Origin: Gemmatimonas sp.
GTDB taxonomy: Bacteria; Gemmatimonadota; Gemmatimonadetes; Gemmatimonadales; Gemmatimonadaceae
DNA length: 64,000 nt
Assembly: GCF_027531815.1 (NCBI RefSeq)
Contig: NZ_JAPZSK010000002.1
Location: 496,001-560,000, forward strand
Reading direction: 5' to 3'
The notes beneath the pieces are model-generated. The model did no database searches. It had not been told where the DNA came from and saw nothing but the letters and a program-made list of their open reading frames with translations. Both the position numbers and the translations under genes were made by a program. This document shows positions 1 to 64,000 of this stretch, piece after piece (within the stretch, counting starts at the first letter, position 1; every line of letters starts with the position of its first letter).

Positions 1-49
1 GTCGCACGCCGATGCGCTGTTGTCGGGAGGCATGTTGGACATGTTCAAC

Positions 50-571
50 TCAGATGTTGGCGACCAGCACCCCGAGCAGCACGATCACGATCCACGCGGC
101 GAGGCTCACGTAGGCATGACGCCGCAGCAGGAGCCACGGCCCGGTAACCTCCGGGCCTGCGGTAGACATCTCGATCGTGTTGCGGGCGTTCGTGAGCACC
201 TGCCGTTCCACCCGCTGCATGAGCGCACCGTTCAGCACGAGCAGCGCGATGGCGCCCATCTTCAGCCAGAATACCCGTGACGGCCAGAAAGTGCCTAGGT
301 CGGCCGTGCACAGGGCCACGCCGCTCATGACGGTCAGGGCCAGCGCCATGATGACCACGCGGTGGGTGGCGTGCAGGTCGGCCGCCACCGCGAGATAGGC
401 GTCGCTGCTTCCGGGCGTGGCCAGCACGACGCGCCGATCCGCCCCCACGGCAATGCCGCCGCCGATGAACAGGGCCACGACATGCACCGCGATGACGGCC
501 GTGGGCAGCCAGCTGCTGGCCGCGTAGAAGTCGGCCCATGGTTGAAAGGCGGCCGTGAGGAGGTCCTGCAT
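50..571 (-). CDS. Small multi-helix membrane protein, function unknown
   Basis: The 173-residue protein has about four hydrophobic segments, roughly residues 20-45, 65-90, 98-115 and 150-172, and no signal peptide. Histidines sit inside or at the ends of helices (AVIAVHVVAL, LHATHRVVIMAL, RRHAYVSLAAW), a pattern that could bind b-type heme, but I recognise no named family. It starts at ATG 571 and ends in a stop near the left window edge. It follows the 193-residue membrane gene on the same strand with a 31-base gap, so the two probably share a transcript. The 49 bases to its left are too short to assign. Confidence 0.6.
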   Translation of the reverse strand: MQDLLTAAFQPWADFYAASSWLPTAVIAVHVVALFIGGGIAVGADRRVVLATPGSSDAYLAVAADLHATHRVVIMALALTVMSGVALCTADLGTFWPSRVFWLKMGAIALLVLNGALMQRVERQVLTNARNTIEMSTAGPEVTGPWLLLRRHAYVSLAAWIVIVLLGVLVANI

Positions 572-602
572 GGAGGCGGGGTGAGGGGGAAAGAAGGCGC
601 GA

Positions 603-1184
603 TCAGTTGCCCACGAGCATCAGCAGCCAGCTCGCGGTCGATGCGCCCATCGAGCCAAGGGCCACGTTCCGGTGCAGACGGCGCTTCTCGCCGTTTTCTT
701 CCGGCTCGTCGGCCAGGCTGCCCGCGTAGGCGAACCCGCCACTCGCCGCGAGGAACAGCACGCTGTGCACGATGCGCCGCGTGCGTCCGTTCGGATCCTT
801 CCGCCCCTCCCAGAGGTTCCACGTGCCCGTGACCGCGTTCGCGCCGAACAGCAACGCCGTGCCCCCCGCCGCATACGGGTGGATGGTCTCCGCCCATGCC
901 GGCGCGTCGGGGCCCTTCGAGAGCAGCTGGTCGCCCGATACGTACGACACGGCGAAGAGCGGCAGCATGGCCCAGCTGAGCGCGCGGTGAATGGTCACAC
1001 GGCGGGTATAGCCGTCGCTGTACGTTACCGCCTTGCGCGCCCGCCGCTTCACGGTGTCCTGCGGTGCCGAACTCACCAGCGCCACCGGTGAGACCACGGG
1101 GCCAAGCACGACGGCGCGCGGCACGCTGTCGGATGGCACGACCGCGAGCAGCGAAGCAGTCAGGAGCGCCGGGAGAAACGACAT
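603..1184 (-). CDS. Putative four-helix, histidine-bearing secreted/membrane protein
   Basis: The 193-residue protein has an N-terminal signal-like segment (MSFLPALLTASLLAVV), a charged linker and about four hydrophobic helices. Histidines recur near helix ends (TIHRALSWAM, ETIHPYAAGG, RIVHSVLFL, RRLHRNVALG). Four such histidines in a four-helix protein resemble cytochrome b561-like heme ligands; this is an inference, as no family signature is certain. A GAGG ribosome-binding site lies 7 bases before ATG 1184. A minus-strand TACATT hexamer at 1229-1234 could be its promoter element. It heads a two-gene unit with the membrane gene at 50-571 and diverges from tamA. Confidence 0.6.
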   Translation of the reverse strand: MSFLPALLTASLLAVVPSDSVPRAVVLGPVVSPVALVSSAPQDTVKRRARKAVTYSDGYTRRVTIHRALSWAMLPLFAVSYVSGDQLLSKGPDAPAWAETIHPYAAGGTALLFGANAVTGTWNLWEGRKDPNGRTRRIVHSVLFLAASGGFAYAGSLADEPEENGEKRRLHRNVALGSMGASTASWLLMLVGN

Positions 1185-1343
1185 GGGCAGCCTCGAAACG
1201 TTAGGGGGAGGGAGTCGGACTGAGCATCAATGTACCGCCAAGTGGCAATGCGCATGACCTCGCCATCGCGCATCAACACGCTGCATCCCGCCGACCCCAG
1301 GTGCCGCGAACGTTCCCGATGCCCCGTCGATCGCCGGGTTCAT

Positions 1344-1349
1344 TACATT
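1344..1349 (+). promoter_or_regulatory. Putative -10 element TACATT of tamA
   Basis: The hexamer TACATT ends 8 bases before ATG 1358, so initiation about 7 bases downstream would give an almost leaderless tamA mRNA. No convincing -35 is visible. The same TANNTT pattern precedes deoC, speA and the methyltransferase gene in this window. Confidence 0.45.
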
Positions 1350-1357
1350 CGAACACG

Positions 1358-3652
1358 ATGCCCCCACGCTCATTGCCGTTGATCGCCCCCCGCGCCGTCG
1401 CCCGGAAGTCGGACGCGTCGGGCGTGGTGCGTCGGTGGCGGGCTCAAGTGATGTGCGTCACGATCGCGGTCGCCGTGCTGCTCTGTGCCCTGCCGCTCGG
1501 TTCCCCGTTGGCCGCGCAGCGTGCCGTCCGCTGCGGCGATGGCGAACGGGTGAAGGCTGTTGGCTTCGAGGGGAGCCCGGCCTTCGATGGGTTGGCCATG
1601 GCCGCCACAATCGTGACGCACCAACCCGGATTCGCCACCCGGGTGTTGCGCCTGGGCACCGCCCCGTGTCTCGATTCCCTCGAGGTCCGCCGCGACGCCC
1701 TGCGACTGGCCATCCTCCATCGGCAGGCGGGGTGGTTCCAGGCCTCGGTCTCCCCGGTCATCACACGCCGCCCCGATGGGGTGCGGGTACGCTTTGTGGT
1801 TACCCCGGGGCGCGAGGCGCTGCTCGATACCATTCGTGTGCAGGGCATGCCGCAGCCGCTCCCTGGACGGCGGCCCTACGATGCGCCCTTGCTGGCGTTG
1901 CAGGGGCAGCGATTCGACCGCACGCGCGTCGATACCACCGTGTCGAGCGTCGTGGCCCACCTGCGCGACGCCGGCTTCGCACGAGCCGGTATCCCCGCCA
2001 GTCACATCACCATTGACAGCATCAACGCCCGCGTGTCCCTCGATCTCACCTTCGAGGTGGGACGCCGCATGCAGATCGGGCAGGTCCACGTGGAGATTCG
2101 TCCGGTCACCTCCGGACGCCCCCGCGTGGACTCGGCCGATGTCGCGCGCCTCGTGGCCATCGATCCTGGCGATCGCTTTCAGGCCACGGCGCTGCTCGAC
2201 GCACAGCGTGCCCTGTATCGATCGGAAGCCTTCCGTCTGGTCCTCATGGACACGGTCACGCCGGCGACCGGCAAGGACAGCGTCCTCGACCTGCGCATAT
2301 CGGTGGCGGAGGCGCGCACACGCGCCGCTCGCGTGGGACTGGGCTGGGCCACGCAGGACTGCGTCCGCGTGCAGGGGCGCATCAACGATCGCGGCTTTCT
2401 CGGTGTGGGCCGGCGCGTGGAGCTCTCGGCCCGCGCCTCCAAGATCGGCGTGGGCGCCCCAACAGACGTGGCGCCGGCGCTCTGCTCGCAGCCGTTGCGC
2501 GATGATCCGTTCAGCCAGCGCCTCAACTACTACGTAGGGGCCACGCTCACCAATACGCGCCTGTTCGGGCTGCCTCTGGTCCCGCTGGTGTCAGTGTACA
2601 GCGAGCGGCGTGGCGAACCGTTCGCCTTCCTGCGGGAAACGTCGGTGGGAGCATTGGCCGAGGTCTCGCGCCAGTTCTCTGTCCGCACCGCGGGCACCTT
2701 CGGCTTTCAGTACGAGAACGGGAAGACGACTACGGACCCGGTGGTGTCGTGCACCCGGTTCGGCCTCTGCCGTCCTGAGGAGCTGGTGCTGTCCGCCTTC
2801 GGGCGCGGCGTGGGCATCGTGAGTACCTCGGCGTCACACGATCACACCGACGATCTCGCCGACCCATCGCGCGGCTGGCGGGTGCGCGGGGAAGTGCGGC
2901 TTGGCGAAACGGTGTCGGAGCTGGTCTCCACGGTGCGCTTCCAGCGCTTCACCGGCGAGTGGGCCGCGTTCAGCCGGTTGTTCGGGGGCGTGATTGGGGC
3001 GCGGGTACAGGCCGCGGGCGCCTTCGCGCCGGGGGCGGAACTCGTCGATGGTACCCCACTCATTCCGCAACAGGAACGCCTCTTCGTAGGCGGGCAGAAC
3101 TCCGTGCGCGGATACCAGCAGAACCTGCTCGGGGCCGTGGACTACGTGGTGACCTCGGTGCGCCCGGCCGGTGCGAACGGTGACGAGTTTGAGGTCGCGC
3201 CGGGAGCGGGCGGGCGCGCGGTGCCTCGCGGGGGCACGGCCATGCTCGTGGGCAATCTCGAGTGGCGTCGCGGCTTTCGCTTCATCGCCGAGCGGCTCCA
3301 GTTCGCGGCGTTCCTCGATGCCGGCACGTTGTGGGAAACGCGCTCCGACCGCTTTGCGTGGAGTGACCTTCGCTATACCCCGGGGCTGGGTCTCCGGCTG
3401 GTGACGCCGCTCGGCCCCTTCCGGGTGGACATTGGCTATCGCCCCTACGGCATGCGCGCGGGACGGGCGCTCTACTTCTCCCCCAACAGCCAGGAGGGCG
3501 TGGCCGGCATCTTCTGCGCGAGCCCACGAACGCGCGATGCCGCCGGTGACTTCTTGAGCGTCTTCTCCTGTCCGGCCACCTTCAGCCCGCCGCCCTCGCG
3601 CAGCGTGCTCTCGCGGCTCGTCTTTCACTTCGGGCTTGGGCAGGCGTTCTGA
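1358..3652 (+). CDS. tamA: Omp85-family outer-membrane protein, TamA-like
   Basis: The 764-residue protein is predicted to be an outer-membrane beta-barrel insertase/translocase subunit. A hydrophobic export segment (MCVTIAVAVLLCALP, cleavage after LAAQ) lies about 32 residues in. POTRA-like repeats cover roughly residues 60-350 and the C-terminal half is beta-barrel-like. The hallmark Omp85 motif appears as LFVGGQNSVRGYQ, and the chain ends in an aromatic residue (GLGQAF). I chose ATG 1358 because a -10-like TACATT precedes it by 8 bases; ATG 1451 and an upstream 1301 start are alternatives. Its stop overlaps the next start (TGATG), so it is translationally coupled to tamB, the usual TamA/TamB pairing. 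BamA is less likely given that partner. Confidence 0.85.
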   Translation: MPPRSLPLIAPRAVARKSDASGVVRRWRAQVMCVTIAVAVLLCALPLGSPLAAQRAVRCGDGERVKAVGFEGSPAFDGLAMAATIVTHQPGFATRVLRLGTAPCLDSLEVRRDALRLAILHRQAGWFQASVSPVITRRPDGVRVRFVVTPGREALLDTIRVQGMPQPLPGRRPYDAPLLALQGQRFDRTRVDTTVSSVVAHLRDAGFARAGIPASHITIDSINARVSLDLTFEVGRRMQIGQVHVEIRPVTSGRPRVDSADVARLVAIDPGDRFQATALLDAQRALYRSEAFRLVLMDTVTPATGKDSVLDLRISVAEARTRAARVGLGWATQDCVRVQGRINDRGFLGVGRRVELSARASKIGVGAPTDVAPALCSQPLRDDPFSQRLNYYVGATLTNTRLFGLPLVPLVSVYSERRGEPFAFLRETSVGALAEVSRQFSVRTAGTFGFQYENGKTTTDPVVSCTRFGLCRPEELVLSAFGRGVGIVSTSASHDHTDDLADPSRGWRVRGEVRLGETVSELVSTVRFQRFTGEWAAFSRLFGGVIGARVQAAGAFAPGAELVDGTPLIPQQERLFVGGQNSVRGYQQNLLGAVDYVVTSVRPAGANGDEFEVAPGAGGRAVPRGGTAMLVGNLEWRRGFRFIAERLQFAAFLDAGTLWETRSDRFAWSDLRYTPGLGLRLVTPLGPFRVDIGYRPYGMRAGRALYFSPNSQEGVAGIFCASPRTRDAAGDFLSVFSCPATFSPPPSRSVLSRLVFHFGLGQAF

Positions 3653-6600
3653 TGGTGCGCACCATGTCGCCCAGGCAGCGTCGCTTCTGGTGGGTGGTCG
3701 CCATCCTCCTCGGTGCTGGCGCCGGCATGAGTCTGGGATACCTCGTGGCCACGCGCACCGACGCTGGGCGCCAGTGGTTGCTGTCGGCGCTCGTGACGCG
3801 TGCGAACGGCGTCTTCGGCGGCCGCGGGTCCCTGCGCATCGGGAGCCTGCGGGAGATCTCCCCGGGGCGGGTCGTCGCCGAGAACGTATCGCTGGTGGAT
3901 ACCGCCGGCGTGCCGGTGGTCACCGCCGAGCGGGTGATCGGAACGCTCGATGTGCGCGGCCTGCTCGGACGCGCCATTCACATTCGGCAGCTCGCGTTGG
4001 CCGGCGTGGCCATGACGCTGCGTCAGGAAGCCCCGGGGCGGCCGTGGAACATCGCGCACATCATTGCCGGGGACACGGCCACCAAGGTCCCTCACACCGG
4101 CGTCCGGTTCGGCGACGACGTGCGCATCGATTCGCTGCGGATCGAGCGTGGCGTCGTGACCACGCGCGCGCCGTGGGCGCCACACCCGATCTTCACCGGA
4201 GCCGCGCGCGACAGTGTCGTTGCCGTGCGTGACAGTCTGCACGATCTCGAGCGGCTGCCGGATGGGCAGATTTTCGAACGGCGCCGCATTGCGCTGGACG
4301 TGGTGCAGGCGCACGACGTGGTGATTGTCGACGTGCAGAAGCGCCCCGCGTCGCTGCAACTCGATTCACTGCGCGGGGTGCTCTCCGATCCCCCGGTGCC
4401 GGTGCGGCACGCCAGCGGACAGGTCACGTGGACCTCCGACTCCCTGCAGCTCGTGTTGCGTGAGGTGCGCCTCCCCGACTCGCGGGGAACGGCCAGTGGC
4501 TCGGTGGCGTGGAACCGGCCCGGGCCAGTGCGCTTCGATGTGCAGGTGCAGTCCGATGCCGGGCTCGCCGACCTGGCATGGATCTGGGATGCGCTGCCGC
4601 GGGAAGGACGGGGGACCGCGCTCGTGCACATGCGCACGCTGGCCGATGCGTACGACGCCGAGTATCGCTTGCGCCAACTCGACGTGACGAGCGGCGGCTC
4701 GCGGGTGCGCGGAGATATTACGGTGACGGTGCGGCCGGCCGAGCTGCTGCTGCATGATATCGACCTGCAGTTCACGCCCCTGCAGAGCGCGCTGGCGCGA
4801 CGCCTCAGCTACGACGCGCTCCCCGCCAACGTGCGTGGCGTCTTTACGGGGCATCTGCTGGCGCGCGAGGGGGGCGCACTCACGGCCTTCAGGATTGACC
4901 GGCTCGATGCACGCTTCGTGGACGCGGCGGTCCCGGGGAACGAGGCCGTATCGAGTGTGCGACTTGCTGGCATGCTCTCGTTCGGAGCGGCGCCTCGCGC
5001 GTGGGGGCTCACGGTCGCGGATGCCGTGGCCGACCTGCGTACGGTTCGGCTGCTCATGCCAACGATGGAGGCCATCGACGGGGTGGTCCGCGGCCAAGCG
5101 CAGGTGCGCCGTGCCGATCTTACGGCGGCGGACGTGCACGACATGGCACTCACGTGGACCGACGCCGTCGGCCATGTCTCGACGGTGCGCGGCGATGCGC
5201 GGGTGCGCTACGGCGTGGCCACGCCAGAGGTGTACGCCAATCTGGTGCTCGATCCGCTCTCCATGCCGGCACTGGCGCGCGTCGATACCACACTGGCCCT
5301 GCGTTCCCGGCTGGCCGGAACGGTCGCCCTCAACGGCCCGCTCAACGCACTCACCTGGCGTGCCCGCCTGCTGGCGCTCGACGGGGCGGCGGCGCGGCTC
5401 GCACTCGACAGTGCCGGTGTGCCGGTGGGGACGTCGCTCGCGCTCTCGGGCACCGCCATGCTGAACGCGCACGACTGGCAGGGGACTGCCGAAGGCACGC
5501 TGTCGGCGTTCGATGTGCGTGCGTGGATGGGGCGCGAGACGGTGCCGGCTACCGCGCTCGAGGGGTCGGTACGCCTCGCGGGGCGCGGACCGCTCGACTC
5601 ACTCGCGCGCGGGCGCACCGACTCCCTTGCAATCTCGGGTTTCGAGGGCGGCGGTGAGGTCGTGCTAAGCCAACGTGAGGGCCCGGCCCGCCCGGCCTTC
5701 GATCTCGTGGCAAGCGCCTCGCTGGGCCGCGAGCGGCTGGTGGTGGATTCGGCGCTGGCGCGGTCGGGTGGCGTGCTGCTGTCCGCACGCGGCGCCCTGG
5801 CGCGCGATACCCTGCGCGTGGATACGCTGCAGCTGTCGCTGCAGGCCGACTCGCTGCAGGTGGTGCGCGCGCAATTGGAACGGTTCGCCGACATGCTGCA
5901 GCCGGTGGACACCGCCTTGGCGGCGTCGTTGCGCGCCGCGGCCGCCGATACGCTGACCGGCGATGTCTCGCTCTCCGGCTACCTGTACGGGAGCCTTGGC
6001 AAGGCCGACGCGACCGCGGCGCTGGGTGGGCGCGGGGTGCAGATCGGCGCGATTCACGCCGGCCGGGTGTTCGGCTCAGCCCGCGCCACCGACGTGCTGC
6101 GGCGGCCTGCCTTCGAAGCGGTGGCCAGTGTGGACGACGTCACCGGCATCGGGGCGGTGCGCCTGCAGACGGTGACCTTCCGCGTGAACGAGGCGAGTGC
6201 CGACAGCGGGATCATGGTGCTGGATGTGGGCACCGACGATGATGCGCATCTCGTCGTACGCGGTGGCTATGCGGCCGACGCCCGCAGCACCACCGTTCGC
6301 GTGGATTCGCTGCGACTGGCGTACGACAGCGTCTCGTGGCGTTCCGCTCGTGTTGCGCTCTTGCGTCGTGACAGCGTGGGGCTCACGCTCTCGCCCCTCG
6401 AACTGCGTTCGAGTGCTGGCGGGGTGTTGGCCGTCGAGGCCTCCGTGCCAAAGCAGGGGGCGGTGCAGGGTACGCTGCGCGTCGAGCGGTTCCCCTTTGG
6501 CGAAGTCGGCGCACTGCTGGCGGGTACCACCCCGCTGGCAGGGACCATCAGCGGGGGGGCCACATTGGCTGGTGCGCGCATGGAGCCGCTGCTCAGCTGG

Positions 6601-8262
6601 AATCTCGTGGCCGACTCGCTGGGGGTGGACGGGGTGCGGCTGCCACCCATCACCAGCACCGGCAGCTATGCCGACCGACGGCTCGTGGCCCGCGCCGAGC
6701 TGCGCGACACGCTGGGCGGACGTGTGCAGGCGCAGGCCACGCTGCCGGTAGATCTCACCCTCGCGTCGGTCGACACGCGGTTGCTCGCCGATGGTGTGGA
6801 GGGCGAGGTGCGCGTGGACTCACTGCGCTTGCAGGGGCTGCCGCTCACCATCGATGGGGTGAGCCGACTGCGGGGGCTGGTGGCAGGGCGCTTCGCCATT
6901 GGCGGCACCTTCGAGCGACCCACGGCCAATGGTCTCCTCACGCTCTCCGACGCCGGCGCCCGCATCGACGATTTCGGCATCGAACCGGCCGACGGTGCGC
7001 TCATGTTGCGGGCCAATGCCGACTCCCTGGTGCTCGAGCGCTTCCGGCTGCGCAGCGGCCGTGTCAGCGACACGGTGGGGGCCTCGGGGGTGCTGCGCTT
7101 CGCGGCCGGAGAGAGGCCAGCCAGCGTGGACCTCGCGCTCGCCGCCCGCGACTTCGTTGTCTCGCGGCAGAGTGACGGCACCGATCTCGATGTCGGCGGC
7201 GCGCTGCGCCTGTCCGGCCCGCTCAGCCGCCCACAGCTGAGTGGCCGCGTCGTCGTGCCGCGGGCCAACCTTGTTGTGGACCCGCTCGGCGCGCGCACGG
7301 CCCTCGATCTGTCGAGCAACGCCGCGCGCGCCCTGCTGGGTGCCGACGAGGTGCCCGTCGCTGAATCAGCGGCGCAATCACTCGCCAGGCTTGGCGCCTC
7401 CATCACTGTGGCGAACGCGCGCGTGGAGCTGGGGAATGAGGTGTGGGTGCGAACGCCGGAGGCGCGCGTGAATCTCTCCGGAGGCCTCGATGTCACCAAG
7501 AACGGCGATCGGTTGGCGCTCGATGGCGAGATCCGCGCCAACCGCGGGCAGTATCGCCTCGAGCTGGGAGTGGTCAACCGCAGCTTCAGCGTGGACTCCG
7601 GGCGCGTGCGCTTCTTCGGCAACAATGCCATCGCGCCCACCCTCGACATCACCGCCACCAACGTGGTGCGCGTGGCCGGCGGCAGCGAGATCCCCGTGCG
7701 CGTGCACATCGGCGGCAATTACGACAAGCCGGTCCTCACGCTTTCGAGCACCGATCCGCTCTACGCCAGCGCGCCTGAAAGCGAGATCATCTCGCTGCTC
7801 ATCTTCGGCGCGCCCACCTTCGCCCTCGATGGACAGAGCCAGAGCACGGTGCGGGCGGTGACGGGCATTCTGCTGCCCAGCGTGGGCGGATTGGTGGAAG
7901 GCGCGCTGCAACGCTGGCTCCCGGTGAACACGATTCAGGTGAGCACGGGGCGGGGCCAGCAGGATGCGGCAACGACGGGCACCTCGCTCATCGACAATCT
8001 CAATCTCAGCATCAGCGCCGGCAAGCAGTTCGGCGAGCGCACGTTCCTGCGCCTCAACACCGGCATTTGCCGCGGCGTGGGGCAGGCCACGCAGCGCGGT
8101 GCAGGGCTGTGGGGCGGCGTGGCGGCCGAGTACCGCATTGCGCGCAACTGGTGGGGGCAGGTGGGCGTGGACCCCGGTTCAGCTCCCTGCACCCGCCCTG
8201 CGGGTGACGTGTTCCCGCGACTCCAGTTCGGCTTCGATCTGTTCAGAGAGTGGATTTTCTAG
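3652..8262 (+). CDS. tamB: TamB-like translocation/assembly (DUF490) protein
   Basis: The 1536-residue protein is predicted to be an inner-membrane-anchored periplasmic bridge that works with TamA in outer-membrane protein or lipid transport. It has one N-terminal transmembrane anchor (residues about 9-32), then a very long, repetitive beta-rich region (groove-like AsmA/TamB repeats). The C-terminal DUF490-type block includes NLSISAGKQFGERTFLRL and ends GFDLFREWIF, resembling a terminal strand of the TamB domain. Its length is typical of TamB (about 1250-1600). The start codon overlaps the tamA stop. After the stop comes a repeat-rich hairpin region shared with the converging ubiB gene. Confidence 0.88.
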   Translation: MVRTMSPRQRRFWWVVAILLGAGAGMSLGYLVATRTDAGRQWLLSALVTRANGVFGGRGSLRIGSLREISPGRVVAENVSLVDTAGVPVVTAERVIGTLDVRGLLGRAIHIRQLALAGVAMTLRQEAPGRPWNIAHIIAGDTATKVPHTGVRFGDDVRIDSLRIERGVVTTRAPWAPHPIFTGAARDSVVAVRDSLHDLERLPDGQIFERRRIALDVVQAHDVVIVDVQKRPASLQLDSLRGVLSDPPVPVRHASGQVTWTSDSLQLVLREVRLPDSRGTASGSVAWNRPGPVRFDVQVQSDAGLADLAWIWDALPREGRGTALVHMRTLADAYDAEYRLRQLDVTSGGSRVRGDITVTVRPAELLLHDIDLQFTPLQSALARRLSYDALPANVRGVFTGHLLAREGGALTAFRIDRLDARFVDAAVPGNEAVSSVRLAGMLSFGAAPRAWGLTVADAVADLRTVRLLMPTMEAIDGVVRGQAQVRRADLTAADVHDMALTWTDAVGHVSTVRGDARVRYGVATPEVYANLVLDPLSMPALARVDTTLALRSRLAGTVALNGPLNALTWRARLLALDGAAARLALDSAGVPVGTSLALSGTAMLNAHDWQGTAEGTLSAFDVRAWMGRETVPATALEGSVRLAGRGPLDSLARGRTDSLAISGFEGGGEVVLSQREGPARPAFDLVASASLGRERLVVDSALARSGGVLLSARGALARDTLRVDTLQLSLQADSLQVVRAQLERFADMLQPVDTALAASLRAAAADTLTGDVSLSGYLYGSLGKADATAALGGRGVQIGAIHAGRVFGSARATDVLRRPAFEAVASVDDVTGIGAVRLQTVTFRVNEASADSGIMVLDVGTDDDAHLVVRGGYAADARSTTVRVDSLRLAYDSVSWRSARVALLRRDSVGLTLSPLELRSSAGGVLAVEASVPKQGAVQGTLRVERFPFGEVGALLAGTTPLAGTISGGATLAGARMEPLLSWNLVADSLGVDGVRLPPITSTGSYADRRLVARAELRDTLGGRVQAQATLPVDLTLASVDTRLLADGVEGEVRVDSLRLQGLPLTIDGVSRLRGLVAGRFAIGGTFERPTANGLLTLSDAGARIDDFGIEPADGALMLRANADSLVLERFRLRSGRVSDTVGASGVLRFAAGERPASVDLALAARDFVVSRQSDGTDLDVGGALRLSGPLSRPQLSGRVVVPRANLVVDPLGARTALDLSSNAARALLGADEVPVAESAAQSLARLGASITVANARVELGNEVWVRTPEARVNLSGGLDVTKNGDRLALDGEIRANRGQYRLELGVVNRSFSVDSGRVRFFGNNAIAPTLDITATNVVRVAGGSEIPVRVHIGGNYDKPVLTLSSTDPLYASAPESEIISLLIFGAPTFALDGQSQSTVRAVTGILLPSVGGLVEGALQRWLPVNTIQVSTGRGQQDAATTGTSLIDNLNLSISAGKQFGERTFLRLNTGICRGVGQATQRGAGLWGGVAAEYRIARNWWGQVGVDPGSAPCTRPAGDVFPRLQFGFDLFREWIF

Positions 8263-8310
8263 TCAGCCGATCGAAGACGCGTCGCACGGAGGTTCACTCG
8301 CGACGAGAGA

Positions 8311-8400
8311 CTATCACTACGAACTCCCAACTCCCCCGACCCTCGCGCGATTGCCAAACGCGTTCCTCGTTCGGAGTTCAAGTCTTCAGCTTCAAGTCTA
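8311..8400. repeat. ACT/AGT heptad-type repeat with inverted arms at gene end
   Basis: The left arm carries GAACTCCCAACTCCC (8321-8335) and the right arm GGAGTTCAAGTC (8373-8384) plus CTTCAAGTC (8390-8398). GAACTCC at 8321-8327 pairs perfectly with GGAGTTC at 8373-8379. It lies between the convergent tamB and ubiB genes and overlaps the ubiB stop. Similar degenerate repeats lie at 16949-17020 and 29957-30030. It could serve as a bidirectional terminator. Confidence 0.45.
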
Positions 8401-9844
8401 CACGTGTCGATGGCGAAGTCGTTGCGTCCCCCAACGGCCACCACCGCTTGACCACCGTGTAGGCCGTGCCGGCAAGGGCGCCCAGCGTGGCGGCCCACGT
8501 GACCAGGGGCTCGCGCTTGCCGTCATCGCCGAGCAGCGCGGCCAGCAGCTCGCTGCGCAGGCGCAGCATCACCGGTGAGGCCACGCGGATGCTGTTGAAG
8601 TGCCGGTCGTAGCGCGCCCCAATGCCCTCGATGAGCGCCGCCGTCCGCGCGAAGTACACCAGTTCACCCGGCAGAATGATGGGCCAGTTGAACAGCTCGC
8701 GCATGACGCGGTCGGCCACCACTCTGGCACGTTCCACCGTGGCGGTTTCGCTGTAGGCAATGTCCAGCAGCGCCGCCACGAGATCGGTCATCGTTTCCGG
8801 CGACGTGCCGGGCGCCACCATGCCCAGGTCGAAGAAACCCTTGGCCGTACCGGCCGCATCGCGGCGGATCGCCGCGAGGATCGTTTCGAACAGCGCCTTG
8901 CGTGTGTGCACCGGCACGTCGATCACCATGCCGAAGTCCAGCAGCACCAGGCAGCCTTGCCGATCCACGAGCAGGTTCCCCGGGTGCGGGTCGGCATGGA
9001 AGGCACCGTCGCGCAGCATCATGCGCGCGTAGGTCTCGATGAGCGTTTCGGTGAGAACGTCGGCACGCACCTCGCCGCGCGCGATCTGCGCGTCGAGCCG
9101 GTCAATGCGGGTACCGTCGAGATACTCCAGCACGAGCACCTCACGTCGCGTCAAAGCCGTCTCCACACGCGGAATGCGCAGCCGCGGCTCGTCGGCGAAG
9201 CGTTCGCGCATGCGCAGGCACTGCATGGCTTCGCGCTCGAAGTCCATCTCCTCGCGCACGTGGCGGTCGAACTCGTCGAGCACCACGCGGAACCCCAGCA
9301 CGTGCACGTGCGACCAGCGCGCGTACACCGTATCCACGATGGCTCGCGACAGCCGCACGTCGCGGTCCACCACGGGCTCCACCCCCGGCCGCAGCACCTT
9401 CACCACCACGTCACGCCCTTCGTAGCGCGCGCGGTGCACCTGCCCGAGTGATCCGGCCGCAATGGGCGTACGGTCGAGTGCCTGCACGACGTGATCGGGC
9501 GGCGCCCCCCACGACCGGGTCAGGGTGGCCTCGATGTCGCTCCAGGGGACGGGCGGCACACGATCGGTGAGTGTGCCCAGGGCGTGCAGGTAGGGTTCGG
9601 GGATGAGGTCTGCGCGGCTCGCGAAGATCTGCGCCAGCTTCACGAATGTCGGCCCGAGCGCCGCCAGGTCGCGCACGATCGCCGTGGCGCGACGCTCGTG
9701 AAAGGCCGGGCTGCGGGACAGCGGGGCGCCAAACCAGAGCCAGCGCCGACGGTCCCGAAGGAACGACACCACCAGGGGCACCAGTGTGCCGAGGATGAGC
9801 CACAGCCTCGGCAGGTCTCGCCACGGGACCTTACGACTGGTCAT
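8378..9844 (-). CDS. ABC1/AarF/UbiB-family atypical kinase
   Basis: The 488-residue protein is a member of the UbiB/ADCK family, linked to quinone synthesis or lipid homeostasis. Visible landmarks are an N-terminal hydrophobic segment (LWLILGTLVPLVVSFL), a KLAQ motif where most members have KxGQ, the nucleotide loop AAGSLGQVHRA, a lysine in VVVKVLRPGV, catalytic DPHPGNLLV and metal-binding LLDFGMV. A second hydrophobic stretch lies near the C-terminus. I chose ATG 9844 because the upstream in-frame extension reads through the dehydrogenase gene. That start overlaps the dehydrogenase stop by 14 bases, so the two are coupled. Family membership is clear; the substrate is unknown. Confidence 0.85.
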   Translation of the reverse strand: MTSRKVPWRDLPRLWLILGTLVPLVVSFLRDRRRWLWFGAPLSRSPAFHERRATAIVRDLAALGPTFVKLAQIFASRADLIPEPYLHALGTLTDRVPPVPWSDIEATLTRSWGAPPDHVVQALDRTPIAAGSLGQVHRARYEGRDVVVKVLRPGVEPVVDRDVRLSRAIVDTVYARWSHVHVLGFRVVLDEFDRHVREEMDFEREAMQCLRMRERFADEPRLRIPRVETALTRREVLVLEYLDGTRIDRLDAQIARGEVRADVLTETLIETYARMMLRDGAFHADPHPGNLLVDRQGCLVLLDFGMVIDVPVHTRKALFETILAAIRRDAAGTAKGFFDLGMVAPGTSPETMTDLVAALLDIAYSETATVERARVVADRVMRELFNWPIILPGELVYFARTAALIEGIGARYDRHFNSIRVASPVMLRLRSELLAALLGDDGKREPLVTWAATLGALAGTAYTVVKRWWPLGDATTSPSTRVDLKLKT

Positions 9845-10790
9845 GAGGGGCCGGCGCCCTGTTGGGCGAAGGGAGAGTCGAGCTGACGGGCCCTCGGGCC
9901 TCGCCGGCACATCTGTCGCCATCGAGCGCCGTAAGCGTACCTGACCGCTGCCAGAGCAGCTCCGCGAGATCCTCGCGCCGGGCCAGGCGAGACGGTGTGA
10001 CCATGCGGCGCCGGCACCAGTACCGGCCGCTGTCGTGGGTGGCCTCGACGGCACCGGAAAGCCACACGAGGGTGTCGGCGCCCGCGGCTGGCGAGATCGA
10101 CACGAGGTCCATGACGCCCCGCAGCAGCCGCCCCATGCGGCCGTTGTTGGTGGCGAAGCGCGTGCTCACCACCCCCGGGTGCAGGGCGTGGGTGACCACG
10201 CGTGCCGTGTCGAGTCGGCGTGCCAGGCTGGTGGTGAACCAGATGTTGAACAGTTTCGAGTTGGCGTAGGCGCGCCAGCCACCGAAGCCCTGCGTCAGCT
10301 GCAGGTCGTCCAGTTCCGGTCGCGCATTCTCATGCGCGCGACTGGAGACGTTCACGATGCGCGCCGGGGCGCCAGGGGCCGCCGCAGCATACAGGGAGGG
10401 CAGCAGCAGCAGGGTGAGCGTGTAGTACGCCAGGTGGTTGAGCGCGAAGGTCTGCTCGAATCCGTCCACGGTAAGCTGGCGCTCCAGGAACATGGCGCCG
10501 GCGTTGTTGGCGAGCACGTGAATGACCGGGTGCGCCGCCTGCAGCCGCGCGGCGAGGTCGCGCACGGCATCCTGACGGGACAGGTCGGCAATCTCGCAGG
10601 TAATGTCGCGGCGGCCGGTGTCGGTCATGATGGCGTGCGCGGCGGCCCGGGTCTTGGCCTCGTTGCGCCCCACCATCACCACCCGGGCGCCCCCGAGGGC
10701 ATACTGCCGCACCGCGGCCTTGCCGATGCCGTCACTGGCACCGGTAATCACGACCGTCTGGCCGGCGAACGAACGCATGGGCATGACCAT
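9831..10790 (-). CDS. Short-chain dehydrogenase/reductase (retinol-dehydrogenase-like)
   Basis: The 319-residue protein is a classical SDR oxidoreductase. It has the nucleotide-binding TGASDGIG near residue 17, NNAG, and a catalytic Tyr-Lys in YANSK preceded by a conserved serine in IVNVSSRAH. Layout and length resemble the WWOX/RDH-type branch, about 60 residues longer than minimal SDRs. An arginine in MVGRNEAK after beta-2 suggests NADP(H). Three in-frame ATGs (10790, 10784, 10778) are possible starts, none with a clear ribosome-binding site. It is first of a two-gene unit with the UbiB-like kinase, overlapping it by 14 bases. The substrate is not deducible. Confidence 0.85.
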   Translation of the reverse strand: MVMPMRSFAGQTVVITGASDGIGKAAVRQYALGGARVVMVGRNEAKTRAAAHAIMTDTGRRDITCEIADLSRQDAVRDLAARLQAAHPVIHVLANNAGAMFLERQLTVDGFEQTFALNHLAYYTLTLLLLPSLYAAAAPGAPARIVNVSSRAHENARPELDDLQLTQGFGGWRAYANSKLFNIWFTTSLARRLDTARVVTHALHPGVVSTRFATNNGRMGRLLRGVMDLVSISPAAGADTLVWLSGAVEATHDSGRYWCRRRMVTPSRLARREDLAELLWQRSGTLTALDGDRCAGEARGPVSSTLPSPNRAPAPHDQS

Positions 10791-10804
10791 GGGTGGAAGA
10801 TGAC

Positions 10805-10835
10805 GAAGGGAGCGCCGGTAAACGACGCTCCCTTC
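10805..10835 (-). terminator. Hairpin after the putative lipoprotein gene
   Basis: GAAGGGAGCG (10805-10814) pairs perfectly with CGCTCCCTTC (10826-10835) across an 11-base loop. It lies between the stop at 10884 and the dehydrogenase start. No long T-run follows, so termination strength is uncertain. A smaller stem, GACGCGC/GCGCGTC, overlaps the lipoprotein stop at 10866-10885. Confidence 0.55.
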
Positions 10836-10883
10836 TGCAACCCGTGGCTGCCGCGTTCGGTTCGCGACGCGCGGGGCGGCGCG

Positions 10884-11573
10884 TCAGTTCGCGATGGCAG
10901 TGATGGTGACGGGACCAACGGTTCCCGACGTGGCGGTGGCGCTCTGGAGGCCGGCCTGTGGTCCCAGCGTCCAGCGCACCGTCACCTCGCCGAGGTTGTT
11001 CGTCACCGCCGACTGCGGCGAGAGGCTGCCGCCCCCCGAGGCAATCGTGAGCGCCACGGTTTGCCCGGGAATGGGTAGGTTGTTTCCGCCCGTCACGCGC
11101 AGCACCAGCTGCACCGGCAGCGCCGCGTTGGCGCGTGCCGACTGGTTGTTGCCCTGGGCAATGACGATGTCCGAGGGCAGTACGCCCACCGCACTCAGGG
11201 TGACCGGTTCTACGCCGGGGGCGCTCCCCGATACGGTCTGCGTCGGCTGTCCCGGCCCCAGTGTCCAACGGGCCTTCACTTCTCCGTTGGCATCGCTCTT
11301 GGCCGTGGCCGGGTCCACCGAGCCACCCCCGGCAAGCACGTTGAAGCTCACCGGGATGTTCGCCATGGGCGACCCATCGGTGGCCAAAACCCGCAGCACG
11401 ATCGGCGTGGGCAGCAACGTACCGGCGGGCGCCTGCTGCAGGTGCCCCTGCACGATGGTCAGGCGCGACGCGGCGGGCGCTTCCGTGGTCTTGGTGCACC
11501 CCGGGAAGGCCAGCAGCGTCGGGATGGCCGTGAACAGGACTGCGAGTAGATGAGTGGGACGGGCGGAACGCAT
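10884..11573 (-). CDS. Putative lipoprotein with two Ig-like (Big-1-type) repeats
   Basis: The 229-residue protein has an N-terminal signal (LLAVLFTAIPTLLAFPGC) ending in a cysteine that could be lipidated, although FPGC is not an ideal lipobox. Two similar modules follow, roughly residues 45-125 and 135-225. Each has the pattern of bacterial Ig-like invasin repeats: GSPMANIPVSFNVLAGGGSV with GEVKARWTLGP, then LPIPGQTVALTIASGGGSL with GEVTVRWTLGP. The duplication suggests a surface or periplasmic spacer or adhesion role, which is an inference. It diverges from deoC, and a hairpin lies downstream at 10805-10835. Confidence 0.7.
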   Translation of the reverse strand: MRSARPTHLLAVLFTAIPTLLAFPGCTKTTEAPAASRLTIVQGHLQQAPAGTLLPTPIVLRVLATDGSPMANIPVSFNVLAGGGSVDPATAKSDANGEVKARWTLGPGQPTQTVSGSAPGVEPVTLSAVGVLPSDIVIAQGNNQSARANAALPVQLVLRVTGGNNLPIPGQTVALTIASGGGSLSPQSAVTNNLGEVTVRWTLGPQAGLQSATATSGTVGPVTITAIAN

Positions 11574-11597
11574 AGGCTGGTCGGTCAGGGTACTCCT

Positions 11598-11633
11598 CTC
11601 CGTGGGATGGTATCGACCGGCACTCCCGCGGAG
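11598..11633. promoter_or_regulatory. Inverted repeat in the lipoprotein/deoC divergent region
   Basis: CTCCGTGGGA (11598-11607) faces TCCCGCGGAG (11624-11633), 10 positions with one G-T wobble, around a 16-base centre. It lies between divergent starts at 11573 and 11675, so it could be an operator. No regulator gene adjoins it. Confidence 0.35.
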
Positions 11634-11658
11634 TTGAGCGCCATCCCCGCCGTTCGTC

Positions 11659-11664
11659 TAGATT
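11659..11664 (+). promoter_or_regulatory. Putative -10 element TAGATT of deoC
   Basis: TAGATT ends 10 bases before ATG 11675 and a TTG lies 22 bases upstream of it (11634-11636). The transcript would be nearly leaderless. It matches the TANNTT pattern before other starts here. Confidence 0.45.
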
Positions 11665-11674
11665 GCCCGAGGTT

Positions 11675-12721
11675 ATGACCGTCACTCCCTTGCACGCGCC
11701 TCGACCCGCCCGCTCTGCGGAGCAGTCCGGCGGGGCCCCGCGCTGGCCGTCCGGACTGGCGCCGGATGTCCACCCCGCCCGCAACCCGGGCACCGCTCTC
11801 GACCTGTCGCTCGTCCGCTCCCTGCGGATCAATCGCAGTGCCGTCGAGCGGCGGACCGCCTCGCTTCCCGGCCGCCGTACGGTGAAAAAGGAGTGGCAGG
11901 CCGCATGGCTGCTGCGGGCCATTGCCTGCATGGACCTCACGACCCTGGCCGGCGACGATACGGCCGGCAACGTGCGGCGCCTGTGCGCCAAGGCCGCGCA
12001 TCCGATAAAGCCGGAATTGGTGGCGGCGCTCGGCGTTGCCGACCTGCGTCTCACCACGGGAGCGGTGTGTGTGTACCACCAGTACGTCGCCACGGCCGTC
12101 GATGCCCTTGCGGGCACGGGTGTACCGGTGGCTGCGGTGAGCACGGGGTTTCCCGCCGGCCTCTCCCCCTTCGAGCAGCGGCTGGCCGAGATTCGCGCCA
12201 GTGTGGCCGCCGGGGCGACGGAGATCGATGTCGTCATCACGCGCGCGCACGTGCTCACGGGCCACTGGAGTGCGCTGTACAACGAGGTGCGTGCCTTCCG
12301 CGACGCCTGCGGCGAGGCGCACCTCAAGACCATCCTGGCGGTGGGGGAGCTGGCCACGCTGAGCAACGTGGCCCGCGCCAGCATGGTGGCCATGATGGCG
12401 GGGTCCGACTTCATCAAGACCAGCACGGGGAAGGAGAGCGCCAACGCGACGCTCCCCGTGGGGTTGGTCATGACGCGCATGATCCGCGAGTTCGGCGAGC
12501 GCACCGGGCACGAGGTGGGGTTCAAGCCGGCCGGCGGCATTCGCACGGCCAAACAGGCGATCGACTGGCTCGTGCTCATGAAGGAGGAGCTGGGCGATCG
12601 TTGGCTGCGTCCGCACCTCTTCCGTTTTGGGGCGAGCGGGCTGCTCACCGATGTGGAGCGGCAGCTCGAGCATTTCGTGACGGGGCGCTACGCCGCCGCG
12701 TACCGCCAACCGATGGTTTGA
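11675..12721 (+). CDS. deoC: Deoxyribose-phosphate aldolase, animal-type DERA
   Basis: The 348-residue protein cleaves 2-deoxyribose-5-phosphate to glyceraldehyde-3-phosphate and acetaldehyde in deoxynucleoside catabolism. The class I aldolase barrel is evident: TEIDVVITR, LKTILAVGEL, the Schiff-base lysine in SDFIKTSTGKES, and GFKPAGGIRTAKQA. It carries a roughly 90-residue N-terminal extension, and the run RRTVKKEWQAAWLL plus LTTLAGDDT resembles animal DERA (about 318 residues) rather than the 220-260-residue E. coli-type enzyme. ATG 11675 is preferred over an in-frame TTG at 11663, which sits within the putative promoter region. The ALDH gene follows after 10 bases. Confidence 0.9.
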   Translation: MTVTPLHAPRPARSAEQSGGAPRWPSGLAPDVHPARNPGTALDLSLVRSLRINRSAVERRTASLPGRRTVKKEWQAAWLLRAIACMDLTTLAGDDTAGNVRRLCAKAAHPIKPELVAALGVADLRLTTGAVCVYHQYVATAVDALAGTGVPVAAVSTGFPAGLSPFEQRLAEIRASVAAGATEIDVVITRAHVLTGHWSALYNEVRAFRDACGEAHLKTILAVGELATLSNVARASMVAMMAGSDFIKTSTGKESANATLPVGLVMTRMIREFGERTGHEVGFKPAGGIRTAKQAIDWLVLMKEELGDRWLRPHLFRFGASGLLTDVERQLEHFVTGRYAAAYRQPMV

Positions 12722-12731
12722 GGAGTCGTTC

Positions 12732-15197
12732 ATGGCCACCACCACGCCTCCTTCCGCATCGCCGGGCGATGCCGGCCGCGCACCCACCGTGCGCGAGTTG
12801 TACGACCGCATGAGCTACGGGCCGGCGCCCGAAGGCGACGCGCCGGTGCGTAGCTGGATTGCCCAGCACGGCGGGCGCTTTCAGCACTACATCGGTGGCC
12901 AGTGGCACGCCGGCACGTCCACGTTCGAGGTGTTCGAACCGGCCACCGGGGCGCCGCTGGCGCAGGTGGCGCAGGGTACCGCCGCCGACGTGGATGCCGC
13001 CGTGGCGGCGGCTCGTGCGGCGCTGCCGGCGTGGCAGGCGCTCGATGATCATGCGCGCGCCCGCTGGCTGTACGCGCTGGCGCGCGGCATCCAGAAGCAC
13101 GCGCGGCATTTCGCGGTGCTCGAAACGCTCGACAATGGCAAGCCCATTCGCGAGACGCGCGATATCGACGTCCCGCTGGTGGCCAGGCATTTCTACCACC
13201 ATGCCGGCTGGGCGCAACTGCTCTCCACCGAGTTCGCCGGCTACCACGCATACGGGGTGGTCGGTCAGGTGATCCCGTGGAACTTCCCGCTGCTCATGCT
13301 GGCGTGGAAGGTGGCGCCCGCGCTTGCGGCCGGAAACACCGTCGTGCTCAAGCCGGCCGAGTACACGCCGCTCACCGCGCTGCGCTTCGCGGAACTGGTA
13401 CACGAGATCGGCCTTCCGCCGGGCGTGTTCAACCTCGTGACCGGCGATGGGAGCACCGGGGCCGCCATCGTGGCGCACGACGGGGTGGACAAGATCGCCT
13501 TTACCGGCAGCACCGAAGTGGGGCGCGCCATTCGCCTCGCCACGGCCGGCAGCGGCAAGGGACTGTCGCTCGAACTCGGAGGCAAAAGCCCGTTCATCGT
13601 CTTCGAGGACGCCGATCTCGATAGCGTGGTCGAAGGCGTCGTTGATGCGATCTGGTTCAACCAGGGGCAGGTGTGCTGTGCCGGCTCGCGGCTGCTCGTC
13701 CAGGAAGGCGTAGCCGATCGTCTGCACGCCAAGCTGCGCGAACGCATGGAGCGGCTGCGCGTGGGCTCTCCGCTCGACAAGGCCGTGGACATGGGCGCCA
13801 TCGTGGCGCCGGTGCAGCTCGAGCGCATTCGTGCCCTCTGTCAGCAGGGGATCGACGAGGGCGCCACCTGCTGGCAGCCCTCCTGGCCGACACCCACCGA
13901 CGGCTGGTTTCATCCGCCCACGTTGTTCACCGACGTGGCCCCCAGCGCCACGATCGCGCAGGTGGAGATTTTCGGTCCCGTGCTGGTGAGCATGACGTTC
14001 CGGACCCCCGACGAGGCCGTGGCACTGGCCAACAACACCCCCTTCGGGCTGGCCGCGAGCGTGTGGAGCGAAAACATCAATCTCGCCCTCGATGTGGCGC
14101 CCAAGCTGGCCTGCGGCGTGGTCTGGATCAACAGCACCAATCTCTTCGATGCCGCGGCAGGATTTGGCGGGTACCGCGAGTCCGGCTTCGGTCGTGAGGG
14201 TGGACGGGAAGGGATGTGGGAGTATCTCAAGGCGGTACGGGCGCATGAGGTCGCGCCGCGCCCCGTCATGGATGCCCCCCTGTCCACGCGCGGCGGCGAG
14301 GACGACGAGGCCCGTGCGGGGCACGACGCCGATCGGGAGGGTGACGCGCTTCCCCCCATCGACCGCACCCCGAAGCTGTTCATCGGCGGCAAGCAGGCGC
14401 GCCCCGATTCGGGGTATTCGCTGCCGGTGCGCGCGCTCAACGGCCGCGTTGTGGGCGAAGTGGGCGAGGGCAACCGCAAGGACATCCGCAACGCCGTCGA
14501 GGCCGCCCACGCGGCGTCGGGGTGGGCGAGGCTCACCGGCCATCAGCGGGCGCAAATTCTCTACTACATCGCCGAAAACCTGTCGGCGCGTGGCGACGAG
14601 TTCGCGCGGCGCATCGTGGCCATGACCGGCGATCCACTCGCGGCCGGCGTGAGCGAGGTGGAGGCGGCGGTGTCGCGGCTCTTCACCTACGCGGCCTGGG
14701 CCGACAAGCACGATGGGGCCGTGCACGATGTGCCGCTGCGCGGCGTGGCGCTGGCCATGCACGAACCCCTCGGCGTGGTCGGCGTGGCCTGCCCCGACCC
14801 GTATCCGCTGCTGGGGCTCGTCTCGCTTATCGCACCCCTCATGGCCACCGGAAACCGGGTCGTCGCCATTCCGTCCCCCCGCTTCCCTCTGGCGGCGGTG
14901 GACCTCTCCAGCGTCCTCGAGAGCTCCGACGTGCCTGGCGGCACCGTAAACATTGTTACGGGTGACCGGGAGTCGCTCGTCCGTACATTGGCATCCCATG
15001 ACGATGTGGCTGCCGTCTGGTATTTTGGATTGCAGTCGGGAGCGGCCGAGGTCGAGCGCGCATCGGCCGCCAATCTCAAGCGCACCTGGACCGAATGGAC
15101 GGGCCGGGAATGGCTGGATCCGCGTTCAGGAGAGGGACGGGACTTCCTGCGGCGCGCGGTACAGGTCAAGAACATCTGGATCCCCTATGGCGAATGA
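12732..15197 (+). CDS. Two-domain aldehyde dehydrogenase, ALDH16-like
   Basis: The 821-residue protein holds two ALDH modules. The first (about residues 45-510) has an intact active site: IPWNFP with Asn184, LELGGKSP with Glu281, and FNQGQVCCAGS with catalytic Cys315. The second (about 545-820) repeats the ALDH start (KLFIGGKQ) and Rossmann features but has no GQxC cysteine motif, as known for ALDH16 family tails. A single-domain ALDH is about 480-500 residues. It has an AGGAG ribosome-binding site before ATG 12732, ten bases after deoC, and its stop overlaps the peptidase start (ATGA). It probably oxidises acetaldehyde released by the aldolase; that substrate is an inference from gene order. 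Confidence 0.88.
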   Translation: MATTTPPSASPGDAGRAPTVRELYDRMSYGPAPEGDAPVRSWIAQHGGRFQHYIGGQWHAGTSTFEVFEPATGAPLAQVAQGTAADVDAAVAAARAALPAWQALDDHARARWLYALARGIQKHARHFAVLETLDNGKPIRETRDIDVPLVARHFYHHAGWAQLLSTEFAGYHAYGVVGQVIPWNFPLLMLAWKVAPALAAGNTVVLKPAEYTPLTALRFAELVHEIGLPPGVFNLVTGDGSTGAAIVAHDGVDKIAFTGSTEVGRAIRLATAGSGKGLSLELGGKSPFIVFEDADLDSVVEGVVDAIWFNQGQVCCAGSRLLVQEGVADRLHAKLRERMERLRVGSPLDKAVDMGAIVAPVQLERIRALCQQGIDEGATCWQPSWPTPTDGWFHPPTLFTDVAPSATIAQVEIFGPVLVSMTFRTPDEAVALANNTPFGLAASVWSENINLALDVAPKLACGVVWINSTNLFDAAAGFGGYRESGFGREGGREGMWEYLKAVRAHEVAPRPVMDAPLSTRGGEDDEARAGHDADREGDALPPIDRTPKLFIGGKQARPDSGYSLPVRALNGRVVGEVGEGNRKDIRNAVEAAHAASGWARLTGHQRAQILYYIAENLSARGDEFARRIVAMTGDPLAAGVSEVEAAVSRLFTYAAWADKHDGAVHDVPLRGVALAMHEPLGVVGVACPDPYPLLGLVSLIAPLMATGNRVVAIPSPRFPLAAVDLSSVLESSDVPGGTVNIVTGDRESLVRTLASHDDVAAVWYFGLQSGAAEVERASAANLKRTWTEWTGREWLDPRSGEGRDFLRRAVQVKNIWIPYGE

Positions 15198-16948
15198 CTG
15201 ATACCGTTGACACGATGATCGATCTTCCCGCCTCTCCGGAGGCGTTCCGTGACGCAGCATGGACCGATGTGCTCCCCCATTACGATGCGCTCGCCGCCGT
15301 GCCGCTGGAGCCGTCAGGGGCCTCGGTCGAACCGTGGCTGGCCACCTGGTCCCGTCTCGATACCCTCGTTGGGGAAGCGGGTACGCTGGCGATGATCGCC
15401 TACACCGGCGACACGGCCGACGCGGCACGTGAGGCGGCGTACCTGCGGTTTTCCATGGACATCTTTCCGAAGCTCGAGGAGCAGCAGGTGCGTCTGGCGC
15501 GCAAGCTGCTCGCGGTGGGCTGGTCGCGGCCAGATCTGGAGACCACGCTGCACCGGTTCCGCACCGACATCGAGATCTTCCGTGAGGCCAACGTCGAGCG
15601 CTTCTCGCGCATCGAGGAACTCTCGGCCGGCTACCAGAAGCTGGTGGGGGGACTCAGCGTCGATTGGGACGGTGACGCCAAGACCATCCCGCAGCTGCAG
15701 CCGTATCTCAAGGTGGCCGATCGCGCCGTGCGTGAACGCGCGTTTCGGCTGGGGGCACAGGCCTATCTCGACAAGCGTGACGAGCTGGCCGAATGCTTCG
15801 ATCGCATGTACGCCCTGCGCGTCGAGGTGGCGCGCGAGGCGGGCTTCGCCGACTACCAGCAGTATTGCTTCACGGCCAAGCATCGCTTCGACTACACGCC
15901 GCGAGATACGGCGGCATTTCACGATGCGGTGCGACAGACGGTCACGCCAGCCGCGGCCCGGCTCATGGACTATCGCCGCCGCTCGCTTGGCGTAGAGGTG
16001 CTGCGTCCGTGGGACGTGAACGTCGATCTCGATACCAAGGAACCGCTCAAGCCGTTCGATACCGTCGACACGTTCGTGGGCCAGGCCCGCAACATCTTCC
16101 GACGCGTTGACGCCGAACTGGGGGCGCAGTTTGCCCTCATGGCCGACGAACGGTTGCTGGACCTCGAAAGCCGCCCCGGCAAGGCGCCTGGTGGCTACTG
16201 CACGGATCTCGCCTTCCGCGGTCGGCCGTTCATCTTCATGAATGCGGTTGGGGTGCCCGACGACGTCAACACGCTCGTGCACGAGGCGGGGCACTGCTTC
16301 CACGACTTCGCCACGCACGACCTGCCGTATACGTGGATGCGCAAGACGGGGCACGAAGCCGCCGAACTGGCGTCCATGAGCATGGAACTGCTCGCCATGC
16401 CCTATCTCGTGCAACCCGATGGCTACTACACGCCCGAACAGGCCCGTGTGGCGTGGCTGGAGCATCTCGAGGACGTGTTGGGCGCGCTGGTGCACATCGC
16501 CAGCGTCGACGCCTTCCAGGCGTGGATCTACACCAGCCCCGAAGGCGCCGATCGCGAGGCGCGCGACCGCGCCTGGCTGCGCCTGCGTGAGGAGTTCGAA
16601 CAGGGGGTGGATTGGAGCGGTCTCGAGCGGGAGCGGTTGGCACGCTGGTATCGCCAGCTGCACATCTTCGAGTTGCCGTTCTACTACATCGAGTACGGCC
16701 TTGCGCAGCTGGGCGCCCTGCAGGTATTCCGCAACGCCGTGCGCGATGCCGGAAATGCGGTGACCATGTACAAGCAGTTCATGGCGCTCGGTGGCACCCG
16801 TACGCTCCCCGAGCTGTACGCCGCGGCCGGAGCCAAGCTGGTCTTCGATGCGCCCACCATGCAGGAGCTGGTGGACTTCACCATGGAGCGCATCGAGGCA
16901 CTGCGCGCCGGCGCCGACGCGCCGTTCGCCGGTATCGTGCCGCGGTAG
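15194..16948 (+). CDS. M3-family oligoendopeptidase (PepF-like)
   Basis: The 584-residue protein is predicted to be a cytosolic zinc metallopeptidase that trims oligopeptides. The zinc motif HEAGH is at residues 363-367 in LVHEAGHCFHDF, and a downstream EAAELASMSMELL supplies the usual third glutamate ligand. There is no signal peptide, and length matches oligoendopeptidase F (about 570-600). The start at ATG 15194 overlaps the ALDH stop (ATGA), making it the third gene of the deoC operon; an in-frame extension to 15095 would lie inside the ALDH gene and was rejected. Its link with deoxyribose catabolism is not obvious. A repeat region and a strong hairpin follow. Confidence 0.88.
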   Translation: MTDTVDTMIDLPASPEAFRDAAWTDVLPHYDALAAVPLEPSGASVEPWLATWSRLDTLVGEAGTLAMIAYTGDTADAAREAAYLRFSMDIFPKLEEQQVRLARKLLAVGWSRPDLETTLHRFRTDIEIFREANVERFSRIEELSAGYQKLVGGLSVDWDGDAKTIPQLQPYLKVADRAVRERAFRLGAQAYLDKRDELAECFDRMYALRVEVAREAGFADYQQYCFTAKHRFDYTPRDTAAFHDAVRQTVTPAAARLMDYRRRSLGVEVLRPWDVNVDLDTKEPLKPFDTVDTFVGQARNIFRRVDAELGAQFALMADERLLDLESRPGKAPGGYCTDLAFRGRPFIFMNAVGVPDDVNTLVHEAGHCFHDFATHDLPYTWMRKTGHEAAELASMSMELLAMPYLVQPDGYYTPEQARVAWLEHLEDVLGALVHIASVDAFQAWIYTSPEGADREARDRAWLRLREEFEQGVDWSGLERERLARWYRQLHIFELPFYYIEYGLAQLGALQVFRNAVRDAGNAVTMYKQFMALGGTRTLPELYAAAGAKLVFDAPTMQELVDFTMERIEALRAGADAPFAGIVPR

Positions 16949-17020
16949 CAACTCAAGACTCAAAACTCCAACGCAAGACTCGAAACTGCTCGAGTTCCGA
17001 GTTCGAGTCCCGAGTTCCGA
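16949..17020. repeat. Degenerate heptad repeats in inverted orientation
   Basis: Directly after the peptidase stop come near-heptads ACTCAAG, ACTCAAA, ACTCCAA and ACTCGAA (about 16951-16986). The right half then carries reverse-complement units GAGTTCC, GAGTTCG, AGTCCCG and AGTTCCG. The two arms form a long imperfect hairpin. Related arrays lie at 8311-8400 and 29957-30030, also at gene 3' ends. Confidence 0.5.
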
Positions 17021-17087
17021 GTCCCCCGTTCGCGCACTGGCCGGTGAGTATCCTCACCCTGGAAATCGTCCGGCTGAAACCATCGGG

Positions 17088-17119
17088 ACCCTCGCGCCGT
17101 AGTGTGGCGCGAGGGTTTT
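17088..17119 (+). terminator. Strong intrinsic terminator-like hairpin in the leader of the next gene
   Basis: ACCCTCGCGCC (17088-17098) pairs perfectly with GGCGCGAGGGT (17106-17116) over a 7-base loop, followed by a T-run (17116-17119). It may end the deoC operon. It is only 14 bases before the ribosome-binding site of the gene at 17144, leaving little room for a promoter, so it may act as an attenuator. A small stem GGTGAG/CTCACC at 17043-17058 and a TATCCT at 17049-17054 lie upstream. Confidence 0.7.
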
Positions 17120-17143
17120 CCTTTCCTGTCACCTGGAGCGTAC

Positions 17144-17845
17144 ATGCGTCAGTTCGCGTGGGCAGCGATCGCTGCCGTGATGATGGTTGGTGGGGCCGCT
17201 CGCGCCGAGGCGCAGACCCCCACGGTGCAGCAGGTCTACGACAAGTACGCGACGGCCGTTGGTGGGCGTGACGCGTGGAAGGCGGTGACCGGGCGCACCG
17301 ACAAAGGCACGGCGAACGTCGCGTTCGCCGGTATTTCCGGCGCGTATGAGCGCCACACGGCACTGCCCAACAAGATGCGCATGATCATCGATCTCGGCGT
17401 CGTGAAGATCGATCAGGGCTTCGACGGCGAGAAGGGGTGGGTGGATCAGGGGCAGGGCATGCAGCCCATGCCGGCAGAGCAGGCCAAGGAAATGGCCGAG
17501 CCCAGCGCTGATGGCGCGGCATTCCTCGATCCGTCGCGTTACGCCAAGTCGGCCGTCGTCGGCAAGGAAACGTTCGAAGGCGCAGAAGCATGGAAGCTCG
17601 AGCTCACCAGCAAGGCCGGTCGCACCATCACCGAGTATTTCGATGTGAACACGGGGCTGCGTTTGGGTACGGTGACCACGACCCCGATGGGCGCGCAGAC
17701 GGCCATCTACAAGGACTACAAGGAGTTCGACAAGAAGAAGGTGGCCACCACGCTCATCCAGCGCTCGGCGCAGGGTGACGTGATCCTGACCAGTGAAACG
17801 GTCACCTTCGGCACGCCCGACGCCGCGCTCTTCAAGCAGCCGTAA
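17144..17845 (+). CDS. Secreted protein of unknown function, LolA-like appearance
   Basis: The 233-residue protein has a clear signal peptide (FAWAAIAAVMMVGGAARAEA, cleavage near AEAQ). The mature part begins VQQVYDKYATAVGGRDAWK, a pattern common in periplasmic outer-membrane lipoprotein-sorting-like or DUF-type proteins. It continues with beta-rich segments such as WKLELTSKAGRTITEYFDVNTGLRLG, which look like lipid-binding half-barrel strands. The function is unassigned. CTGGAG before ATG 17144 is the ribosome-binding site; a longer in-frame start at 17102 would fall inside the hairpin and was rejected. It converges with the photolyase fusion gene. Confidence 0.7.
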   Translation: MRQFAWAAIAAVMMVGGAARAEAQTPTVQQVYDKYATAVGGRDAWKAVTGRTDKGTANVAFAGISGAYERHTALPNKMRMIIDLGVVKIDQGFDGEKGWVDQGQGMQPMPAEQAKEMAEPSADGAAFLDPSRYAKSAVVGKETFEGAEAWKLELTSKAGRTITEYFDVNTGLRLGTVTTTPMGAQTAIYKDYKEFDKKKVATTLIQRSAQGDVILTSETVTFGTPDAALFKQP

Positions 17846-17900
17846 CGGGTACCCCTGCCGGCCGTGCACGTCGCGGCCGCAGACCTGTCGCCAACAGCGC

Positions 17901-17934
17901 ACTGGGCGGGTGAGCCACGGCTCATCCGCCCAGT
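17901..17934. terminator. Long bidirectional hairpin between convergent genes
   Basis: ACTGGGCGGGTGAGCC (17901-17916) pairs with GGCTCATCCGCCCAGT (17919-17934) with one wobble, leaving a two-base loop. It overlaps the stop codon of the minus-strand fusion gene and follows the plus-strand gene ending at 17845. There is no clear T-run on either side. Confidence 0.6.
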
Positions 17935-20294
17935 ATGCGTCCCGCCATGGCCACGCCGCTCAGCCAGGCCCGTTCCACATCGCTCGCTGCCTGCGGGAAC
18001 GCCATCGCAAAATCGCCGCACGCCCCCACGCTCTGCGCCGCACTCCAGAGGCAGGGGCTGTCCACCCCCTGTTCCGTGCGGGCGTAGCGCCAGCGATGGC
18101 TGGCCGCGTGCAGCACCGTGCCCGCGATTTCCAGCTGTGCGCGCAGCAGCGGGGCGACCTCGGCACAGATCTCCTCGGCGGGGCGCTCGAGATGCGCCCG
18201 ACTCCAGTCGGCGCCGGACTGGGCCACCCATGCATCCGCGGTCGGACGCCCCGGCAGCGCCGGCTGCCAGATGCACCGCGCCACCCGCGCATCGTTCAGG
18301 CGCAGCTCGCCATGCCGCAACTGCTCGGTGAGGCGCACCGGCGGCGGCGCATCGAAGACCACCATCGTGCTCCAGCACGGGGCCATACGCACCTGTTGCA
18401 GGGGGGCCAAGTCGGCGGGCGCGTCGGTGACCAGCAGCGCTGCCGCCTGCGGCGCGGGTATCGCCAGCACCAGCACGTCGGCGAGGTGCGCCTGCCCCCG
18501 CTGGTCGTGCACGTGCCACTGCGACCCCTCGCGCTGCAGCCGTTGCACCTGCACGCCGGTCTGTACGGGCAGATCGGCGGCCAGATGTTTGGGCCAGGTG
18601 GACATGGCACCACGTCCGGCGTGCGCGTCCTGCAGGGCGGTCAGGTACCCGTCGTGTTCCCACGACTCCACGAGGCGCCGCGTGCGCGCATCGCCGAAGT
18701 GCATGAGCGGCGCGCCGTGATCGAAGCGCCAGTCCCCCTCACGCCGCGTGCTCAGCCGTCCTCCCACGCCGCGCCCCTTCTCCAACACGGTCACGGTGAA
18801 TCCGTGGTCGGCCAGGGTGCGAGCGCACGCCAGCCCCGACACGCCGGCCCCCACCACCAGCACCGACGGCGCCGACGACCATGCCGGCCGCTGCACCCGG
18901 CGCCGATACGCGTTCAGGTCGAGTCGCTTGCGGTGCTCGCCGGTGGGGCGCGGGCGCACCGTGCCCAGCACGCGCACAGGCGGCGTGAAGGGACGGTCGA
19001 ACTGGCCCAGACACCACAGCAACCCACCGTACGAGGCCGGGTCGCGACCGTCCAGTGCATAGCGGTGGTTGAGATCCACCAGCCGCTCGAGCGCCTGCTC
19101 GGCGTTTTCCGACCACAGGGGCAGCGCCTTGCCCCAGGTCATGCGCACGTTGTTGTGCAATTCGCCGTGCCGCACCAGCGACTGCTGCGTGGCGTCCCAC
19201 AGGTCGTCACCCGTGCGGGCCCGCGCCAGACGCTCCCACGACAGCACGTCGCGATGATCGCGTTCGTGCGTGGCCAGCGTGTCCCGTGCCCACGCCGGAA
19301 TGCCCTCGATGGTGGTGGGGGCGGCATGCCAATAGCAGAACGCGTACGCCAGCTCGCGCCACACCAGCAGTTCGTCCAGATACTTCTCGGGGCCGTCACC
19401 CGCCATGGCGGCGCATTCCCGCGCCACGCGCAGCGCCGACACCATGCCGTAGTGAAAGTACGCGGACATGCGGCTCACGCCGTCGATCGTGGCGTCGTTC
19501 CGCTTGGCCGCATAGCGCGCCAAACGCCCACTGTGCTTGAATGCCTCCCAGCGCGCATACCCGGCGCGTGACCCGCCGCGGGTGTGCGGGACCGGTCCCA
19601 CGCCGTGATCGATCTCGCACTGGGCCACCAGAGCCGGAATGTCCGCCGAGGCGAGCCGTACAGGCGCAAACGGCAATGCCGACGGCACGAAGGCTGGGTG
19701 TACCGGGGTCACCTCCGGCCACGCCCGCTGCAGCCGGTCCCGGCGAATCGCCGCGGTATCATCACGGAACGCAAAGGCCCGCGTGTGCGCCTTCTCCACC
19801 AGCGGCATCGGCACCACACAGGCGGTGTCCACACTCCACACCGGGCAGGGCGCCTGGTCGGCGAGGCCGTCGGTGAGCCAGTCCAGTGGCGGCACCGGCA
19901 TCGTTTCCGTGATCACGATGCACGCGCGTTCCGCAAGCAGCCTGAGCGCGGGCTGGCGATGCCCCGGCCGCTCCAGATGAAAGGCGTACCCGATGCCGCG
20001 CACGGCACATTCCGCTTCCACATCGCGGGCCCCTTCCAGAATGAAGGTGTGATGGCGATCGGAGGCGTACGGGTAGCGCTCGCTGAGCGCGTGATAGATG
20101 AACACGGGGCGCCCCAGCCGCTCACCGGCGAGCAGCGCCACATCCAGCGCCGGATTCTCGTGCGCACGCACCGCGGTGCGCATCCAGTACAGGACGAACT
20201 CGCCGTGCGTCGCGGCGGAGCGAGCGGCCGAGTGCGAGGTGATGCGTTCGGCGAGATGGTCGGGTAACGATTCGGGTCGGAGCACACTGAACAA
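17922..20294 (-). CDS. Class II-type DNA photolyase fused to a renalase-like FAD oxidoreductase
   Basis: The 790-residue protein joins two flavoprotein modules. Residues about 33-170 form the photolyase N-terminal alpha/beta domain. Residues about 240-465 form the FAD/DNA-binding domain with class II landmarks WRELAYAFCYW (312-322), DDLWDATQQ, RMTWGKALPLW and LDGRDPASYGG (414-424). Trp366, Trp387 and Trp394 match the spacing (21 and 7) of the class II electron-transfer tryptophans. After a short linker, residues about 478-790 have dinucleotide-binding VVGAGVSGLACA, EKGRGVGGRLSTRR, and a C-terminal GDFAMAFPQAASDVERAWLSG, typical of renalase-like amine-oxidase-fold proteins. The start may be TTG 20294 or the GTG three codons later. 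The first half predicts light-driven pyrimidine-dimer repair; the role of the second half is unknown. Confidence 0.88.
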   Translation of the reverse strand: MFSVLRPESLPDHLAERITSHSAARSAATHGEFVLYWMRTAVRAHENPALDVALLAGERLGRPVFIYHALSERYPYASDRHHTFILEGARDVEAECAVRGIGYAFHLERPGHRQPALRLLAERACIVITETMPVPPLDWLTDGLADQAPCPVWSVDTACVVPMPLVEKAHTRAFAFRDDTAAIRRDRLQRAWPEVTPVHPAFVPSALPFAPVRLASADIPALVAQCEIDHGVGPVPHTRGGSRAGYARWEAFKHSGRLARYAAKRNDATIDGVSRMSAYFHYGMVSALRVARECAAMAGDGPEKYLDELLVWRELAYAFCYWHAAPTTIEGIPAWARDTLATHERDHRDVLSWERLARARTGDDLWDATQQSLVRHGELHNNVRMTWGKALPLWSENAEQALERLVDLNHRYALDGRDPASYGGLLWCLGQFDRPFTPPVRVLGTVRPRPTGEHRKRLDLNAYRRRVQRPAWSSAPSVLVVGAGVSGLACARTLADHGFTVTVLEKGRGVGGRLSTRREGDWRFDHGAPLMHFGDARTRRLVESWEHDGYLTALQDAHAGRGAMSTWPKHLAADLPVQTGVQVQRLQREGSQWHVHDQRGQAHLADVLVLAIPAPQAAALLVTDAPADLAPLQQVRMAPCWSTMVVFDAPPPVRLTEQLRHGELRLNDARVARCIWQPALPGRPTADAWVAQSGADWSRAHLERPAEEICAEVAPLLRAQLEIAGTVLHAASHRWRYARTEQGVDSPCLWSAAQSVGACGDFAMAFPQAASDVERAWLSGVAMAGRILGG

Positions 20295-20345
20295 CGCGCG
20301 CCGACCCGATGCCGTGCCCGAGAAATGAGGGCGATGCTCGCGGCG

Positions 20346-21686
20346 CTACTGCCGCACGATCACCCCACCCTTCATCACGAGGCGCACGGCGCGAATGGCC
20401 GAGATGTTGCGCGTCGGGTCCCCCTGCACGGCCACGAGATCGGCGAGCAGCCCGGGGGCCACGCGCCCGAATTCGTTCTCGCGATGCATGATGCGCGCAT
20501 TCACGCTGGTGGCCGCCCTGAGTGCCTGCGTGGGCGTCATGCCGTACTCCACCATCAGTTCGAGCTCCAGCGCATTGTTGCCGTGCGCGAACACGCCCAC
20601 ATCACTGCCGTTGCAGATGGTGACCCCGGACGCCAGCGCGTCCCGGAACATCCGCCGCTTCTGCGCGATGCCGGCCGGTTCCGGGTCCACGCCCTTCTTC
20701 CAGCCGCGATAGCGGGTGGTGCTTTCCGTGGCCGCCAGTGTTGGGCAGAACGCCACCCCCTTCTGCTTCATGAGCGAGAACACCTCGGGCGTGGCGGCAT
20801 CGCCGTGTTCGATCACTTCCACCCCCGCCATCACCGCGCGCGTGATCCCTTCCACGGTGCTGGCGTGCGCCACCACCGGGCGCCCGCTCGAAGAGGCCGT
20901 CGCCACGATGGCTCGCCACTCCTCGTGGGTGAAGGTGGGTCGCGCCTCACCGCGCGGTCCCCAGCGGTAATCGGCGTAGATCTTGATCCAGTCGGCGCCG
21001 TGGCCGATCTGGTCGCGCACCACGCGCGTGACGCCCTCCACCCCATCGGCTTCTTCCGCGCCCTGCGGCACGCCGATCTCGGCACCAAATCCCTTCGGCC
21101 CGTACGAGCCTGTCGCCACGATGGCCTTGGTGGTCACGAAGAGCCGCGGTCCGGGAATGATCCCCTGATCCACCGCCTCCTTGAGCCCCACATCCGCGTA
21201 ACCAGCACCCTCGGTGCCCAGATCCCGCAGCATGGTGAAGCCGGCGTCCAGCGTGGCCTTGAGGTGATTCACCGCCCGTGCCGTGCGCAGCGCGAGCGAC
21301 TCCCGCAGCACCTGATCGTTCCACGGTGTTTCGTCGTACGGGTGCAGCAGCACGTGGCTGTGCAGATCGCTCATCCCGGGGAGCAGGGTCGTGCCCGGAA
21401 GGGGAACGCGCCGCGTATTCGCCGGCACGGTCAGGGTGTTCGCCGGACCCACGGCACTGATCCGCTGACCGGCTACCAGGACGGCCCACCCCGGCTGCAG
21501 CGCGTCGGTCGTGCCGTCGAATACCGCGTCGGGGAGCAGCAGGACGGGTACCTCGGCGCGAGGCGCGGGCTGCGCCCGCAGCGCGGCCGGTGTGACGACC
21601 GGTGCGACAGCCAGCGCGACGGCCAGCGCGACGGCTCCGGTCACGCCGGCGGTGAACAGGGCGGAGAAACGGCGAGTCGTACGCAT
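20346..21686 (-). CDS. Secreted amidohydrolase (imidazolonepropionase/prolidase-like)
   Basis: The 446-residue protein is a metal-dependent amidohydrolase with a signal peptide ([14 protein letters not shown], cleavage near LRAQ). Metal-site motifs appear in order: DLHSHV after beta-1, a carboxylatable lysine in WIKIYAD, VVAHAS, VIEHGD, and the aspartate in NGSDVG. The C-terminus has the [13 protein letters not shown] strand common to the family. Similar secreted proteins hydrolyse Xaa-Pro or other N-acyl dipeptides; the substrate here is not deducible. ATG 21686 overlaps the DUF502 stop (TGATG), so it is translationally coupled; the in-frame extension to 22841 runs through that gene and was rejected. 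Confidence 0.85.
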
Positions 21687-22279
21687 CAGGCGCTTGGCGG
21701 AAGGGCGGCGAATTCGCCGGTCGATTGCGACGATTGCACGAGGCCCGCCACACCGCCGGACACCACGAACGCCATGGCATCGGCACTCGCCACGTCGATC
21801 GGCTGCACCTGCGACCTGCGGACCACGTACAGCTGACCCGAGAAATTGTACGAGTGCGGGCAGTACACGGCCACCTGATCGGTGAGCCCCAGATGCCCCA
21901 GGCTCTCCTGGGTCACGAACCCCAGGAGGCACACGCTGTGGTCGGCCGTGAGGCTCACGATGACCGGCTTGTCGAACCGTCGCTTCTCTCCCACAAAGGC
22001 ATTCAGCAGATCCTTCGTGGAGCCGTACAGCAGACGCACAAAGGGGAGCCGGGCCATCACGGCTTCCAGCGCCGACACGGCCGATCGTGTCAGCAGGCTC
22101 GAGCCGAGGAACCCGAACAGCGTGATGAGCGCGAGCGTGACCACGAAACCCGCACCGGGAATGGGCAGCCCCAGCCAGCCGTCCACGCTCCGGAACACGA
22201 TCCAGCACACCCACACCGTTACGGCCAGGGGCGCCAGGAGCACCAGCCCCCGGGCGAAATAGCCGAGTAAACGTCGCAT
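21686..22279 (-). CDS. DUF502 family membrane protein
   Basis: The 197-residue protein has two N-terminal transmembrane helices (about residues 5-28 and 42-65) and a cytoplasmic part with the family's characteristic pattern: [25 protein letters not shown] and an [11 protein letters not shown] segment. DUF502 proteins are widespread and of unknown function. ATG 22279 has GAGGA at a good distance; a GTG at 22291 is the alternative. It is the first gene of a two-gene unit with the secreted amidohydrolase and diverges from the S9 peptidase gene. Confidence 0.85.
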
Positions 22280-22398
22280 CGATGTCCTCACGCGGCTCGC
22301 GCCGCGCCGTTAATCTTCGGGGTACAGGAACCTTGGGTGCAACTTGGGGCCCCGGCGATCCTGCGACCAGCCCACGCACCCGTCTCGCTCCCCCTCCG

Positions 22399-25380
22399 AT
22401 GCGATCGATCGCCCTGCGTTCCGTCACGCCTGCTGCAGCGCGTGTCACCCTCGTGCCGCTCGTGGCGGCGTTCGTGCTGACCGGTGCGCCTGCTGCGCTC
22501 GCCGCGCAGCCCGCCAATCCGTTCACCGCCGTCAGCCGCTGGACGCCGCCGCCACTGCCGGCCGGGAAGAAGCCCATCACGCAGGACACGTACGACGAAT
22601 GGCGCACGATCTCCGGCGCCAGTATCTCGAACGACGGCAAATGGGTGGCATATACGGTGAGCCCCGTGGTCGGTGAGGGGACCCTGGTTGTACGCGCCAC
22701 CACCGGCTCCACCGAATATGCCAAGGTCGGTCGTGGTTTCACCGGGCGCCCGCAGCTGCAGCCGTCGGCCGACTCGGCCGCCCAGTTCAGCGCGGCGCCG
22801 GCGCAGTTCAGCGCCGACTCGCGCTTCGTGGTGTTCACCATCTATCCGTCGCGCGCTGACGTGGAACGGGCCCGCGCCCGCCGCGGGACACCGCAGCCGC
22901 GCAGTAGCATGGGTATCCTGAGCGTCGCCGACGGCAGTGTGCGACTCGTGCTCAACGTGCGCTCGTTCCGCCTCGCCCGGAACGGCGGCAAGTATCTCGC
23001 CTACCTGCTCGAAGACACCACGGCGGCTGCCCGTCCGGCGGGAGCGCCGGGGCAGAACGGCGCGCCTGCGCCCGTCGGCCCGCGTCGCGAATACGGCGCC
23101 ACCCTCGTGCTGCGCGACCTTGCCGCCGGTACCGACACGCGCATCGAGGGCGTCACCAACTACACCTTTGACGAGAACGAGCAGTGGCTGGGCTACACCG
23201 TCACCACGCGTGACGGCGCCAACAACGGCGCCTTCGTGCGCCAGCTCAGCACCGGCGCCGTAACCACGCTCATCGCCGGGAGCGCCACGTATCGCGGCTT
23301 CACCTTCGATCGCGCCGGCAAGCAGGTCGCCTTCGTGTCCGACGTGAACGACTCCACCCCGCGGCCGCGCTTCGGCGTGTACCACGCGGCGCTGCAGCCC
23401 GCGAAGGGCAAGCCCGTGGCGGCGCGTCGGCTGGTGGCGCCGACGGAAGCGCCTGATGGCCTGCTCATCGCCGAGCGCGGGCAGGTCGCGTTCACGCGCG
23501 AGGGCAACGCGCTCATCTTCGCGTTCGGGAACGTCCCCGCCGACTCCATCCCCGCCGATTCGCTCGCCGACAAGGCCATCTACGACCTGTGGCACTGGAA
23601 GGACGCGGCCATCATGCCGCAGCAGAAGGTCACGGCCAACCGCGACCGCAATCGCACGTACACGGCATTGTACACGCTCGCCGCCAACAAGTGGACGCCG
23701 CTCGCCAACGACTCGCTGCGCGTGAGCATCAGCGACAACGGCCGCACCGTGCTCGCACTCAACAGTCTCGAGTACGCCATCCCCCAGTTTTGGGGAGAGG
23801 GGGCAACCGACGCCTATCTCGTCGACCCGATCACCGGCGCGCGCACGCTCGTGGCGAGACAGCTCGATGGACAGGTGCAGCTGTCGCCGGGCGCCGGCTA
23901 TGTGACCTGGTTCGAGAAGGGGCAGTGGGTGGCGTATGCCACCGCGACCGGTAAGAGGGTCGTGCTCACCGACAAGCTGCCGGTGAAGTTCCAGGACGAG
24001 GAGTTCGACTCGCCTGATGTCCCGCCCCCGTACGGCATTGCCGGCTGGACGGCGGGTGACAAGCGGGTGCTGCTGTACGATCGCTTCGATGTGTGGGAGG
24101 TCGATCCCACCGGCGTGGTGGCGGCGCGCAATCTCACCGATGGCGAGGGCCGTCGGGCCGGCGTCACCTTCCGGGTCATCGATCTCGACCGCGAAGATCC
24201 GTTCCTCGACACGCGCACGCCGTTGCTGTTGCGCGCCGTGGATACCCTCACCAAGGCGAGCGGCTTCTGGCGCGATCAGATCGGCGCGGACACCCGTCCC
24301 GAGCGGATCATCATGGCCGACCGCAATTTCGGCGGCCTGCAGAAGGCACGGAACGCGGAGCAGTACCTCCTCACCCAGAGCACCTATCGCGAGTTCCCCG
24401 ACCTGTGGACGGGGAGCAGCATCGCCGCCACCACGAAGATCTCCAATGCCAATCCGCAAGACGCTGAGTATCCGCGCGGCTCGGTGGAACTCGTGTCGTG
24501 GCTGAACAGTGACGGGGTGCCGTTGCGCGGCCTGGTGTACAAGCCGGAGAATTTCGACGCCAGCCGGCAGTACCCCATGGTGGTGTACTTCTACGAGAAG
24601 CTCACCGACGGGCTGCACAACTACCAGGCACCCAGCGGCCGCAACACCGTGAATCCGCTGGTCTACAACGCGCTGGGCTACGTGGTGTTCATGCCCGACA
24701 TCGTCTACACCGACGGTCAGCCGGGGCCGAGCGCGGCCAAGTCCATCCTCCCCGGGGTTCAGGCGCTCATCCAGAAGGGGTACGTGGACCCCAAGCGCAT
24801 CGGCATCACCGGGCAGTCGTGGGGAGGCTACCAGTCGGCCTATCTCATTACGGTCACCAACATGTTCGCCGCGGCCGTGCCCAATGCGACCGTGGTGAAC
24901 ATGACGAGTGCCTACGGCGGCATCCGGTGGCAGAGCGGGCTCGCGCGCACGTTCCAGTACGAGCACACGCAGAGCCGCATCGGCGGGTCGCTCTGGCAGT
25001 ATCCCGAGCGCTTCGTGGAGAACTCGCCGCTGTTCCGACTGGATCGGGTCACCACGCCGGTCCTCTTCATGGCCAACGACAACGACGGCGCGGTGCCCTG
25101 GTACCAGGGCATCGAGTTCTACGTGGCCATGCGGCGCCTGCAGAAGGAGGCGTACATGGTCGTCTACAACGGTGACGAGCACAACCCGACCAAGCGCGCC
25201 AACCAGAAGGACATCGACCAGAAGATGCAGGAATTCTTCGCGGTGAAACTCCAGGGGGCGGAGGCGCCGTTGTGGATGCAGCGCGGTATCCCGTTCCTGG
25301 AGAAGGGGCGGGATCAGGTGAAGATGACCACTCAACCCGCTCGCGCGGCGTCCCCCGCGGGCGGCTCAGGAGGCAAGTGA
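22399..25380 (+). CDS. S9-family prolyl oligopeptidase-type serine peptidase, exported
   Basis: The 993-residue protein has a signal peptide ([21 protein letters not shown]). Beta-propeller-like repeats make up roughly residues 60-650. The C-terminal alpha/beta-hydrolase peptidase domain holds [13 protein letters not shown] (nucleophile Ser807), the acidic residue in NDNDGAVP (probably Asp896) and His928 in NGDEHNP. It probably cleaves peptides in the periplasm or outside the cell. ATG 22399 is preferred; an upstream in-frame start at 22282 would add a non-signal extension. A TAATCTT at 22311 could be the promoter, giving a leader of about 75 bases. The next gene's start overlaps its stop (TGATG). 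Confidence 0.88.
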
Positions 25381-26168
25381 TGGCGGACGAGATCGATTAC
25401 CAGATCATCGGCGACGACCTGCAGGCCGTGATCGTGACGCTCGACCCCGGCGAAGCGGTCTTCGCCGAGGCGGGCGCCATGATGTTCATGCGTGAGGGCA
25501 TCACCATGGCCACCACGCTCGACCCCAACGCCAAGTCGGGGTCGCTCTTCGACAAGCTGATCGGCGCGGGGAAGCGCGTTCTCTCTGGCGACTCGTTCTT
25601 CGTCACCCTGTTCGGCAACAGCGGCGCCCGGCGGGCCGACGTGGCCTTTGCGGCTCCGTACCCGGGGCGCATCGTGCCGCTCAACCTGCGCGACTGGGGG
25701 GGCACGGTCATGGCGCAGAAGGACAGCTTCTTGTGTGCGGCGCGTGGCATCGACATCTCCGTCGCCTTCACCCGGAAAATCGGCGCCGGCTTCTTCGGCG
25801 GCGAAGGGTTCATCCTGCAGAAGCTGCAGGGCGATGGGCTCGCATTCCTGCACGCCTCCGGTACGCTGCATGCCATCGATCTCGCGCCCGGCGAAAAACT
25901 GCGGGTCGACACCGGCTGTCTGGTGGCCTTCCAGCCCACGGTGGATTACGACATTCAGACGGTGCCCGGCATCAAGACGGCACTGTTCGGTGGCGAAGGA
26001 CTTTTCTTCGTCCAGCTTACCGGACCGGGGCGTGTCATCCTGCAGACGCTCCCGTTCTCCCGTCTGGCCGACCGCATCATCGCGTCGGCTCCCTCCGCCG
26101 GCGGTCGGCGCGTGGGCGAAGGGTCGGTCCTTGGCGGGCTCGGCGGACTGCTCGACGGCGACAACTGA
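25380..26168 (+). CDS. AIM24/TIGR00266-family protein
   Basis: The 262-residue protein matches the AIM24-like family: DLQAVIVTLDPGEAVFAEAGAMMFM near the start, a glycine-rich core with GKRVLSGDSFFVTLFGN, and GPGRVILQTLPFSRLADRI near the end. The fold is a beta-helix of unknown biochemical function. There is no signal peptide or membrane span. The start overlaps the S9 peptidase stop (TGATG), so the pair is coupled. A tight terminator begins at its stop codon. Confidence 0.85.
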   Translation: MADEIDYQIIGDDLQAVIVTLDPGEAVFAEAGAMMFMREGITMATTLDPNAKSGSLFDKLIGAGKRVLSGDSFFVTLFGNSGARRADVAFAAPYPGRIVPLNLRDWGGTVMAQKDSFLCAARGIDISVAFTRKIGAGFFGGEGFILQKLQGDGLAFLHASGTLHAIDLAPGEKLRVDTGCLVAFQPTVDYDIQTVPGIKTALFGGEGLFFVQLTGPGRVILQTLPFSRLADRIIASAPSAGGRRVGEGSVLGGLGGLLDGDN

Positions 26169-26188
26169 CCGGTCACCCGACCGGTTTT
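26168..26188 (+). terminator. Intrinsic terminator after the AIM24-like gene
   Basis: ACCGGTC (26168-26174) and GACCGGT (26179-26185) form a perfect 7-bp stem with a 4-base loop, followed by TTTT (26185-26188). It starts on the last base of the stop codon. Confidence 0.75.
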
Positions 26189-26205
26189 CCACGTCACAAT
26201 CCTGG

Positions 26206-26243
26206 CGGTTCGTGCCGGTGGCTCCCTCCACCGGCACGAACCG
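26206..26243. promoter_or_regulatory. Perfect 16-bp inverted repeat just upstream of the speA promoter
   Basis: The arm at 26206-26221 (core CGTGCCGGTGG) is the exact reverse complement of 26228-26243, with loop CTCCCT. It ends two bases before the putative -10 element TAGCTT, where a -35 or operator would lie. It has no T-run and follows a separate terminator, so an operator role seems likelier than termination. Confidence 0.5.
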
Positions 26244-26245
26244 TC

Positions 26246-26251
26246 TAGCTT
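26246..26251 (+). promoter_or_regulatory. Putative -10 element TAGCTT of speA
   Basis: TAGCTT ends 9 bases before ATG 26261, predicting an almost leaderless mRNA. The 16-bp inverted repeat occupies the -35 region. Confidence 0.45.
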
Positions 26252-26260
26252 TCCGCCCCT

Positions 26261-28219
26261 ATGGCAACGCGAATCCAGCCCGACGCCGTCCAGGCGCCCG
26301 TTATCCCGTGGTCCATCGATGCCGCCCGCGCCCTCTACAATGTGGAAGGGTGGGGCGCGGGATACTTCGACATCAACGACCGGGGACACGTCATCGTGCG
26401 CCCCGATCCGCTGCGGCCGCATCTCACGCTCGATCTGCGTGACCTGGCGGCCGACCTCGAGGGACAGGGCATTCAGCTGCCGGTGCTGCTGCGCTTCTCC
26501 GACATCCTGCGTTCGCGCATCGAGACGCTTTCCGAGCGCTTCGCGACCGCCATCAAGGAGTTCGAGTACACCGGCGGGTACACCACGGTGTACCCGATCA
26601 AGGTCAATCAGCAGCGCCATGTGGTCGAGGAAATCGTGCAGTTCGGCAAGACGCACGGCGTGGGGCTCGAATGCGGCTCCAAGCCCGAACTGCAGGCCGT
26701 GCTCGGTCTGTCGGAGACCACCGAGCACCTCATCGTCTGCAATGGCTACAAGGATCACGAGTTCATGCGGCTGGCCCTCATGGGGCAGAAGCTCGGCCAC
26801 CAGGTGTTCATCGTGCTCGAGCAGGTCAGCGAGCTCGACGTGCTGCTGGAAGTGGCGGAAGAACTCAATGTGAAGCCCACCTGCGGTGTGCGCATCAAGC
26901 TGGCCAGCGAGGGGGCCGGTCGCTGGGCGCAGAGCGGCGGCGAGAAGAGCAAGTTCGGCCTCAGCTCGGCCGAGCTCATCAAGCTCATCGACAAGCTGCA
27001 GTCGGCCGGACGCCTCGACATCCTCAAGCTCATTCACTTTCATCTCGGCAGTCAGATCACCGACATTCGCTTCATCAAGTCGGGTTTGGCGGAGGTGGCG
27101 CGTTTCTACTTGGAGCTGCGTGCGTTGGGCGTCGACATCACGCATGTCGACGTGGGAGGCGGGCTGGGCATCGACTACGACGGCACCAACTCCACCAACA
27201 ACGCGAGCGTCAATTACACGTTGCAGGAGTACGCCAACGACGTGATCTACACGATCGCCGAGGCGTGCCGTGAGGCGGAGTTGCCCATGCCGCACATCAT
27301 CAGCGAATCGGGGCGGGCGCTCACCGCCCACCACGCGCTGCTCCTGCTCAAGGTCATCGACGTGGAATCGCAGGCCGAACAGCCGGTGCCGGCGCTCGAC
27401 GACGAAGACTTCTCGCTGCTGCACGAGATGCACGAGGACTGGCGCACGCTCATCGAACGCGAGCCGAAGCCGCGCAAGGTGCTCGAGGTGTTCCACGATG
27501 CCTCCTTCGACAAGGAGCGCGCGCGGCAGTACTTCAATTCAGGGGTGCTCAACCTGCGCGGGCTGGCCAAGGCCGAGGTGCTGTGGCTGGCGACCATGAA
27601 TGCCATCTATCGCATCGCGAAGGCCAACCCCGACACGTACGAGGACATCCTCCCCGAACTCGAGTCGGCGCTCGTCGATCGCTACTTCTGCAACTTCTCG
27701 CTGTTCCAGTCGCTCCCCGACAGCTGGGCCATCGATCAGCTCTTTCCGATCATGCCCATCCATCGCCTCACCGAGGAGCCGGCGCGCCGCGGTACGCTGC
27801 AGGACGTCACCTGCGACTCCGATGGCAAGATCGACCGGTTCGTGGGCGACAAGAACGGCCGTCCCAGCCTCGAGCTGCACGAGTTCCGCGATGGGGAAGA
27901 CTACATGCTGGGCATCTTCCTCACGGGCGCCTATCAGGAAATCCTCGGCGACTTGCACAACCTGTTCGGTGACACCAACGCCGTGCATGTGCGCATGACC
28001 GATCATGGCAGCTACGAGATCACCGACATGGTCGAGGGGGATACCGTGACCGAGGTGCTCAACTACGTGCAGTTCGGCGCGTCGCAACTCCTCGCCACGT
28101 TCCGCCGTAAGGTGAATTCGTCCAGGGGCCTGTCGCGCGACGAGATGAACGCGTTCATCGCCGACTTCGTGGCGGGTCTCGAAGGGTACACCTACCTCGA
28201 AGGAGAAGCGGCACGATGA
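26261..28219 (+). CDS. speA: Biosynthetic arginine decarboxylase
   Basis: The 652-residue protein decarboxylates arginine to agmatine, the first step of a polyamine route, using PLP. The PLP lysine is Lys114 in YPIKVNQQRHVV. Other family landmarks are GLECGSKPEL, HFHLGSQITD, DVGGGLGIDYDG, ISESGRALTAHHA and a C-terminal cysteine-centred TCDSDGKID. Length matches the SpeA type (630-660) rather than small ornithine decarboxylases. Upstream are a terminator, a 16-bp inverted repeat and a TAGCTT hexamer. The following YIP1 gene overlaps its stop (ATGA). No agmatinase gene is in the window. Confidence 0.92.
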   Translation: MATRIQPDAVQAPVIPWSIDAARALYNVEGWGAGYFDINDRGHVIVRPDPLRPHLTLDLRDLAADLEGQGIQLPVLLRFSDILRSRIETLSERFATAIKEFEYTGGYTTVYPIKVNQQRHVVEEIVQFGKTHGVGLECGSKPELQAVLGLSETTEHLIVCNGYKDHEFMRLALMGQKLGHQVFIVLEQVSELDVLLEVAEELNVKPTCGVRIKLASEGAGRWAQSGGEKSKFGLSSAELIKLIDKLQSAGRLDILKLIHFHLGSQITDIRFIKSGLAEVARFYLELRALGVDITHVDVGGGLGIDYDGTNSTNNASVNYTLQEYANDVIYTIAEACREAELPMPHIISESGRALTAHHALLLLKVIDVESQAEQPVPALDDEDFSLLHEMHEDWRTLIEREPKPRKVLEVFHDASFDKERARQYFNSGVLNLRGLAKAEVLWLATMNAIYRIAKANPDTYEDILPELESALVDRYFCNFSLFQSLPDSWAIDQLFPIMPIHRLTEEPARRGTLQDVTCDSDGKIDRFVGDKNGRPSLELHEFRDGEDYMLGIFLTGAYQEILGDLHNLFGDTNAVHVRMTDHGSYEITDMVEGDTVTEVLNYVQFGASQLLATFRRKVNSSRGLSRDEMNAFIADFVAGLEGYTYLEGEAAR

Positions 28220-28938
28220 ACAACGAGACCCCGGCGACCGTGCAGCAGAGCAGTGCGTGGGAAGATCTGCTGGAAGTGCTCTGGGCACCGTCCACGGTGT
28301 TCGAACGTACGCGAACGCGCGGGGTCGGCATCTATCTGCTGTTGCTGACCGGGGTCTTTGTGGTGCTCGTGCTGGCCACGAAGAGCCTGCTGCAGCCGTA
28401 TGTGGATGCGAACTACGACCTGCAGGTCATCAAGATGGCCGAGCAGGGCCAGAAGATGCCGGCCGAGGCGGTCGAGCAGGGGCGCACGTTCAGCGGCTAC
28501 TTCCTGCTGTTCAGCTGGTCGCTCACGGCCATCTTCTCCGGGCTGCTCGGTGGTCTGGTCACCTGGCTGGGGGCCAAGGTGGTCGGGGCCGCACTGCCGC
28601 TCGGACGCGCGGTGTTCATTGCCACGCTGGCCAGTGTGCCGCGGGTGCTCAGTCTGCTCGCCACCGCCGCGCAGGGGGCACTGGTTGATGCCAGTGCGGT
28701 CACGTCACTGTTCTCCGCGTCACTCGGGCCGGCGCGCTTCGTGGATCCCGTGAAGACCAACGCGGGGTTGATGGGTGTGCTGTCCAGCCTCGATCTCTTC
28801 ACGCTGTGGAACGTGCTCATCACAGCGGTGGGCGTCAGTGTGTTCGCTCGCGTGTCCCGGGGGGCGGGGTGGATGGCATCGCTCGTGGCGCTGGGCATCA
28901 CGCTGCTCTTCACGCTGATCCCCGCCGTGCTGGCCTGA
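28216..28938 (+). CDS. YIP1-family membrane protein
   Basis: The 240-residue protein opens with WEDLLEVLWAPSTVFERTR, typical of bacterial YIP1-domain proteins (a PxxxFxxxxxR-like motif). About five transmembrane helices follow, near residues 37-58, 95-125, 130-155, 195-215 and 220-239. The function in bacteria is unknown. Its start overlaps the speA stop (ATGA), so it is translated with the decarboxylase; a role in handling the product or in membrane organisation would be speculative. Confidence 0.75.
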   Translation: MNNETPATVQQSSAWEDLLEVLWAPSTVFERTRTRGVGIYLLLLTGVFVVLVLATKSLLQPYVDANYDLQVIKMAEQGQKMPAEAVEQGRTFSGYFLLFSWSLTAIFSGLLGGLVTWLGAKVVGAALPLGRAVFIATLASVPRVLSLLATAAQGALVDASAVTSLFSASLGPARFVDPVKTNAGLMGVLSSLDLFTLWNVLITAVGVSVFARVSRGAGWMASLVALGITLLFTLIPAVLA

Positions 28939-29000
28939 GCGCTGGGGGGCGGCGCCGGGGGACGTACGGTACCGGACGGGACAACGGCAGCGCCGGGCGG

Positions 29001-29006
29001 TACGTT
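29001..29006 (+). promoter_or_regulatory. Putative -10 element TACGTT upstream of the TauE/SafE gene
   Basis: TACGTT lies 43 bases before ATG 29050 and fits the TANNTT pattern. Initiation near 29013 would leave a leader of about 37 bases. Confidence 0.3.
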
Positions 29007-29049
29007 GTAGTTCCGGTTTCCCCTCCGTCTGCCCCTCTCGCTGCATCCG

Positions 29050-29928
29050 ATGCAATTCGACGCCAAGCTGCTACTGCTGATCGGCCTCGGTCTCGTGGCC
29101 GTCTATCACGTTGTCTCGCTCGTGCGAGGACTCCCCAAGCTCGGGTCCCTCAAGCCAACCGCTGGGCTCCTGCTTGGCGGCGTCGCCACGAACTTCTTCG
29201 ATACGCTGGGCATCGGGTCGTTTGCCACCAGCACGACGATCTATCGGGCCACGAAGTGGGTGAAGGACGCCCTCATTCCCGGGACGCTCAACGCCGGGCA
29301 TACGATGGCGACGCTGACACAGGCGTTCATCTACACCCAGGTCGTCGAAGTCGAAGCCGTTACCCTCATTGGCATGATCGTGGCCGCGGTGGTCGGGTCG
29401 TGGGTTGGCGCTGGCCTCGTGGCCAAGTGGCCCACGCAGCGCATTCAGCTCGGCATGGGGTTGTGCCTCGGCGCCGCCGCCCTGCTGACCATGGCGCAGG
29501 CCGCCGGTGCGCTCCCCGGTGGTGGGGAAGCCATTGGCCTCACCGGCGTCAAGCTCGGGCTGGCCCTCTTCGGCAACTTCGCACTGGGCGTCCTCATGAC
29601 CATCGGCATCGGGCTGTATGGCCCCTGCCTGCTGCTCGTCAGCGTATTGGGCATGAATCCGGCCGCCGGCTTCCCCATCATGATGGGGAGCTGCGCCTTC
29701 CTCATGCCCTTCGCCAGCGACCGCTTCATTCGCCTCGGCAAGGTGGATCCGCGGGCCGTCATGGCCAACATCATCGGTGGCGTGCCCGCCGTGCTGGTGG
29801 CGGCCTACATCGTCAAGTCGCTCCCGCTGACCGCGCTGCGCTGGCTCGTGGCCATCGTGGTGGCGTATACCGCCGTCACGCTCATCATGTCGGCGCGGCG
29901 GAAGCCGGATCAGGCGGAGTTGGCGTAA
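29050..29928 (+). CDS. TauE/SafE-family permease
   Basis: The 292-residue protein has about eight hydrophobic helices in two similar halves, as in TauE/SafE (DUF81) sulfite/organosulfur exporters. Recognisable features are GGVATNFFDTLGIGSFATST early in the chain and GIGLYGPCLLLVSVLGMNP in the second half, corresponding to the family's repeated glycine-rich re-entrant parts. No sulfur-metabolism gene adjoins it, so the substrate is open. It stands alone after the YIP1 gene (111-base gap) and converges with the superoxide dismutase gene; a long repeat-derived hairpin follows its stop. Confidence 0.82.
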   Translation: MQFDAKLLLLIGLGLVAVYHVVSLVRGLPKLGSLKPTAGLLLGGVATNFFDTLGIGSFATSTTIYRATKWVKDALIPGTLNAGHTMATLTQAFIYTQVVEVEAVTLIGMIVAAVVGSWVGAGLVAKWPTQRIQLGMGLCLGAAALLTMAQAAGALPGGGEAIGLTGVKLGLALFGNFALGVLMTIGIGLYGPCLLLVSVLGMNPAAGFPIMMGSCAFLMPFASDRFIRLGKVDPRAVMANIIGGVPAVLVAAYIVKSLPLTALRWLVAIVVAYTAVTLIMSARRKPDQAELA

Positions 29929-29956
29929 CGATCGGTTGCACTGACGATTGGAAACG

Positions 29957-30030
29957 ACGAACCAGGAACTACGAACCAGGAACTGCAAACTCCCCCGGAA
30001 ATCACGCGATCTCCGAGGGAGTTTGCAGTT
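29957..30030 (+). repeat. Tandem 14-mer repeat leading into a 14-bp terminator-like hairpin
   Basis: ACGAACCAGGAACT occurs twice in direct tandem (29957-29970 and 29971-29984). The second copy overlaps a perfect 14-bp stem, AACTGCAAACTCCC (29981-29994) with GGGAGTTTGCAGTT (30017-30030), around a 22-base loop with its own CGGA/TCCG pairing. It follows the permease gene and belongs to the same family as the arrays at 8311 and 16949. Confidence 0.6.
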
Positions 30031-30059
30031 TGAAGTGGTCGTGCTCAGTCCTCAGTGCC

Positions 30060-30076
30060 GGTCGCCTCTGGCGACC
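30060..30076 (-). terminator. Hairpin just after the superoxide dismutase stop
   Basis: GGTCGCC (30060-30066) pairs with GGCGACC (30070-30076) over a 3-base loop, three bases from the minus-strand stop. There is no strong T-run. Confidence 0.5.
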
Positions 30077-30079
30077 TCC

Positions 30080-30682
30080 TTACTTCCCGTACCGCTTCGC
30101 CACTTCCGCCCAGTTCACCACGTTCCAGAAGGCACCGAGGTAATCGGCGCGGCGGTTCTGGTACTTGAGGTAGTAGGCGTGCTCCCACACATCCACGCCC
30201 AGGATGGCGTGCTTGCCTTCCATGAGCGGATTGTCCTGATTGGGGGTGCTCATGATCGACAGTGCGCCATTGGTGGACACGAGCCACGCCCAGCCCGAAC
30301 CGAAGCGACCCATGCCGGCGGCCTGGAACTGCTCCTTGAACGTCGCAAACGAACCGAAGGCTGCCGTGATCGCCTCGGCCAGCGCGCCAGTGGGCTCGCC
30401 GCCGGCGTTCGGCGCCATCAGCTGCCAGAAGAGCGAGTGGTTCCAGTGTCCGCCGCCATTGTTCCGCACGGCGGTGCGCACCGCTTCCGGTACGTCATTG
30501 ATCTTCCGGCACAGGTCATCGAGCGACCACGACGCGAGTTCCGGCGCCTTCTCGATGGCGGCGTTGAGGTTGGTGACGTAGGCCTGATGATGCTTGCCAT
30601 GATGGATGTTCATCGTCTGGGCATCAACGTGCGGCTCGAGCGCCTCGGGGGCGTACGGCAGCGGCGGCAGGGTATGGGGCAT
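30080..30682 (-). CDS. sodA: Superoxide dismutase (Mn/Fe family, Mn-type residues)
   Basis: The 200-residue protein dismutates superoxide in the cytosol. Metal ligands are visible as His27 ([12 protein letters not shown]), His82 (HWNHSLFW), and the Asp and His of [23 protein letters not shown] and the outer-sphere glutamine in PNQDNPLM favour manganese over iron, although cambialistic activity cannot be excluded. There is no signal peptide. GGAG lies 9 bases before ATG 30682. It sits 36 bases downstream of the DedA gene on the same strand, so they may be cotranscribed. Confidence 0.92.
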
Positions 30683-30718
30683 GGGTGTGTCTCCGGGTGT
30701 TGAGGAACGAGGGGAACG

Positions 30719-31357
30719 TCAGGCCGACGCGGCCTTGCTCTTGCGCTCTTTCAGCCAGGCAATGATGCCCGGCAGAATGGAAAGGAATACCACCAGCAGG
30801 ATGATCTTCTCCACGTGCTTGGCCACGCCCGGCACCGTCTTCGCCAGCACGTAGCCGGTCAGCAGCATGCTCCAGATCCAGAGCAGTCCGCCCACGACGT
30901 TGTAGGTCACGAACGACCGGTAGTTCATGCGTCCCACGCCAGCCACCACCGGGGCGAACGTTCGCACGATGGGCATGAAGCGTGCGATGATGATGGTCTT
31001 GCCACCGTGCTTCTCGTAGAACGCCTGCGCCTTCAGCAGATGATCCTTGTGGAAGAACAGCGAGTCCTCGCGCGTGAAGATGCGCGGGCCGGTGGCCTTT
31101 CCCACGCCGTAGCCCACCGTGTCCCCCACAATGGCGGCGATCGTCAGGATGATCCCCAGCAACCACACGTTGAGCCCGAAGTCGGGATTGGCCGCGAGCA
31201 GCCCGGCCGTCACCAGCAGGGAATCACCAGGCAGGAAGAAGCCCACCAGCAGGCCGGTCTCGGCGAAGATGATGAGGGTGAGGCCGATGTAGCCGGCCCA
31301 CTTCACGAGACCTTCGAGGTCGCGAAGCTGGTCGAAGAGTTGGGTAAGGAATTCCAA
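30719..31357 (-). CDS. DedA/SNARE-associated family membrane protein
   Basis: The 212-residue protein has the DedA signature: FFLPGDSLLVTAGLLA, GDTVGYGVGKATGPRIF, and FYEKHGGKTIIIARFMPIVRTFAPVVAG with the functionally important arginines. There are four to six hydrophobic segments. DedA proteins act in lipid (undecaprenyl phosphate/phospholipid) flipping and envelope homeostasis. No ATG suits the N-terminus; I chose TTG 31357, with AGGAC about 10 bases upstream, because the long in-frame extension to 31477 looks non-coding. It diverges from the mannosidase gene and precedes sodA. Confidence 0.85.
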   Translation of the reverse strand: MEFLTQLFDQLRDLEGLVKWAGYIGLTLIIFAETGLLVGFFLPGDSLLVTAGLLAANPDFGLNVWLLGIILTIAAIVGDTVGYGVGKATGPRIFTREDSLFFHKDHLLKAQAFYEKHGGKTIIIARFMPIVRTFAPVVAGVGRMNYRSFVTYNVVGGLLWIWSMLLTGYVLAKTVPGVAKHVEKIILLVVFLSILPGIIAWLKERKSKAASA

Positions 31358-31464
31358 TCGGGCAGTCCTGGGATCGGTGACGCGACGCCTGCACACGGGC
31401 AGACGCCGATGCACAAAGCTCGACGGGCTTGCCGTTGGGGTCAACCGCACGCGACCTTGAACGC

Positions 31465-34218
31465 GTGAACGCGTCACCCTCCGGTTCCGTCGAAACGCCG
31501 CCGCTGCAGGTGTGTGTCGTTGCCCATACCCACTGGGACCGCGAGTGGTACCATGTGGCGCCCCGCTTCCGGCAGCGTCTGGTCGCCCTCGTCGATGCCC
31601 TTCTTGCGGACTCGGCCGGCCCCTTCCTGCTCGACGGGCAGGCCATCACGCTGCGGGACTACCTGCGCGTCCGCCCGGAGGCCGAACCGGCGCTGCGCCA
31701 CGCCCTCCGGACCCGTCGCATCGAGGCCGGCCCATGGTACGTGCTCGCCGACAATCTCATCCCGGGCGGGGAAGCGTTGGTGCGCAACCTGGAGGCTGGC
31801 GCGCGTGTCCTGCGCCATCTGGATGCCCTCCCGCCACGGGTGGCCTACTGCCCCGACAGCTTCGGGCACCCGGCAGCCATGCCCATGGTCGCCGCCGAGT
31901 TCGGGCTGCCGGTGGCGGTCGTCTGGCGCGGTGTGGGGGGGCGCACGCACCCCCGCACCGACCTGTTCCGCTGGCAGGCGCCGAACGGCAGCACCGTCCT
32001 GGCGCATCACCTGCCCCCCGACGGCTACGAATTCGGTAGCGCCCTCCCTGTGGCACACGAGGCGGCGACCCGGCGCTGGGCCGCGCTGGAAGCGCTCTGG
32101 CGTCAGCGCACGGAGGGCAAGGTCGCCCTGCTGCTCAACGGCGCCGACCACCACGCGGCACAACCGGATCTCGCGGAGGCGATCACCGCGCTGCAGCAGG
32201 CGGCCGGTCCACGTGCCCACGTCCATCGCACGACGCTCGACGAGTGGGCCGCTCGGCTGTCGGCGGCCGCGCTGCCGCCATTGCTTCCACCGTCGCTGCC
32301 AGTCGTGGGCGGCGAGCTGCGCGACTCGTACGGATATACCTGGACGCTTGCCGGCACCACCGGCACTCGCGCCCATCAGAAACGGCGCAACGCGCGCCTC
32401 GAGCGTGGCCTGCTGCGTGACGTGGAGCCGTGGCTCGCGTTGCTGCGGCTGCGTCAAGACCCGTTCGCGCATGCGCCCACCGGCGGCGCCCCGGACCCGG
32501 CGGCGCGGCTCACCATGGTGCAACTCCCGGCGCTGCTGCACTGCGCGTGGGAGGAACTGCTGGCCACGCACCCGCACGACACGTTGTGCGGCTGTTCGGT
32601 GGATACGGTGGCGCGCAGCATGGAGCTGCAGCAGGACCTCGTTGCCGAGCAGGGGCAGGGGTTGCGTGAGGCCGCCCTGCAGCAGCTGCTGGGGTACGAT
32701 CCCGTGGCGGCCCGGCAGCACGTGGCCGACTTCGACTGGCGACGCGTCGTGCTGCGCAATCGGGCGCCGCGCAGCAGGGGAGGCATCGCCGAGGTTACGC
32801 TGTACGAAACGCTCGGCGACGAGCCGGTAGGGCCGGGAAGCGCCGAGGCCGCAGTGGCCAAGTCGCCGGGCGCAACCGCAGGCGCACGGCTCACGCCGCC
32901 GTCGCTCGTGCACCAGCGACTTGGTACGCACCGCATGCGCCTGCGGCGCGAGTCACCGCAGCACTATCCCGACAACGACCTCGTGCGCGCGCACCGCCTG
33001 CTGCTCTGGGTGCCGCCGGTACCGGCGCTCGGCATCGACGCCTGGGACGCCGCACGATGGACGGCGCCACCGGTCGAACCGCCCTGTCGCGTGACACGGG
33101 AGCAGGCGAACGGACGTACCGTGCTGCACAACGGGCGTCTGACGCTGGAACTGGATGAGGCCACGCGCGCAGTCACCCTGCGCCTGGACGACCGAACACT
33201 GCCGCAGCTGCTTGCCCTTGAGCTGCAGCACGATGCGGGCGACAGCTATACAGCCAGCCTTCGCGGTGCCGTGGAGCGGCTGCGCTGCACAAGCGCCCGC
33301 ATGGTGGCCACGGGACCCTTGCGCGCCACGGTGCGGCTGCGCTGGAGCACGGCGTCCACGCGGCGGCGCCCCGGCCCCGACTCGCGCGTGGTGGTCGTGA
33401 CCGACCTGGTGGTCGACGCCATGTCGCCGGTGGTGCAGTGTCACATTCGTGGTCGGTCGTGGCGCACCGACATGCGTCTGCAGTTGGTGTGGAACACCGA
33501 CGTGACGGAGGGGCGCGTGTGGGCCGACGCCGCCTTCGGACCGGTGCGGCGCGACCCCATTATCGCCCCGGCGCATGCCCGGGAAGCCGTCCCCGACACG
33601 ATGCCCATGCATCGCTGGGCCATGCAGGCGTCGCCGCTGTTCGGCGCCACCATGATCGCCGATGGATTGGCGGAAGCCGTCGTGCACGACCGTCGGCTCG
33701 CGCTCACGCTGGTGCGCGCCGTGGGTGCGCTGTCGCGCAACGATCTGCCGGAGCGTCCGGGGCACGCCGGGTGGCCGTGCGCCACACCCGAGGCGCAGTG
33801 CCTGGGGCCGTTCTCGGCGCGTACGGCGCTGTTGCTGCACGGCCCCATGAGCGATGATGTGCTGGCCCGCGTACGCGATGCCGGCGATGACGTGCTGCTT
33901 CCCCTCACCGGCGAGAGTTGGCGCGACCTGCCGCGCGCCATCCGGTGCCACGGCCCGGAAGTCGCCGGTGAAGCCTTCGAACTGTCGGCCTTCACCCTCT
34001 CCGCACAGGACAAGCACGCCGCCATACTCCGCGTGGTGAACAACACCCTGCGATCGGCATGGGGCACGCTGCGGTTCCCCGACGACGGACCGTGGGAAGT
34101 GACCCCCTGTCGCCTCGACGAAACGGCAGTCGGTCCGCCGTCGGTGGTGGCCGGCGCGTTCAGCTTCGAGGGAGCGCCGCGGGCGGTGCTGACGTTTCGG
34201 GTGAAGCGGTCGCACTAG
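31465..34218 (+). CDS. GH38-family alpha-mannosidase
   Basis: The 917-residue protein is predicted to hydrolyse alpha-mannosides. The zinc-site motif AHTHWDREWYH begins at residue 20 and the catalytic nucleophile is Asp131 in YCPDSFGHPAAMP. Later segments (THPHDTLCGCSVDTVA, then a long beta-rich C-terminal part) match the family's helical-bundle and sugar-binding regions. There is no signal peptide, so it probably acts in the cytosol on imported glycans. GTG 31465 is preferred over a TTG at 31429; neither has a strong ribosome-binding site. Its last 59 bases overlap the converging permease gene. Together with the transporter and lyase it suggests a glycan-use locus. Confidence 0.88.
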   Translation: MNASPSGSVETPPLQVCVVAHTHWDREWYHVAPRFRQRLVALVDALLADSAGPFLLDGQAITLRDYLRVRPEAEPALRHALRTRRIEAGPWYVLADNLIPGGEALVRNLEAGARVLRHLDALPPRVAYCPDSFGHPAAMPMVAAEFGLPVAVVWRGVGGRTHPRTDLFRWQAPNGSTVLAHHLPPDGYEFGSALPVAHEAATRRWAALEALWRQRTEGKVALLLNGADHHAAQPDLAEAITALQQAAGPRAHVHRTTLDEWAARLSAAALPPLLPPSLPVVGGELRDSYGYTWTLAGTTGTRAHQKRRNARLERGLLRDVEPWLALLRLRQDPFAHAPTGGAPDPAARLTMVQLPALLHCAWEELLATHPHDTLCGCSVDTVARSMELQQDLVAEQGQGLREAALQQLLGYDPVAARQHVADFDWRRVVLRNRAPRSRGGIAEVTLYETLGDEPVGPGSAEAAVAKSPGATAGARLTPPSLVHQRLGTHRMRLRRESPQHYPDNDLVRAHRLLLWVPPVPALGIDAWDAARWTAPPVEPPCRVTREQANGRTVLHNGRLTLELDEATRAVTLRLDDRTLPQLLALELQHDAGDSYTASLRGAVERLRCTSARMVATGPLRATVRLRWSTASTRRRPGPDSRVVVVTDLVVDAMSPVVQCHIRGRSWRTDMRLQLVWNTDVTEGRVWADAAFGPVRRDPIIAPAHAREAVPDTMPMHRWAMQASPLFGATMIADGLAEAVVHDRRLALTLVRAVGALSRNDLPERPGHAGWPCATPEAQCLGPFSARTALLLHGPMSDDVLARVRDAGDDVLLPLTGESWRDLPRAIRCHGPEVAGEAFELSAFTLSAQDKHAAILRVVNNTLRSAWGTLRFPDDGPWEVTPCRLDETAVGPPSVVAGAFSFEGAPRAVLTFRVKRSH

Positions 34219-35062
34219 CCCGCCTGTCCCCGTCGCGCACCCCCAGCCGTTCCCCGAGCATGGTGGCGCACACCACCGTGGCAATGAGCGCAATCCCCGG
34301 GCTGAGTGCAATCCACGGCGCCACAAGCAGCCACTCGCGTCCGCCGGCAATCATGTTCCCCCAGCTCGCCGTGGGGGGCTGCACGCCCAGCCCGAGAAAC
34401 GAGAGGCCACTCTCGAGCAGGATGGCATTGCCCACCCCCAGCGTGGTGGCCACCAAAGCGCTCCCCAAGGCATTGGGCAGGACATGGCGCCGCAGCACTC
34501 GCCACGACGGTACCCCGAGCGCCGTGGCTCCCTCCACGTAGCCCAACACCCGCACGCCCTGGACGTCGGCCCGCACCAGCCGCATTACGGCCATCCAGCC
34601 GGTGAGGCCGAGCACCACCACCACCACGCGCAGCCCCGGTGACCACAGCGCCGCGATCACCAGCAGCAGCACCAGGCGCGGAATCGCCAGCAGGGCGTCG
34701 CCGAGTGCGACGATGACCCGGTCCACCCACCCGCCGCGCCATCCGGCCACCGCGCCCAGCGCAATACCCAGCAGCGCCGACAAGGCCGAGCCGGCCACCC
34801 CCACGAAGAGCGACACCCGCGCCCCCGTCCAGATGCGCACGGCCATGTCCCGGCCAAACGCGTCGGTGCCCAGCAGGTGCCACACGCCGCGCCCGTCGCG
34901 CGCGAGTGGTGGCGTGAGCCGCGTCCCCAGCACGTCGCCAATCTCACGGGCGTGCTCTCCGGCGATTACGGGCACGATGACCGCCGCCACACACATCAGT
35001 CCCAGCACGAAGCCGGGCCAGCCGGCCAGGGCGCGCAGACGCCGCCACCCCATGCCCGTCAT
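34160..35062 (-). CDS. ABC transporter permease, DppC/OppC type
   Basis: The 300-residue protein is an inner-membrane permease of the peptide/nickel/oligosaccharide family. An N-terminal helix (PGFVLGLMCVAAVIVPVIAG) is followed by HLLGTDAFGRDMAVRIWTGAR, the DppC hallmark, then about five helices and the coupling-loop motif EGATALGVPSWRVLRRHVLPNAL. ATG 35062 overlaps the dppB-like stop (ATGA). The 3' end overlaps the mannosidase gene by 59 bases tail to tail. No ATPase gene is nearby. Confidence 0.88.
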   Translation of the reverse strand: MTGMGWRRLRALAGWPGFVLGLMCVAAVIVPVIAGEHAREIGDVLGTRLTPPLARDGRGVWHLLGTDAFGRDMAVRIWTGARVSLFVGVAGSALSALLGIALGAVAGWRGGWVDRVIVALGDALLAIPRLVLLLVIAALWSPGLRVVVVVLGLTGWMAVMRLVRADVQGVRVLGYVEGATALGVPSWRVLRRHVLPNALGSALVATTLGVGNAILLESGLSFLGLGVQPPTASWGNMIAGGREWLLVAPWIALSPGIALIATVVCATMLGERLGVRDGDRRASATASPETSAPPAALPRS

Positions 35063-36033
35063 GTGCGCCGCCTCGGATCGAGCCACCAGAGCAGCACATC
35101 CGCCAGCAGATTCGCCGCCACCACGGCGCCGGCGTAGATCACCGTGAGTCCCAGCACCACCGGGTAATCGCGGGCGCCAATGGCACCGATCATGGTGCGC
35201 CCCAGGCCTGGCCAGGCAAACACCTGCTCCACGAACACCGACCCCGCGATCACGCCAGGAAGCGTGAGCCCGAACAGCACGACGAGCGGCGTGAGGGCGG
35301 TCCGCAGGACATGACGCCACTCCACCCGGCGGCGGGAGAGACCGCGGGCGTAGGCACTGACCACATGTGGTGCCCTCTCCGCGTCGCGGAGGGTCTGCCG
35401 GGCATAGCGTGTCACCCCCGCAACGCCGGGCAGCGACAGCACCAGCAAGGGCAGCACCGCGTGTCGCAGCCGGTCACTCCACGGCGCCACCGCGCCGGCG
35501 GCCGGCGACTGCATACCAAAGGCCGGGAGACGCAGCCACTCGGGAAGCCCAAGGACCGCTACGCCACTGGTAAACAGTGCCACCAGCGCCAGGGCCAGCC
35601 AGAAACTCGGGGCAGCGAACAGCGTGACCGTGACTACCGATATCCAGCGGTCGCGGCGACGGCCTGCCCGCAGTGCCTGATACAGCCCCACCAGCGTGCC
35701 CAGCACGAAGCTCACCAGCAGCGACACGCCGCCGAGGAACAGCGAGACGGGCAGCGCCTCGGCAATGACGGCGCGCACGGGCATCGAGCGCACCAGACTG
35801 GTGCCGAGATCCCCCCGCAGCAGGCTGCCTGTCCATCGCGCATATTGCACGGGCAGCGGTGCGTCGAGCCCCATGGCCGTGCGCAGCTGCTGCGCTTCCG
35901 CCGCGGTGGCGGTTGGCGCGATCAGCAACGTCGCCGGATCACCCGGCGCCAGGTGCAACAGCGCGAAGGTGATGGTGGTAACGATCCAGAGCAGGACGGC
36001 CGCGTCGGTGACGCGCAGCAAGAGACGGCGCAC
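35059..36033 (-). CDS. ABC transporter permease, DppB/OppB type
   Basis: The 324-residue protein is the partner permease, with about six helices. It begins MRRLLLRVTDAAVLLWIVTT, then has FALLHLAPGDPA, a DppB landmark. The coupling-loop segment AYARGLSRRRVEWRHVLRTAL and the PGVIAGSVFVEQVFAWPGLGRTM block are also typical. It starts at GTG 36033. A ribosome-binding-site-like AGGAGG lies 12 bases upstream inside an inverted repeat (36035-36053). It is the first gene of the permease operon and diverges from the solute-binding protein with almost no gap. Confidence 0.88.
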   Translation of the reverse strand: MRRLLLRVTDAAVLLWIVTTITFALLHLAPGDPATLLIAPTATAAEAQQLRTAMGLDAPLPVQYARWTGSLLRGDLGTSLVRSMPVRAVIAEALPVSLFLGGVSLLVSFVLGTLVGLYQALRAGRRRDRWISVVTVTLFAAPSFWLALALVALFTSGVAVLGLPEWLRLPAFGMQSPAAGAVAPWSDRLRHAVLPLLVLSLPGVAGVTRYARQTLRDAERAPHVVSAYARGLSRRRVEWRHVLRTALTPLVVLFGLTLPGVIAGSVFVEQVFAWPGLGRTMIGAIGARDYPVVLGLTVIYAGAVVAANLLADVLLWWLDPRRRT

Positions 36034-36034
36034 G

Positions 36035-36053
36035 GCAGGATGATGCCTCCTGC
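36035..36053. promoter_or_regulatory. Inverted repeat between divergent transporter genes
   Basis: GCAGGA (36035-36040) and TCCTGC (36048-36053) flank a 7-base centre. On the minus strand the repeat includes the AGGAGG that could serve the permease gene, so in RNA it could mask that site; as DNA it could be an operator. Confidence 0.35.
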
Positions 36054-37692
36054 ATCGCGCACGTCAACCCGCCGTCTCTGGCCGGGGCGCGCCGCGCGCA
36101 TGATCACCGGCGCGTTCGCGAACGCGTCCGCATATGCATTCGCGCTCGGCGGCCTCGTCGCCTGCGCCCCGGCCGTGCGTGAACCGGGAACCGTGGTCAT
36201 TGCTTCCGGGACCGACCTCGAGTCGGCCAATCCGCTGGTCACGGTGCACACCATGTCCCGCCAGGTACAGCGGCACATGCTCTTCGTCACGCTCGTGCGT
36301 CTCGATTCACTGCTGCAGCCCATCCCCTACTTTGCCCGCGGCTGGGATTGGGATGACGCCCGGCGCACCGTCACCTTCCGGCTCGACTCCACGCTTCGTT
36401 GGCACGACGGGCGCCCCACCACGGCCGCCGATGTGGCGTTCACGCTCGACCGCGCTGCCGACTCGGCGCTTGGCTCGCCGCGGCGTGGTGATGTGCGGGT
36501 GGTGGAGCAGGTGCGCACCCCCGACCCGTTCACCCTCGAAGTCCGGTTCACGTCACCGCAGTCGAAGCTGCCCGTGGTCTTTGGCGAACTGCCCATTGTC
36601 CCGCGCCATCTGCTCGACACGGTGCCCACGGCGCGCTGGCGCGCCCACCCGTTCTCCACAGCCCCGGTGGGGAACGGGCCGTTTCGCTTCGAGTCGCGGC
36701 TCGCTGGCCGGCAGTGGCGTTTCGTGCGTAACGAGTCCTTCCCCGCCGCCATGGGGGGGGCGCCGCAACTTCGGCGCCTAGTGGTGGCGGTGGTGGACGA
36801 GGCCGCGACCAAGTTCGCGGGGCTCGTGAGCGGCGAGCTCGATCTTGCCGGGGTGTCCCCCACCATGGCACGACTCGTTCGCGAGGATCCGGCGCTGCGG
36901 CTCATGTCGCCACCGGTGCTCTTCTCCACGGTGCTCGCGTTCAACACCACCCGTGCGCCGTTCAACGATGCGCGCGTTCGTCGGGCCGTGGCCCTCGGCG
37001 TGCAGCGCGAACGGTTGGTCGACGCGGCCGTGGCCGGGTTCGCCACGCCGGCGTACAGTGCCTTGCCGCCAGGCCTTCCCGTCTCGCCGCCATCCGCCCG
37101 GTCGGTCAACCATACGCAGGACGCGAGGGCCGCCGACTCGTTGTTCGACGCGGCCGGATGGACTCGGCCGTCGCCGGGTGCCACACGCCGTCGCCAGGGA
37201 GTGCCGCTGACCCTCACCCTGCTCACCGTGGGCAGCGGTGACATGGCGGTGGAGCAGCTGCTCCAGGCCGATCTCGCCACGCGCGGCGTGCAGCTCGACG
37301 TGCGCGTGATGGAGTTGGCCAGCTTCCTCGCTACCGTGCGGCAGCCAAACAAGCAGTTCGATCTCGTGCTCACGGGCATTCCCGGCGATGTGGCACTGGG
37401 GCACCTCTCGGCACTCTTCGATTCGCAGCAGCGTGGCGGGGCCCTCGATTACACCGGATTTCACCGACCTGCGCTCGACCAGGCACTCGCCGTGGCGCGC
37501 ACGGCCAACGCTGCGGAGGCCCGCGCGGCATGGCACGCCGTCGATACCCTGCTACAGCACGACATGCCCGTGGCCTGGCTGTATCACGCCCGGGGAGTAC
37601 AGGGACGGTCCGCCCGACTGGAGCACGTCGAGATGGACCTGCGGGGGGAGCTCCTATCGGTAAGTCGTTGGACCCGTCGTCAGGAACCGTGA
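36040..37692 (+). CDS. Solute-binding lipoprotein of a peptide/oligosaccharide ABC transporter (SBP family 5)
   Basis: The 550-residue protein is predicted to capture oligopeptides or oligosaccharides outside the membrane for the adjacent permeases. A basic N-terminus (TRRLWPGRAARM) and hydrophobic stretch end in lipobox LVAC, predicting lipid anchoring. The SBP_bac_5 pattern follows: RGWDWDDARRTVTFRLDSTLRWHDGRP, TAADVAFTLDRA, GNGPFRFES, and FNTTRAPFNDARVRRAVALGV. The start at ATG 36040 keeps the basic n-region; 36100 is an alternative. A much longer in-frame extension to 35311 lies antisense to the permease gene and was rejected. Its stop overlaps the heparinase start (TGATG). Confidence 0.85.
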   Translation: MMPPASRTSTRRLWPGRAARMITGAFANASAYAFALGGLVACAPAVREPGTVVIASGTDLESANPLVTVHTMSRQVQRHMLFVTLVRLDSLLQPIPYFARGWDWDDARRTVTFRLDSTLRWHDGRPTTAADVAFTLDRAADSALGSPRRGDVRVVEQVRTPDPFTLEVRFTSPQSKLPVVFGELPIVPRHLLDTVPTARWRAHPFSTAPVGNGPFRFESRLAGRQWRFVRNESFPAAMGGAPQLRRLVVAVVDEAATKFAGLVSGELDLAGVSPTMARLVREDPALRLMSPPVLFSTVLAFNTTRAPFNDARVRRAVALGVQRERLVDAAVAGFATPAYSALPPGLPVSPPSARSVNHTQDARAADSLFDAAGWTRPSPGATRRRQGVPLTLTLLTVGSGDMAVEQLLQADLATRGVQLDVRVMELASFLATVRQPNKQFDLVLTGIPGDVALGHLSALFDSQQRGGALDYTGFHRPALDQALAVARTANAAEARAAWHAVDTLLQHDMPVAWLYHARGVQGRSARLEHVEMDLRGELLSVSRWTRRQEP

Positions 37693-40565
37693 TGCTGCTG
37701 CCTTTCACCGTACACGACCGCCGGCGCGAGACCGCACCCGGCACGTCACTGGGGGCACTCGCCGACGCGCTGTCGTCGGAGCTTGACCCATGGCTCGCCA
37801 CGCCCCTTCCCATTCCGGAGTTCAAGGCGCGTCTCACGCGTGCAGGGGGGCGCTGTCCCGTGCACGGCACTCCCCTCGAATTCGACCCGTGGCAGCCCCA
37901 CCGCCATCGCTGTGAGCCCTGTGGCACCTGCTACACGGACGCGGTGCATCACGAGTGGTGGGCCATGGGGGCGCAACTCTTCACCGCCGAGCGCGCCGTA
38001 CACGCCGCCGCCCTTTTTCTGCTGCGCGGACGACCGGCACACCGTGATCTCGCGATCGGCACCCTGCGCGACCTCGCGCAGCGCTATCGGCACTGGCCCA
38101 ACCGCGACAACGTGCTGGGCCCCACGCGCCCCTTCTTCAGCACGTATCTCGAGTCCATCTGGCTGCTCAATCTGTGTCACGCCCTCGCGTTGCTCGAAGC
38201 CGCCGGGGTACACGACTCGCACGATGCGGTACGGGAGCAGCTCCTCGCGCCAAGCAGTGCGCTCATTGCGGGCTACCACGAGGGTCGTTCCAACCGTCAG
38301 GTGTGGAACGAAGTGGCGGTGCTTTCCGCGTGGACGCTGCTGGGTGACCGCGCGCGCGTGGAGGCACGGCTCTCCCGCCCCGGGTCGTTGGAGAGCCTCA
38401 TGCGTCACGGGCTGCTCGCCGACGGCACGTGGTACGAAGGGGAGAACTACCATCAGTTTGCCCATCGCGGACTCTGGTACGGCGTGCAGCTGTTGGCGGC
38501 ACTTGGTCGGCCGCTCGATCCGGTTCTTGATCAGCGCTATCACGAAGGCTTCGCCACCCCCTTCGCCGGCCTCCTTCCCGACGAAACGCTCCCCTCGCGC
38601 CGCGATTCGCAGTACGCCGTCTCCGTGCGTCAGTGGCGTTGGGCCGAGTGGTGCGAACTGGGGCTCGCACATCGGCACGATGAACGACTGGCGGCCGTTC
38701 TGCAGCGTCTGTACGACGGTCGCGCGCCGCAGCGGGAGACGGGGCGCGCCCTGTCCACCGCCGACGCCGAGCGCAATCGACCCGCCGCCGCGCTGACGCG
38801 GGCCGACTGCAGCTGGCGCGCCCTGCTCATGGCCACGGCCACGCCCACGCCGAACGGTCACTGGACGCCAGGCTCCCTCGTGCAACCTCAGCAGGGGCTC
38901 GCCGTGCTGCGCCGCGCAGGCGAACGCGCAGGTGAACGCGCAGGTGAACGCGCAGGCGAACGCGCAGGCGAACGCGAACGTGAACGCGTGTACGTGGCAC
39001 TGGACGGCGGCGCCAGTGCCGGCGGCCACGGACATCCCGATCGCCTGCACCTCACGCTGCAGTCGAATGCCGCGCGCTGGCTCGACGATCCCGGCACGGG
39101 GAGCTATGTCGACCCCACCCTCCACTGGTACCGCAGCACGCTGGCGCATCACGCGCCGCTCGTGAACGGCGCGTCGCAACAGGAGGGGCGCGTGACACTC
39201 ACCGCGTTCGAAGATCGCGGCGGGGCGGGGTGGGTGCAGAAACGCGCGGAGGAGCTGGCGCCGGGGGTGCAGGCGACACGCACCGTCGTGGTGTGCGATG
39301 GCTACCTCGTGGATCTGCTCGAGTGGACGGCCGCGGAACCCGTCACGCTCACGTTGCCCGTGGCAGCGGGCGACGCCACGAACATTGCCACCTGGCGCGC
39401 CGCCGCACGTGCGGGCGCGGGCGGCACCGAAGACGGCTACGACTTCCTGCGGCAGATCGAGGCCGCGGCGAACGCACCCAGTACGATCACCGTGGCGCCG
39501 CAAGCGGCGGGAGACGCTCACCGTGCCGCGGCGCAGGCCGGCGTGACGGCCGTGTACGCCACCTCCGGCGAGCCTTGCTGGTGGCGCGCACTGGCCCCCG
39601 GGGCTCCCGGCCGCTCGTCGCACCGACGCCTGTTCGTCGATCTGCACGGCACGGCCGGGCGCATCGTGGGCGTGTGGTCCTGGGTACCCATCGCGCAGGT
39701 CACGCTCGCCCCCACCGGACCCGTGTACGCGACGGTCACCACGCCCGATGGGACTGTGGCCACGCACGAATCGGCCGCGCACGGGTGGCACATCGGCCTC
39801 GTGGCGCGGCATGCACGCAGCAGCATCGATCTCGAGCGCCTGCCGGTCGACACTCGTGCCGGCGACGCCCGCGACACGCACGACGAGCTGTCACGCCACG
39901 CGGCGGCACCGCATGCGGCGTCTGCGCTACGGGCGCCCCTCGGCGCCACCGTCGACCACGTCGTTTCTGAAGGCCCGCCCATGAGGCTGGGGGAGGCGCA
40001 CTACACGCCCACGGAGGAACCCTGGGGCGGTGACAACAGGCCGACCGCCGAGATCAGAGTGGGCGTGACCCGCGACCTGCTGGTCGTACACCTGCAGGTC
40101 CACACGGGGCATCCGCCCGTCGTTCCGGAGGGGGGCACAGCCACCCGCATGCCAGACAACTTGCTCGACAACGAACGCGCCGACGTGAACGCCGACGGTG
40201 TGCAGGTCTATGTGGGCATGGCCGGCGACCCCCCCGGCCGCTGGCGTGCCGGCGTGCTCGTCGTGCCGCTGCAGGGCCATGAGGGTGCCACCGTACGACT
40301 TACGTCGCTGGTGCCCGGCGGGCCGGTGCCGCAGGCACGTGCCATCGCGCTCGCCACTGGCTGGGAGCTGACGATGCAATGGCCCCGCGCGCTGCTCCCC
40401 GCGCTCGAAAGCGGAACGGTCACCTTCGACGTGGTGGTGAACGAGCGGCCGCCGAATCGGGAACGCCGCCGCGGACAACTGGTGCTCAGCGGGGGCGGCG
40501 GTTTCGGCTATCTGCGTGGCGACCGGCATGTACCGGCGCATCCCCTGTGGCTGCAGCTGGACTGA
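37692..40565 (+). CDS. Heparinase II/III-type polysaccharide lyase with CBM9-like tail
   Basis: The 957-residue protein has an N-terminal alpha-barrel region (about residues 90-380, including FFSTYLESIWLLNLCHALALLEAAG and GLLADGTWYEGENYHQ). A heparinase II/III beta-sandwich with the active-site-like GASAGGHGHPDRLHL is near residue 440. The C-terminal domain (about 762-957, DNERADVNADGVQVYVGM and FDVVVNERPP) resembles CBM9/DOMON-type sugar-binding folds. A cysteine cluster, CPVHG and CEPCGTCY, near residues 55-80 could bind zinc. There is no signal peptide. Five AGER tetrapeptide repeats occur at residues 409-428. It is coupled to the binding-protein gene; acidic-glycan cleavage is inferred from the family. 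Confidence 0.78.
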   Translation: MLLPFTVHDRRRETAPGTSLGALADALSSELDPWLATPLPIPEFKARLTRAGGRCPVHGTPLEFDPWQPHRHRCEPCGTCYTDAVHHEWWAMGAQLFTAERAVHAAALFLLRGRPAHRDLAIGTLRDLAQRYRHWPNRDNVLGPTRPFFSTYLESIWLLNLCHALALLEAAGVHDSHDAVREQLLAPSSALIAGYHEGRSNRQVWNEVAVLSAWTLLGDRARVEARLSRPGSLESLMRHGLLADGTWYEGENYHQFAHRGLWYGVQLLAALGRPLDPVLDQRYHEGFATPFAGLLPDETLPSRRDSQYAVSVRQWRWAEWCELGLAHRHDERLAAVLQRLYDGRAPQRETGRALSTADAERNRPAAALTRADCSWRALLMATATPTPNGHWTPGSLVQPQQGLAVLRRAGERAGERAGERAGERAGERERERVYVALDGGASAGGHGHPDRLHLTLQSNAARWLDDPGTGSYVDPTLHWYRSTLAHHAPLVNGASQQEGRVTLTAFEDRGGAGWVQKRAEELAPGVQATRTVVVCDGYLVDLLEWTAAEPVTLTLPVAAGDATNIATWRAAARAGAGGTEDGYDFLRQIEAAANAPSTITVAPQAAGDAHRAAAQAGVTAVYATSGEPCWWRALAPGAPGRSSHRRLFVDLHGTAGRIVGVWSWVPIAQVTLAPTGPVYATVTTPDGTVATHESAAHGWHIGLVARHARSSIDLERLPVDTRAGDARDTHDELSRHAAAPHAASALRAPLGATVDHVVSEGPPMRLGEAHYTPTEEPWGGDNRPTAEIRVGVTRDLLVVHLQVHTGHPPVVPEGGTATRMPDNLLDNERADVNADGVQVYVGMAGDPPGRWRAGVLVVPLQGHEGATVRLTSLVPGGPVPQARAIALATGWELTMQWPRALLPALESGTVTFDVVVNERPPNRERRRGQLVLSGGGGFGYLRGDRHVPAHPLWLQLD
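38914..38985 (+). repeat. In-frame 12-bp tandem repeat encoding AGER units
   Basis: Five units of GCGCAGGYGAAC (38914-38973; the variable base is C,T,T,C,C) are followed by two half-units GCGAAC and GTGAAC. They code for Ala-Gly-Glu-Arg five times and then Glu-Arg pairs, inserted just before the lyase beta-sandwich strand VYVALDGGAS. Confidence 0.85.
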
Positions 40566-40592
40566 GCGTACGACGCGTGGCCGTAGGGGCGC

Positions 40593-40598
40593 TATCTT
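40593..40598 (+). promoter_or_regulatory. Putative -10 element TATCTT of the methyltransferase operon
   Basis: TATCTT ends 6 bases before ATG 40605, within the 39-base gap after the lyase gene. It suggests that a separate, nearly leaderless transcript begins here rather than read-through alone. Confidence 0.45.
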
Positions 40599-40604
40599 CC
40601 GCTC

Positions 40605-41480
40605 ATGGCTGAATCGATCCTCGACAACATCGCGGTCGTCCTCTACGAATCGCAGGATTCCATCAACATCGGCGGCGTCGTGCGCTCGATGAAGAACATG
40701 GGCGTGTCCGACCTGCGCCTCATTCGCCCCTGCGCCTACGATCCCAATCGCATCGAGCAGGTGGCCCACGACACGCGCGACATCGTGGAGCGCATCCGGC
40801 ACTTCGACACCATCGATGGGGCGCTGGACGACTGCGTGTATGTGGTGGGCTTCTCCGGGCGGCGGCAGGCGGCCCGCTGGGCGCGGCACACCCCGCGGTC
40901 GGCCGCCGTCGATCTGCTCGAACACGCGCAGGTCGGCAAGGTGGCCATCATGCTCGGCCGCGAGGACCACGGACTCCCCAACGAAGCACTCGATCGCGCG
41001 CACGCCATTTGCACCATCCCCACCACCGAGCACTTCTCCCTCAACGTGGCGCAGGCGTGCCTGTTGGGGCTGTACGAATTGCATCTGCTGGCCGGCGATG
41101 CCACCAAGAAGCTGCCGGCGCCGCGACATGCCACGGGGGCGCCGGACAAGGCGCAACTCGAGCGCACCTTTGCCGACATGGAAGCGGCGCTCAACGCCAT
41201 CGCCTACTTCAAGACGCGCAACGAGGAACTCATCATGCGCGCCTTCCGCTCGCTCGTCTTCCGCGCCAGCCCCGACGCGCGCGAACTGCTCATGCTGCGC
41301 ACGGCCAGCATCGAGGTGCTGCGCACGATCGAACGGGAAGTGCGCCTGTCGGTCTCAGCCGCGCTGGTCGCACAGGGCGTGCCCGACGCCGAGGCGCTCG
41401 AGGCGGGCAGGGCAGCCGGTGCCGCCGCCATCGCCGCGCGCGGTGAAGCCTCATTGGCCGCGGCGCCCGCCGACGCATGA
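40605..41480 (+). CDS. SPOUT-family RNA 2'-O-methyltransferase (TrmJ/TrmH-like)
   Basis: The 291-residue protein is predicted to methylate ribose 2'-OH in tRNA or rRNA with S-adenosylmethionine. SPOUT motifs are all visible: motif 1 SQDSINIGGVVRSMKNMG, motif 2 KVAIMLGREDHGLPN, and motif 3 TIPTTEHFSLNVAQACLLGLYEL, which forms the trefoil knot. The family core is about 160-170 residues; a C-terminal helical extension of about 110 residues (AFADMEAALN-like, alanine-rich end) is additional and resembles TrmJ. It starts a four-gene run; its stop overlaps the aminotransferase start (ATGA). Confidence 0.85.
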   Translation: MAESILDNIAVVLYESQDSINIGGVVRSMKNMGVSDLRLIRPCAYDPNRIEQVAHDTRDIVERIRHFDTIDGALDDCVYVVGFSGRRQAARWARHTPRSAAVDLLEHAQVGKVAIMLGREDHGLPNEALDRAHAICTIPTTEHFSLNVAQACLLGLYELHLLAGDATKKLPAPRHATGAPDKAQLERTFADMEAALNAIAYFKTRNEELIMRAFRSLVFRASPDARELLMLRTASIEVLRTIEREVRLSVSAALVAQGVPDAEALEAGRAAGAAAIAARGEASLAAAPADA

Positions 41481-42709
41481 CCGACCACGCGCGCTCCCTG
41501 CCGTCGCCCGATGACGCGTGGCGTGCGCGTGCCGCGGCGGTCATCCCGGGGGGCAGTTCCACGGGGAGCAAGCGCCCCGACGCGCTGTACGGCGCCTTCG
41601 CCGCCGATGCCGTCGTGCCGTCGCACTACGATCGCGCCGCCGGCTGCCGGGTGTGGGCAACCGACGGGCGCGAGTTCGTGGACTGTGGCATGGCGCTGGG
41701 CGCCGTGGGCATCGGCTACGCCGATCCCGCCATCACGGCTGCCGTCCAGGCGGCCGCAGTTGCCGGCCCGGTATCGTCGCTGCCGCACCGGCTGGAGGTG
41801 GAAGTGGCCGAAGCGCTGGTGCAGGTCATCCCCTGCGCCGAGCGCGTACGGTTTCTGCGCACCGGCGCCGAGGCCACGAATGCCGCCGTTCGGCTGGCCC
41901 GCACACTGACCGGGCGCGAACGCATCGTCGCGTGCGGCTATTTCGGCTGGCTCGACTGGAACAGCGACGCTCTCGGCGTACCGGCCGCCACGCGCGATCG
42001 CGTCAGCTGGGTCCCCTTCGGCGACAGCGAGGCGCTTGCCGCGGCGGTGCAGGGGGGGGACGCGCCTGCCGCCATCGTGATCGAGCCGCTCGTGCACGAC
42101 ATTGCCCCCCGCGACTGGCTGGCCACGGCGCGACAGCTGGCCAGCGCAGTGGGCGCGTTGCTCATCTTCGACGAAGTGAAGACCGCGTTCCGCGTGCGCA
42201 CGGGTGGCGTGCAGGCGCTGCTTGGCGTCACCCCGGATCTCACCGTTATCGGCAAGGCCCTCGCCAACGGCTACCCGCTGTCGGCCGTGGTGGGGCGCGC
42301 CGACGCCATGGATGCGGCGCAGCGCACGTGGATCTCCTCCACCGCAGCCGCGGAAGCTACCGGCCTCGCTGCCGCCCACGCCGTGCTCGCGTGGCATACG
42401 CAGCACGATGTCTGCGCGCGCATGGACGCGGCGGGATGTGCGCTGCGCGACATCATCGGTGCGGCGCTGCACGCCGAGCCGTGGACCGGCGTGCGCGCCG
42501 AGGGGCCGAATGTCATGTGGCGGCTCGTGTCCGCCGAACCGGTACAGCTCGACGCCCTCGTGGCGGCGGCTGCCCGGCATGGCGTGCTGCTCAAACGTGG
42601 CGCCTACCAGTTCGGTGCCGTGGCGCACGACGAGCGCGCGCTCGACGCCGTGCGCCGCGCCATGCCCGCCCTGCTCGAGTCGCTCCACGCGACGACCCAA
42701 CGCCCGTAG
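41477..42709 (+). CDS. Class III aminotransferase, glutamate-1-semialdehyde aminomutase-like
   Basis: The 410-residue protein is PLP-dependent. Landmarks are IPGGSSTGSKRP near the start, the cofactor-phosphate region FLRTGAEATNAAVRLAR, LLIFDEVKTAFRVRTGG with the PLP aspartate, and the Schiff-base lysine in VIGKALANGYPLSAVVG. It resembles HemL-type aminomutases, but the HemL signature around the lysine is not perfect and no other heme-synthesis gene is present. Since it shares an operon with an RNA methyltransferase and two amidohydrolase-fold proteins, a role in secondary or sugar-amine metabolism is equally possible. The start overlaps the preceding stop (ATGA). Confidence 0.8.
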   Translation: MTDHARSLPSPDDAWRARAAAVIPGGSSTGSKRPDALYGAFAADAVVPSHYDRAAGCRVWATDGREFVDCGMALGAVGIGYADPAITAAVQAAAVAGPVSSLPHRLEVEVAEALVQVIPCAERVRFLRTGAEATNAAVRLARTLTGRERIVACGYFGWLDWNSDALGVPAATRDRVSWVPFGDSEALAAAVQGGDAPAAIVIEPLVHDIAPRDWLATARQLASAVGALLIFDEVKTAFRVRTGGVQALLGVTPDLTVIGKALANGYPLSAVVGRADAMDAAQRTWISSTAAAEATGLAAAHAVLAWHTQHDVCARMDAAGCALRDIIGAALHAEPWTGVRAEGPNVMWRLVSAEPVQLDALVAAAARHGVLLKRGAYQFGAVAHDERALDAVRRAMPALLESLHATTQRP

Positions 42710-42739
42710 GATCCGTCGATCATCCCCACGCTCCCGACC

Positions 42740-43618
42740 ATGTCTGCCACGCTGCCACTCGGCGGGTCTGACCCGCTCATCGATCCGCACGCGCACTTTC
42801 ACACGCCGTGGACCAACCGCGCCGACTGGGCCCGCTACAACGCGTCGCGGCTCGACATGGGGGAGCGCATCGGCATTAGGTGCCACGTGGCCTCCATCCT
42901 CGGCTCCTGGGGACATACGTCACCCACGTATTTCTCGTCGCCCGACGATCAGACGCGTGCCAACGACTTCATGTTCGACCTGGCGGAGCAAGAGGCACCG
43001 CGCGTCAAGGCGTTCGTGGCGGTCAACCCCAACTTCACGGTACATGCGCTGGCCGAGATCGGTCGCGGCATGGCGCGCGGCGCGGTGGGCATCAAGCTCG
43101 CCGCGGGGCGTCGCACCACCGATTTCGCGCGGCTCGACGACATCGCGGCCGCGGCGGCCCACCACGGCGTGCCGGTGCTGCAGCACATCTGGCAGCATCG
43201 GCGCCGCGAATGGCCCAATCAGGAAGCCAGCGACGGCGTGGAGCTCGCGCAACTCGCGGCGCGGCATCCACACACCACGTTTCTGCTGGCGCACATCGGC
43301 GGCGGCGGTGATTGGGCCCACACCAATCCGGCCGTTCTGGAGCTCCCCAACATCGTCATGGATCTGTCAGGGAGTGGTGTTGACCGCGGCATGATCGACG
43401 AGGCGCTGCGGTGGGTGGGCGCGCAGCGGCTGCTCTGGGCCTGCGACCTGACCCTGTGCACGGGGCTCACCAAGCTGCGGGCGCTGGCGCACACCGGGGC
43501 CTCGGCCGAGGAGATCGCCGACATGCGGTGGCGCAACGCCGTGCGCATTTTCCCGCCGGGCACCTTCGACGCCGCCCTCGCGCGCCCGCTGGCCGTTCCC
43601 GCACCGGAGGCCGCATGA
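42740..43618 (+). CDS. Amidohydrolase 2-type metal-dependent hydrolase
   Basis: The 292-residue protein has a TIM-barrel amidohydrolase pattern: the metal-binding DPHAHFH at residues about 15-21, a histidine after beta-5 in VLQHIWQHR, LLAHIGGGG, and a catalytic aspartate in LLWACDLT near the C-terminus. This is the layout of the COG2159 family (decarboxylases and hydrolases). The substrate is unknown. It lies 30 bases after the aminotransferase; a TAGGAT overlapping that gene's stop could be an internal promoter. Its stop overlaps the next start (ATGA), and the next gene is a diverged relative. Confidence 0.82.
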   Translation: MSATLPLGGSDPLIDPHAHFHTPWTNRADWARYNASRLDMGERIGIRCHVASILGSWGHTSPTYFSSPDDQTRANDFMFDLAEQEAPRVKAFVAVNPNFTVHALAEIGRGMARGAVGIKLAAGRRTTDFARLDDIAAAAAHHGVPVLQHIWQHRRREWPNQEASDGVELAQLAARHPHTTFLLAHIGGGGDWAHTNPAVLELPNIVMDLSGSGVDRGMIDEALRWVGAQRLLWACDLTLCTGLTKLRALAHTGASAEEIADMRWRNAVRIFPPGTFDAALARPLAVPAPEAA

Positions 43619-44445
43619 CCGCCCCGCATGATCCGTCCACCGGCCGCATCGACGTGACGGCGTGGATTGGCGCGTATCCGTTCCGTGACATTGCGCACCC
43701 CGATCCCGAGGTGCTCGTGCGGGTCCTCGCCCGTGAGGGATTCAGCGGGGCCTGGGTGGGGCACCTGCCGGGCGCGTTCCACCGGGACCCGGTGCCCAGT
43801 AACCGCGCGCTGTATGCAGCGCTGGCGCCGCATCGGAGGATTCTGCACCCGGCGCCCATCGTGCGCCCCGACTGGCCACGCTGGGAGGAGATGCTGCGGA
43901 CCGCGGTCAACGAGGGGGCACCGGCGGTGCGGGCGTATCCCATGCAATGGGGGTACGGGCCCGGTCATCCGGCCATGACGGAGCTGGCGCTGGCGTGCGG
44001 CGAGGCCGGTGTGGCCCTGCACCTCACGGTACGGTTCGAGGACCTCCGGCAGCGCCACCACCTCGACGGCGCCGGCGATCTCTCGGCGGCCCACGTCCGG
44101 CCAATCGCGCGCGCTGCCGGGTCCCGGGCGCATGTCGTGGTGGCCGGCGCCAGCCGGGAGCTGATCGAGGAGGTGCACTGGGGGCTCACGCCGGAGGAGC
44201 AGGCGCGCGTGTGGTACGACTGGCACTGGATCTGGGGGCCCCCGGAGGAGCATTTCGCCCATCTGGTGCGCACGATCGGGGCGGCGCGGCTGGCCTGGAG
44301 CTCCTGGTGGCCGCTGCGGCTGAGCCAGCAATCGCAGGCGCTGGTGGAGCTGCTGCCGGCCGACGTGGCGGTGCTCCCGGTTCCCGACGGCGAGGGCGGC
44401 CCCTTCGCCCACGGCGGGGGCATCGGCGGGACACGCACGTATTGA
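43615..44445 (+). CDS. Degenerate amidohydrolase-fold protein lacking metal ligands
   Basis: The 276-residue protein shares the length and general barrel layout of the preceding amidohydrolase. Where that protein has DPHAHFH, this one has VTAWIGAYPF; the later aspartate motif WACDLT corresponds to AWSSWW here; and no HIGG-type histidine is present. All expected metal ligands therefore seem lost, suggesting a non-catalytic partner or a different chemistry. ATG 43615 overlaps the previous stop (ATGA), so the two are co-translated, consistent with a heteromer. A longer in-frame start at 43411 would overlap the first gene fully and was rejected. Confidence 0.68.
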   Translation: MTAPHDPSTGRIDVTAWIGAYPFRDIAHPDPEVLVRVLAREGFSGAWVGHLPGAFHRDPVPSNRALYAALAPHRRILHPAPIVRPDWPRWEEMLRTAVNEGAPAVRAYPMQWGYGPGHPAMTELALACGEAGVALHLTVRFEDLRQRHHLDGAGDLSAAHVRPIARAAGSRAHVVVAGASRELIEEVHWGLTPEEQARVWYDWHWIWGPPEEHFAHLVRTIGAARLAWSSWWPLRLSQQSQALVELLPADVAVLPVPDGEGGPFAHGGGIGGTRTY

Positions 44446-44813
44446 AAGTTTGCCTGCAAACACATTGAGAATTTCACGGGAACCGATTGCGGTCTCGTCC
44501 GTTCTCCTCCGGGCGCGCGGGTGATCGGCAGACGTGGAGAGGTAGTACTGCAAGGGTGCGCGTGAAGCGGCGTGACGCACTTGCGTACAAATACGGGTCC
44601 GGTCATACTTCGCGCTTGCAAAAAATTTGGTGACACCGACTTACACGGTTGGAGCCGGTTCGATCCTTCTGGACCGAACCACTCGGACCGGGTAGTCCTC
44701 GGATGGCATGACCGGACGTGCGCCCTGCACCGCGGCAGGGGGACGATCCGTGTCGTGCATGTCGTGTGTCGACCATCACCTACGCCTAACGGCATTCTCT
44801 ACCGGCACACGAG
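44446..44813 (+). other. 368-base non-coding region upstream of the act operon
   Basis: This is the only gene-free stretch over 300 bases in the window. Near the left end is GTTTGC-CT-GCAAAC (44448-44461), a palindrome that could be a small terminator stem or operator. A promoter-like pair lies at 44581-44609. Downstream, GGTTCG (44657-44662) pairs with CGAACC (44675-44680), with an inner TCC/GGA, forming a leader hairpin. I see no convincing small gene or known riboswitch. Confidence 0.6.
44581..44609 (+). promoter_or_regulatory. Candidate sigma70-type promoter of the act operon
   Basis: TTGCGT (44581-44586) and CATACT (44604-44609) are separated by 17 bases. Initiation near 44616 would give a leader of about 197 bases before actA. 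An A-rich run (AAAAAATTT) follows. Confidence 0.4.
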
Positions 44814-45431
44814 ATGACGGTCAAGAAGAAGTGGACGGTGATCCCCGGGTTCCTTGCGCTCGCCGCGGCAGCTACGCTGCTCTCGGCGTACAGCGGCGCG
44901 TCGTCGTCGCAGGGCAAGATCGTCGAGCAGCCCGTCAAGTTCGTCCACGCACCACACGTGCAGAAGGCGGGCATGAACTGCCTCTATTGTCATAGCGCCG
45001 CCAACAAGGCGCCCGATCCGGGGAACGCGTCGGTTGCGACCTGCATGGGCTGCCACACGTTGGTGAAGCCCCAGTCGGCCGAGATCAAGAAGATCGCGGC
45101 CTACTACCAGAAGGGGCAGCCGATCCCGTGGAACCGCGTGCACAAGGTGCCGGACTACGTCCAGTTCCCGCACATGCGCCACGTGAATGCCGGTGTCACC
45201 TGTCAGACCTGCCACGGGCAGATCCAGAATCAGGGGGCGCAGGGCCCGGACACCAATTACGTGCCCGTGCAGCAGGTGAACTCGCTCAACATGGGCTGGT
45301 GCATCAATTGCCACGTGCAGGGCTACAAGCCTGCCGAGGGTGCGCGACTGGCTGGCCAGCAGGTCACCCCGGAGCTGGAAGCGATGCCCGCGAAGAAGGC
45401 GCGCTACGATTGCGCCGTCTGCCACTACTGA
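44814..45431 (+). CDS. actA: Alternative complex III subunit ActA, pentaheme cytochrome c
   Basis: The 205-residue protein is a membrane-anchored, periplasmic c-type cytochrome that passes electrons out of alternative complex III, the quinol:electron-acceptor oxidoreductase that replaces bc1. One N-terminal helix (residues about 8-28) anchors it. Five CxxCH heme sites are at residues 56, 77, 130, 163 and 200 (CLYCH, CMGCH, CQTCH, CINCH, CAVCH), as in known ActA proteins. It is the first gene of actABCDEF. Confidence 0.93.
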   Translation: MTVKKKWTVIPGFLALAAAATLLSAYSGASSSQGKIVEQPVKFVHAPHVQKAGMNCLYCHSAANKAPDPGNASVATCMGCHTLVKPQSAEIKKIAAYYQKGQPIPWNRVHKVPDYVQFPHMRHVNAGVTCQTCHGQIQNQGAQGPDTNYVPVQQVNSLNMGWCINCHVQGYKPAEGARLAGQQVTPELEAMPAKKARYDCAVCHY

Positions 45432-45450
45432 TCATCGACCCTCGACCACG

Positions 45451-48400
45451 ATGAGCACAGAAGCGGGGACCGGCGTCAAGCGCCGCGAGTTCCTCAAGAT
45501 CCTGGGCGCCACGAGCGCCACGACGGCGGTGGTGGGTTGCTCCTCCGAGAAGGTGGGCAAGCTCATTCCGTACGTTGCCTCGCCGGACAACACCGTGCCG
45601 GGCGTGTCGCAGTACTACGCGACGACGTGCCGTGAGTGTGCGGCTGCGTGCGGTGTCCTGGCCGAAGTCCGCGACGGCCGTCCCATCAAGCTCGAGGGCA
45701 ACCCCGAGCATCCCATGAACCGGGGCGCCATCTGCGCCACCGGTCTGTCGGCGGTGCAGGGGCTCTACAACCCCGATCGCTACCGGTCGCCCATGGTGCG
45801 CGAGGGCAACGCCCTCAAGCCCACCACGTGGGACAAGGCCTTCGAGCTCCTGGCCCAGAAGCTGGGTGAGGTCAAGTCGAAGGGGCAGGCCGGCAACGTC
45901 GTGTTCATCAACCAGCACGAGTCGGGCACCTTCCCGGGCTTCCTCGATCAGTGGCTGTCGGCGAACGGCATGCCGGCGCACCTGAGCGTGGACAGCACCG
46001 CGCCGGTCGCGACCATCGCCGCCAATCAGAAGGCCTACGGTGCGGCGTGGCCGCAGCTCGACTTCAGCGCGGCCAAGCTGGTGGTGTCCTTCGGCGCCGA
46101 CTTCCTCGATGGGTGGGGACACAGCGTGCCGCAGCAGCTCGACTGGGCCGATGCGCGTGCCAAGCTCACCGACGCACCGCGTCTGGTGTACGTCGGTGCT
46201 CGCCGTTCGCTGACCGGCCTCAACGCCGACCAGTGGATTCCGGCCAAGCCCGGCAGCGAGATGGCGCTCTGCGCCGCGCTCACGGGAGCGGGTACGGCAC
46301 AGGCGGCGTCGGACGCGTCCGGCGTGCCGGTGGCGACCATCGAAGCCCTGGCCAAGGCCATCGCCGATGCCGGCAACGGCGTCATGGCGATCTGCGGTGT
46401 CACCGGCGGTGACGCGGTCGAGTGCGCCACCATGGTGGCCGACATCAACAAGAAAGCGGGCTCGGTCGGGACGACCATCAAGCCCGCCAGCGCGCATGCC
46501 GGCTACGCGGGGCTCGCCTCGTATGCCGATCTGGCGAGCGCGGTGCGCAACATGGACGCCGGCACGGTGCCGCTGGCTTTCGTGCGCGGTGCCAACCCGG
46601 CGCACACCATGCCCAAGTCGGCGGGCTTTGCGGCGGCCTTCGCCAAGGTCGGCTTCAAGGTCTCCTTCTCGGCCATGCCCGACGAAACGGCGCAGCTGGC
46701 CGATCTCATCCTCCCCGACAACCACTGGCTCGAAAGCTGGGGCGATGCGGCCGGGGCGAATGGGCAGCTTGGTCTGCAGCAGCCCACGCTCGAGCCGGTG
46801 TTCGACACGCGCAGCACCAGCGACGTGCTCATCACCCTCGCCAAGCGCGACCAGGCGCTCGCCGCGCGCTACAACGTGGCCGATTACCGCGCCTGGTACA
46901 TCAGCAAGTTCCCCGGTGGCGGGTCGGCGTTCACCACGGCGCTGACCAAGGCGCAGGTGAGCAGCGGGCCGCTCGTGCCCACGACCGGCCGCACGCTGTC
47001 GGCCACCGCCATGCCGGCCGCGGCCGGCAACGGTGACTTCTTCGTGCACGTGTTCCCGTCGCCCACGCTGGGTGACGGTGCCGGCGCGAACAAGCCGTGG
47101 CTGCAGGAGCTCCCTGATCCGGTCTCCAAGATCGCCTGGCAGTCGTGGGTCGAGGTGCACCCGTCCACGGCCAAGAAGCTTGGCATCAAGGAAGGCACAC
47201 ACCTCACCATCGAAACGTCCGCCGGCAAGGTCACGGCCCCGGCGTACATCTACATGGGCGTGCGCCCCGACACCGTCGCCGTCGCGCTTGGTCAGGGCCA
47301 CACCGCCTACGGACGCTTCGCGCAGAACATCGGCGTGAATGCGTACGACCTCGTGCCGGCTGGCTGGGACGCCGCCGGCGGTCTCGCCCTCGGCAGCCTC
47401 AAGGGCAAGGTCACCGTCACCGCGGACAATTCGCCACTCGTCACGACCGAAGGCTCCGCGCGCCAGCATGGCCGCGGCATCGGTCAGGCGCTGCCGGTCG
47501 GGGTGCTGCTCGGAACGGAACAGGAAGTCGAGAAGCACCACCACGAAATCCCGGGGCTGCCGTCACACGACTTCAAGTCGGGGCTCAAGGCGCCGGTGGC
47601 GGCCGATGCGCAGGGTGAGTTCGCCAACCCCGAGGCGGGGGCAACGGGCATGTACGACCCGCAGCATTCGAGCAAGATGGAGAAGCGCCGCTGGGCGATG
47701 ACCATCGACCTCGCGCGCTGCACGGGGTGCTCGGCGTGCGTCACGGCCTGCTACAGCGAGAACAACATTCCCACGGTGGGCGCCCCCTACCAGGGTCGCG
47801 CGCTCAGCCCCACCAACTGGGACGAGCGTCCGGGCGCCAACATCATCAAGGGGCGCGAGATGGCGTGGATTCGCCTCGAGCGCTACTACGAGGGCAACGA
47901 CAATACGGAGAACGAGTTCTCTCCGGATTTCGACACGCGCTTCGTGCCCATGATGTGCCAGCATTGCGGCAACGCGCCGTGCGAGCCGGTGTGCCCCGTG
48001 TACGCCACGTACCACTCGCCCGACGGCCTCAACGTGCAGGTGTACAACCGCTGCGTCGGCACGCGCTACTGCAGCAACAACTGCCCGTACAAGGTCCGCT
48101 ACTTCAACTGGTTCGGCTACGGCGAGCCGGAGCGTCGTCAGTACGCCTGGCCGGAGCCCATGCACTGGTCGCTCAACCCCGACGTCACCGTGCGTGGCAA
48201 GGGTGTCATGGAGAAGTGCACGTTCTGCGTGCAGCGTATCCGTGAGGCCGAGCACCGCGCCAAGGCGGAAGGGCGCGAGGTGAATGGCGACGAATTCACC
48301 ACGGCCTGCGCGCAGGCCTGCCCGTCGCGCGCCATCATCTTCGGTGACGCGGCCGACGAAAACTGGACCGTTTCGAAGCTCGCCTACGACCGTCGTGCCT

Positions 48401-48492
48401 ACCACGTGTTCGAGGAACTGAACACGTACACCGCCGTGGTCTATCTCAAGAAGGTCAACTATCCGGCGCCGGCCGCACCGGCGAAGGCCTGA
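45451..48492 (+). CDS. actB: Alternative complex III subunit ActB, iron-sulfur protein
   Basis: The 1013-residue protein fuses a molybdopterin-oxidoreductase-like N-terminal part with a ferredoxin-like C-terminal part, as ActB does. A Tat-type signal, KRREFLKILG, begins near residue 10. The N-terminal cysteines CRECAAACG start at residue 60. C-terminal cluster motifs are CTGCSACVTACYS (from 757), CQHCGNAPCEPVCP (836), CVGTRYCSNNCP (868) and CTFC plus CAQACP (923 onward), which should carry cubane-type clusters. In characterised ActB no molybdenum cofactor is bound. ATG 45451 lies 19 bases after actA; a longer ORF from 45340 overlaps actA and was rejected. Confidence 0.93.
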   Translation: MSTEAGTGVKRREFLKILGATSATTAVVGCSSEKVGKLIPYVASPDNTVPGVSQYYATTCRECAAACGVLAEVRDGRPIKLEGNPEHPMNRGAICATGLSAVQGLYNPDRYRSPMVREGNALKPTTWDKAFELLAQKLGEVKSKGQAGNVVFINQHESGTFPGFLDQWLSANGMPAHLSVDSTAPVATIAANQKAYGAAWPQLDFSAAKLVVSFGADFLDGWGHSVPQQLDWADARAKLTDAPRLVYVGARRSLTGLNADQWIPAKPGSEMALCAALTGAGTAQAASDASGVPVATIEALAKAIADAGNGVMAICGVTGGDAVECATMVADINKKAGSVGTTIKPASAHAGYAGLASYADLASAVRNMDAGTVPLAFVRGANPAHTMPKSAGFAAAFAKVGFKVSFSAMPDETAQLADLILPDNHWLESWGDAAGANGQLGLQQPTLEPVFDTRSTSDVLITLAKRDQALAARYNVADYRAWYISKFPGGGSAFTTALTKAQVSSGPLVPTTGRTLSATAMPAAAGNGDFFVHVFPSPTLGDGAGANKPWLQELPDPVSKIAWQSWVEVHPSTAKKLGIKEGTHLTIETSAGKVTAPAYIYMGVRPDTVAVALGQGHTAYGRFAQNIGVNAYDLVPAGWDAAGGLALGSLKGKVTVTADNSPLVTTEGSARQHGRGIGQALPVGVLLGTEQEVEKHHHEIPGLPSHDFKSGLKAPVAADAQGEFANPEAGATGMYDPQHSSKMEKRRWAMTIDLARCTGCSACVTACYSENNIPTVGAPYQGRALSPTNWDERPGANIIKGREMAWIRLERYYEGNDNTENEFSPDFDTRFVPMMCQHCGNAPCEPVCPVYATYHSPDGLNVQVYNRCVGTRYCSNNCPYKVRYFNWFGYGEPERRQYAWPEPMHWSLNPDVTVRGKGVMEKCTFCVQRIREAEHRAKAEGREVNGDEFTTACAQACPSRAIIFGDAADENWTVSKLAYDRRAYHVFEELNTYTAVVYLKKVNYPAPAAPAKA

Positions 48493-48503
48493 GGAGCGCG
48501 ATA

Positions 48504-49909
<1,406 letters not shown>

Positions 49910-49910
<1 letters not shown>

Positions 49911-50410
49911 TGCAGGGCGTGCTTGGGGTTTTCCATCACCTCGATACGACCGTCACGGCGATCGAGGAACTCAAGAAGAAGAAGCTGGGCGATGTCACCG
50001 TGTACTCGCCCACGATCCGCCATGAACTCGATGAGGCGATCGCCGGCCCGAACAGCGTCGTCCGTCGGTTTACCCTCATCGGTGGTCTGCTGGGCGTCAG
50101 CTTCGGCTACTGGGTCGCGATCTGGTCCAGCAACTACTGGCCGCTCGTCACCGGCGGCAAGGCCATTGCGTCGTGGATCCCGTACACCATCATCGGCTTC
50201 GAAGTCATGGTGCTCGTGGGCGCCCTGTCCACCGTCGCCGGCATGTTCATCAACTCGCGTGTCCCTCGCCTGACCACCACGGTCGGCTACGATGACCGCT
50301 TCTCCTCCGGACACTTCGGCGTCTTTATCGCGTGTGACGCGGCGAAGGCGACGCAGGCCGAAGAGCTCCTGCGTCATGCCGGGGCCGAGGAGGTGCGCCG
50401 TGAAGCCTGA
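49910..50410 (+). CDS. actD: Alternative complex III subunit ActD (DUF3341)
   Basis: The 166-residue protein has the DUF3341 arrangement: a soluble N-terminal part (HHLDTTVTAIEELKKKKLGDVTVYSP), two transmembrane helices (about residues 57-80 and 92-115) and a soluble C-terminal part ending HAGAEEVRREA. It is a structural subunit of the complex. The start overlaps actC (TGATG) and an in-frame extension to 49802 was rejected. Its end overlaps actE by 11 bases. Confidence 0.92.
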
Positions 50411-51215
50411 GCTTTCCAACCAGATGCCGTCAGTCGTGTCGCGTGCGTTGCGCGCCTCCGTGGCCATCATGCTCCCCGTAGCGTTCGGGGCCTGCTCGTG
50501 GTTCACCGACTTCAAGAACCAGCCGCGCATCGAGCCGTGGGAGCCGTTCTCCCAGAATGAGGCCGACTCGCTCACGCCGCCGCGCGGGCAGCCGCAGTAC
50601 TCGGTGCCGGTGCAGGGCACGCAGGTCGCGGCCTGGCAGATCGGCTACCAGCCGCTGCCGCAGGTGATCGACAGCTTCACGCCCATTCCGAACCCGACGC
50701 CGGTGTCCGAGGCCTCGCTCGAGAACGGCAAGAAGAACTACCAGATCAACTGCGCGGTGTGCCACGGCGCGGCCGGCGACGGCAACGGGGGCCTCAAGAA
50801 GGTCAATCCGGCCTACGGCTTCAGCCCCAGCCTGCTCACCGAGTCGGCTCGGGGTCGCTCCGACGGCTACATGTACGGCATGCTGCGCAACGGTCGCGGC
50901 ATCATGCCCAGCTACAACCGTATCGAAGAGAACGACCGCTGGGACGTCGTGAACTACGTGCGGGCACTGCAGAAGGGCGGCGCGGACACCACGCTCCACG
51001 GCTACCCCGGGCAGAACGGCACCACCGTGCCGGGGCCGTCGCTCACGGCGCCCACGCGTCCGTCGCCGTTCGCCAAGCCCACGCAGCAGCCCACCGTCGG
51101 GTCGCCGAACATCAACTCGGCCACCTTCAAGGGCAACAACGAGAACGACACCATGCGCAAGCTGCACCTCGGCCCGCCGTCGGCCGCTGGTGAGGGCAAG
51201 GAGAAGCACGAGTGA
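50400..51215 (+). CDS. actE: Alternative complex III subunit ActE, monoheme cytochrome c lipoprotein
   Basis: The 271-residue protein has a signal ending in lipobox AFGAC (Cys32), then a monoheme cytochrome c domain with CAVCH at 118-122 and an axial methionine, probably Met169 in RGIMPSY. A proline- and threonine-rich tail follows. GTG 50400 is chosen because GAGGAGGT sits 5 bases upstream and the signal peptide then has a short basic start; ATG 50424 is an alternative. It overlaps actD by 11 bases and its stop overlaps actF (GTGA). Confidence 0.9.
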   Translation: MKPELSNQMPSVVSRALRASVAIMLPVAFGACSWFTDFKNQPRIEPWEPFSQNEADSLTPPRGQPQYSVPVQGTQVAAWQIGYQPLPQVIDSFTPIPNPTPVSEASLENGKKNYQINCAVCHGAAGDGNGGLKKVNPAYGFSPSLLTESARGRSDGYMYGMLRNGRGIMPSYNRIEENDRWDVVNYVRALQKGGADTTLHGYPGQNGTTVPGPSLTAPTRPSPFAKPTQQPTVGSPNINSATFKGNNENDTMRKLHLGPPSAAGEGKEKHE

Positions 51216-52543
51216 GCCAGCACTATCACTACCCGTCGCGCGAGGAATTCGCGCGGCGCCTCTCCGCCAAGTCGGTTCCGGGCGGCCTCAAGACGGCGGC
51301 GCTCATCGCTGCGGTCGTCGGCATCGGCGTCTTCGTCATGGGGCTCTTCACCAACCCCGACCGCGCCTGGCAGGCGCTCCAGTACAACTGGACGTACTTC
51401 GCCGCCATCTCCACCGCCGGCGTCGCGTTCGCGGCCGTGCAGCGCATCGTCACCGCGCGGTGGTCGCGTCCCATCGTGCGATTCGCCGAGGGCTTCTACG
51501 CCTTCGTCCCCATCGCCTTCGTCATCCTCATCGCCATCCTGTTCTTCAGCGGCGACCACATCTTCACGTTCCGCGGCCGCGAAGCCGCCCCAACGGAAGA
51601 GAAGGCCGCGTACCTGAGCAATGGGTGGTTCATCATCCGCGGGCTCTTCTTCTTCGGCGCCATCACGGTGCTGCAGGGGTTGTTCGTCTGGAACTCGGTC
51701 AAGATGGATGTGGCCGTGCTCCCCGAATACGGCGCCAAGTGGGCGGCGGGGCTGCGCGCGAAGATGCGTGCGGGCTGGAGCGGCGACGAGCGTCGGGAGC
51801 TGCACACGCAGCACTCGCTCATGGGCAAGCTCGGTGTGGCCGTGCCCATGGCGTTCGTGATCGGCTGGTGCTTCATGGCGTGGGACTACTCCATGACCAT
51901 CTCGCTGCACTTCCAGCAGACCATGTACGCGTGGATCGTGTTCATGACCGGCTGGGTCAACATGGTCATGCTGTTGTCGCTCCTGACCATGTGGTGGCGC
52001 AACCACCTGGACATGAAGGACATCGCCACCATGGACCACCTGTGGGATCTGGGTAAGCTCTGCTTCGCCTTCACGGCGTTCGTGGGCTACATCAGCTTCT
52101 CGCAGTACCTGGTGATCTGGTACGGCAACATGCCCGAAGAGACCCACTTCTACCGCCTGCGCCTGTCGGGCGTCTGGAAGCCGGTCACCCAGCTCATCCC
52201 CATCTTCGGCTTCGTGCTCCCCTTCTTCGGGCTCATCTCGAAGGCCGCCAAGATGTACCTGCCCACGTTCGTGCTTTTCGCCGTGTGCAGCCTCATCGGG
52301 GTGTATCTCCACCGCTACATCGAGATCTATCCCAGCATCTACGGCGAGGCCACGAGCCTGCCGTTCGGTCTCCAGGAGATCGGCACCACCATCGGCTTCC
52401 TCGGACTCTGGGCATTCAGCTACTTCAGCTTCATGGATGCCTTCCCCGTCATGCGCGTGTTCATGATGACCACGCCGTTCAAGGACGAGGTGCAGGTGCC
52501 AGTTGATGCGAAGACCATGGAGCCGCTGCCGGCGCACGAGTAA
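51212..52543 (+). CDS. actF: Alternative complex III subunit ActF, NrfD-type membrane protein
   Basis: The 443-residue protein has about ten transmembrane helices in NrfD style, similar in plan to ActC. Segments include GIGVFVMGLFTNPDRAWQALQYNWTYF-type helices near the start and FVGYISFSQYLVIWYGNMPEETHFY in the middle, a conserved ActF stretch. It starts at GTG 51212, overlapping the actE stop (GTGA). It is the last gene of the operon; a strong hairpin follows and no terminal oxidase genes are attached, unlike many act clusters. Confidence 0.92.
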   Translation: MSQHYHYPSREEFARRLSAKSVPGGLKTAALIAAVVGIGVFVMGLFTNPDRAWQALQYNWTYFAAISTAGVAFAAVQRIVTARWSRPIVRFAEGFYAFVPIAFVILIAILFFSGDHIFTFRGREAAPTEEKAAYLSNGWFIIRGLFFFGAITVLQGLFVWNSVKMDVAVLPEYGAKWAAGLRAKMRAGWSGDERRELHTQHSLMGKLGVAVPMAFVIGWCFMAWDYSMTISLHFQQTMYAWIVFMTGWVNMVMLLSLLTMWWRNHLDMKDIATMDHLWDLGKLCFAFTAFVGYISFSQYLVIWYGNMPEETHFYRLRLSGVWKPVTQLIPIFGFVLPFFGLISKAAKMYLPTFVLFAVCSLIGVYLHRYIEIYPSIYGEATSLPFGLQEIGTTIGFLGLWAFSYFSFMDAFPVMRVFMMTTPFKDEVQVPVDAKTMEPLPAHE

Positions 52544-52564
52544 GCGCCAGCACACGGACCAAGA

Positions 52565-52602
52565 AACGCGGGCGGCATTCCTCAGGGGATGCCGCCCGCG
52601 TT
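52565..52602. terminator. Bidirectional terminator between actF and ppsA
   Basis: AACGCGGGCGGCAT (52565-52578) pairs perfectly with ATGCCGCCCGCGTT (52589-52602); the loop can zip further (CC/GG). On the minus strand it is followed by TTCTT. It serves two converging genes. Confidence 0.75.
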
Positions 52603-52630
52603 CGCATTTCGGTTCAGCCCCGGCTCGACG

Positions 52631-55015
52631 TCAAGTCGCGGCGCTCGCCTCCAGCGCCGCCACCCGATGCAGCACCGGCACCACGCTGTCGGGATTGAGT
52701 GAAATGGAGTCGATGCCCGCGCGCACCAGAAACTCGGCGAACTCCGGGTAGTCACTCGGCGCTTGCCCGCAGATGCCCACCTTGCACCCCACGGCATGGG
52801 CGTCGGCGATGAGCCGCTCGATGGAGCGGAGCACGGCCGGGTTTCGCTCGTCGAACAGTGAGGCCAGCAGGGCGTTATCACGGTCCACACCCAGGGTCAG
52901 CTGCGTGAGATCGTTGCTCCCAATGGAGAAGCCGTCGAAGCGTGCGCCAAACTCCCGCGCCAGCAGCACATTGCTGGGGATCTCCGCCATCACGTACACC
53001 TCGAGCCCAGCCTCGCCCCGCACGAGCCCGTGCCGCTGCATCTCCGCCAGGACCTTGTCGGCTTCTTCCAGCGTACGGCAGAAGGGAATCATGACGACCA
53101 CGTTGCGCAGTCCCATCGTTTCGCGCACGCGCCGGATGGCGCGGCACTCCAGACCGAAGCCTTCGCGGTAGCGATCGTCGTAGTAGCGCGAGGCACCACG
53201 AAACCCGATCATGGGGTTCTCCTCGTGTGGCTCGAACGCGCGACCACCAAGCAATCCGGCATACTCGTTCGTCTTGAAGTCGCTGAAGCGCACGATCACT
53301 TGCTCCGGCCACTGCGACGCGGCGATCTGCCCAATGCCCGCCGCCATGCGGTCCACGAAGAACGCGGCCGGCGAGTCGTGCCCCTGCGTGAGTGCCAGGA
53401 GCTGCGCCCGCTCGTCGTTGGAGAGCTGTTCCGGGTGGAGCAGCGCCATGGGATGCGCCTTGGCCATGTGCTCGATCACAAACTCGATGCGCGCCAGACC
53501 AATGCCGCGCACCGGCAGGCGCCACCAGCGCATGGCCATGGCCGGATCGGCCACGTTCAGCATGATGGCCGTACGTGTCTGGGGCATGGCCTCCAGATCA
53601 AGCGTGTCCTCCCGGTACGCCAGCGCGCCCTCGTACACCGTCCCCGTTTGCCCTTCCGCGCAGCTGACCGTGACCGTTCGGTCGTTCAGCACGGCCGTTG
53701 CACCGGTCGCGCCCACGATGGCCGCGATGCCCAGCTCCCGGCTCACAATGGCGGCGTGGCTGGTACGGCCTCCGCTGTCGGTCACGATGGCAGAGGCGCG
53801 CTTCATGACCGGCACCCAGTCGGGGTCGGTCTGCCTGGCCACGAGCACCGCCCCCTCCTCGAAGCGGTGGGCTTCGTGCATCCCGCTCAGCACAATCGCC
53901 CGCCCCGTGGCAATGCGGCTGCCCACGGCAACACCAGTCACCAGCACCGGTCCGGTCCCTTCGAGCGTGAACGTACTGACGTTGGAGGTCTGCTCACGGG
54001 AGCGTACCGTCTCCGGGCGGGCTTGCACGATGTACAGCGCGCCGTCGAGACCGTCCTTGGCCCACTCCACATCCATGGGACAGCCGTAGTGCGCCTCAAT
54101 GCGCGTGCACCAGCGGGCGATCTGCAGCACCTCCTGGTCGGACAGACAGCGCGTGGCACGCTCGGCCCCCGTGGTGTCCACGTTGACCGGTGCCCCATCG
54201 GCCGCCAACACCATCTTCAGCTGTTTGAGCCCCGTGGTGGCATCCAGGATGGGAGCGAGCGATGGATCGGCAAGCAGCGGCTTGAAGACACGCCATTCAT
54301 CGGGATTCACCACGCCCTTCACCACGTTCTCACCAAGTCCCCAGGCACCGGTGAGAATGACCAGTGATCGGAAGCCCGATTCCGTGTCGAGCGTGAAGGC
54401 CACCCCCGAGGCGCCCACATCGCTGCGCACCATCTGCTGCACGCCCACCGACAGCGCCAGTCCGTCGGCCGCAATACCATGATGCGCGCGATAGGCAATC
54501 GCGCGGTCGGTGTAGAGCGAGGCGAAGCACCGGGGAATGGCTGCCAGGAGTGACGCCTCACCCACCACGTTCAGAAAGGACTCCTGTTGCCCGGCAAAGC
54601 TGGCGTCGGGCAGGTCTTCCGCCGTGGCCGAGCTGCGCACGGCGACTGGCGGGTCCGGTTTGCCCGCGCGTTCGGCGAGCTGCGCATAGCGTGCCTGCAC
54701 CTCGGCGATAACTGCGTCGGGGAGCGGCGCCGCCAGCATGGCGCCGCGAATGGCCGTCCCTACCTCGGGCAGCGGCGTGCCGGAGCGCAGGCGTGCCAAC
54801 TCGTGCGCGATGATGGCCGCAAGACCGTTTCGCTCCAGAAACAGCCGGTATGCCGCCGTCGTGAGCGCGAACCCGTCGGGCACCGCAATGCCGAGCGACA
54901 CGAGGTGTCGTCGCATCTCCCCCAGCGATGCATTCTTGCCGCCCACCGCAGAGACGTTGGCGCGCGAGAAGTCGTCGAACCAGCCAGCAAGCGGGGTGGT
55001 CACACGGCCATCCAT
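52631..55015 (-). CDS. ppsA: Phosphoenolpyruvate synthase
   Basis: The 794-residue protein makes PEP from pyruvate and ATP, the entry to gluconeogenesis. Domains follow the usual order: ATP/pyruvate-binding (residues about 15-345, SAVGGKNASLGEM and VAVRSSATAEDLPDASFAGQQES), the swivelling phosphohistidine domain with His420 in SGGRTSHAAIVSREL, and a PEP-binding barrel (about 480-790) with FSIGSNDLTQL and GICGQAPSDYPEF, which holds the catalytic cysteine. Length matches E. coli PpsA (792). The start at ATG 55015 overlaps the preceding dehydrogenase stop by 16 bases; an ORF extending to 55447 was rejected. Confidence 0.92.
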   Translation of the reverse strand: MDGRVTTPLAGWFDDFSRANVSAVGGKNASLGEMRRHLVSLGIAVPDGFALTTAAYRLFLERNGLAAIIAHELARLRSGTPLPEVGTAIRGAMLAAPLPDAVIAEVQARYAQLAERAGKPDPPVAVRSSATAEDLPDASFAGQQESFLNVVGEASLLAAIPRCFASLYTDRAIAYRAHHGIAADGLALSVGVQQMVRSDVGASGVAFTLDTESGFRSLVILTGAWGLGENVVKGVVNPDEWRVFKPLLADPSLAPILDATTGLKQLKMVLAADGAPVNVDTTGAERATRCLSDQEVLQIARWCTRIEAHYGCPMDVEWAKDGLDGALYIVQARPETVRSREQTSNVSTFTLEGTGPVLVTGVAVGSRIATGRAIVLSGMHEAHRFEEGAVLVARQTDPDWVPVMKRASAIVTDSGGRTSHAAIVSRELGIAAIVGATGATAVLNDRTVTVSCAEGQTGTVYEGALAYREDTLDLEAMPQTRTAIMLNVADPAMAMRWWRLPVRGIGLARIEFVIEHMAKAHPMALLHPEQLSNDERAQLLALTQGHDSPAAFFVDRMAAGIGQIAASQWPEQVIVRFSDFKTNEYAGLLGGRAFEPHEENPMIGFRGASRYYDDRYREGFGLECRAIRRVRETMGLRNVVVMIPFCRTLEEADKVLAEMQRHGLVRGEAGLEVYVMAEIPSNVLLAREFGARFDGFSIGSNDLTQLTLGVDRDNALLASLFDERNPAVLRSIERLIADAHAVGCKVGICGQAPSDYPEFAEFLVRAGIDSISLNPDSVVPVLHRVAALEASAAT

Positions 55016-55764
55016 CCACCATCGGCCGTCACCACGGCGCCGTTGATGAAGCGCGCCGCATCGCTCGCGAGGAACAGCGCCAGTTCGGCAATGTCGCTCG
55101 ACTCGAGCCAGGCCGGGATGAGCGTGGCGAACTGTCCGGCACGCGCGGCGCCCACCGGGTCGAGGCGGTCGGCGGGCATGCTTTCGGCGATATTCGTTTT
55201 CGTGGCTCCCGGGCAGATCGCATTGCACCGGATGCCGCGCTGCGCGTACATCCACGCCGTGCTGCGCGTGAGGCCAAGCAGGGCGTGCTTGGACGTGGTA
55301 TAGGCGGCCCCGGCCGCGCCGCCGCTCAGCGAGGCGATGCTGGCCACGTTGAGGATGGCGCCGTGTCCCTGGCCCAGCATGGCCCGCACGGCCATCCGGC
55401 TGGTGTACATGGGGCCATCCACGTTCACCCGCATGACGCGGTGCCACACGTCGTCGGTGAGTTCGCCCACGCCGGCCATGTAGTCCATGATGCCGGCATT
55501 GTTGACCAGCACATCGACGCGGCCGTGACGGTCGAGTGCGCCCTGCACGAGTGCCTCCGCGTCGGTGCGCTCCCCAATGTCGCCGACCATGGTGTGTATA
55601 CCTCGACCGGCGGCCTCGACCACGGCCGCCAAATCATCGAGGCGAGCGGCGTGCACATCGCCTGCCACCACGAGCGCGCCTTCACGCGCAAACAGTTCTG
55701 CCGTGGCACGGCCAATACCTGAGGCTGCGCCGGTGATGATGATGACCTTGCCGTCCAAACGCAT
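55000..55764 (-). CDS. Short-chain dehydrogenase/reductase, classical type
   Basis: The 254-residue protein has TGAASGIGRATAELF, NNAGIMD, a catalytic serine in NVASIASLSGG, YTTSKHALLG with the Tyr-Lys pair, and a C-terminal INGAVVTADGGWMAV typical of tetrameric classical SDRs. An aspartate after beta-2 (VVAGDVHAARL) suggests NAD(H). GGGAG lies upstream of ATG 55764. It precedes and overlaps ppsA, so they share a transcript; the substrate is unknown. Confidence 0.87.
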   Translation of the reverse strand: MRLDGKVIIITGAASGIGRATAELFAREGALVVAGDVHAARLDDLAAVVEAAGRGIHTMVGDIGERTDAEALVQGALDRHGRVDVLVNNAGIMDYMAGVGELTDDVWHRVMRVNVDGPMYTSRMAVRAMLGQGHGAILNVASIASLSGGAAGAAYTTSKHALLGLTRSTAWMYAQRGIRCNAICPGATKTNIAESMPADRLDPVGAARAGQFATLIPAWLESSDIAELALFLASDAARFINGAVVTADGGWMAV

Positions 55765-55883
55765 GGCTGCTCCCGAGGCTGGTGGATCCAGCCATGGTGT
55801 GTCCCGGAGGTGCGGCGCGCCATCAGGGAGTCCCTGTCGGTCGATCGGGGGGCGCCCCCCTGTACTCGGGCGTCGGGCGCCGA

Positions 55884-55889
55884 TAGAAT
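55884..55889 (+). promoter_or_regulatory. -10 element of the tRNA-Ala gene
   Basis: TAGAAT lies 13 bases before the tRNA, a typical distance for a stable-RNA promoter. No good -35 is visible 17 bases upstream. Confidence 0.5.
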
Positions 55890-55902
55890 ACGAGGCTGTT
55901 CG

Positions 55903-55975
55903 GGGGCGTTAGCTCAGCTGGGAGAGCGCGCGCTTTGCAAGCGTGAGGTCATCGGTTCGATCCCGATACGCTCCA
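55903..55975 (+). tRNA. tRNA-Ala (anticodon TGC)
   Basis: The cloverleaf reads clearly. The acceptor GGGGCGT pairs with ACGCTCC (one G-T). The D-stem is GCTC/GAGC, the anticodon stem CGCGC/GCGTG, and the anticodon loop TTTGCAA gives TGC. The T-arm is ATCGG-TTCGATC-CCGAT. The discriminator is A, and CCA is not encoded. The gene is 73 bases and stands alone. Confidence 0.95.
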
Positions 55976-55985
55976 CTCCGTCATT

Positions 55986-56025
55986 CACGAAGGGCCGCCA
56001 CCTGCTCAGGTCGCGGCCCTTCGTG
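55986..56025 (+). terminator. Hairpin downstream of the tRNA gene
   Basis: CACGAAGGGCCGC (55986-55998) pairs perfectly with GCGGCCCTTCGTG (56013-56025), with an inner ACCTG/CAGGT stem. It lies 10 bases after the tRNA and 24 bases before the converging gene's stop, so it can end transcription from both sides. The T-run is weak. Confidence 0.7.
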
Positions 56026-56048
56026 CGCTTGGGGGGTGCGTTCTCACC

Positions 56049-57170
56049 TCACCGCAGCACCACCTGCCGCACCGTGAGATCGTCAATCCGGTCCACGTCC
56101 ACGGCGACCCCGAGCCCCGGCGTGTCCCACGGCACGGTCACCATGCCGTCGGCGCTCATGGTCCACTCCGGCGTGACGATGTCGCGCGCCCAGTAGCGTG
56201 CGCTGGGCGACAGGTCCCCCGGCTTGGTGAACCCCGGCAGCGACGCCAGCGCTACGTTGCACGCGCGCCCAATGCCGCTCTCGAGCATCCCGCCGCACCA
56301 CACCGGGATCCCCGCACTCACGCAATAGTCGTGAATGGCCAGCGAACTGGTGAAGCCACCCACCCGCCCCGGCTTGATGTTGATGATGCGTCCCGAGTCG
56401 AGCGCGACCATGTCGCGTGCACGGTCCACCGACGTGATCGACTCGTCGAGACACAGCGGCGTGCGCAGCTGCCGCTGCAACGACGCGTGCTGCACGATGT
56501 CATCCCACGCCAGCGGCTGCTCGATCATCATGAGGTCGAGATCGTCGAGCTGCGCCAGCAGGTCGGCGTCCGACAGCTGATACGCATTGTTCGCGTCGGC
56601 CATGAGCGGGGCGTCGGGGCCGAGCGCCTCGCGTACGGCGCGCACGTACGCCACATCCTGACCGGGGGCGATCTTGATCTTTACCTTGCGGTAGCCCTCC
56701 GCGATCGCGGCGCGCGCCTTCTCCACCAGCGCCTCGGGCGACGACTGTATGCCCAGCGAAATTCCGGTGGCGATCTCCCGTCGTGTGCCCCCCAGCAGCT
56801 GCGCCAGCGGCACCCCCTGACGCGTGGCTTCCAGCACCCACATGCCCATCTCCACCGCAGCCTTGGCCATGAAGTTCCCGCGGAAGTCCTGCTCGAGCGC
56901 CGCGTGAATGTCGCGCGGATGAGCGAACAGGCGTCCGAGCACCCGCGGGGCGACCCACTGCGAGATGGCAATCCACGCCGTATCGATGGCCTCTTCGCGA
57001 TAGTTGGGCTCCTCGGGGGCGACGCCTTCACCCCATGCGGTCACGCCGTCGCCATCACGCAGTTCCAGCAGCGTGATGCGACGTTCCGATGTCGCCCCCG
57101 ACGAAATGCGAAAAGGTTCGCGCAATGGCAGGCGGATTTCACGCAGGGTGATCTGTTCGAGCGGAGCCAT
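56049..57170 (-). CDS. o-Succinylbenzoate synthase / N-succinylamino acid racemase (enolase superfamily)
   Basis: The 373-residue protein has the MenC/NSAR layout: a capping domain, then a barrel with catalytic lysines in KVKIKIAPGQD and IINIKPGRVGG and metal ligands in MADANNAY, EQPLAWDD and CLDESI. Family members make o-succinylbenzoate for menaquinone, racemise N-succinyl amino acids, or do both. Adjacent COG3375 GNAT and M20 genes, and the absence of other men genes, favour the racemase role. ATG 57170 is preferred over GTG 57176; no clear ribosome-binding site is seen. It lies 53 bases downstream of the GNAT gene on the same strand. Confidence 0.85.
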   Translation of the reverse strand: MAPLEQITLREIRLPLREPFRISSGATSERRITLLELRDGDGVTAWGEGVAPEEPNYREEAIDTAWIAISQWVAPRVLGRLFAHPRDIHAALEQDFRGNFMAKAAVEMGMWVLEATRQGVPLAQLLGGTRREIATGISLGIQSSPEALVEKARAAIAEGYRKVKIKIAPGQDVAYVRAVREALGPDAPLMADANNAYQLSDADLLAQLDDLDLMMIEQPLAWDDIVQHASLQRQLRTPLCLDESITSVDRARDMVALDSGRIINIKPGRVGGFTSSLAIHDYCVSAGIPVWCGGMLESGIGRACNVALASLPGFTKPGDLSPSARYWARDIVTPEWTMSADGMVTVPWDTPGLGVAVDVDRIDDLTVRQVVLR

Positions 57171-57223
57171 GGGCACGGGATTCGGAAGTGGAGGGAAGGA
57201 AAGCGGGCAGCACCGGCCAACGC

Positions 57224-58060
57224 TCAGCTGCGCGCCAACTCGTAGAAGGGCGAGGAGTCACCGGTAGCACGCTGGAACGCCTGCACGGTGTATCCACGGG
57301 CGAGGTAGTGTTGGAACGCCGCCCGCGTGGCCATTCGCCACGCCACGCGCTGCTCGTGCGTGAGCCGGGTATGGTCCACCGGCACGGCCACGCGCACCAC
57401 CTCCGCATCCGGGAACCCCGGCGTTTCGGGCAGCACACCGTCTGCCGCGACGCACACGACGGCGGTGCCCGTAGGCCGAACGAGCGGCACGGACGGCGTG
57501 GCCATTGTGAGATCCCACGCGGCAATCCATCGGTCCGTCTCCAGGGCGCCGTGCAACGGGCTGCCGGTGTTGCTGCCGTAGAGGTTCACCGCATACTCCG
57601 CCACGCGCGCTCCCAGGCGCATGAGGTTTAGATGGGCGTTCCGGGCCACCAGCGGGTCGAACGTCCAGTACATCGTACGCGCCCCCACCTGCAGACAGCG
57701 GGCGCGCTGGTACTGCTTGAGCCGTTCGCCCACCCGCCCGCCACGCGCCTCCGGGCGGACGGCCAGCATGTCCGACCAGTGCGCTATCGCACCGTGCCGC
57801 ACGCCGGTCAGGCCGTACACGAACCCCAGCATGCGGCCGCTGGGGCCGAACGCACCCGCACACACGCCCCCCATCTTTTGGCTTACCATGAGCATGGCCG
57901 GCGGGACCACTTCGGCGAAGCCCGGCCCCCAGATCTCGTCCTGCATGGCGACGCAGTCGGAATAGTCGTCCGCCGTGGTCAGTTCGCGAATCGCCACGCC
58001 GTCTGCGTAGGCGATCGCGGTATCGGTGGGGTGCGGGATGGCGCGGGGAGAATCGGACAT
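57224..58060 (-). CDS. COG3375-type GNAT acyltransferase, probable amino-acid N-succinyltransferase
   Basis: The 278-residue protein has a GNAT core: EIWGPGFAEVVPPAML, LGFVYGLTG, HWSDMLAVRPEARGGRVGERLK (acyl-CoA pyrophosphate loop) and YWTFDPLVARNAHLNLMRLGARVAEYAVNLYG, the COG3375 hallmark. Known members next to N-succinylamino acid racemases succinylate D-amino acids with succinyl-CoA. The length exceeds a minimal GNAT by about 120 residues, the C-terminal extension being typical of this group. A CATCTT just upstream of ATG 58060 resembles the TANNTT start pattern. It diverges from the M20 gene across a repeat-rich control region. Confidence 0.8.
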   Translation of the reverse strand: MSDSPRAIPHPTDTAIAYADGVAIRELTTADDYSDCVAMQDEIWGPGFAEVVPPAMLMVSQKMGGVCAGAFGPSGRMLGFVYGLTGVRHGAIAHWSDMLAVRPEARGGRVGERLKQYQRARCLQVGARTMYWTFDPLVARNAHLNLMRLGARVAEYAVNLYGSNTGSPLHGALETDRWIAAWDLTMATPSVPLVRPTGTAVVCVAADGVLPETPGFPDAEVVRVAVPVDHTRLTHEQRVAWRMATRAAFQHYLARGYTVQAFQRATGDSSPFYELARS

Positions 58061-58168
58061 GACGGAAAGATGTCAGCGGGCGCAGACCCGCGTGGGGATG
58101 GCCCCGCGGCAATCCGCTGGCCGTCCGTGCGATCGACGGATACGTTGGCGCAGCACCCACCGTGAGAG

Positions 58169-58283
58169 GCGATGCCGATGGTCTCGGCATCGCTTGGTAT
58201 ACATCGTCAGCACGAGCGTGTCCACCATGGCGATGACTCGAGACGTCATCGACCAGGGGCGACACACCGGGGCAACCCCCGGT
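58169..58283. promoter_or_regulatory. Divergent control region with three inverted repeats
   Basis: Within the 267-base GNAT/M20 divergent gap are three perfect inverted repeats: GCGATGCCGA/TCGGCATCGC (58169-58193), CGATGAC/GTCATCG (58231-58251) and ACCGGGG/CCCCGGT (58266-58283). A TATACAT (58198-58204) between the first two could be a -10 element. Confidence 0.45.
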
Positions 58284-58327
58284 CATGTGCTGCGCGGCCC
58301 CGGCGCGTCCCATTCCCGCACTCCCTT

Positions 58328-59545
58328 ATGACCTGCGACATCTCCGACCTCACCACCGTTCCGGCCGCCGTGCTGGCGCTGTTCACCGAGGCGCAGCGCG
58401 ACGGCTTGCTCGATCTGCGCCGTGACCTGCACGCGCACCCGGAACTCGCGTTTCAGGAGTCCCGCACGAGTGCCGTGCTCGAGCGGGCGCTCGGTCTGGC
58501 CAATCCGGTCAGTGTGCAGCGCGTTGCCGGCACGGGGCTGGTGGCCCGCATCCGCGGGCGCGATCCCCACGCTCCGGTGGTCGCCGTGCGCGGCGATATC
58601 GACGCCTTGCCCATTCACGAGGCCACCGGGCTGCCGTACGCCTCGCAGCACGCCGGGGTCATGCACGCCTGCGGGCACGATGTGCACGCCACCTGGGCCG
58701 TTGGCGCGGCATGGTTGCTGGCGCAGCAACCGGCAGCGGGCGACGTGCTCGTGGTGCTGCAGCCCGCCGAGGAAACCGGAGAGGGAGCCGCCGCCATCCT
58801 GGCCGCCGGCGCGCTCGACGAGGTGGTCGCCATCTTCGGGGCGCATGTCGATCGGCGTTTTCCGGTGGGGCAGGTGGTCGCTCAGGCGGGTTCGCTTGCC
58901 GCCGCCGCCGATACCTTCTCCATCGTCCTGCACGGGCGTGGCGCGCACGGCGCGCGACCCCACGAGTCGGCCGACCCCGTGCTGGGCGCCGGCATTCTCA
59001 TCGCGGCCTTGCAGGGCGTGGTCGCACGCCGCGTGAACCCCTCCGTGCCGGCCGTCCTCACCGTGGCCACGATGCAGGCGGGCACGGCCCCGAACGTCAT
59101 CCCGGAAAGCGCGCGCATTGGAGGTACCCTGCGTGCCACCGACCCGGTGACCCGGGCCCTGCTCGCCGACGAACTCCGGCAGGTGGCGCACGGCATCGCG
59201 GCGGCACACCGCCTCACGGCGGAGGTCGACGTCGAGCTCGGTCCACCGCCCATCGTGAATCCCGAACAGGCGGCCGGGTGGGCTCGTGAGGCGGCCGTCC
59301 GGTTGCTGGGGCACGACGCTGTGGTGCCGCTGGGCATCACCAACATGGGGGGCGAGGACTTCGCCTACTACATGGAGCGCATCCCCGGGGCCTTTCTGCG
59401 TATCGGGGCACGCGAACCGCACGGCGACCCCACACCGGCGCACACACCGCAGTTCTTCGCGGCCGATGGCAGCGTGTTCGTGGGAGCCGCGGTGCTCGCC
59501 GAAACCGCGCGCGTCGCGTCGGCGGTGTTTGCGGCGCCGCGGTAG
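58328..59545 (+). CDS. M20-family amidohydrolase, probable N-acyl (succinyl) amino acid hydrolase
   Basis: The 405-residue protein is a dinuclear-metal peptidase/deacylase of the M20D type. Motifs in order: LRRDLHAHPELAFQE, VRGDIDALPIHE, HACGHDVHAT, PAEETGEGAAAIL with the catalytic glutamate, GRGAHGARPHES in the lid domain, and GGEDFAYY. There is no signal peptide. Beside an NSAR-like enzyme and a succinyltransferase, removal of succinate from N-succinyl-L-amino acids is the natural proposal, but IAA- or hippurate-type substrates are possible. ATG 58328 is chosen; the extension to 58172 overlaps the control region. Confidence 0.85.
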   Translation: MTCDISDLTTVPAAVLALFTEAQRDGLLDLRRDLHAHPELAFQESRTSAVLERALGLANPVSVQRVAGTGLVARIRGRDPHAPVVAVRGDIDALPIHEATGLPYASQHAGVMHACGHDVHATWAVGAAWLLAQQPAAGDVLVVLQPAEETGEGAAAILAAGALDEVVAIFGAHVDRRFPVGQVVAQAGSLAAAADTFSIVLHGRGAHGARPHESADPVLGAGILIAALQGVVARRVNPSVPAVLTVATMQAGTAPNVIPESARIGGTLRATDPVTRALLADELRQVAHGIAAAHRLTAEVDVELGPPPIVNPEQAAGWAREAAVRLLGHDAVVPLGITNMGGEDFAYYMERIPGAFLRIGAREPHGDPTPAHTPQFFAADGSVFVGAAVLAETARVASAVFAAPR

Positions 59546-59552
59546 TCGCCGA

Positions 59553-60098
59553 CTACCAGCGCACCTGGGCAAGCACGGCGGCACTCCCGCTCGCCGTCGT
59601 GCTGACCTCGGCGGCGTTGACCAGCATCACAGACGCGCCGGCAGCTTCCCGCCCCGCCGCGACATCGGTGTCCAGCTCGGTCTGCAGGGTGGTGGTCGCC
59701 AGCGCCTTGGCGGCATCGAGCGAGGGCGCCTGCACCAGCAGCGTCCCCTGCACGCCAAACTCCCCCCCCTCCCGCCGGTATCCCACGAGGAAGCGGGTAA
59801 GGGCGGGGGCGCTCGCCACACGGCGACCCATCCAGGGAGCGGCGCGCGGTGCCGGTTCGCCAAGACGCACCAGACTCGCCGCACGCAGGGTGTAGTCGCG
59901 GCCGCTCCGATACCCGCTGGCCGGGGGCGCGTCGGTCACGGTTACCAGATACGGCAGGCCGAAAGGCGACGTGGCCAGCGCCTTTTCGTCCACCCGACGG
60001 ATGGTGCCGCGTACCGGTACGCCGGAAAACTCAAACTGCACGACGTCGCCGGGACCGAGGTCCTGCTCCGGGTCGGAAGGCATGGCCAAGCGATGCAT
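59553..60098 (-). CDS. Hypothetical protein, two-part beta-rich
   Basis: The 181-residue protein is not recognised. The first part (residues about 10-75) is beta-rich, DVVQFEFSGVPVRGTIRRVDEKALATS, resembling a small beta-barrel that could bind nucleic acid or a ligand. The second (about 90-181) has a TRFLVGYRREGGEFGVQGTLLVQAPSLDAAKALATTTL segment, which looks like an alpha/beta ferredoxin-type fold. There are no signal or membrane segments. Codon use (GC-rich third positions) supports coding. Possible starts are ATG 60098 and ATG 60083. It converges with the M20 gene 7 bases away and follows the diguanylate cyclase gene. Confidence 0.6.
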   Translation of the reverse strand: MHRLAMPSDPEQDLGPGDVVQFEFSGVPVRGTIRRVDEKALATSPFGLPYLVTVTDAPPASGYRSGRDYTLRAASLVRLGEPAPRAAPWMGRRVASAPALTRFLVGYRREGGEFGVQGTLLVQAPSLDAAKALATTTLQTELDTDVAAGREAAGASVMLVNAAEVSTTASGSAAVLAQVRW

Positions 60099-60152
60099 GC
60101 CGGGAGTGTCGGCACGCCGTCAGACCGTCTGAAGCGGCTGGGGCGCCCGCCG

Positions 60153-61115
60153 CTACACCTGGGCGGCGCTGGAATCCGCGCGCTGCACCTTCTCGCGGTA
60201 CATGTCGGCGTCGGCCATGGCCAGCAGTTCGGGGGCACTGACCCCGTCTACCGGAGACATGGCGCAGCCGATGCTGGCGGCTAGTGGCACCACGGCGCTG
60301 CCCTCGTGCCCAAAGGGGCGCTGGAGCGACGCCTCGATGGACGCCTTGACGTGGGCGAGGTCGCGGTCGCTCCTGACATCGGGGAGCAGCACCACGAACT
60401 CGTCGCCCCCCAGACGGGCGACCGCATCGGAGCGCCGCACGCACTGCACCAGCCGATCCGCCACCACGCGCAGCAGCCGATCTCCCAACGCATGTCCGTG
60501 ACGGTCGTTCACCTCCTTGAAGCCGTCGAGGTCGATGAAGAGCACCCCGGTGTTGCGGTGGTATCGCGTGCCGAAGGCCAGCGCACGCTCCAACTGGTCG
60601 AGGAAAAGCGCCCGGTTGGCGAGGCCGGTCAGGGGATCGTGCGTGGCCCGGTGGGACGCGTCCACGCGCGCCGCTTCAAGCGCGGCCAGCCGCCGCTGAC
60701 GCTCAATGGCAAAGGTCAGCGACCGCGCGAGGTGAACCGGTGGCAGGTGCTGCTTGTCGTGACACTCGTGCGCTCCCGCTCGCAGGGCGCGCACGGCCAG
60801 CACATCATCGAGTGCCCGGGCATACACGACCACCGGAACCGTGGGGGCGGCCCCGCGGATCCCGGCCAGGGTGGCCAGCCCCGACGCATCATCCACGTCG
60901 AGCTCCAGCACCACCGCATCGTAGGACTGCTCGAGCAGCAGCCGGATGGCACCCGAGAGCGATGGCACACAATCCACGCGCACGTCGAACTCCCGATGCG
61001 CCGCCAGGGACGCCTCGGAACGTCGGGCGGCCACCGGGTCGTTCTCCACCAGCAGCACGCGCAGGCGCGCGCGCCCCGCCAACCGGCCGGGTGGAGACGG
61101 TACCGGTGCCGTCAT
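60153..61115 (-). CDS. Diguanylate cyclase with degenerate receiver domain
   Basis: The 320-residue protein has an N-terminal receiver-like domain (residues about 17-140) and a GGDEF domain (about 155-315). GGDEF is intact at 236-240 with an upstream RxxD inhibitory site (227-230), so it should make cyclic di-GMP with feedback control. In the receiver, the phosphoacceptor position carries Glu71 (VVLELDVDD) instead of Asp, and the acidic pair reads Glu-Asn, so phosphorylation seems unlikely. ATG 61115 has GAGG 6 bases upstream. It diverges from the peroxiredoxin gene with 39 bases between starts. Confidence 0.85.
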   Translation of the reverse strand: MTAPVPSPPGRLAGRARLRVLLVENDPVAARRSEASLAAHREFDVRVDCVPSLSGAIRLLLEQSYDAVVLELDVDDASGLATLAGIRGAAPTVPVVVYARALDDVLAVRALRAGAHECHDKQHLPPVHLARSLTFAIERQRRLAALEAARVDASHRATHDPLTGLANRALFLDQLERALAFGTRYHRNTGVLFIDLDGFKEVNDRHGHALGDRLLRVVADRLVQCVRRSDAVARLGGDEFVVLLPDVRSDRDLAHVKASIEASLQRPFGHEGSAVVPLAASIGCAMSPVDGVSAPELLAMADADMYREKVQRADSSAAQV

Positions 61116-61154
61116 GGCCGCCTCATCACAAAAATCCCTCTCCAGGAGTTTTGC

Positions 61155-61631
61155 ATGTCTTCCGAAGCCCCGTCTGCAGTGACCGCGGGAACGCAGGCGC
61201 CCGATTTCTCCCTGCCGTCCACCGCCAACACGATCGTCTCCCTGGCCAGCTTCCAATCACACAAAGCTGTCCTGCTTGCCTTTTTCCCCAAGGCGTTCAC
61301 CAGCGTATGCACCAGCGAATTGTGTGCCTTCAGTGATGACTTCGATGCCTTCGCCGGTCTGAACGTGGAAGTGCTGCCCATTTCGGTGGATCCGGTTGAG
61401 GTGCTGCAGCAATTTCGCGACGCACACGGCATGCGCGTGCAGCTCCTGTCCGACGTCGGCGGCGCCGTGGCGCGGCAGTTCGGGGCCATGTGGACCGACG
61501 GACTCATCGCCAATCGGGCATACTTTCTGATCGACCGGGCCGGCGTGGTGCAGTGGGCGCACATCGAGCAGCATCCTGGACTGCGGCGGGAGAATGAGGA
61601 AATCTTCGAGAAGATCAAGTCTGTGACCTGA
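61155..61631 (+). CDS. Peroxiredoxin (AhpC/TSA family, BCP/AhpE-like)
   Basis: The 158-residue protein reduces peroxides in the cytosol. APDFSLPS, the peroxidatic Cys52 in AFTSVCTSELC and DRAGVVQWAHI match one- and two-cysteine Prx folds. Cys57, five residues later, could be the resolving cysteine as in BCP-type proteins. Length is normal (about 150-160). CCAGGAG lies 6 bases before ATG 61155. A much longer in-frame ORF upstream, antisense to the cyclase gene, was rejected. It stands alone, with the two-component genes following on the same strand. Confidence 0.9.
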   Translation: MSSEAPSAVTAGTQAPDFSLPSTANTIVSLASFQSHKAVLLAFFPKAFTSVCTSELCAFSDDFDAFAGLNVEVLPISVDPVEVLQQFRDAHGMRVQLLSDVGGAVARQFGAMWTDGLIANRAYFLIDRAGVVQWAHIEQHPGLRRENEEIFEKIKSVT

Positions 61632-61674
61632 GATGGATCCGTTCGGTCAGCTTGTCCGACGTTCTGGGTAGGCC

Positions 61675-61680
61675 TACCTT
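61675..61680 (+). promoter_or_regulatory. Putative -10 element TACCTT before the histidine kinase
   Basis: TACCTT fits the TANNTT pattern. Initiation near 61687 would place a 20-codon ORF (61695-61757) first, whose stop overlaps the GTG start of the kinase gene. Confidence 0.3.
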
Positions 61681-61753
61681 GCGGTGGTGGTCCCATGAAC
61701 CCCGCGCGAAGCAGCGCGGGCGGCGGGGCCGCGCTTCCCCCGCGCCCGATGCC

Positions 61754-63283
61754 GTGACTCCCACACCTTCGTCAGCAACCCTCCCGGATTTCGTGCGCCT
61801 GCTGGCGGCGGCTGACGGCGCGACCCACGGAATCGCCGCCGTGCTCGAGCACCTCGCCCCGGCGATCGGCGTCGAACGGCTTACACTCGATACGGCGAAC
61901 GGCGCCGCGGACCCCGGTGCAGTACCGGGAACGGGTGAGGGCCCAGAGGCCCGGCGGGCTCTGGTGCCCGTCATGGCCGGCGAGACCCGGGTCGGCACGC
62001 TCATCGTGCATGGCAAGAGGGTGCTGCCCCCCCAGGCCACGACCCTCGTGGACGATGTGGCCGCGCTGCTCGCGGTGGCCATCAGCCGTGACGCCTACCT
62101 GCATGATCTCGAGCAGGAGCTGACCGCCCGCGTGAGTGAAGTCGCCGATCAGCGCGCGTTCATCGAGTGCATCGTCGATTCGCTCCCCCTCGGCCTGTAC
62201 GTGGTGGACCGGGAGTTCCGCATTCAGGCGTGGAATCACAAGCGCGAAACCGGCCTCCAGGGCGTCGCGCGCGCCGATGCCGTGGGGCGATCGATCTTCG
62301 AGGTGCTGCACCGCCAGCCCGCGGCCCTGCTCAGGAAGGAGTTCGACGAGGTGTTCGCCTCCGGTCGCCTGCAGCAGTTCCAGATGGAGAGCAACGCGTT
62401 CGGAACCACCCGGACCTTCCGCATCTCCAAGATTCCCATGCGGATGGGTGGGCGCGACGTCACCCACGTCATCACCATCGGGGAGGACATCACCGACTGG
62501 CGGGCAGCGCTCGACCGCACCGCGCAGGCCGAGAAGCTGGCGGCACTGGGGCAGTTGGCGGCGGGCGTCATGCACGAAATCAACAACCCGCTGGCCACAA
62601 TCGCCGCGTGCGCAGAGTCCATGGCGATGCAGGCGGAGACCGGCACGGGTGTTCCGCCGGCCGAGCTCCTGCACATCATCGACCTCGAGGTGCAGCGCTG
62701 CAAGAAGATCGTGAACGGCCTGCTCGATTTCTCGCGACCCAAGGCGCTGGGACGTGAATCGCTGGATCTCAACACCGTGGTGCAGCAGGGGCTCTTTCTG
62801 CTGCAGCACCATCCGCGCTTCAAGCGGGTCAAGGTTATCACCGAACTCGAGGCCAACCGCCCGCTCATGGTGGAGGGTGACGCCGATCAGCTGGTGCAAG
62901 TGCTCATCGCCCTCGCGATGAACGCGCTCGACGCTTCCCCCGAGCAGGGGCGTGTCGTCATCCGGACGCGGTTCGCCCATGCCGCCGACCTGCTGCAGGC
63001 GGTGTTCGAAGTGGAAGACGACGGGCCGGGGATCCCGCGCACGCTGCAGGCCAAGGTGTTCGAGCCGTTCTTCACCACCAAGGCCCCGGGGCAGGGGACC
63101 GGCCTCGGACTGGCCATCTGCTACGGCATCGTGGTGGACCACGGCGGCACGTTGGAGCTCGTTTCCGCAGAGGGACAGGGGGCCAACTTCCGCGTGTCCC
63201 TGCCCGTGCTCGGCACCGCAGGCAATGCGGCCCGCGACGCCCTCGGTACGCTCGCGGCGGTCAACGCGGCGGAGCAGCCATGA
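61754..63283 (+). CDS. NtrB-like sensor histidine kinase
   Basis: The 509-residue cytosolic kinase has a GAF-like N-terminal part (about residues 12-105), a PAS domain (about 130-250, SLPLGLYVVDREFRIQAWN), and a HisKA/HATPase core. The H-box is GVMHEINNPLATI with phosphoacceptor His274. ATP-binding N, G1, F and G2 motifs appear as AMNALDAS, EDDGPGIP, FEPFFTTK and GTGLGLAI. GTG 61754 is preferred; a TTG at 61652 lies upstream of the putative promoter and adds an arginine-rich, unlikely extension. Its stop overlaps the response-regulator start (ATGA). No ligand is evident. Confidence 0.85.
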   Translation: MTPTPSSATLPDFVRLLAAADGATHGIAAVLEHLAPAIGVERLTLDTANGAADPGAVPGTGEGPEARRALVPVMAGETRVGTLIVHGKRVLPPQATTLVDDVAALLAVAISRDAYLHDLEQELTARVSEVADQRAFIECIVDSLPLGLYVVDREFRIQAWNHKRETGLQGVARADAVGRSIFEVLHRQPAALLRKEFDEVFASGRLQQFQMESNAFGTTRTFRISKIPMRMGGRDVTHVITIGEDITDWRAALDRTAQAEKLAALGQLAAGVMHEINNPLATIAACAESMAMQAETGTGVPPAELLHIIDLEVQRCKKIVNGLLDFSRPKALGRESLDLNTVVQQGLFLLQHHPRFKRVKVITELEANRPLMVEGDADQLVQVLIALAMNALDASPEQGRVVIRTRFAHAADLLQAVFEVEDDGPGIPRTLQAKVFEPFFTTKAPGQGTGLGLAICYGIVVDHGGTLELVSAEGQGANFRVSLPVLGTAGNAARDALGTLAAVNAAEQP

Positions 63284-64000
63284 CCACGCCGGCAACCGGG
63301 AGCGCGGTGCTGGCGGGCGAGTCCCCCATCCGGGTACTCATCGCCGAGGATGAAGCGCACTTGGGGGCAATCCTCGAGCAGTTCATGACGGCCCGCGGGT
63401 TTCAGGTGCGCATGGTGCGTGACGGTCGCTCGGCGCTCGAGCTGCTGCGCCGCGAACTCTTCGACGTGGCCCTGCTCGACGTGGTCATGCCGGAGCTCGA
63501 CGGGCTCGAGGTCCTGCGTCTCGTGCGCGAAGAGCTCATGCCCCCCGAGGTCATTGTCATCACCGGCAACGGGACCATCGAGACGGCCATGGCCGCGCTC
63601 AAACTGGGGGCGTACGATTTCCTGTCCAAGCCGTATCGCATGGCCGAAATCGAGGCGTTGGTACGGCGAGCCTGGGAAAAGCGCCTCCTGGTGCGGCGCA
63701 ATCGGCATCTTGCGGCCCGCCTGCACCGGGAGGAGACGCCTTCCGTATTCCTCACGCAATACGCCCCGTTGCGGGCCGTGCTGGCCATGGTGCACCAGTT
63801 CGCCGCCAGTCCGCTCCCGGTGCTTGTGACCGGCGAGGCCGGCACCGGCAAGCGGCTGCTCGCCCGGGTGCTGCACGACCAGGGCGGACGCCCGGAAGCG
63901 CCGTTCATTCGTGTGGACTGTGAGACGCTTACGGCGGCCACGGCCTTCGATGAACTGCTTGGGGCGCCGACCGGCGCGGGGCCCACGGCAGACGACAGCG
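63280..64000 (+). CDS. NtrC-family sigma54-dependent response regulator (partial, runs off the window)
   Basis: The first 240 residues are present. The receiver domain is intact: LIAEDEAHL, phosphoacceptor Asp67 in LLDVVMPELDG, Thr95 in VITGNGT and Lys117 in LSKPY. After a coiled linker comes an AAA+ domain with Walker A GEAGTGKRLLARVLH (Lys191). The canonical form is GETGTGKE, so this is slightly altered. No DNA-binding domain is visible because the window ends. The start overlaps the kinase stop (ATGA), so they form one two-component system, presumably controlling sigma54 promoters. Confidence 0.88.
   Translation, partial: MTTPATGSAVLAGESPIRVLIAEDEAHLGAILEQFMTARGFQVRMVRDGRSALELLRRELFDVALLDVVMPELDGLEVLRLVREELMPPEVIVITGNGTIETAMAALKLGAYDFLSKPYRMAEIEALVRRAWEKRLLVRRNRHLAARLHREETPSVFLTQYAPLRAVLAMVHQFAASPLPVLVTGEAGTGKRLLARVLHDQGGRPEAPFIRVDCETLTAATAFDELLGAPTGAGPTADDS

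Follow-up and report, generated by a model that had tools for sequence, protein, structure and literature searches.

A photolyase–renalase gene fusion shared by at least five phyla

Why should a DNA photolyase and a renalase-like flavoprotein be joined in one polypeptide chain, and do the two halves act on each other or side by side? Renalase is a flavin enzyme that recycles damaged forms of NADH. The question is raised by a single gene in the window, i.e. the whole 64,000-nucleotide stretch of Gemmatimonas sp. DNA analyzed here (contig NZ_JAPZSK010000002.1, positions 496,001 to 560,000). An earlier note on this DNA had described the gene as a 790-residue open reading frame, without giving its strand; the frame is borne out and lies on the minus strand (Table 1). 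The TTG start of this frame is not conserved among close relatives (L037 and L040), whereas a GTG three codons 3′ of the annotated TTG is, and this conservation indicates that the protein probably has 787 residues. The predicted start overlaps an inverted repeat conserved genus-wide, the arms of which carry a two-sided change in one relative (TCAGG..CCTGA in L035) and which gives an RNA fold z of −2.8. It could terminate the upstream gene, act as an operator or form a hairpin at the start site. A genome-wide distribution was rejected, with one exact copy only and 3-mismatch hits barely above the control.

Table 1. Features of the photolyase–renalase fusion gene (positions in the window; residues counted from the TTG start)
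Feature	Position	Strand	Remarks
Photolyase–renalase fusion gene	17922..20294	-	790 codons counted from TTG, or 787 aa with the conserved GTG (20285) as start
Inverted repeat/hairpin TCGGGTCGGcGCGCG-N8-TGTGCtCCGACCCGA	20272..20309	-	Overlaps the predicted fusion-gene start; conserved genus-wide
Class II photolyase module	18891..20294	-	Residues 1-468; TIGR00591 and 4cdn matches
Trp366 codon	19197..19199	-	Middle of the triad (Trp360 in MmCPDII); no exception among 44 fusions
Trp387 codon	19134..19136	-	Proximal to FAD (Trp381 in MmCPDII); no exception among 44 fusions
Trp394 codon	19113..19115	-	MmCPDII Trp388, terminal Trp; ≥90% conserved in fusions
Short linker	18870..18890	-	About residues 469-475; confident in the model (10-residue block means 91 and 88)
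Renalase-fold FAD module	17925..18869	-	Residues 476-790; 4zcc by sequence and structure
Dinucleotide-binding motif GAGVSGLACA	18822..18851	-	Residues 482-491; retained
Altered motif FDHGAPLMHFGDAR	18684..18725	-	Residues 524-537; FDHGAQYFTARDxR in canonical renalases
Deletion site, about 20-25 residues	18630..18635	-	Falls between residues 554 and 555; canonical renalases, fused or stand-alone, have the segment
Altered C-terminal motif GACGDFAMAFPQAASDVERAWLSG	17955..18026	-	Residues 757-780; replaces GACGDWCxGxRVEGAFLSG

The fusion is present at full length in about 55 loci, closed genomes included, which belong to Gemmatimonadota, Planctomycetota, Pseudomonadota, Thermodesulfobacteriota and Myxococcota. 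Many of these loci come from metagenome-assembled genomes (MAGs) with uncertain labels (one labelled Kuenenia, L045, agrees with a genome from the window's genus). Unbroken full-length frames occur in at least 17 other members of the window's genus, two of which are single-contig genomes (G028 and G029), and the fusion is also present in other genera of the window's family and class. Among the genomes compared, the closest named relative is a Gemmatimonas MAG, with 87% identity, and the Planctomycetota carriers include the isolates K23_9, Rhodopirellula sallentina and Stieleria tagensis. The joining of photolyase and renalase on one chain is thus an architecture conserved far beyond chance. 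Three long renalase-bearing frames (G132, G133 and G289) were rejected as further fusions, Pfam giving the flavoprotein only; the frame in G289 overlaps a neighboring DPRP frame. We found no paper in the open-access library searched that joins photolyase with renalase or COG3380.

This distribution also settles whether sequencing or assembly has merged two separate genes, a concern raised earlier for the region near position 18850. The same open frame recurs across independent assemblies, closed genomes among them (about 55 loci in all), and it is open across the genus, G028 and G029 included, so that a frameshift is excluded. Nothing in the window favors an artifact, to which we assign virtually no chance; the only such error that we met is the reverse case, in the single-contig assembly G108, where pieces of the fusion lie at two distant places (L181 and L174). 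We rejected this case as a gene fission since a run of N splits the fusion, which identifies a scaffold error.

In a tree of 91 photolyases, all the fused ones fall on one side of a branch with an SH-aLRT of 100 and a length of 0.59. With full support for this single clade of fused photolyases, the simplest reading of the tree is that the fusion probably arose once, and the scattering of phyla inside the clade suggests horizontal transfer between them. The fusion is ancient and is now distributed over at least five phyla.

The photolyase half looks functional

The assignment of the first half to the class II photolyases, made earlier from motifs, was confirmed by sequence and structure. TIGR00591, the class II model, matches residues 19-466 over positions 11-452 of its 453 (E 5e-84), with a score of 283 bits that falls below the model's own curated cut-off of 550, and the class II photolyase of M. 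mazei (MmCPDII) matches residues 32-463 (E 4e-52). We compared known structures with an AlphaFold model of the window protein, built on 44 fusion sequences (mean pLDDT 93.8, pTM 0.93). MmCPDII (4cdn) superimposes on residues 6-468 with a Z-score of 45.3 (rmsd 2.1, 449 residues aligned), against about 31 for class I photolyases.

Residues R265, N266, E308, W312, M385, N409 and W427 of the window protein align with R256, N257, E301, W305, M379, N403 and W421 of MmCPDII, which we take to be lesion-pocket and flavin residues. In the alignment of the 44 fusions, the lesion-pocket equivalents E308, W312, N409 and W427 are invariant, and R265, N266 and M385 are at least 90% conserved. The three tryptophans to which the earlier note had ascribed the class II electron-transfer spacing indeed align with the MmCPDII triad, W381 being proximal to FAD, W360 in the middle and W388 terminal (PMC5885780). 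With both the triad and the lesion-pocket residues kept, the photolyase half looks functional. Note that the genome to which the window belongs also carries a stand-alone class II photolyase, 39% identical to the fused one, and, at another site than the fusion, a DPRP-family gene.

The known photolyase closest to this half is MmCPDII (2xry, 4cdn), which it resembles in fold, tryptophan triad, Asn403 equivalent and lesion pocket. It differs in sequence (27-28% identity), in the replacement of Tyr345 and Tyr380 by L351 and T386, and in its C-terminal renalase module, which MmCPDII lacks; the fused photolyases form a clade apart from MmCPDII, across the long branch described above.

The renalase half keeps its fold but has lost signature motifs in the window's genus

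The second half had been described as a complete renalase-like FAD oxidoreductase, which holds for its fold. Pseudomonas renalase (4zcc) matches residues 478-788 when the full protein is the query (E 6e-24) and the module taken alone with an E-value of 3.5e-25; it superimposes on residues 476-790 of the model with a Z-score of 39.0 (rmsd 1.7, 303 of 328 residues aligned, 28% identity). The GAGVSGLACA motif reported at residue 482 is retained. "Complete" nevertheless overstates the case because renalase signature residues are missing, together with a segment of about 20 residues.

In its canonical form the fused module has FDHGAQYFTxRD, a stretch of some 25 residues ahead of the PGM motif, ARNxxKPGR and GDWCxGxRVEG. 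GAQYFTxRD, ARNxxKPGR and GDWCxGxRVEG are absent or altered in the window protein and in all 20 copies from its genus that we checked, whereas the canonical motifs are kept in other genera of the same family (L023, L126 and L132) and in most planctomycete and proteobacterial fusions. The fused renalase of the planctomycete K23_9, for instance, matches 4zcc with an E-value of 7e-64 and a Z-score of 46.6 over all 328 residues, at 37% identity. The Pseudomonas renalases (4zcc, 4zcd, 5krq; 3kkj) thus share with the window module the fold, GxGxxG, GGR and HRW; the latter sits behind a photolyase and is without GAQYFT, ARNxxKPGR, GDWCxGxRVEG and some 20 residues. From conservation and knowledge of the family, the lost motifs would line the renalase active site, and with these signature residues gone the second half has, in the window's genus, probably ceased to work as an ordinary renalase.

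The module has not been released from selection. In the window's genus it retains GxGxxG, HRWRYA and AWLSG as well as conserved residues of its own, and pairwise dN/dS ranges from 0.11 to 0.26, against 0.05-0.19 for the photolyase half (simple Nei–Gojobori estimates, with high dS in several pairs). These values indicate that the renalase half is still constrained, though less than the photolyase half.

The two halves are separable

One genome of the window's genus (G021:C53, locus L024, listed with L114) has the same flanking genes but lacks the renalase half cleanly, leaving an intact photolyase of 481 codons that is 72% identical. In a member of the Myxococcales (L078), the renalase half is shortened and has lost its dinucleotide motif while the photolyase is intact. 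Some members of the window's genus have a stand-alone class II photolyase only, which makes the fusion dispensable. Fused renalases are interspersed among stand-alone ones in a renalase tree, where well-supported branches force at least six changes between the two states. Set against the single photolyase clade, these changes, the loss in L024 and the decay in L078 show that the halves can be separated. Taken together with the motif loss, these cases of loss and decay lead us to conclude that the renalase half is, as far as comparison of sequences tells, an accessory. The pTM of 0.92-0.93 across two fusion models suggests that the domains are fixed relative to each other, and the halves could thus be physically coupled.

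Candidate functions of the fusion protein

The fusion had been taken to imply direct cooperation, the second module supplying reduced flavin or passing electrons from reduced nicotinamide to the FAD of the photolyase, which would then be active without prior photoreduction. The presence of two flavoproteins in a single chain, with a short and confidently modeled linker and the high pTM, speaks for such an electron supply, as do the descent of the fused photolyases from one fusion and the rarity with which the module is lost. On the other hand, the photolyase has kept its own photoreduction chain with an intact tryptophan triad, it persists in L024 and L078 where the module is lost or decayed, fused renalases are mixed with stand-alone ones in the tree, and the module of the window's genus is without canonical motifs. 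Moreover, human renalase, the characterized type, oxidizes 1,2- and 1,6-NAD(P)H and reportedly has no activity toward 1,4-NAD(P)H (PMC7660482). The triad, the separability and this substrate range all make a dark electron supply to the photolyase less likely; we regard it as improbable, and direct cooperation in this sense is left unsupported. It is very doubtful, too, that in canonical fusions the renalase half passes the electrons of light-damaged NAD(P)H isomers to the photolyase FAD within a rigid two-flavin protein; if true, photochemical waste would power DNA photorepair. Within the window's genus, the second half might instead be a catalytically dead relic or a scaffold for folding, stability or DNA contact, as the alteration of all three signature regions and the deletion of about 20 residues in all genus copies checked, the faster evolution of this half and the one genus member that does without it would lead one to expect. 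Its dN/dS of 0.11-0.26, its retained GxGxxG, HRWRYA and AWLSG, its high-confidence fold and its genus-specific conserved residues are as compatible with a changed function as with a scaffold, and we find this relic or scaffold role possible but rather unlikely.

The reading that we put forward, and give about an even chance, is that of a two-domain light-stress repair flavoprotein whose renalase half, in its canonical form, mends NAD(P)H isomers and has been altered in the window's genus. The photolyase half would repair cyclobutane pyrimidine dimers with light and photoreduce its own FAD through W394-W366-W387. In the canonical fusions of Planctomycetes, Proteobacteria and other Gemmatimonadaceae genera, the renalase half would oxidize inhibitory 1,2- and 1,6-NAD(P)H to NAD(P)+, the isomers that nonspecific photochemical reduction of NAD(P)+ yields (PMC7660482). 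One protein would then deal with two classes of light damage, to DNA and to a cofactor, with no electron transfer between its halves. Within the window's genus, the renalase half has probably changed its substrate or is mainly a structural or FAD-binding appendage. Its ancestral form was most likely not an electron donor but an oxidase for metabolite repair, coupled in one protein to DNA photorepair. A linked repair step, also named among the earlier proposals, thus remains the best-supported type of explanation, within which we infer the function itself.

The fusion ties an enzyme of damaged nicotinamides to a DNA photolyase in at least five phyla, and makes the role of bacterial renalases testable: are NAD(P)H isomers an injury that light causes under physiological conditions? 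A natural series, with the module canonical, altered or lost, is added by the window's genus for asking what the second domain contributes.

Gene neighborhoods and related clusters

The two families had been said to sit often near each other, which is true of some stand-alone renalases: among those on plasmids, one in Asticcacaulis lies near a PF03441 photolyase-domain protein and one in Burkholderia near DPRP and a photolyase. Within the phylum, none of the stand-alone renalase loci has a class II photolyase inside the flanks examined, and other stand-alone renalases have no light-stress context in their neighborhoods. Plasmid-borne stand-alone renalases also adjoin folE, DUF3429, SDR, MerR and ECF sigma/ChrR genes, and the light-stress neighborhoods of several stand-alone renalases speak for the repair reading given above.

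Six fusion genes (L050, L053, L060, L079, L085 and L176), none of them in the window's genus, have DPRP no more than about 500 bp away. We do not take this adjacency as strong proof of coupling, since one locus (L109) among 17 with a stand-alone class II photolyase also has DPRP, directly adjacent or overlapping, which makes the link with the fusion weak.

Comparable groupings, likened here whatever the photolyase class, are the phrB clusters of Pseudomonas, in which photolyase genes stand together with folE, SDR and flavin oxidoreductase genes, all of them separate and not fused, and which are light-induced or under an oxidative-stress sigma factor (PMC9758184, PMC5507510). The identity of the phrB-cluster amine oxidase (PSPTO_1118 / RSP_1091) as a renalase is putative only.

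Elsewhere in the window, an open reading frame of 821 residues on the plus strand (12732-15197) apparently contains two aldehyde-dehydrogenase-like regions, an arrangement that, judged by eye, is reminiscent of ALDH16.
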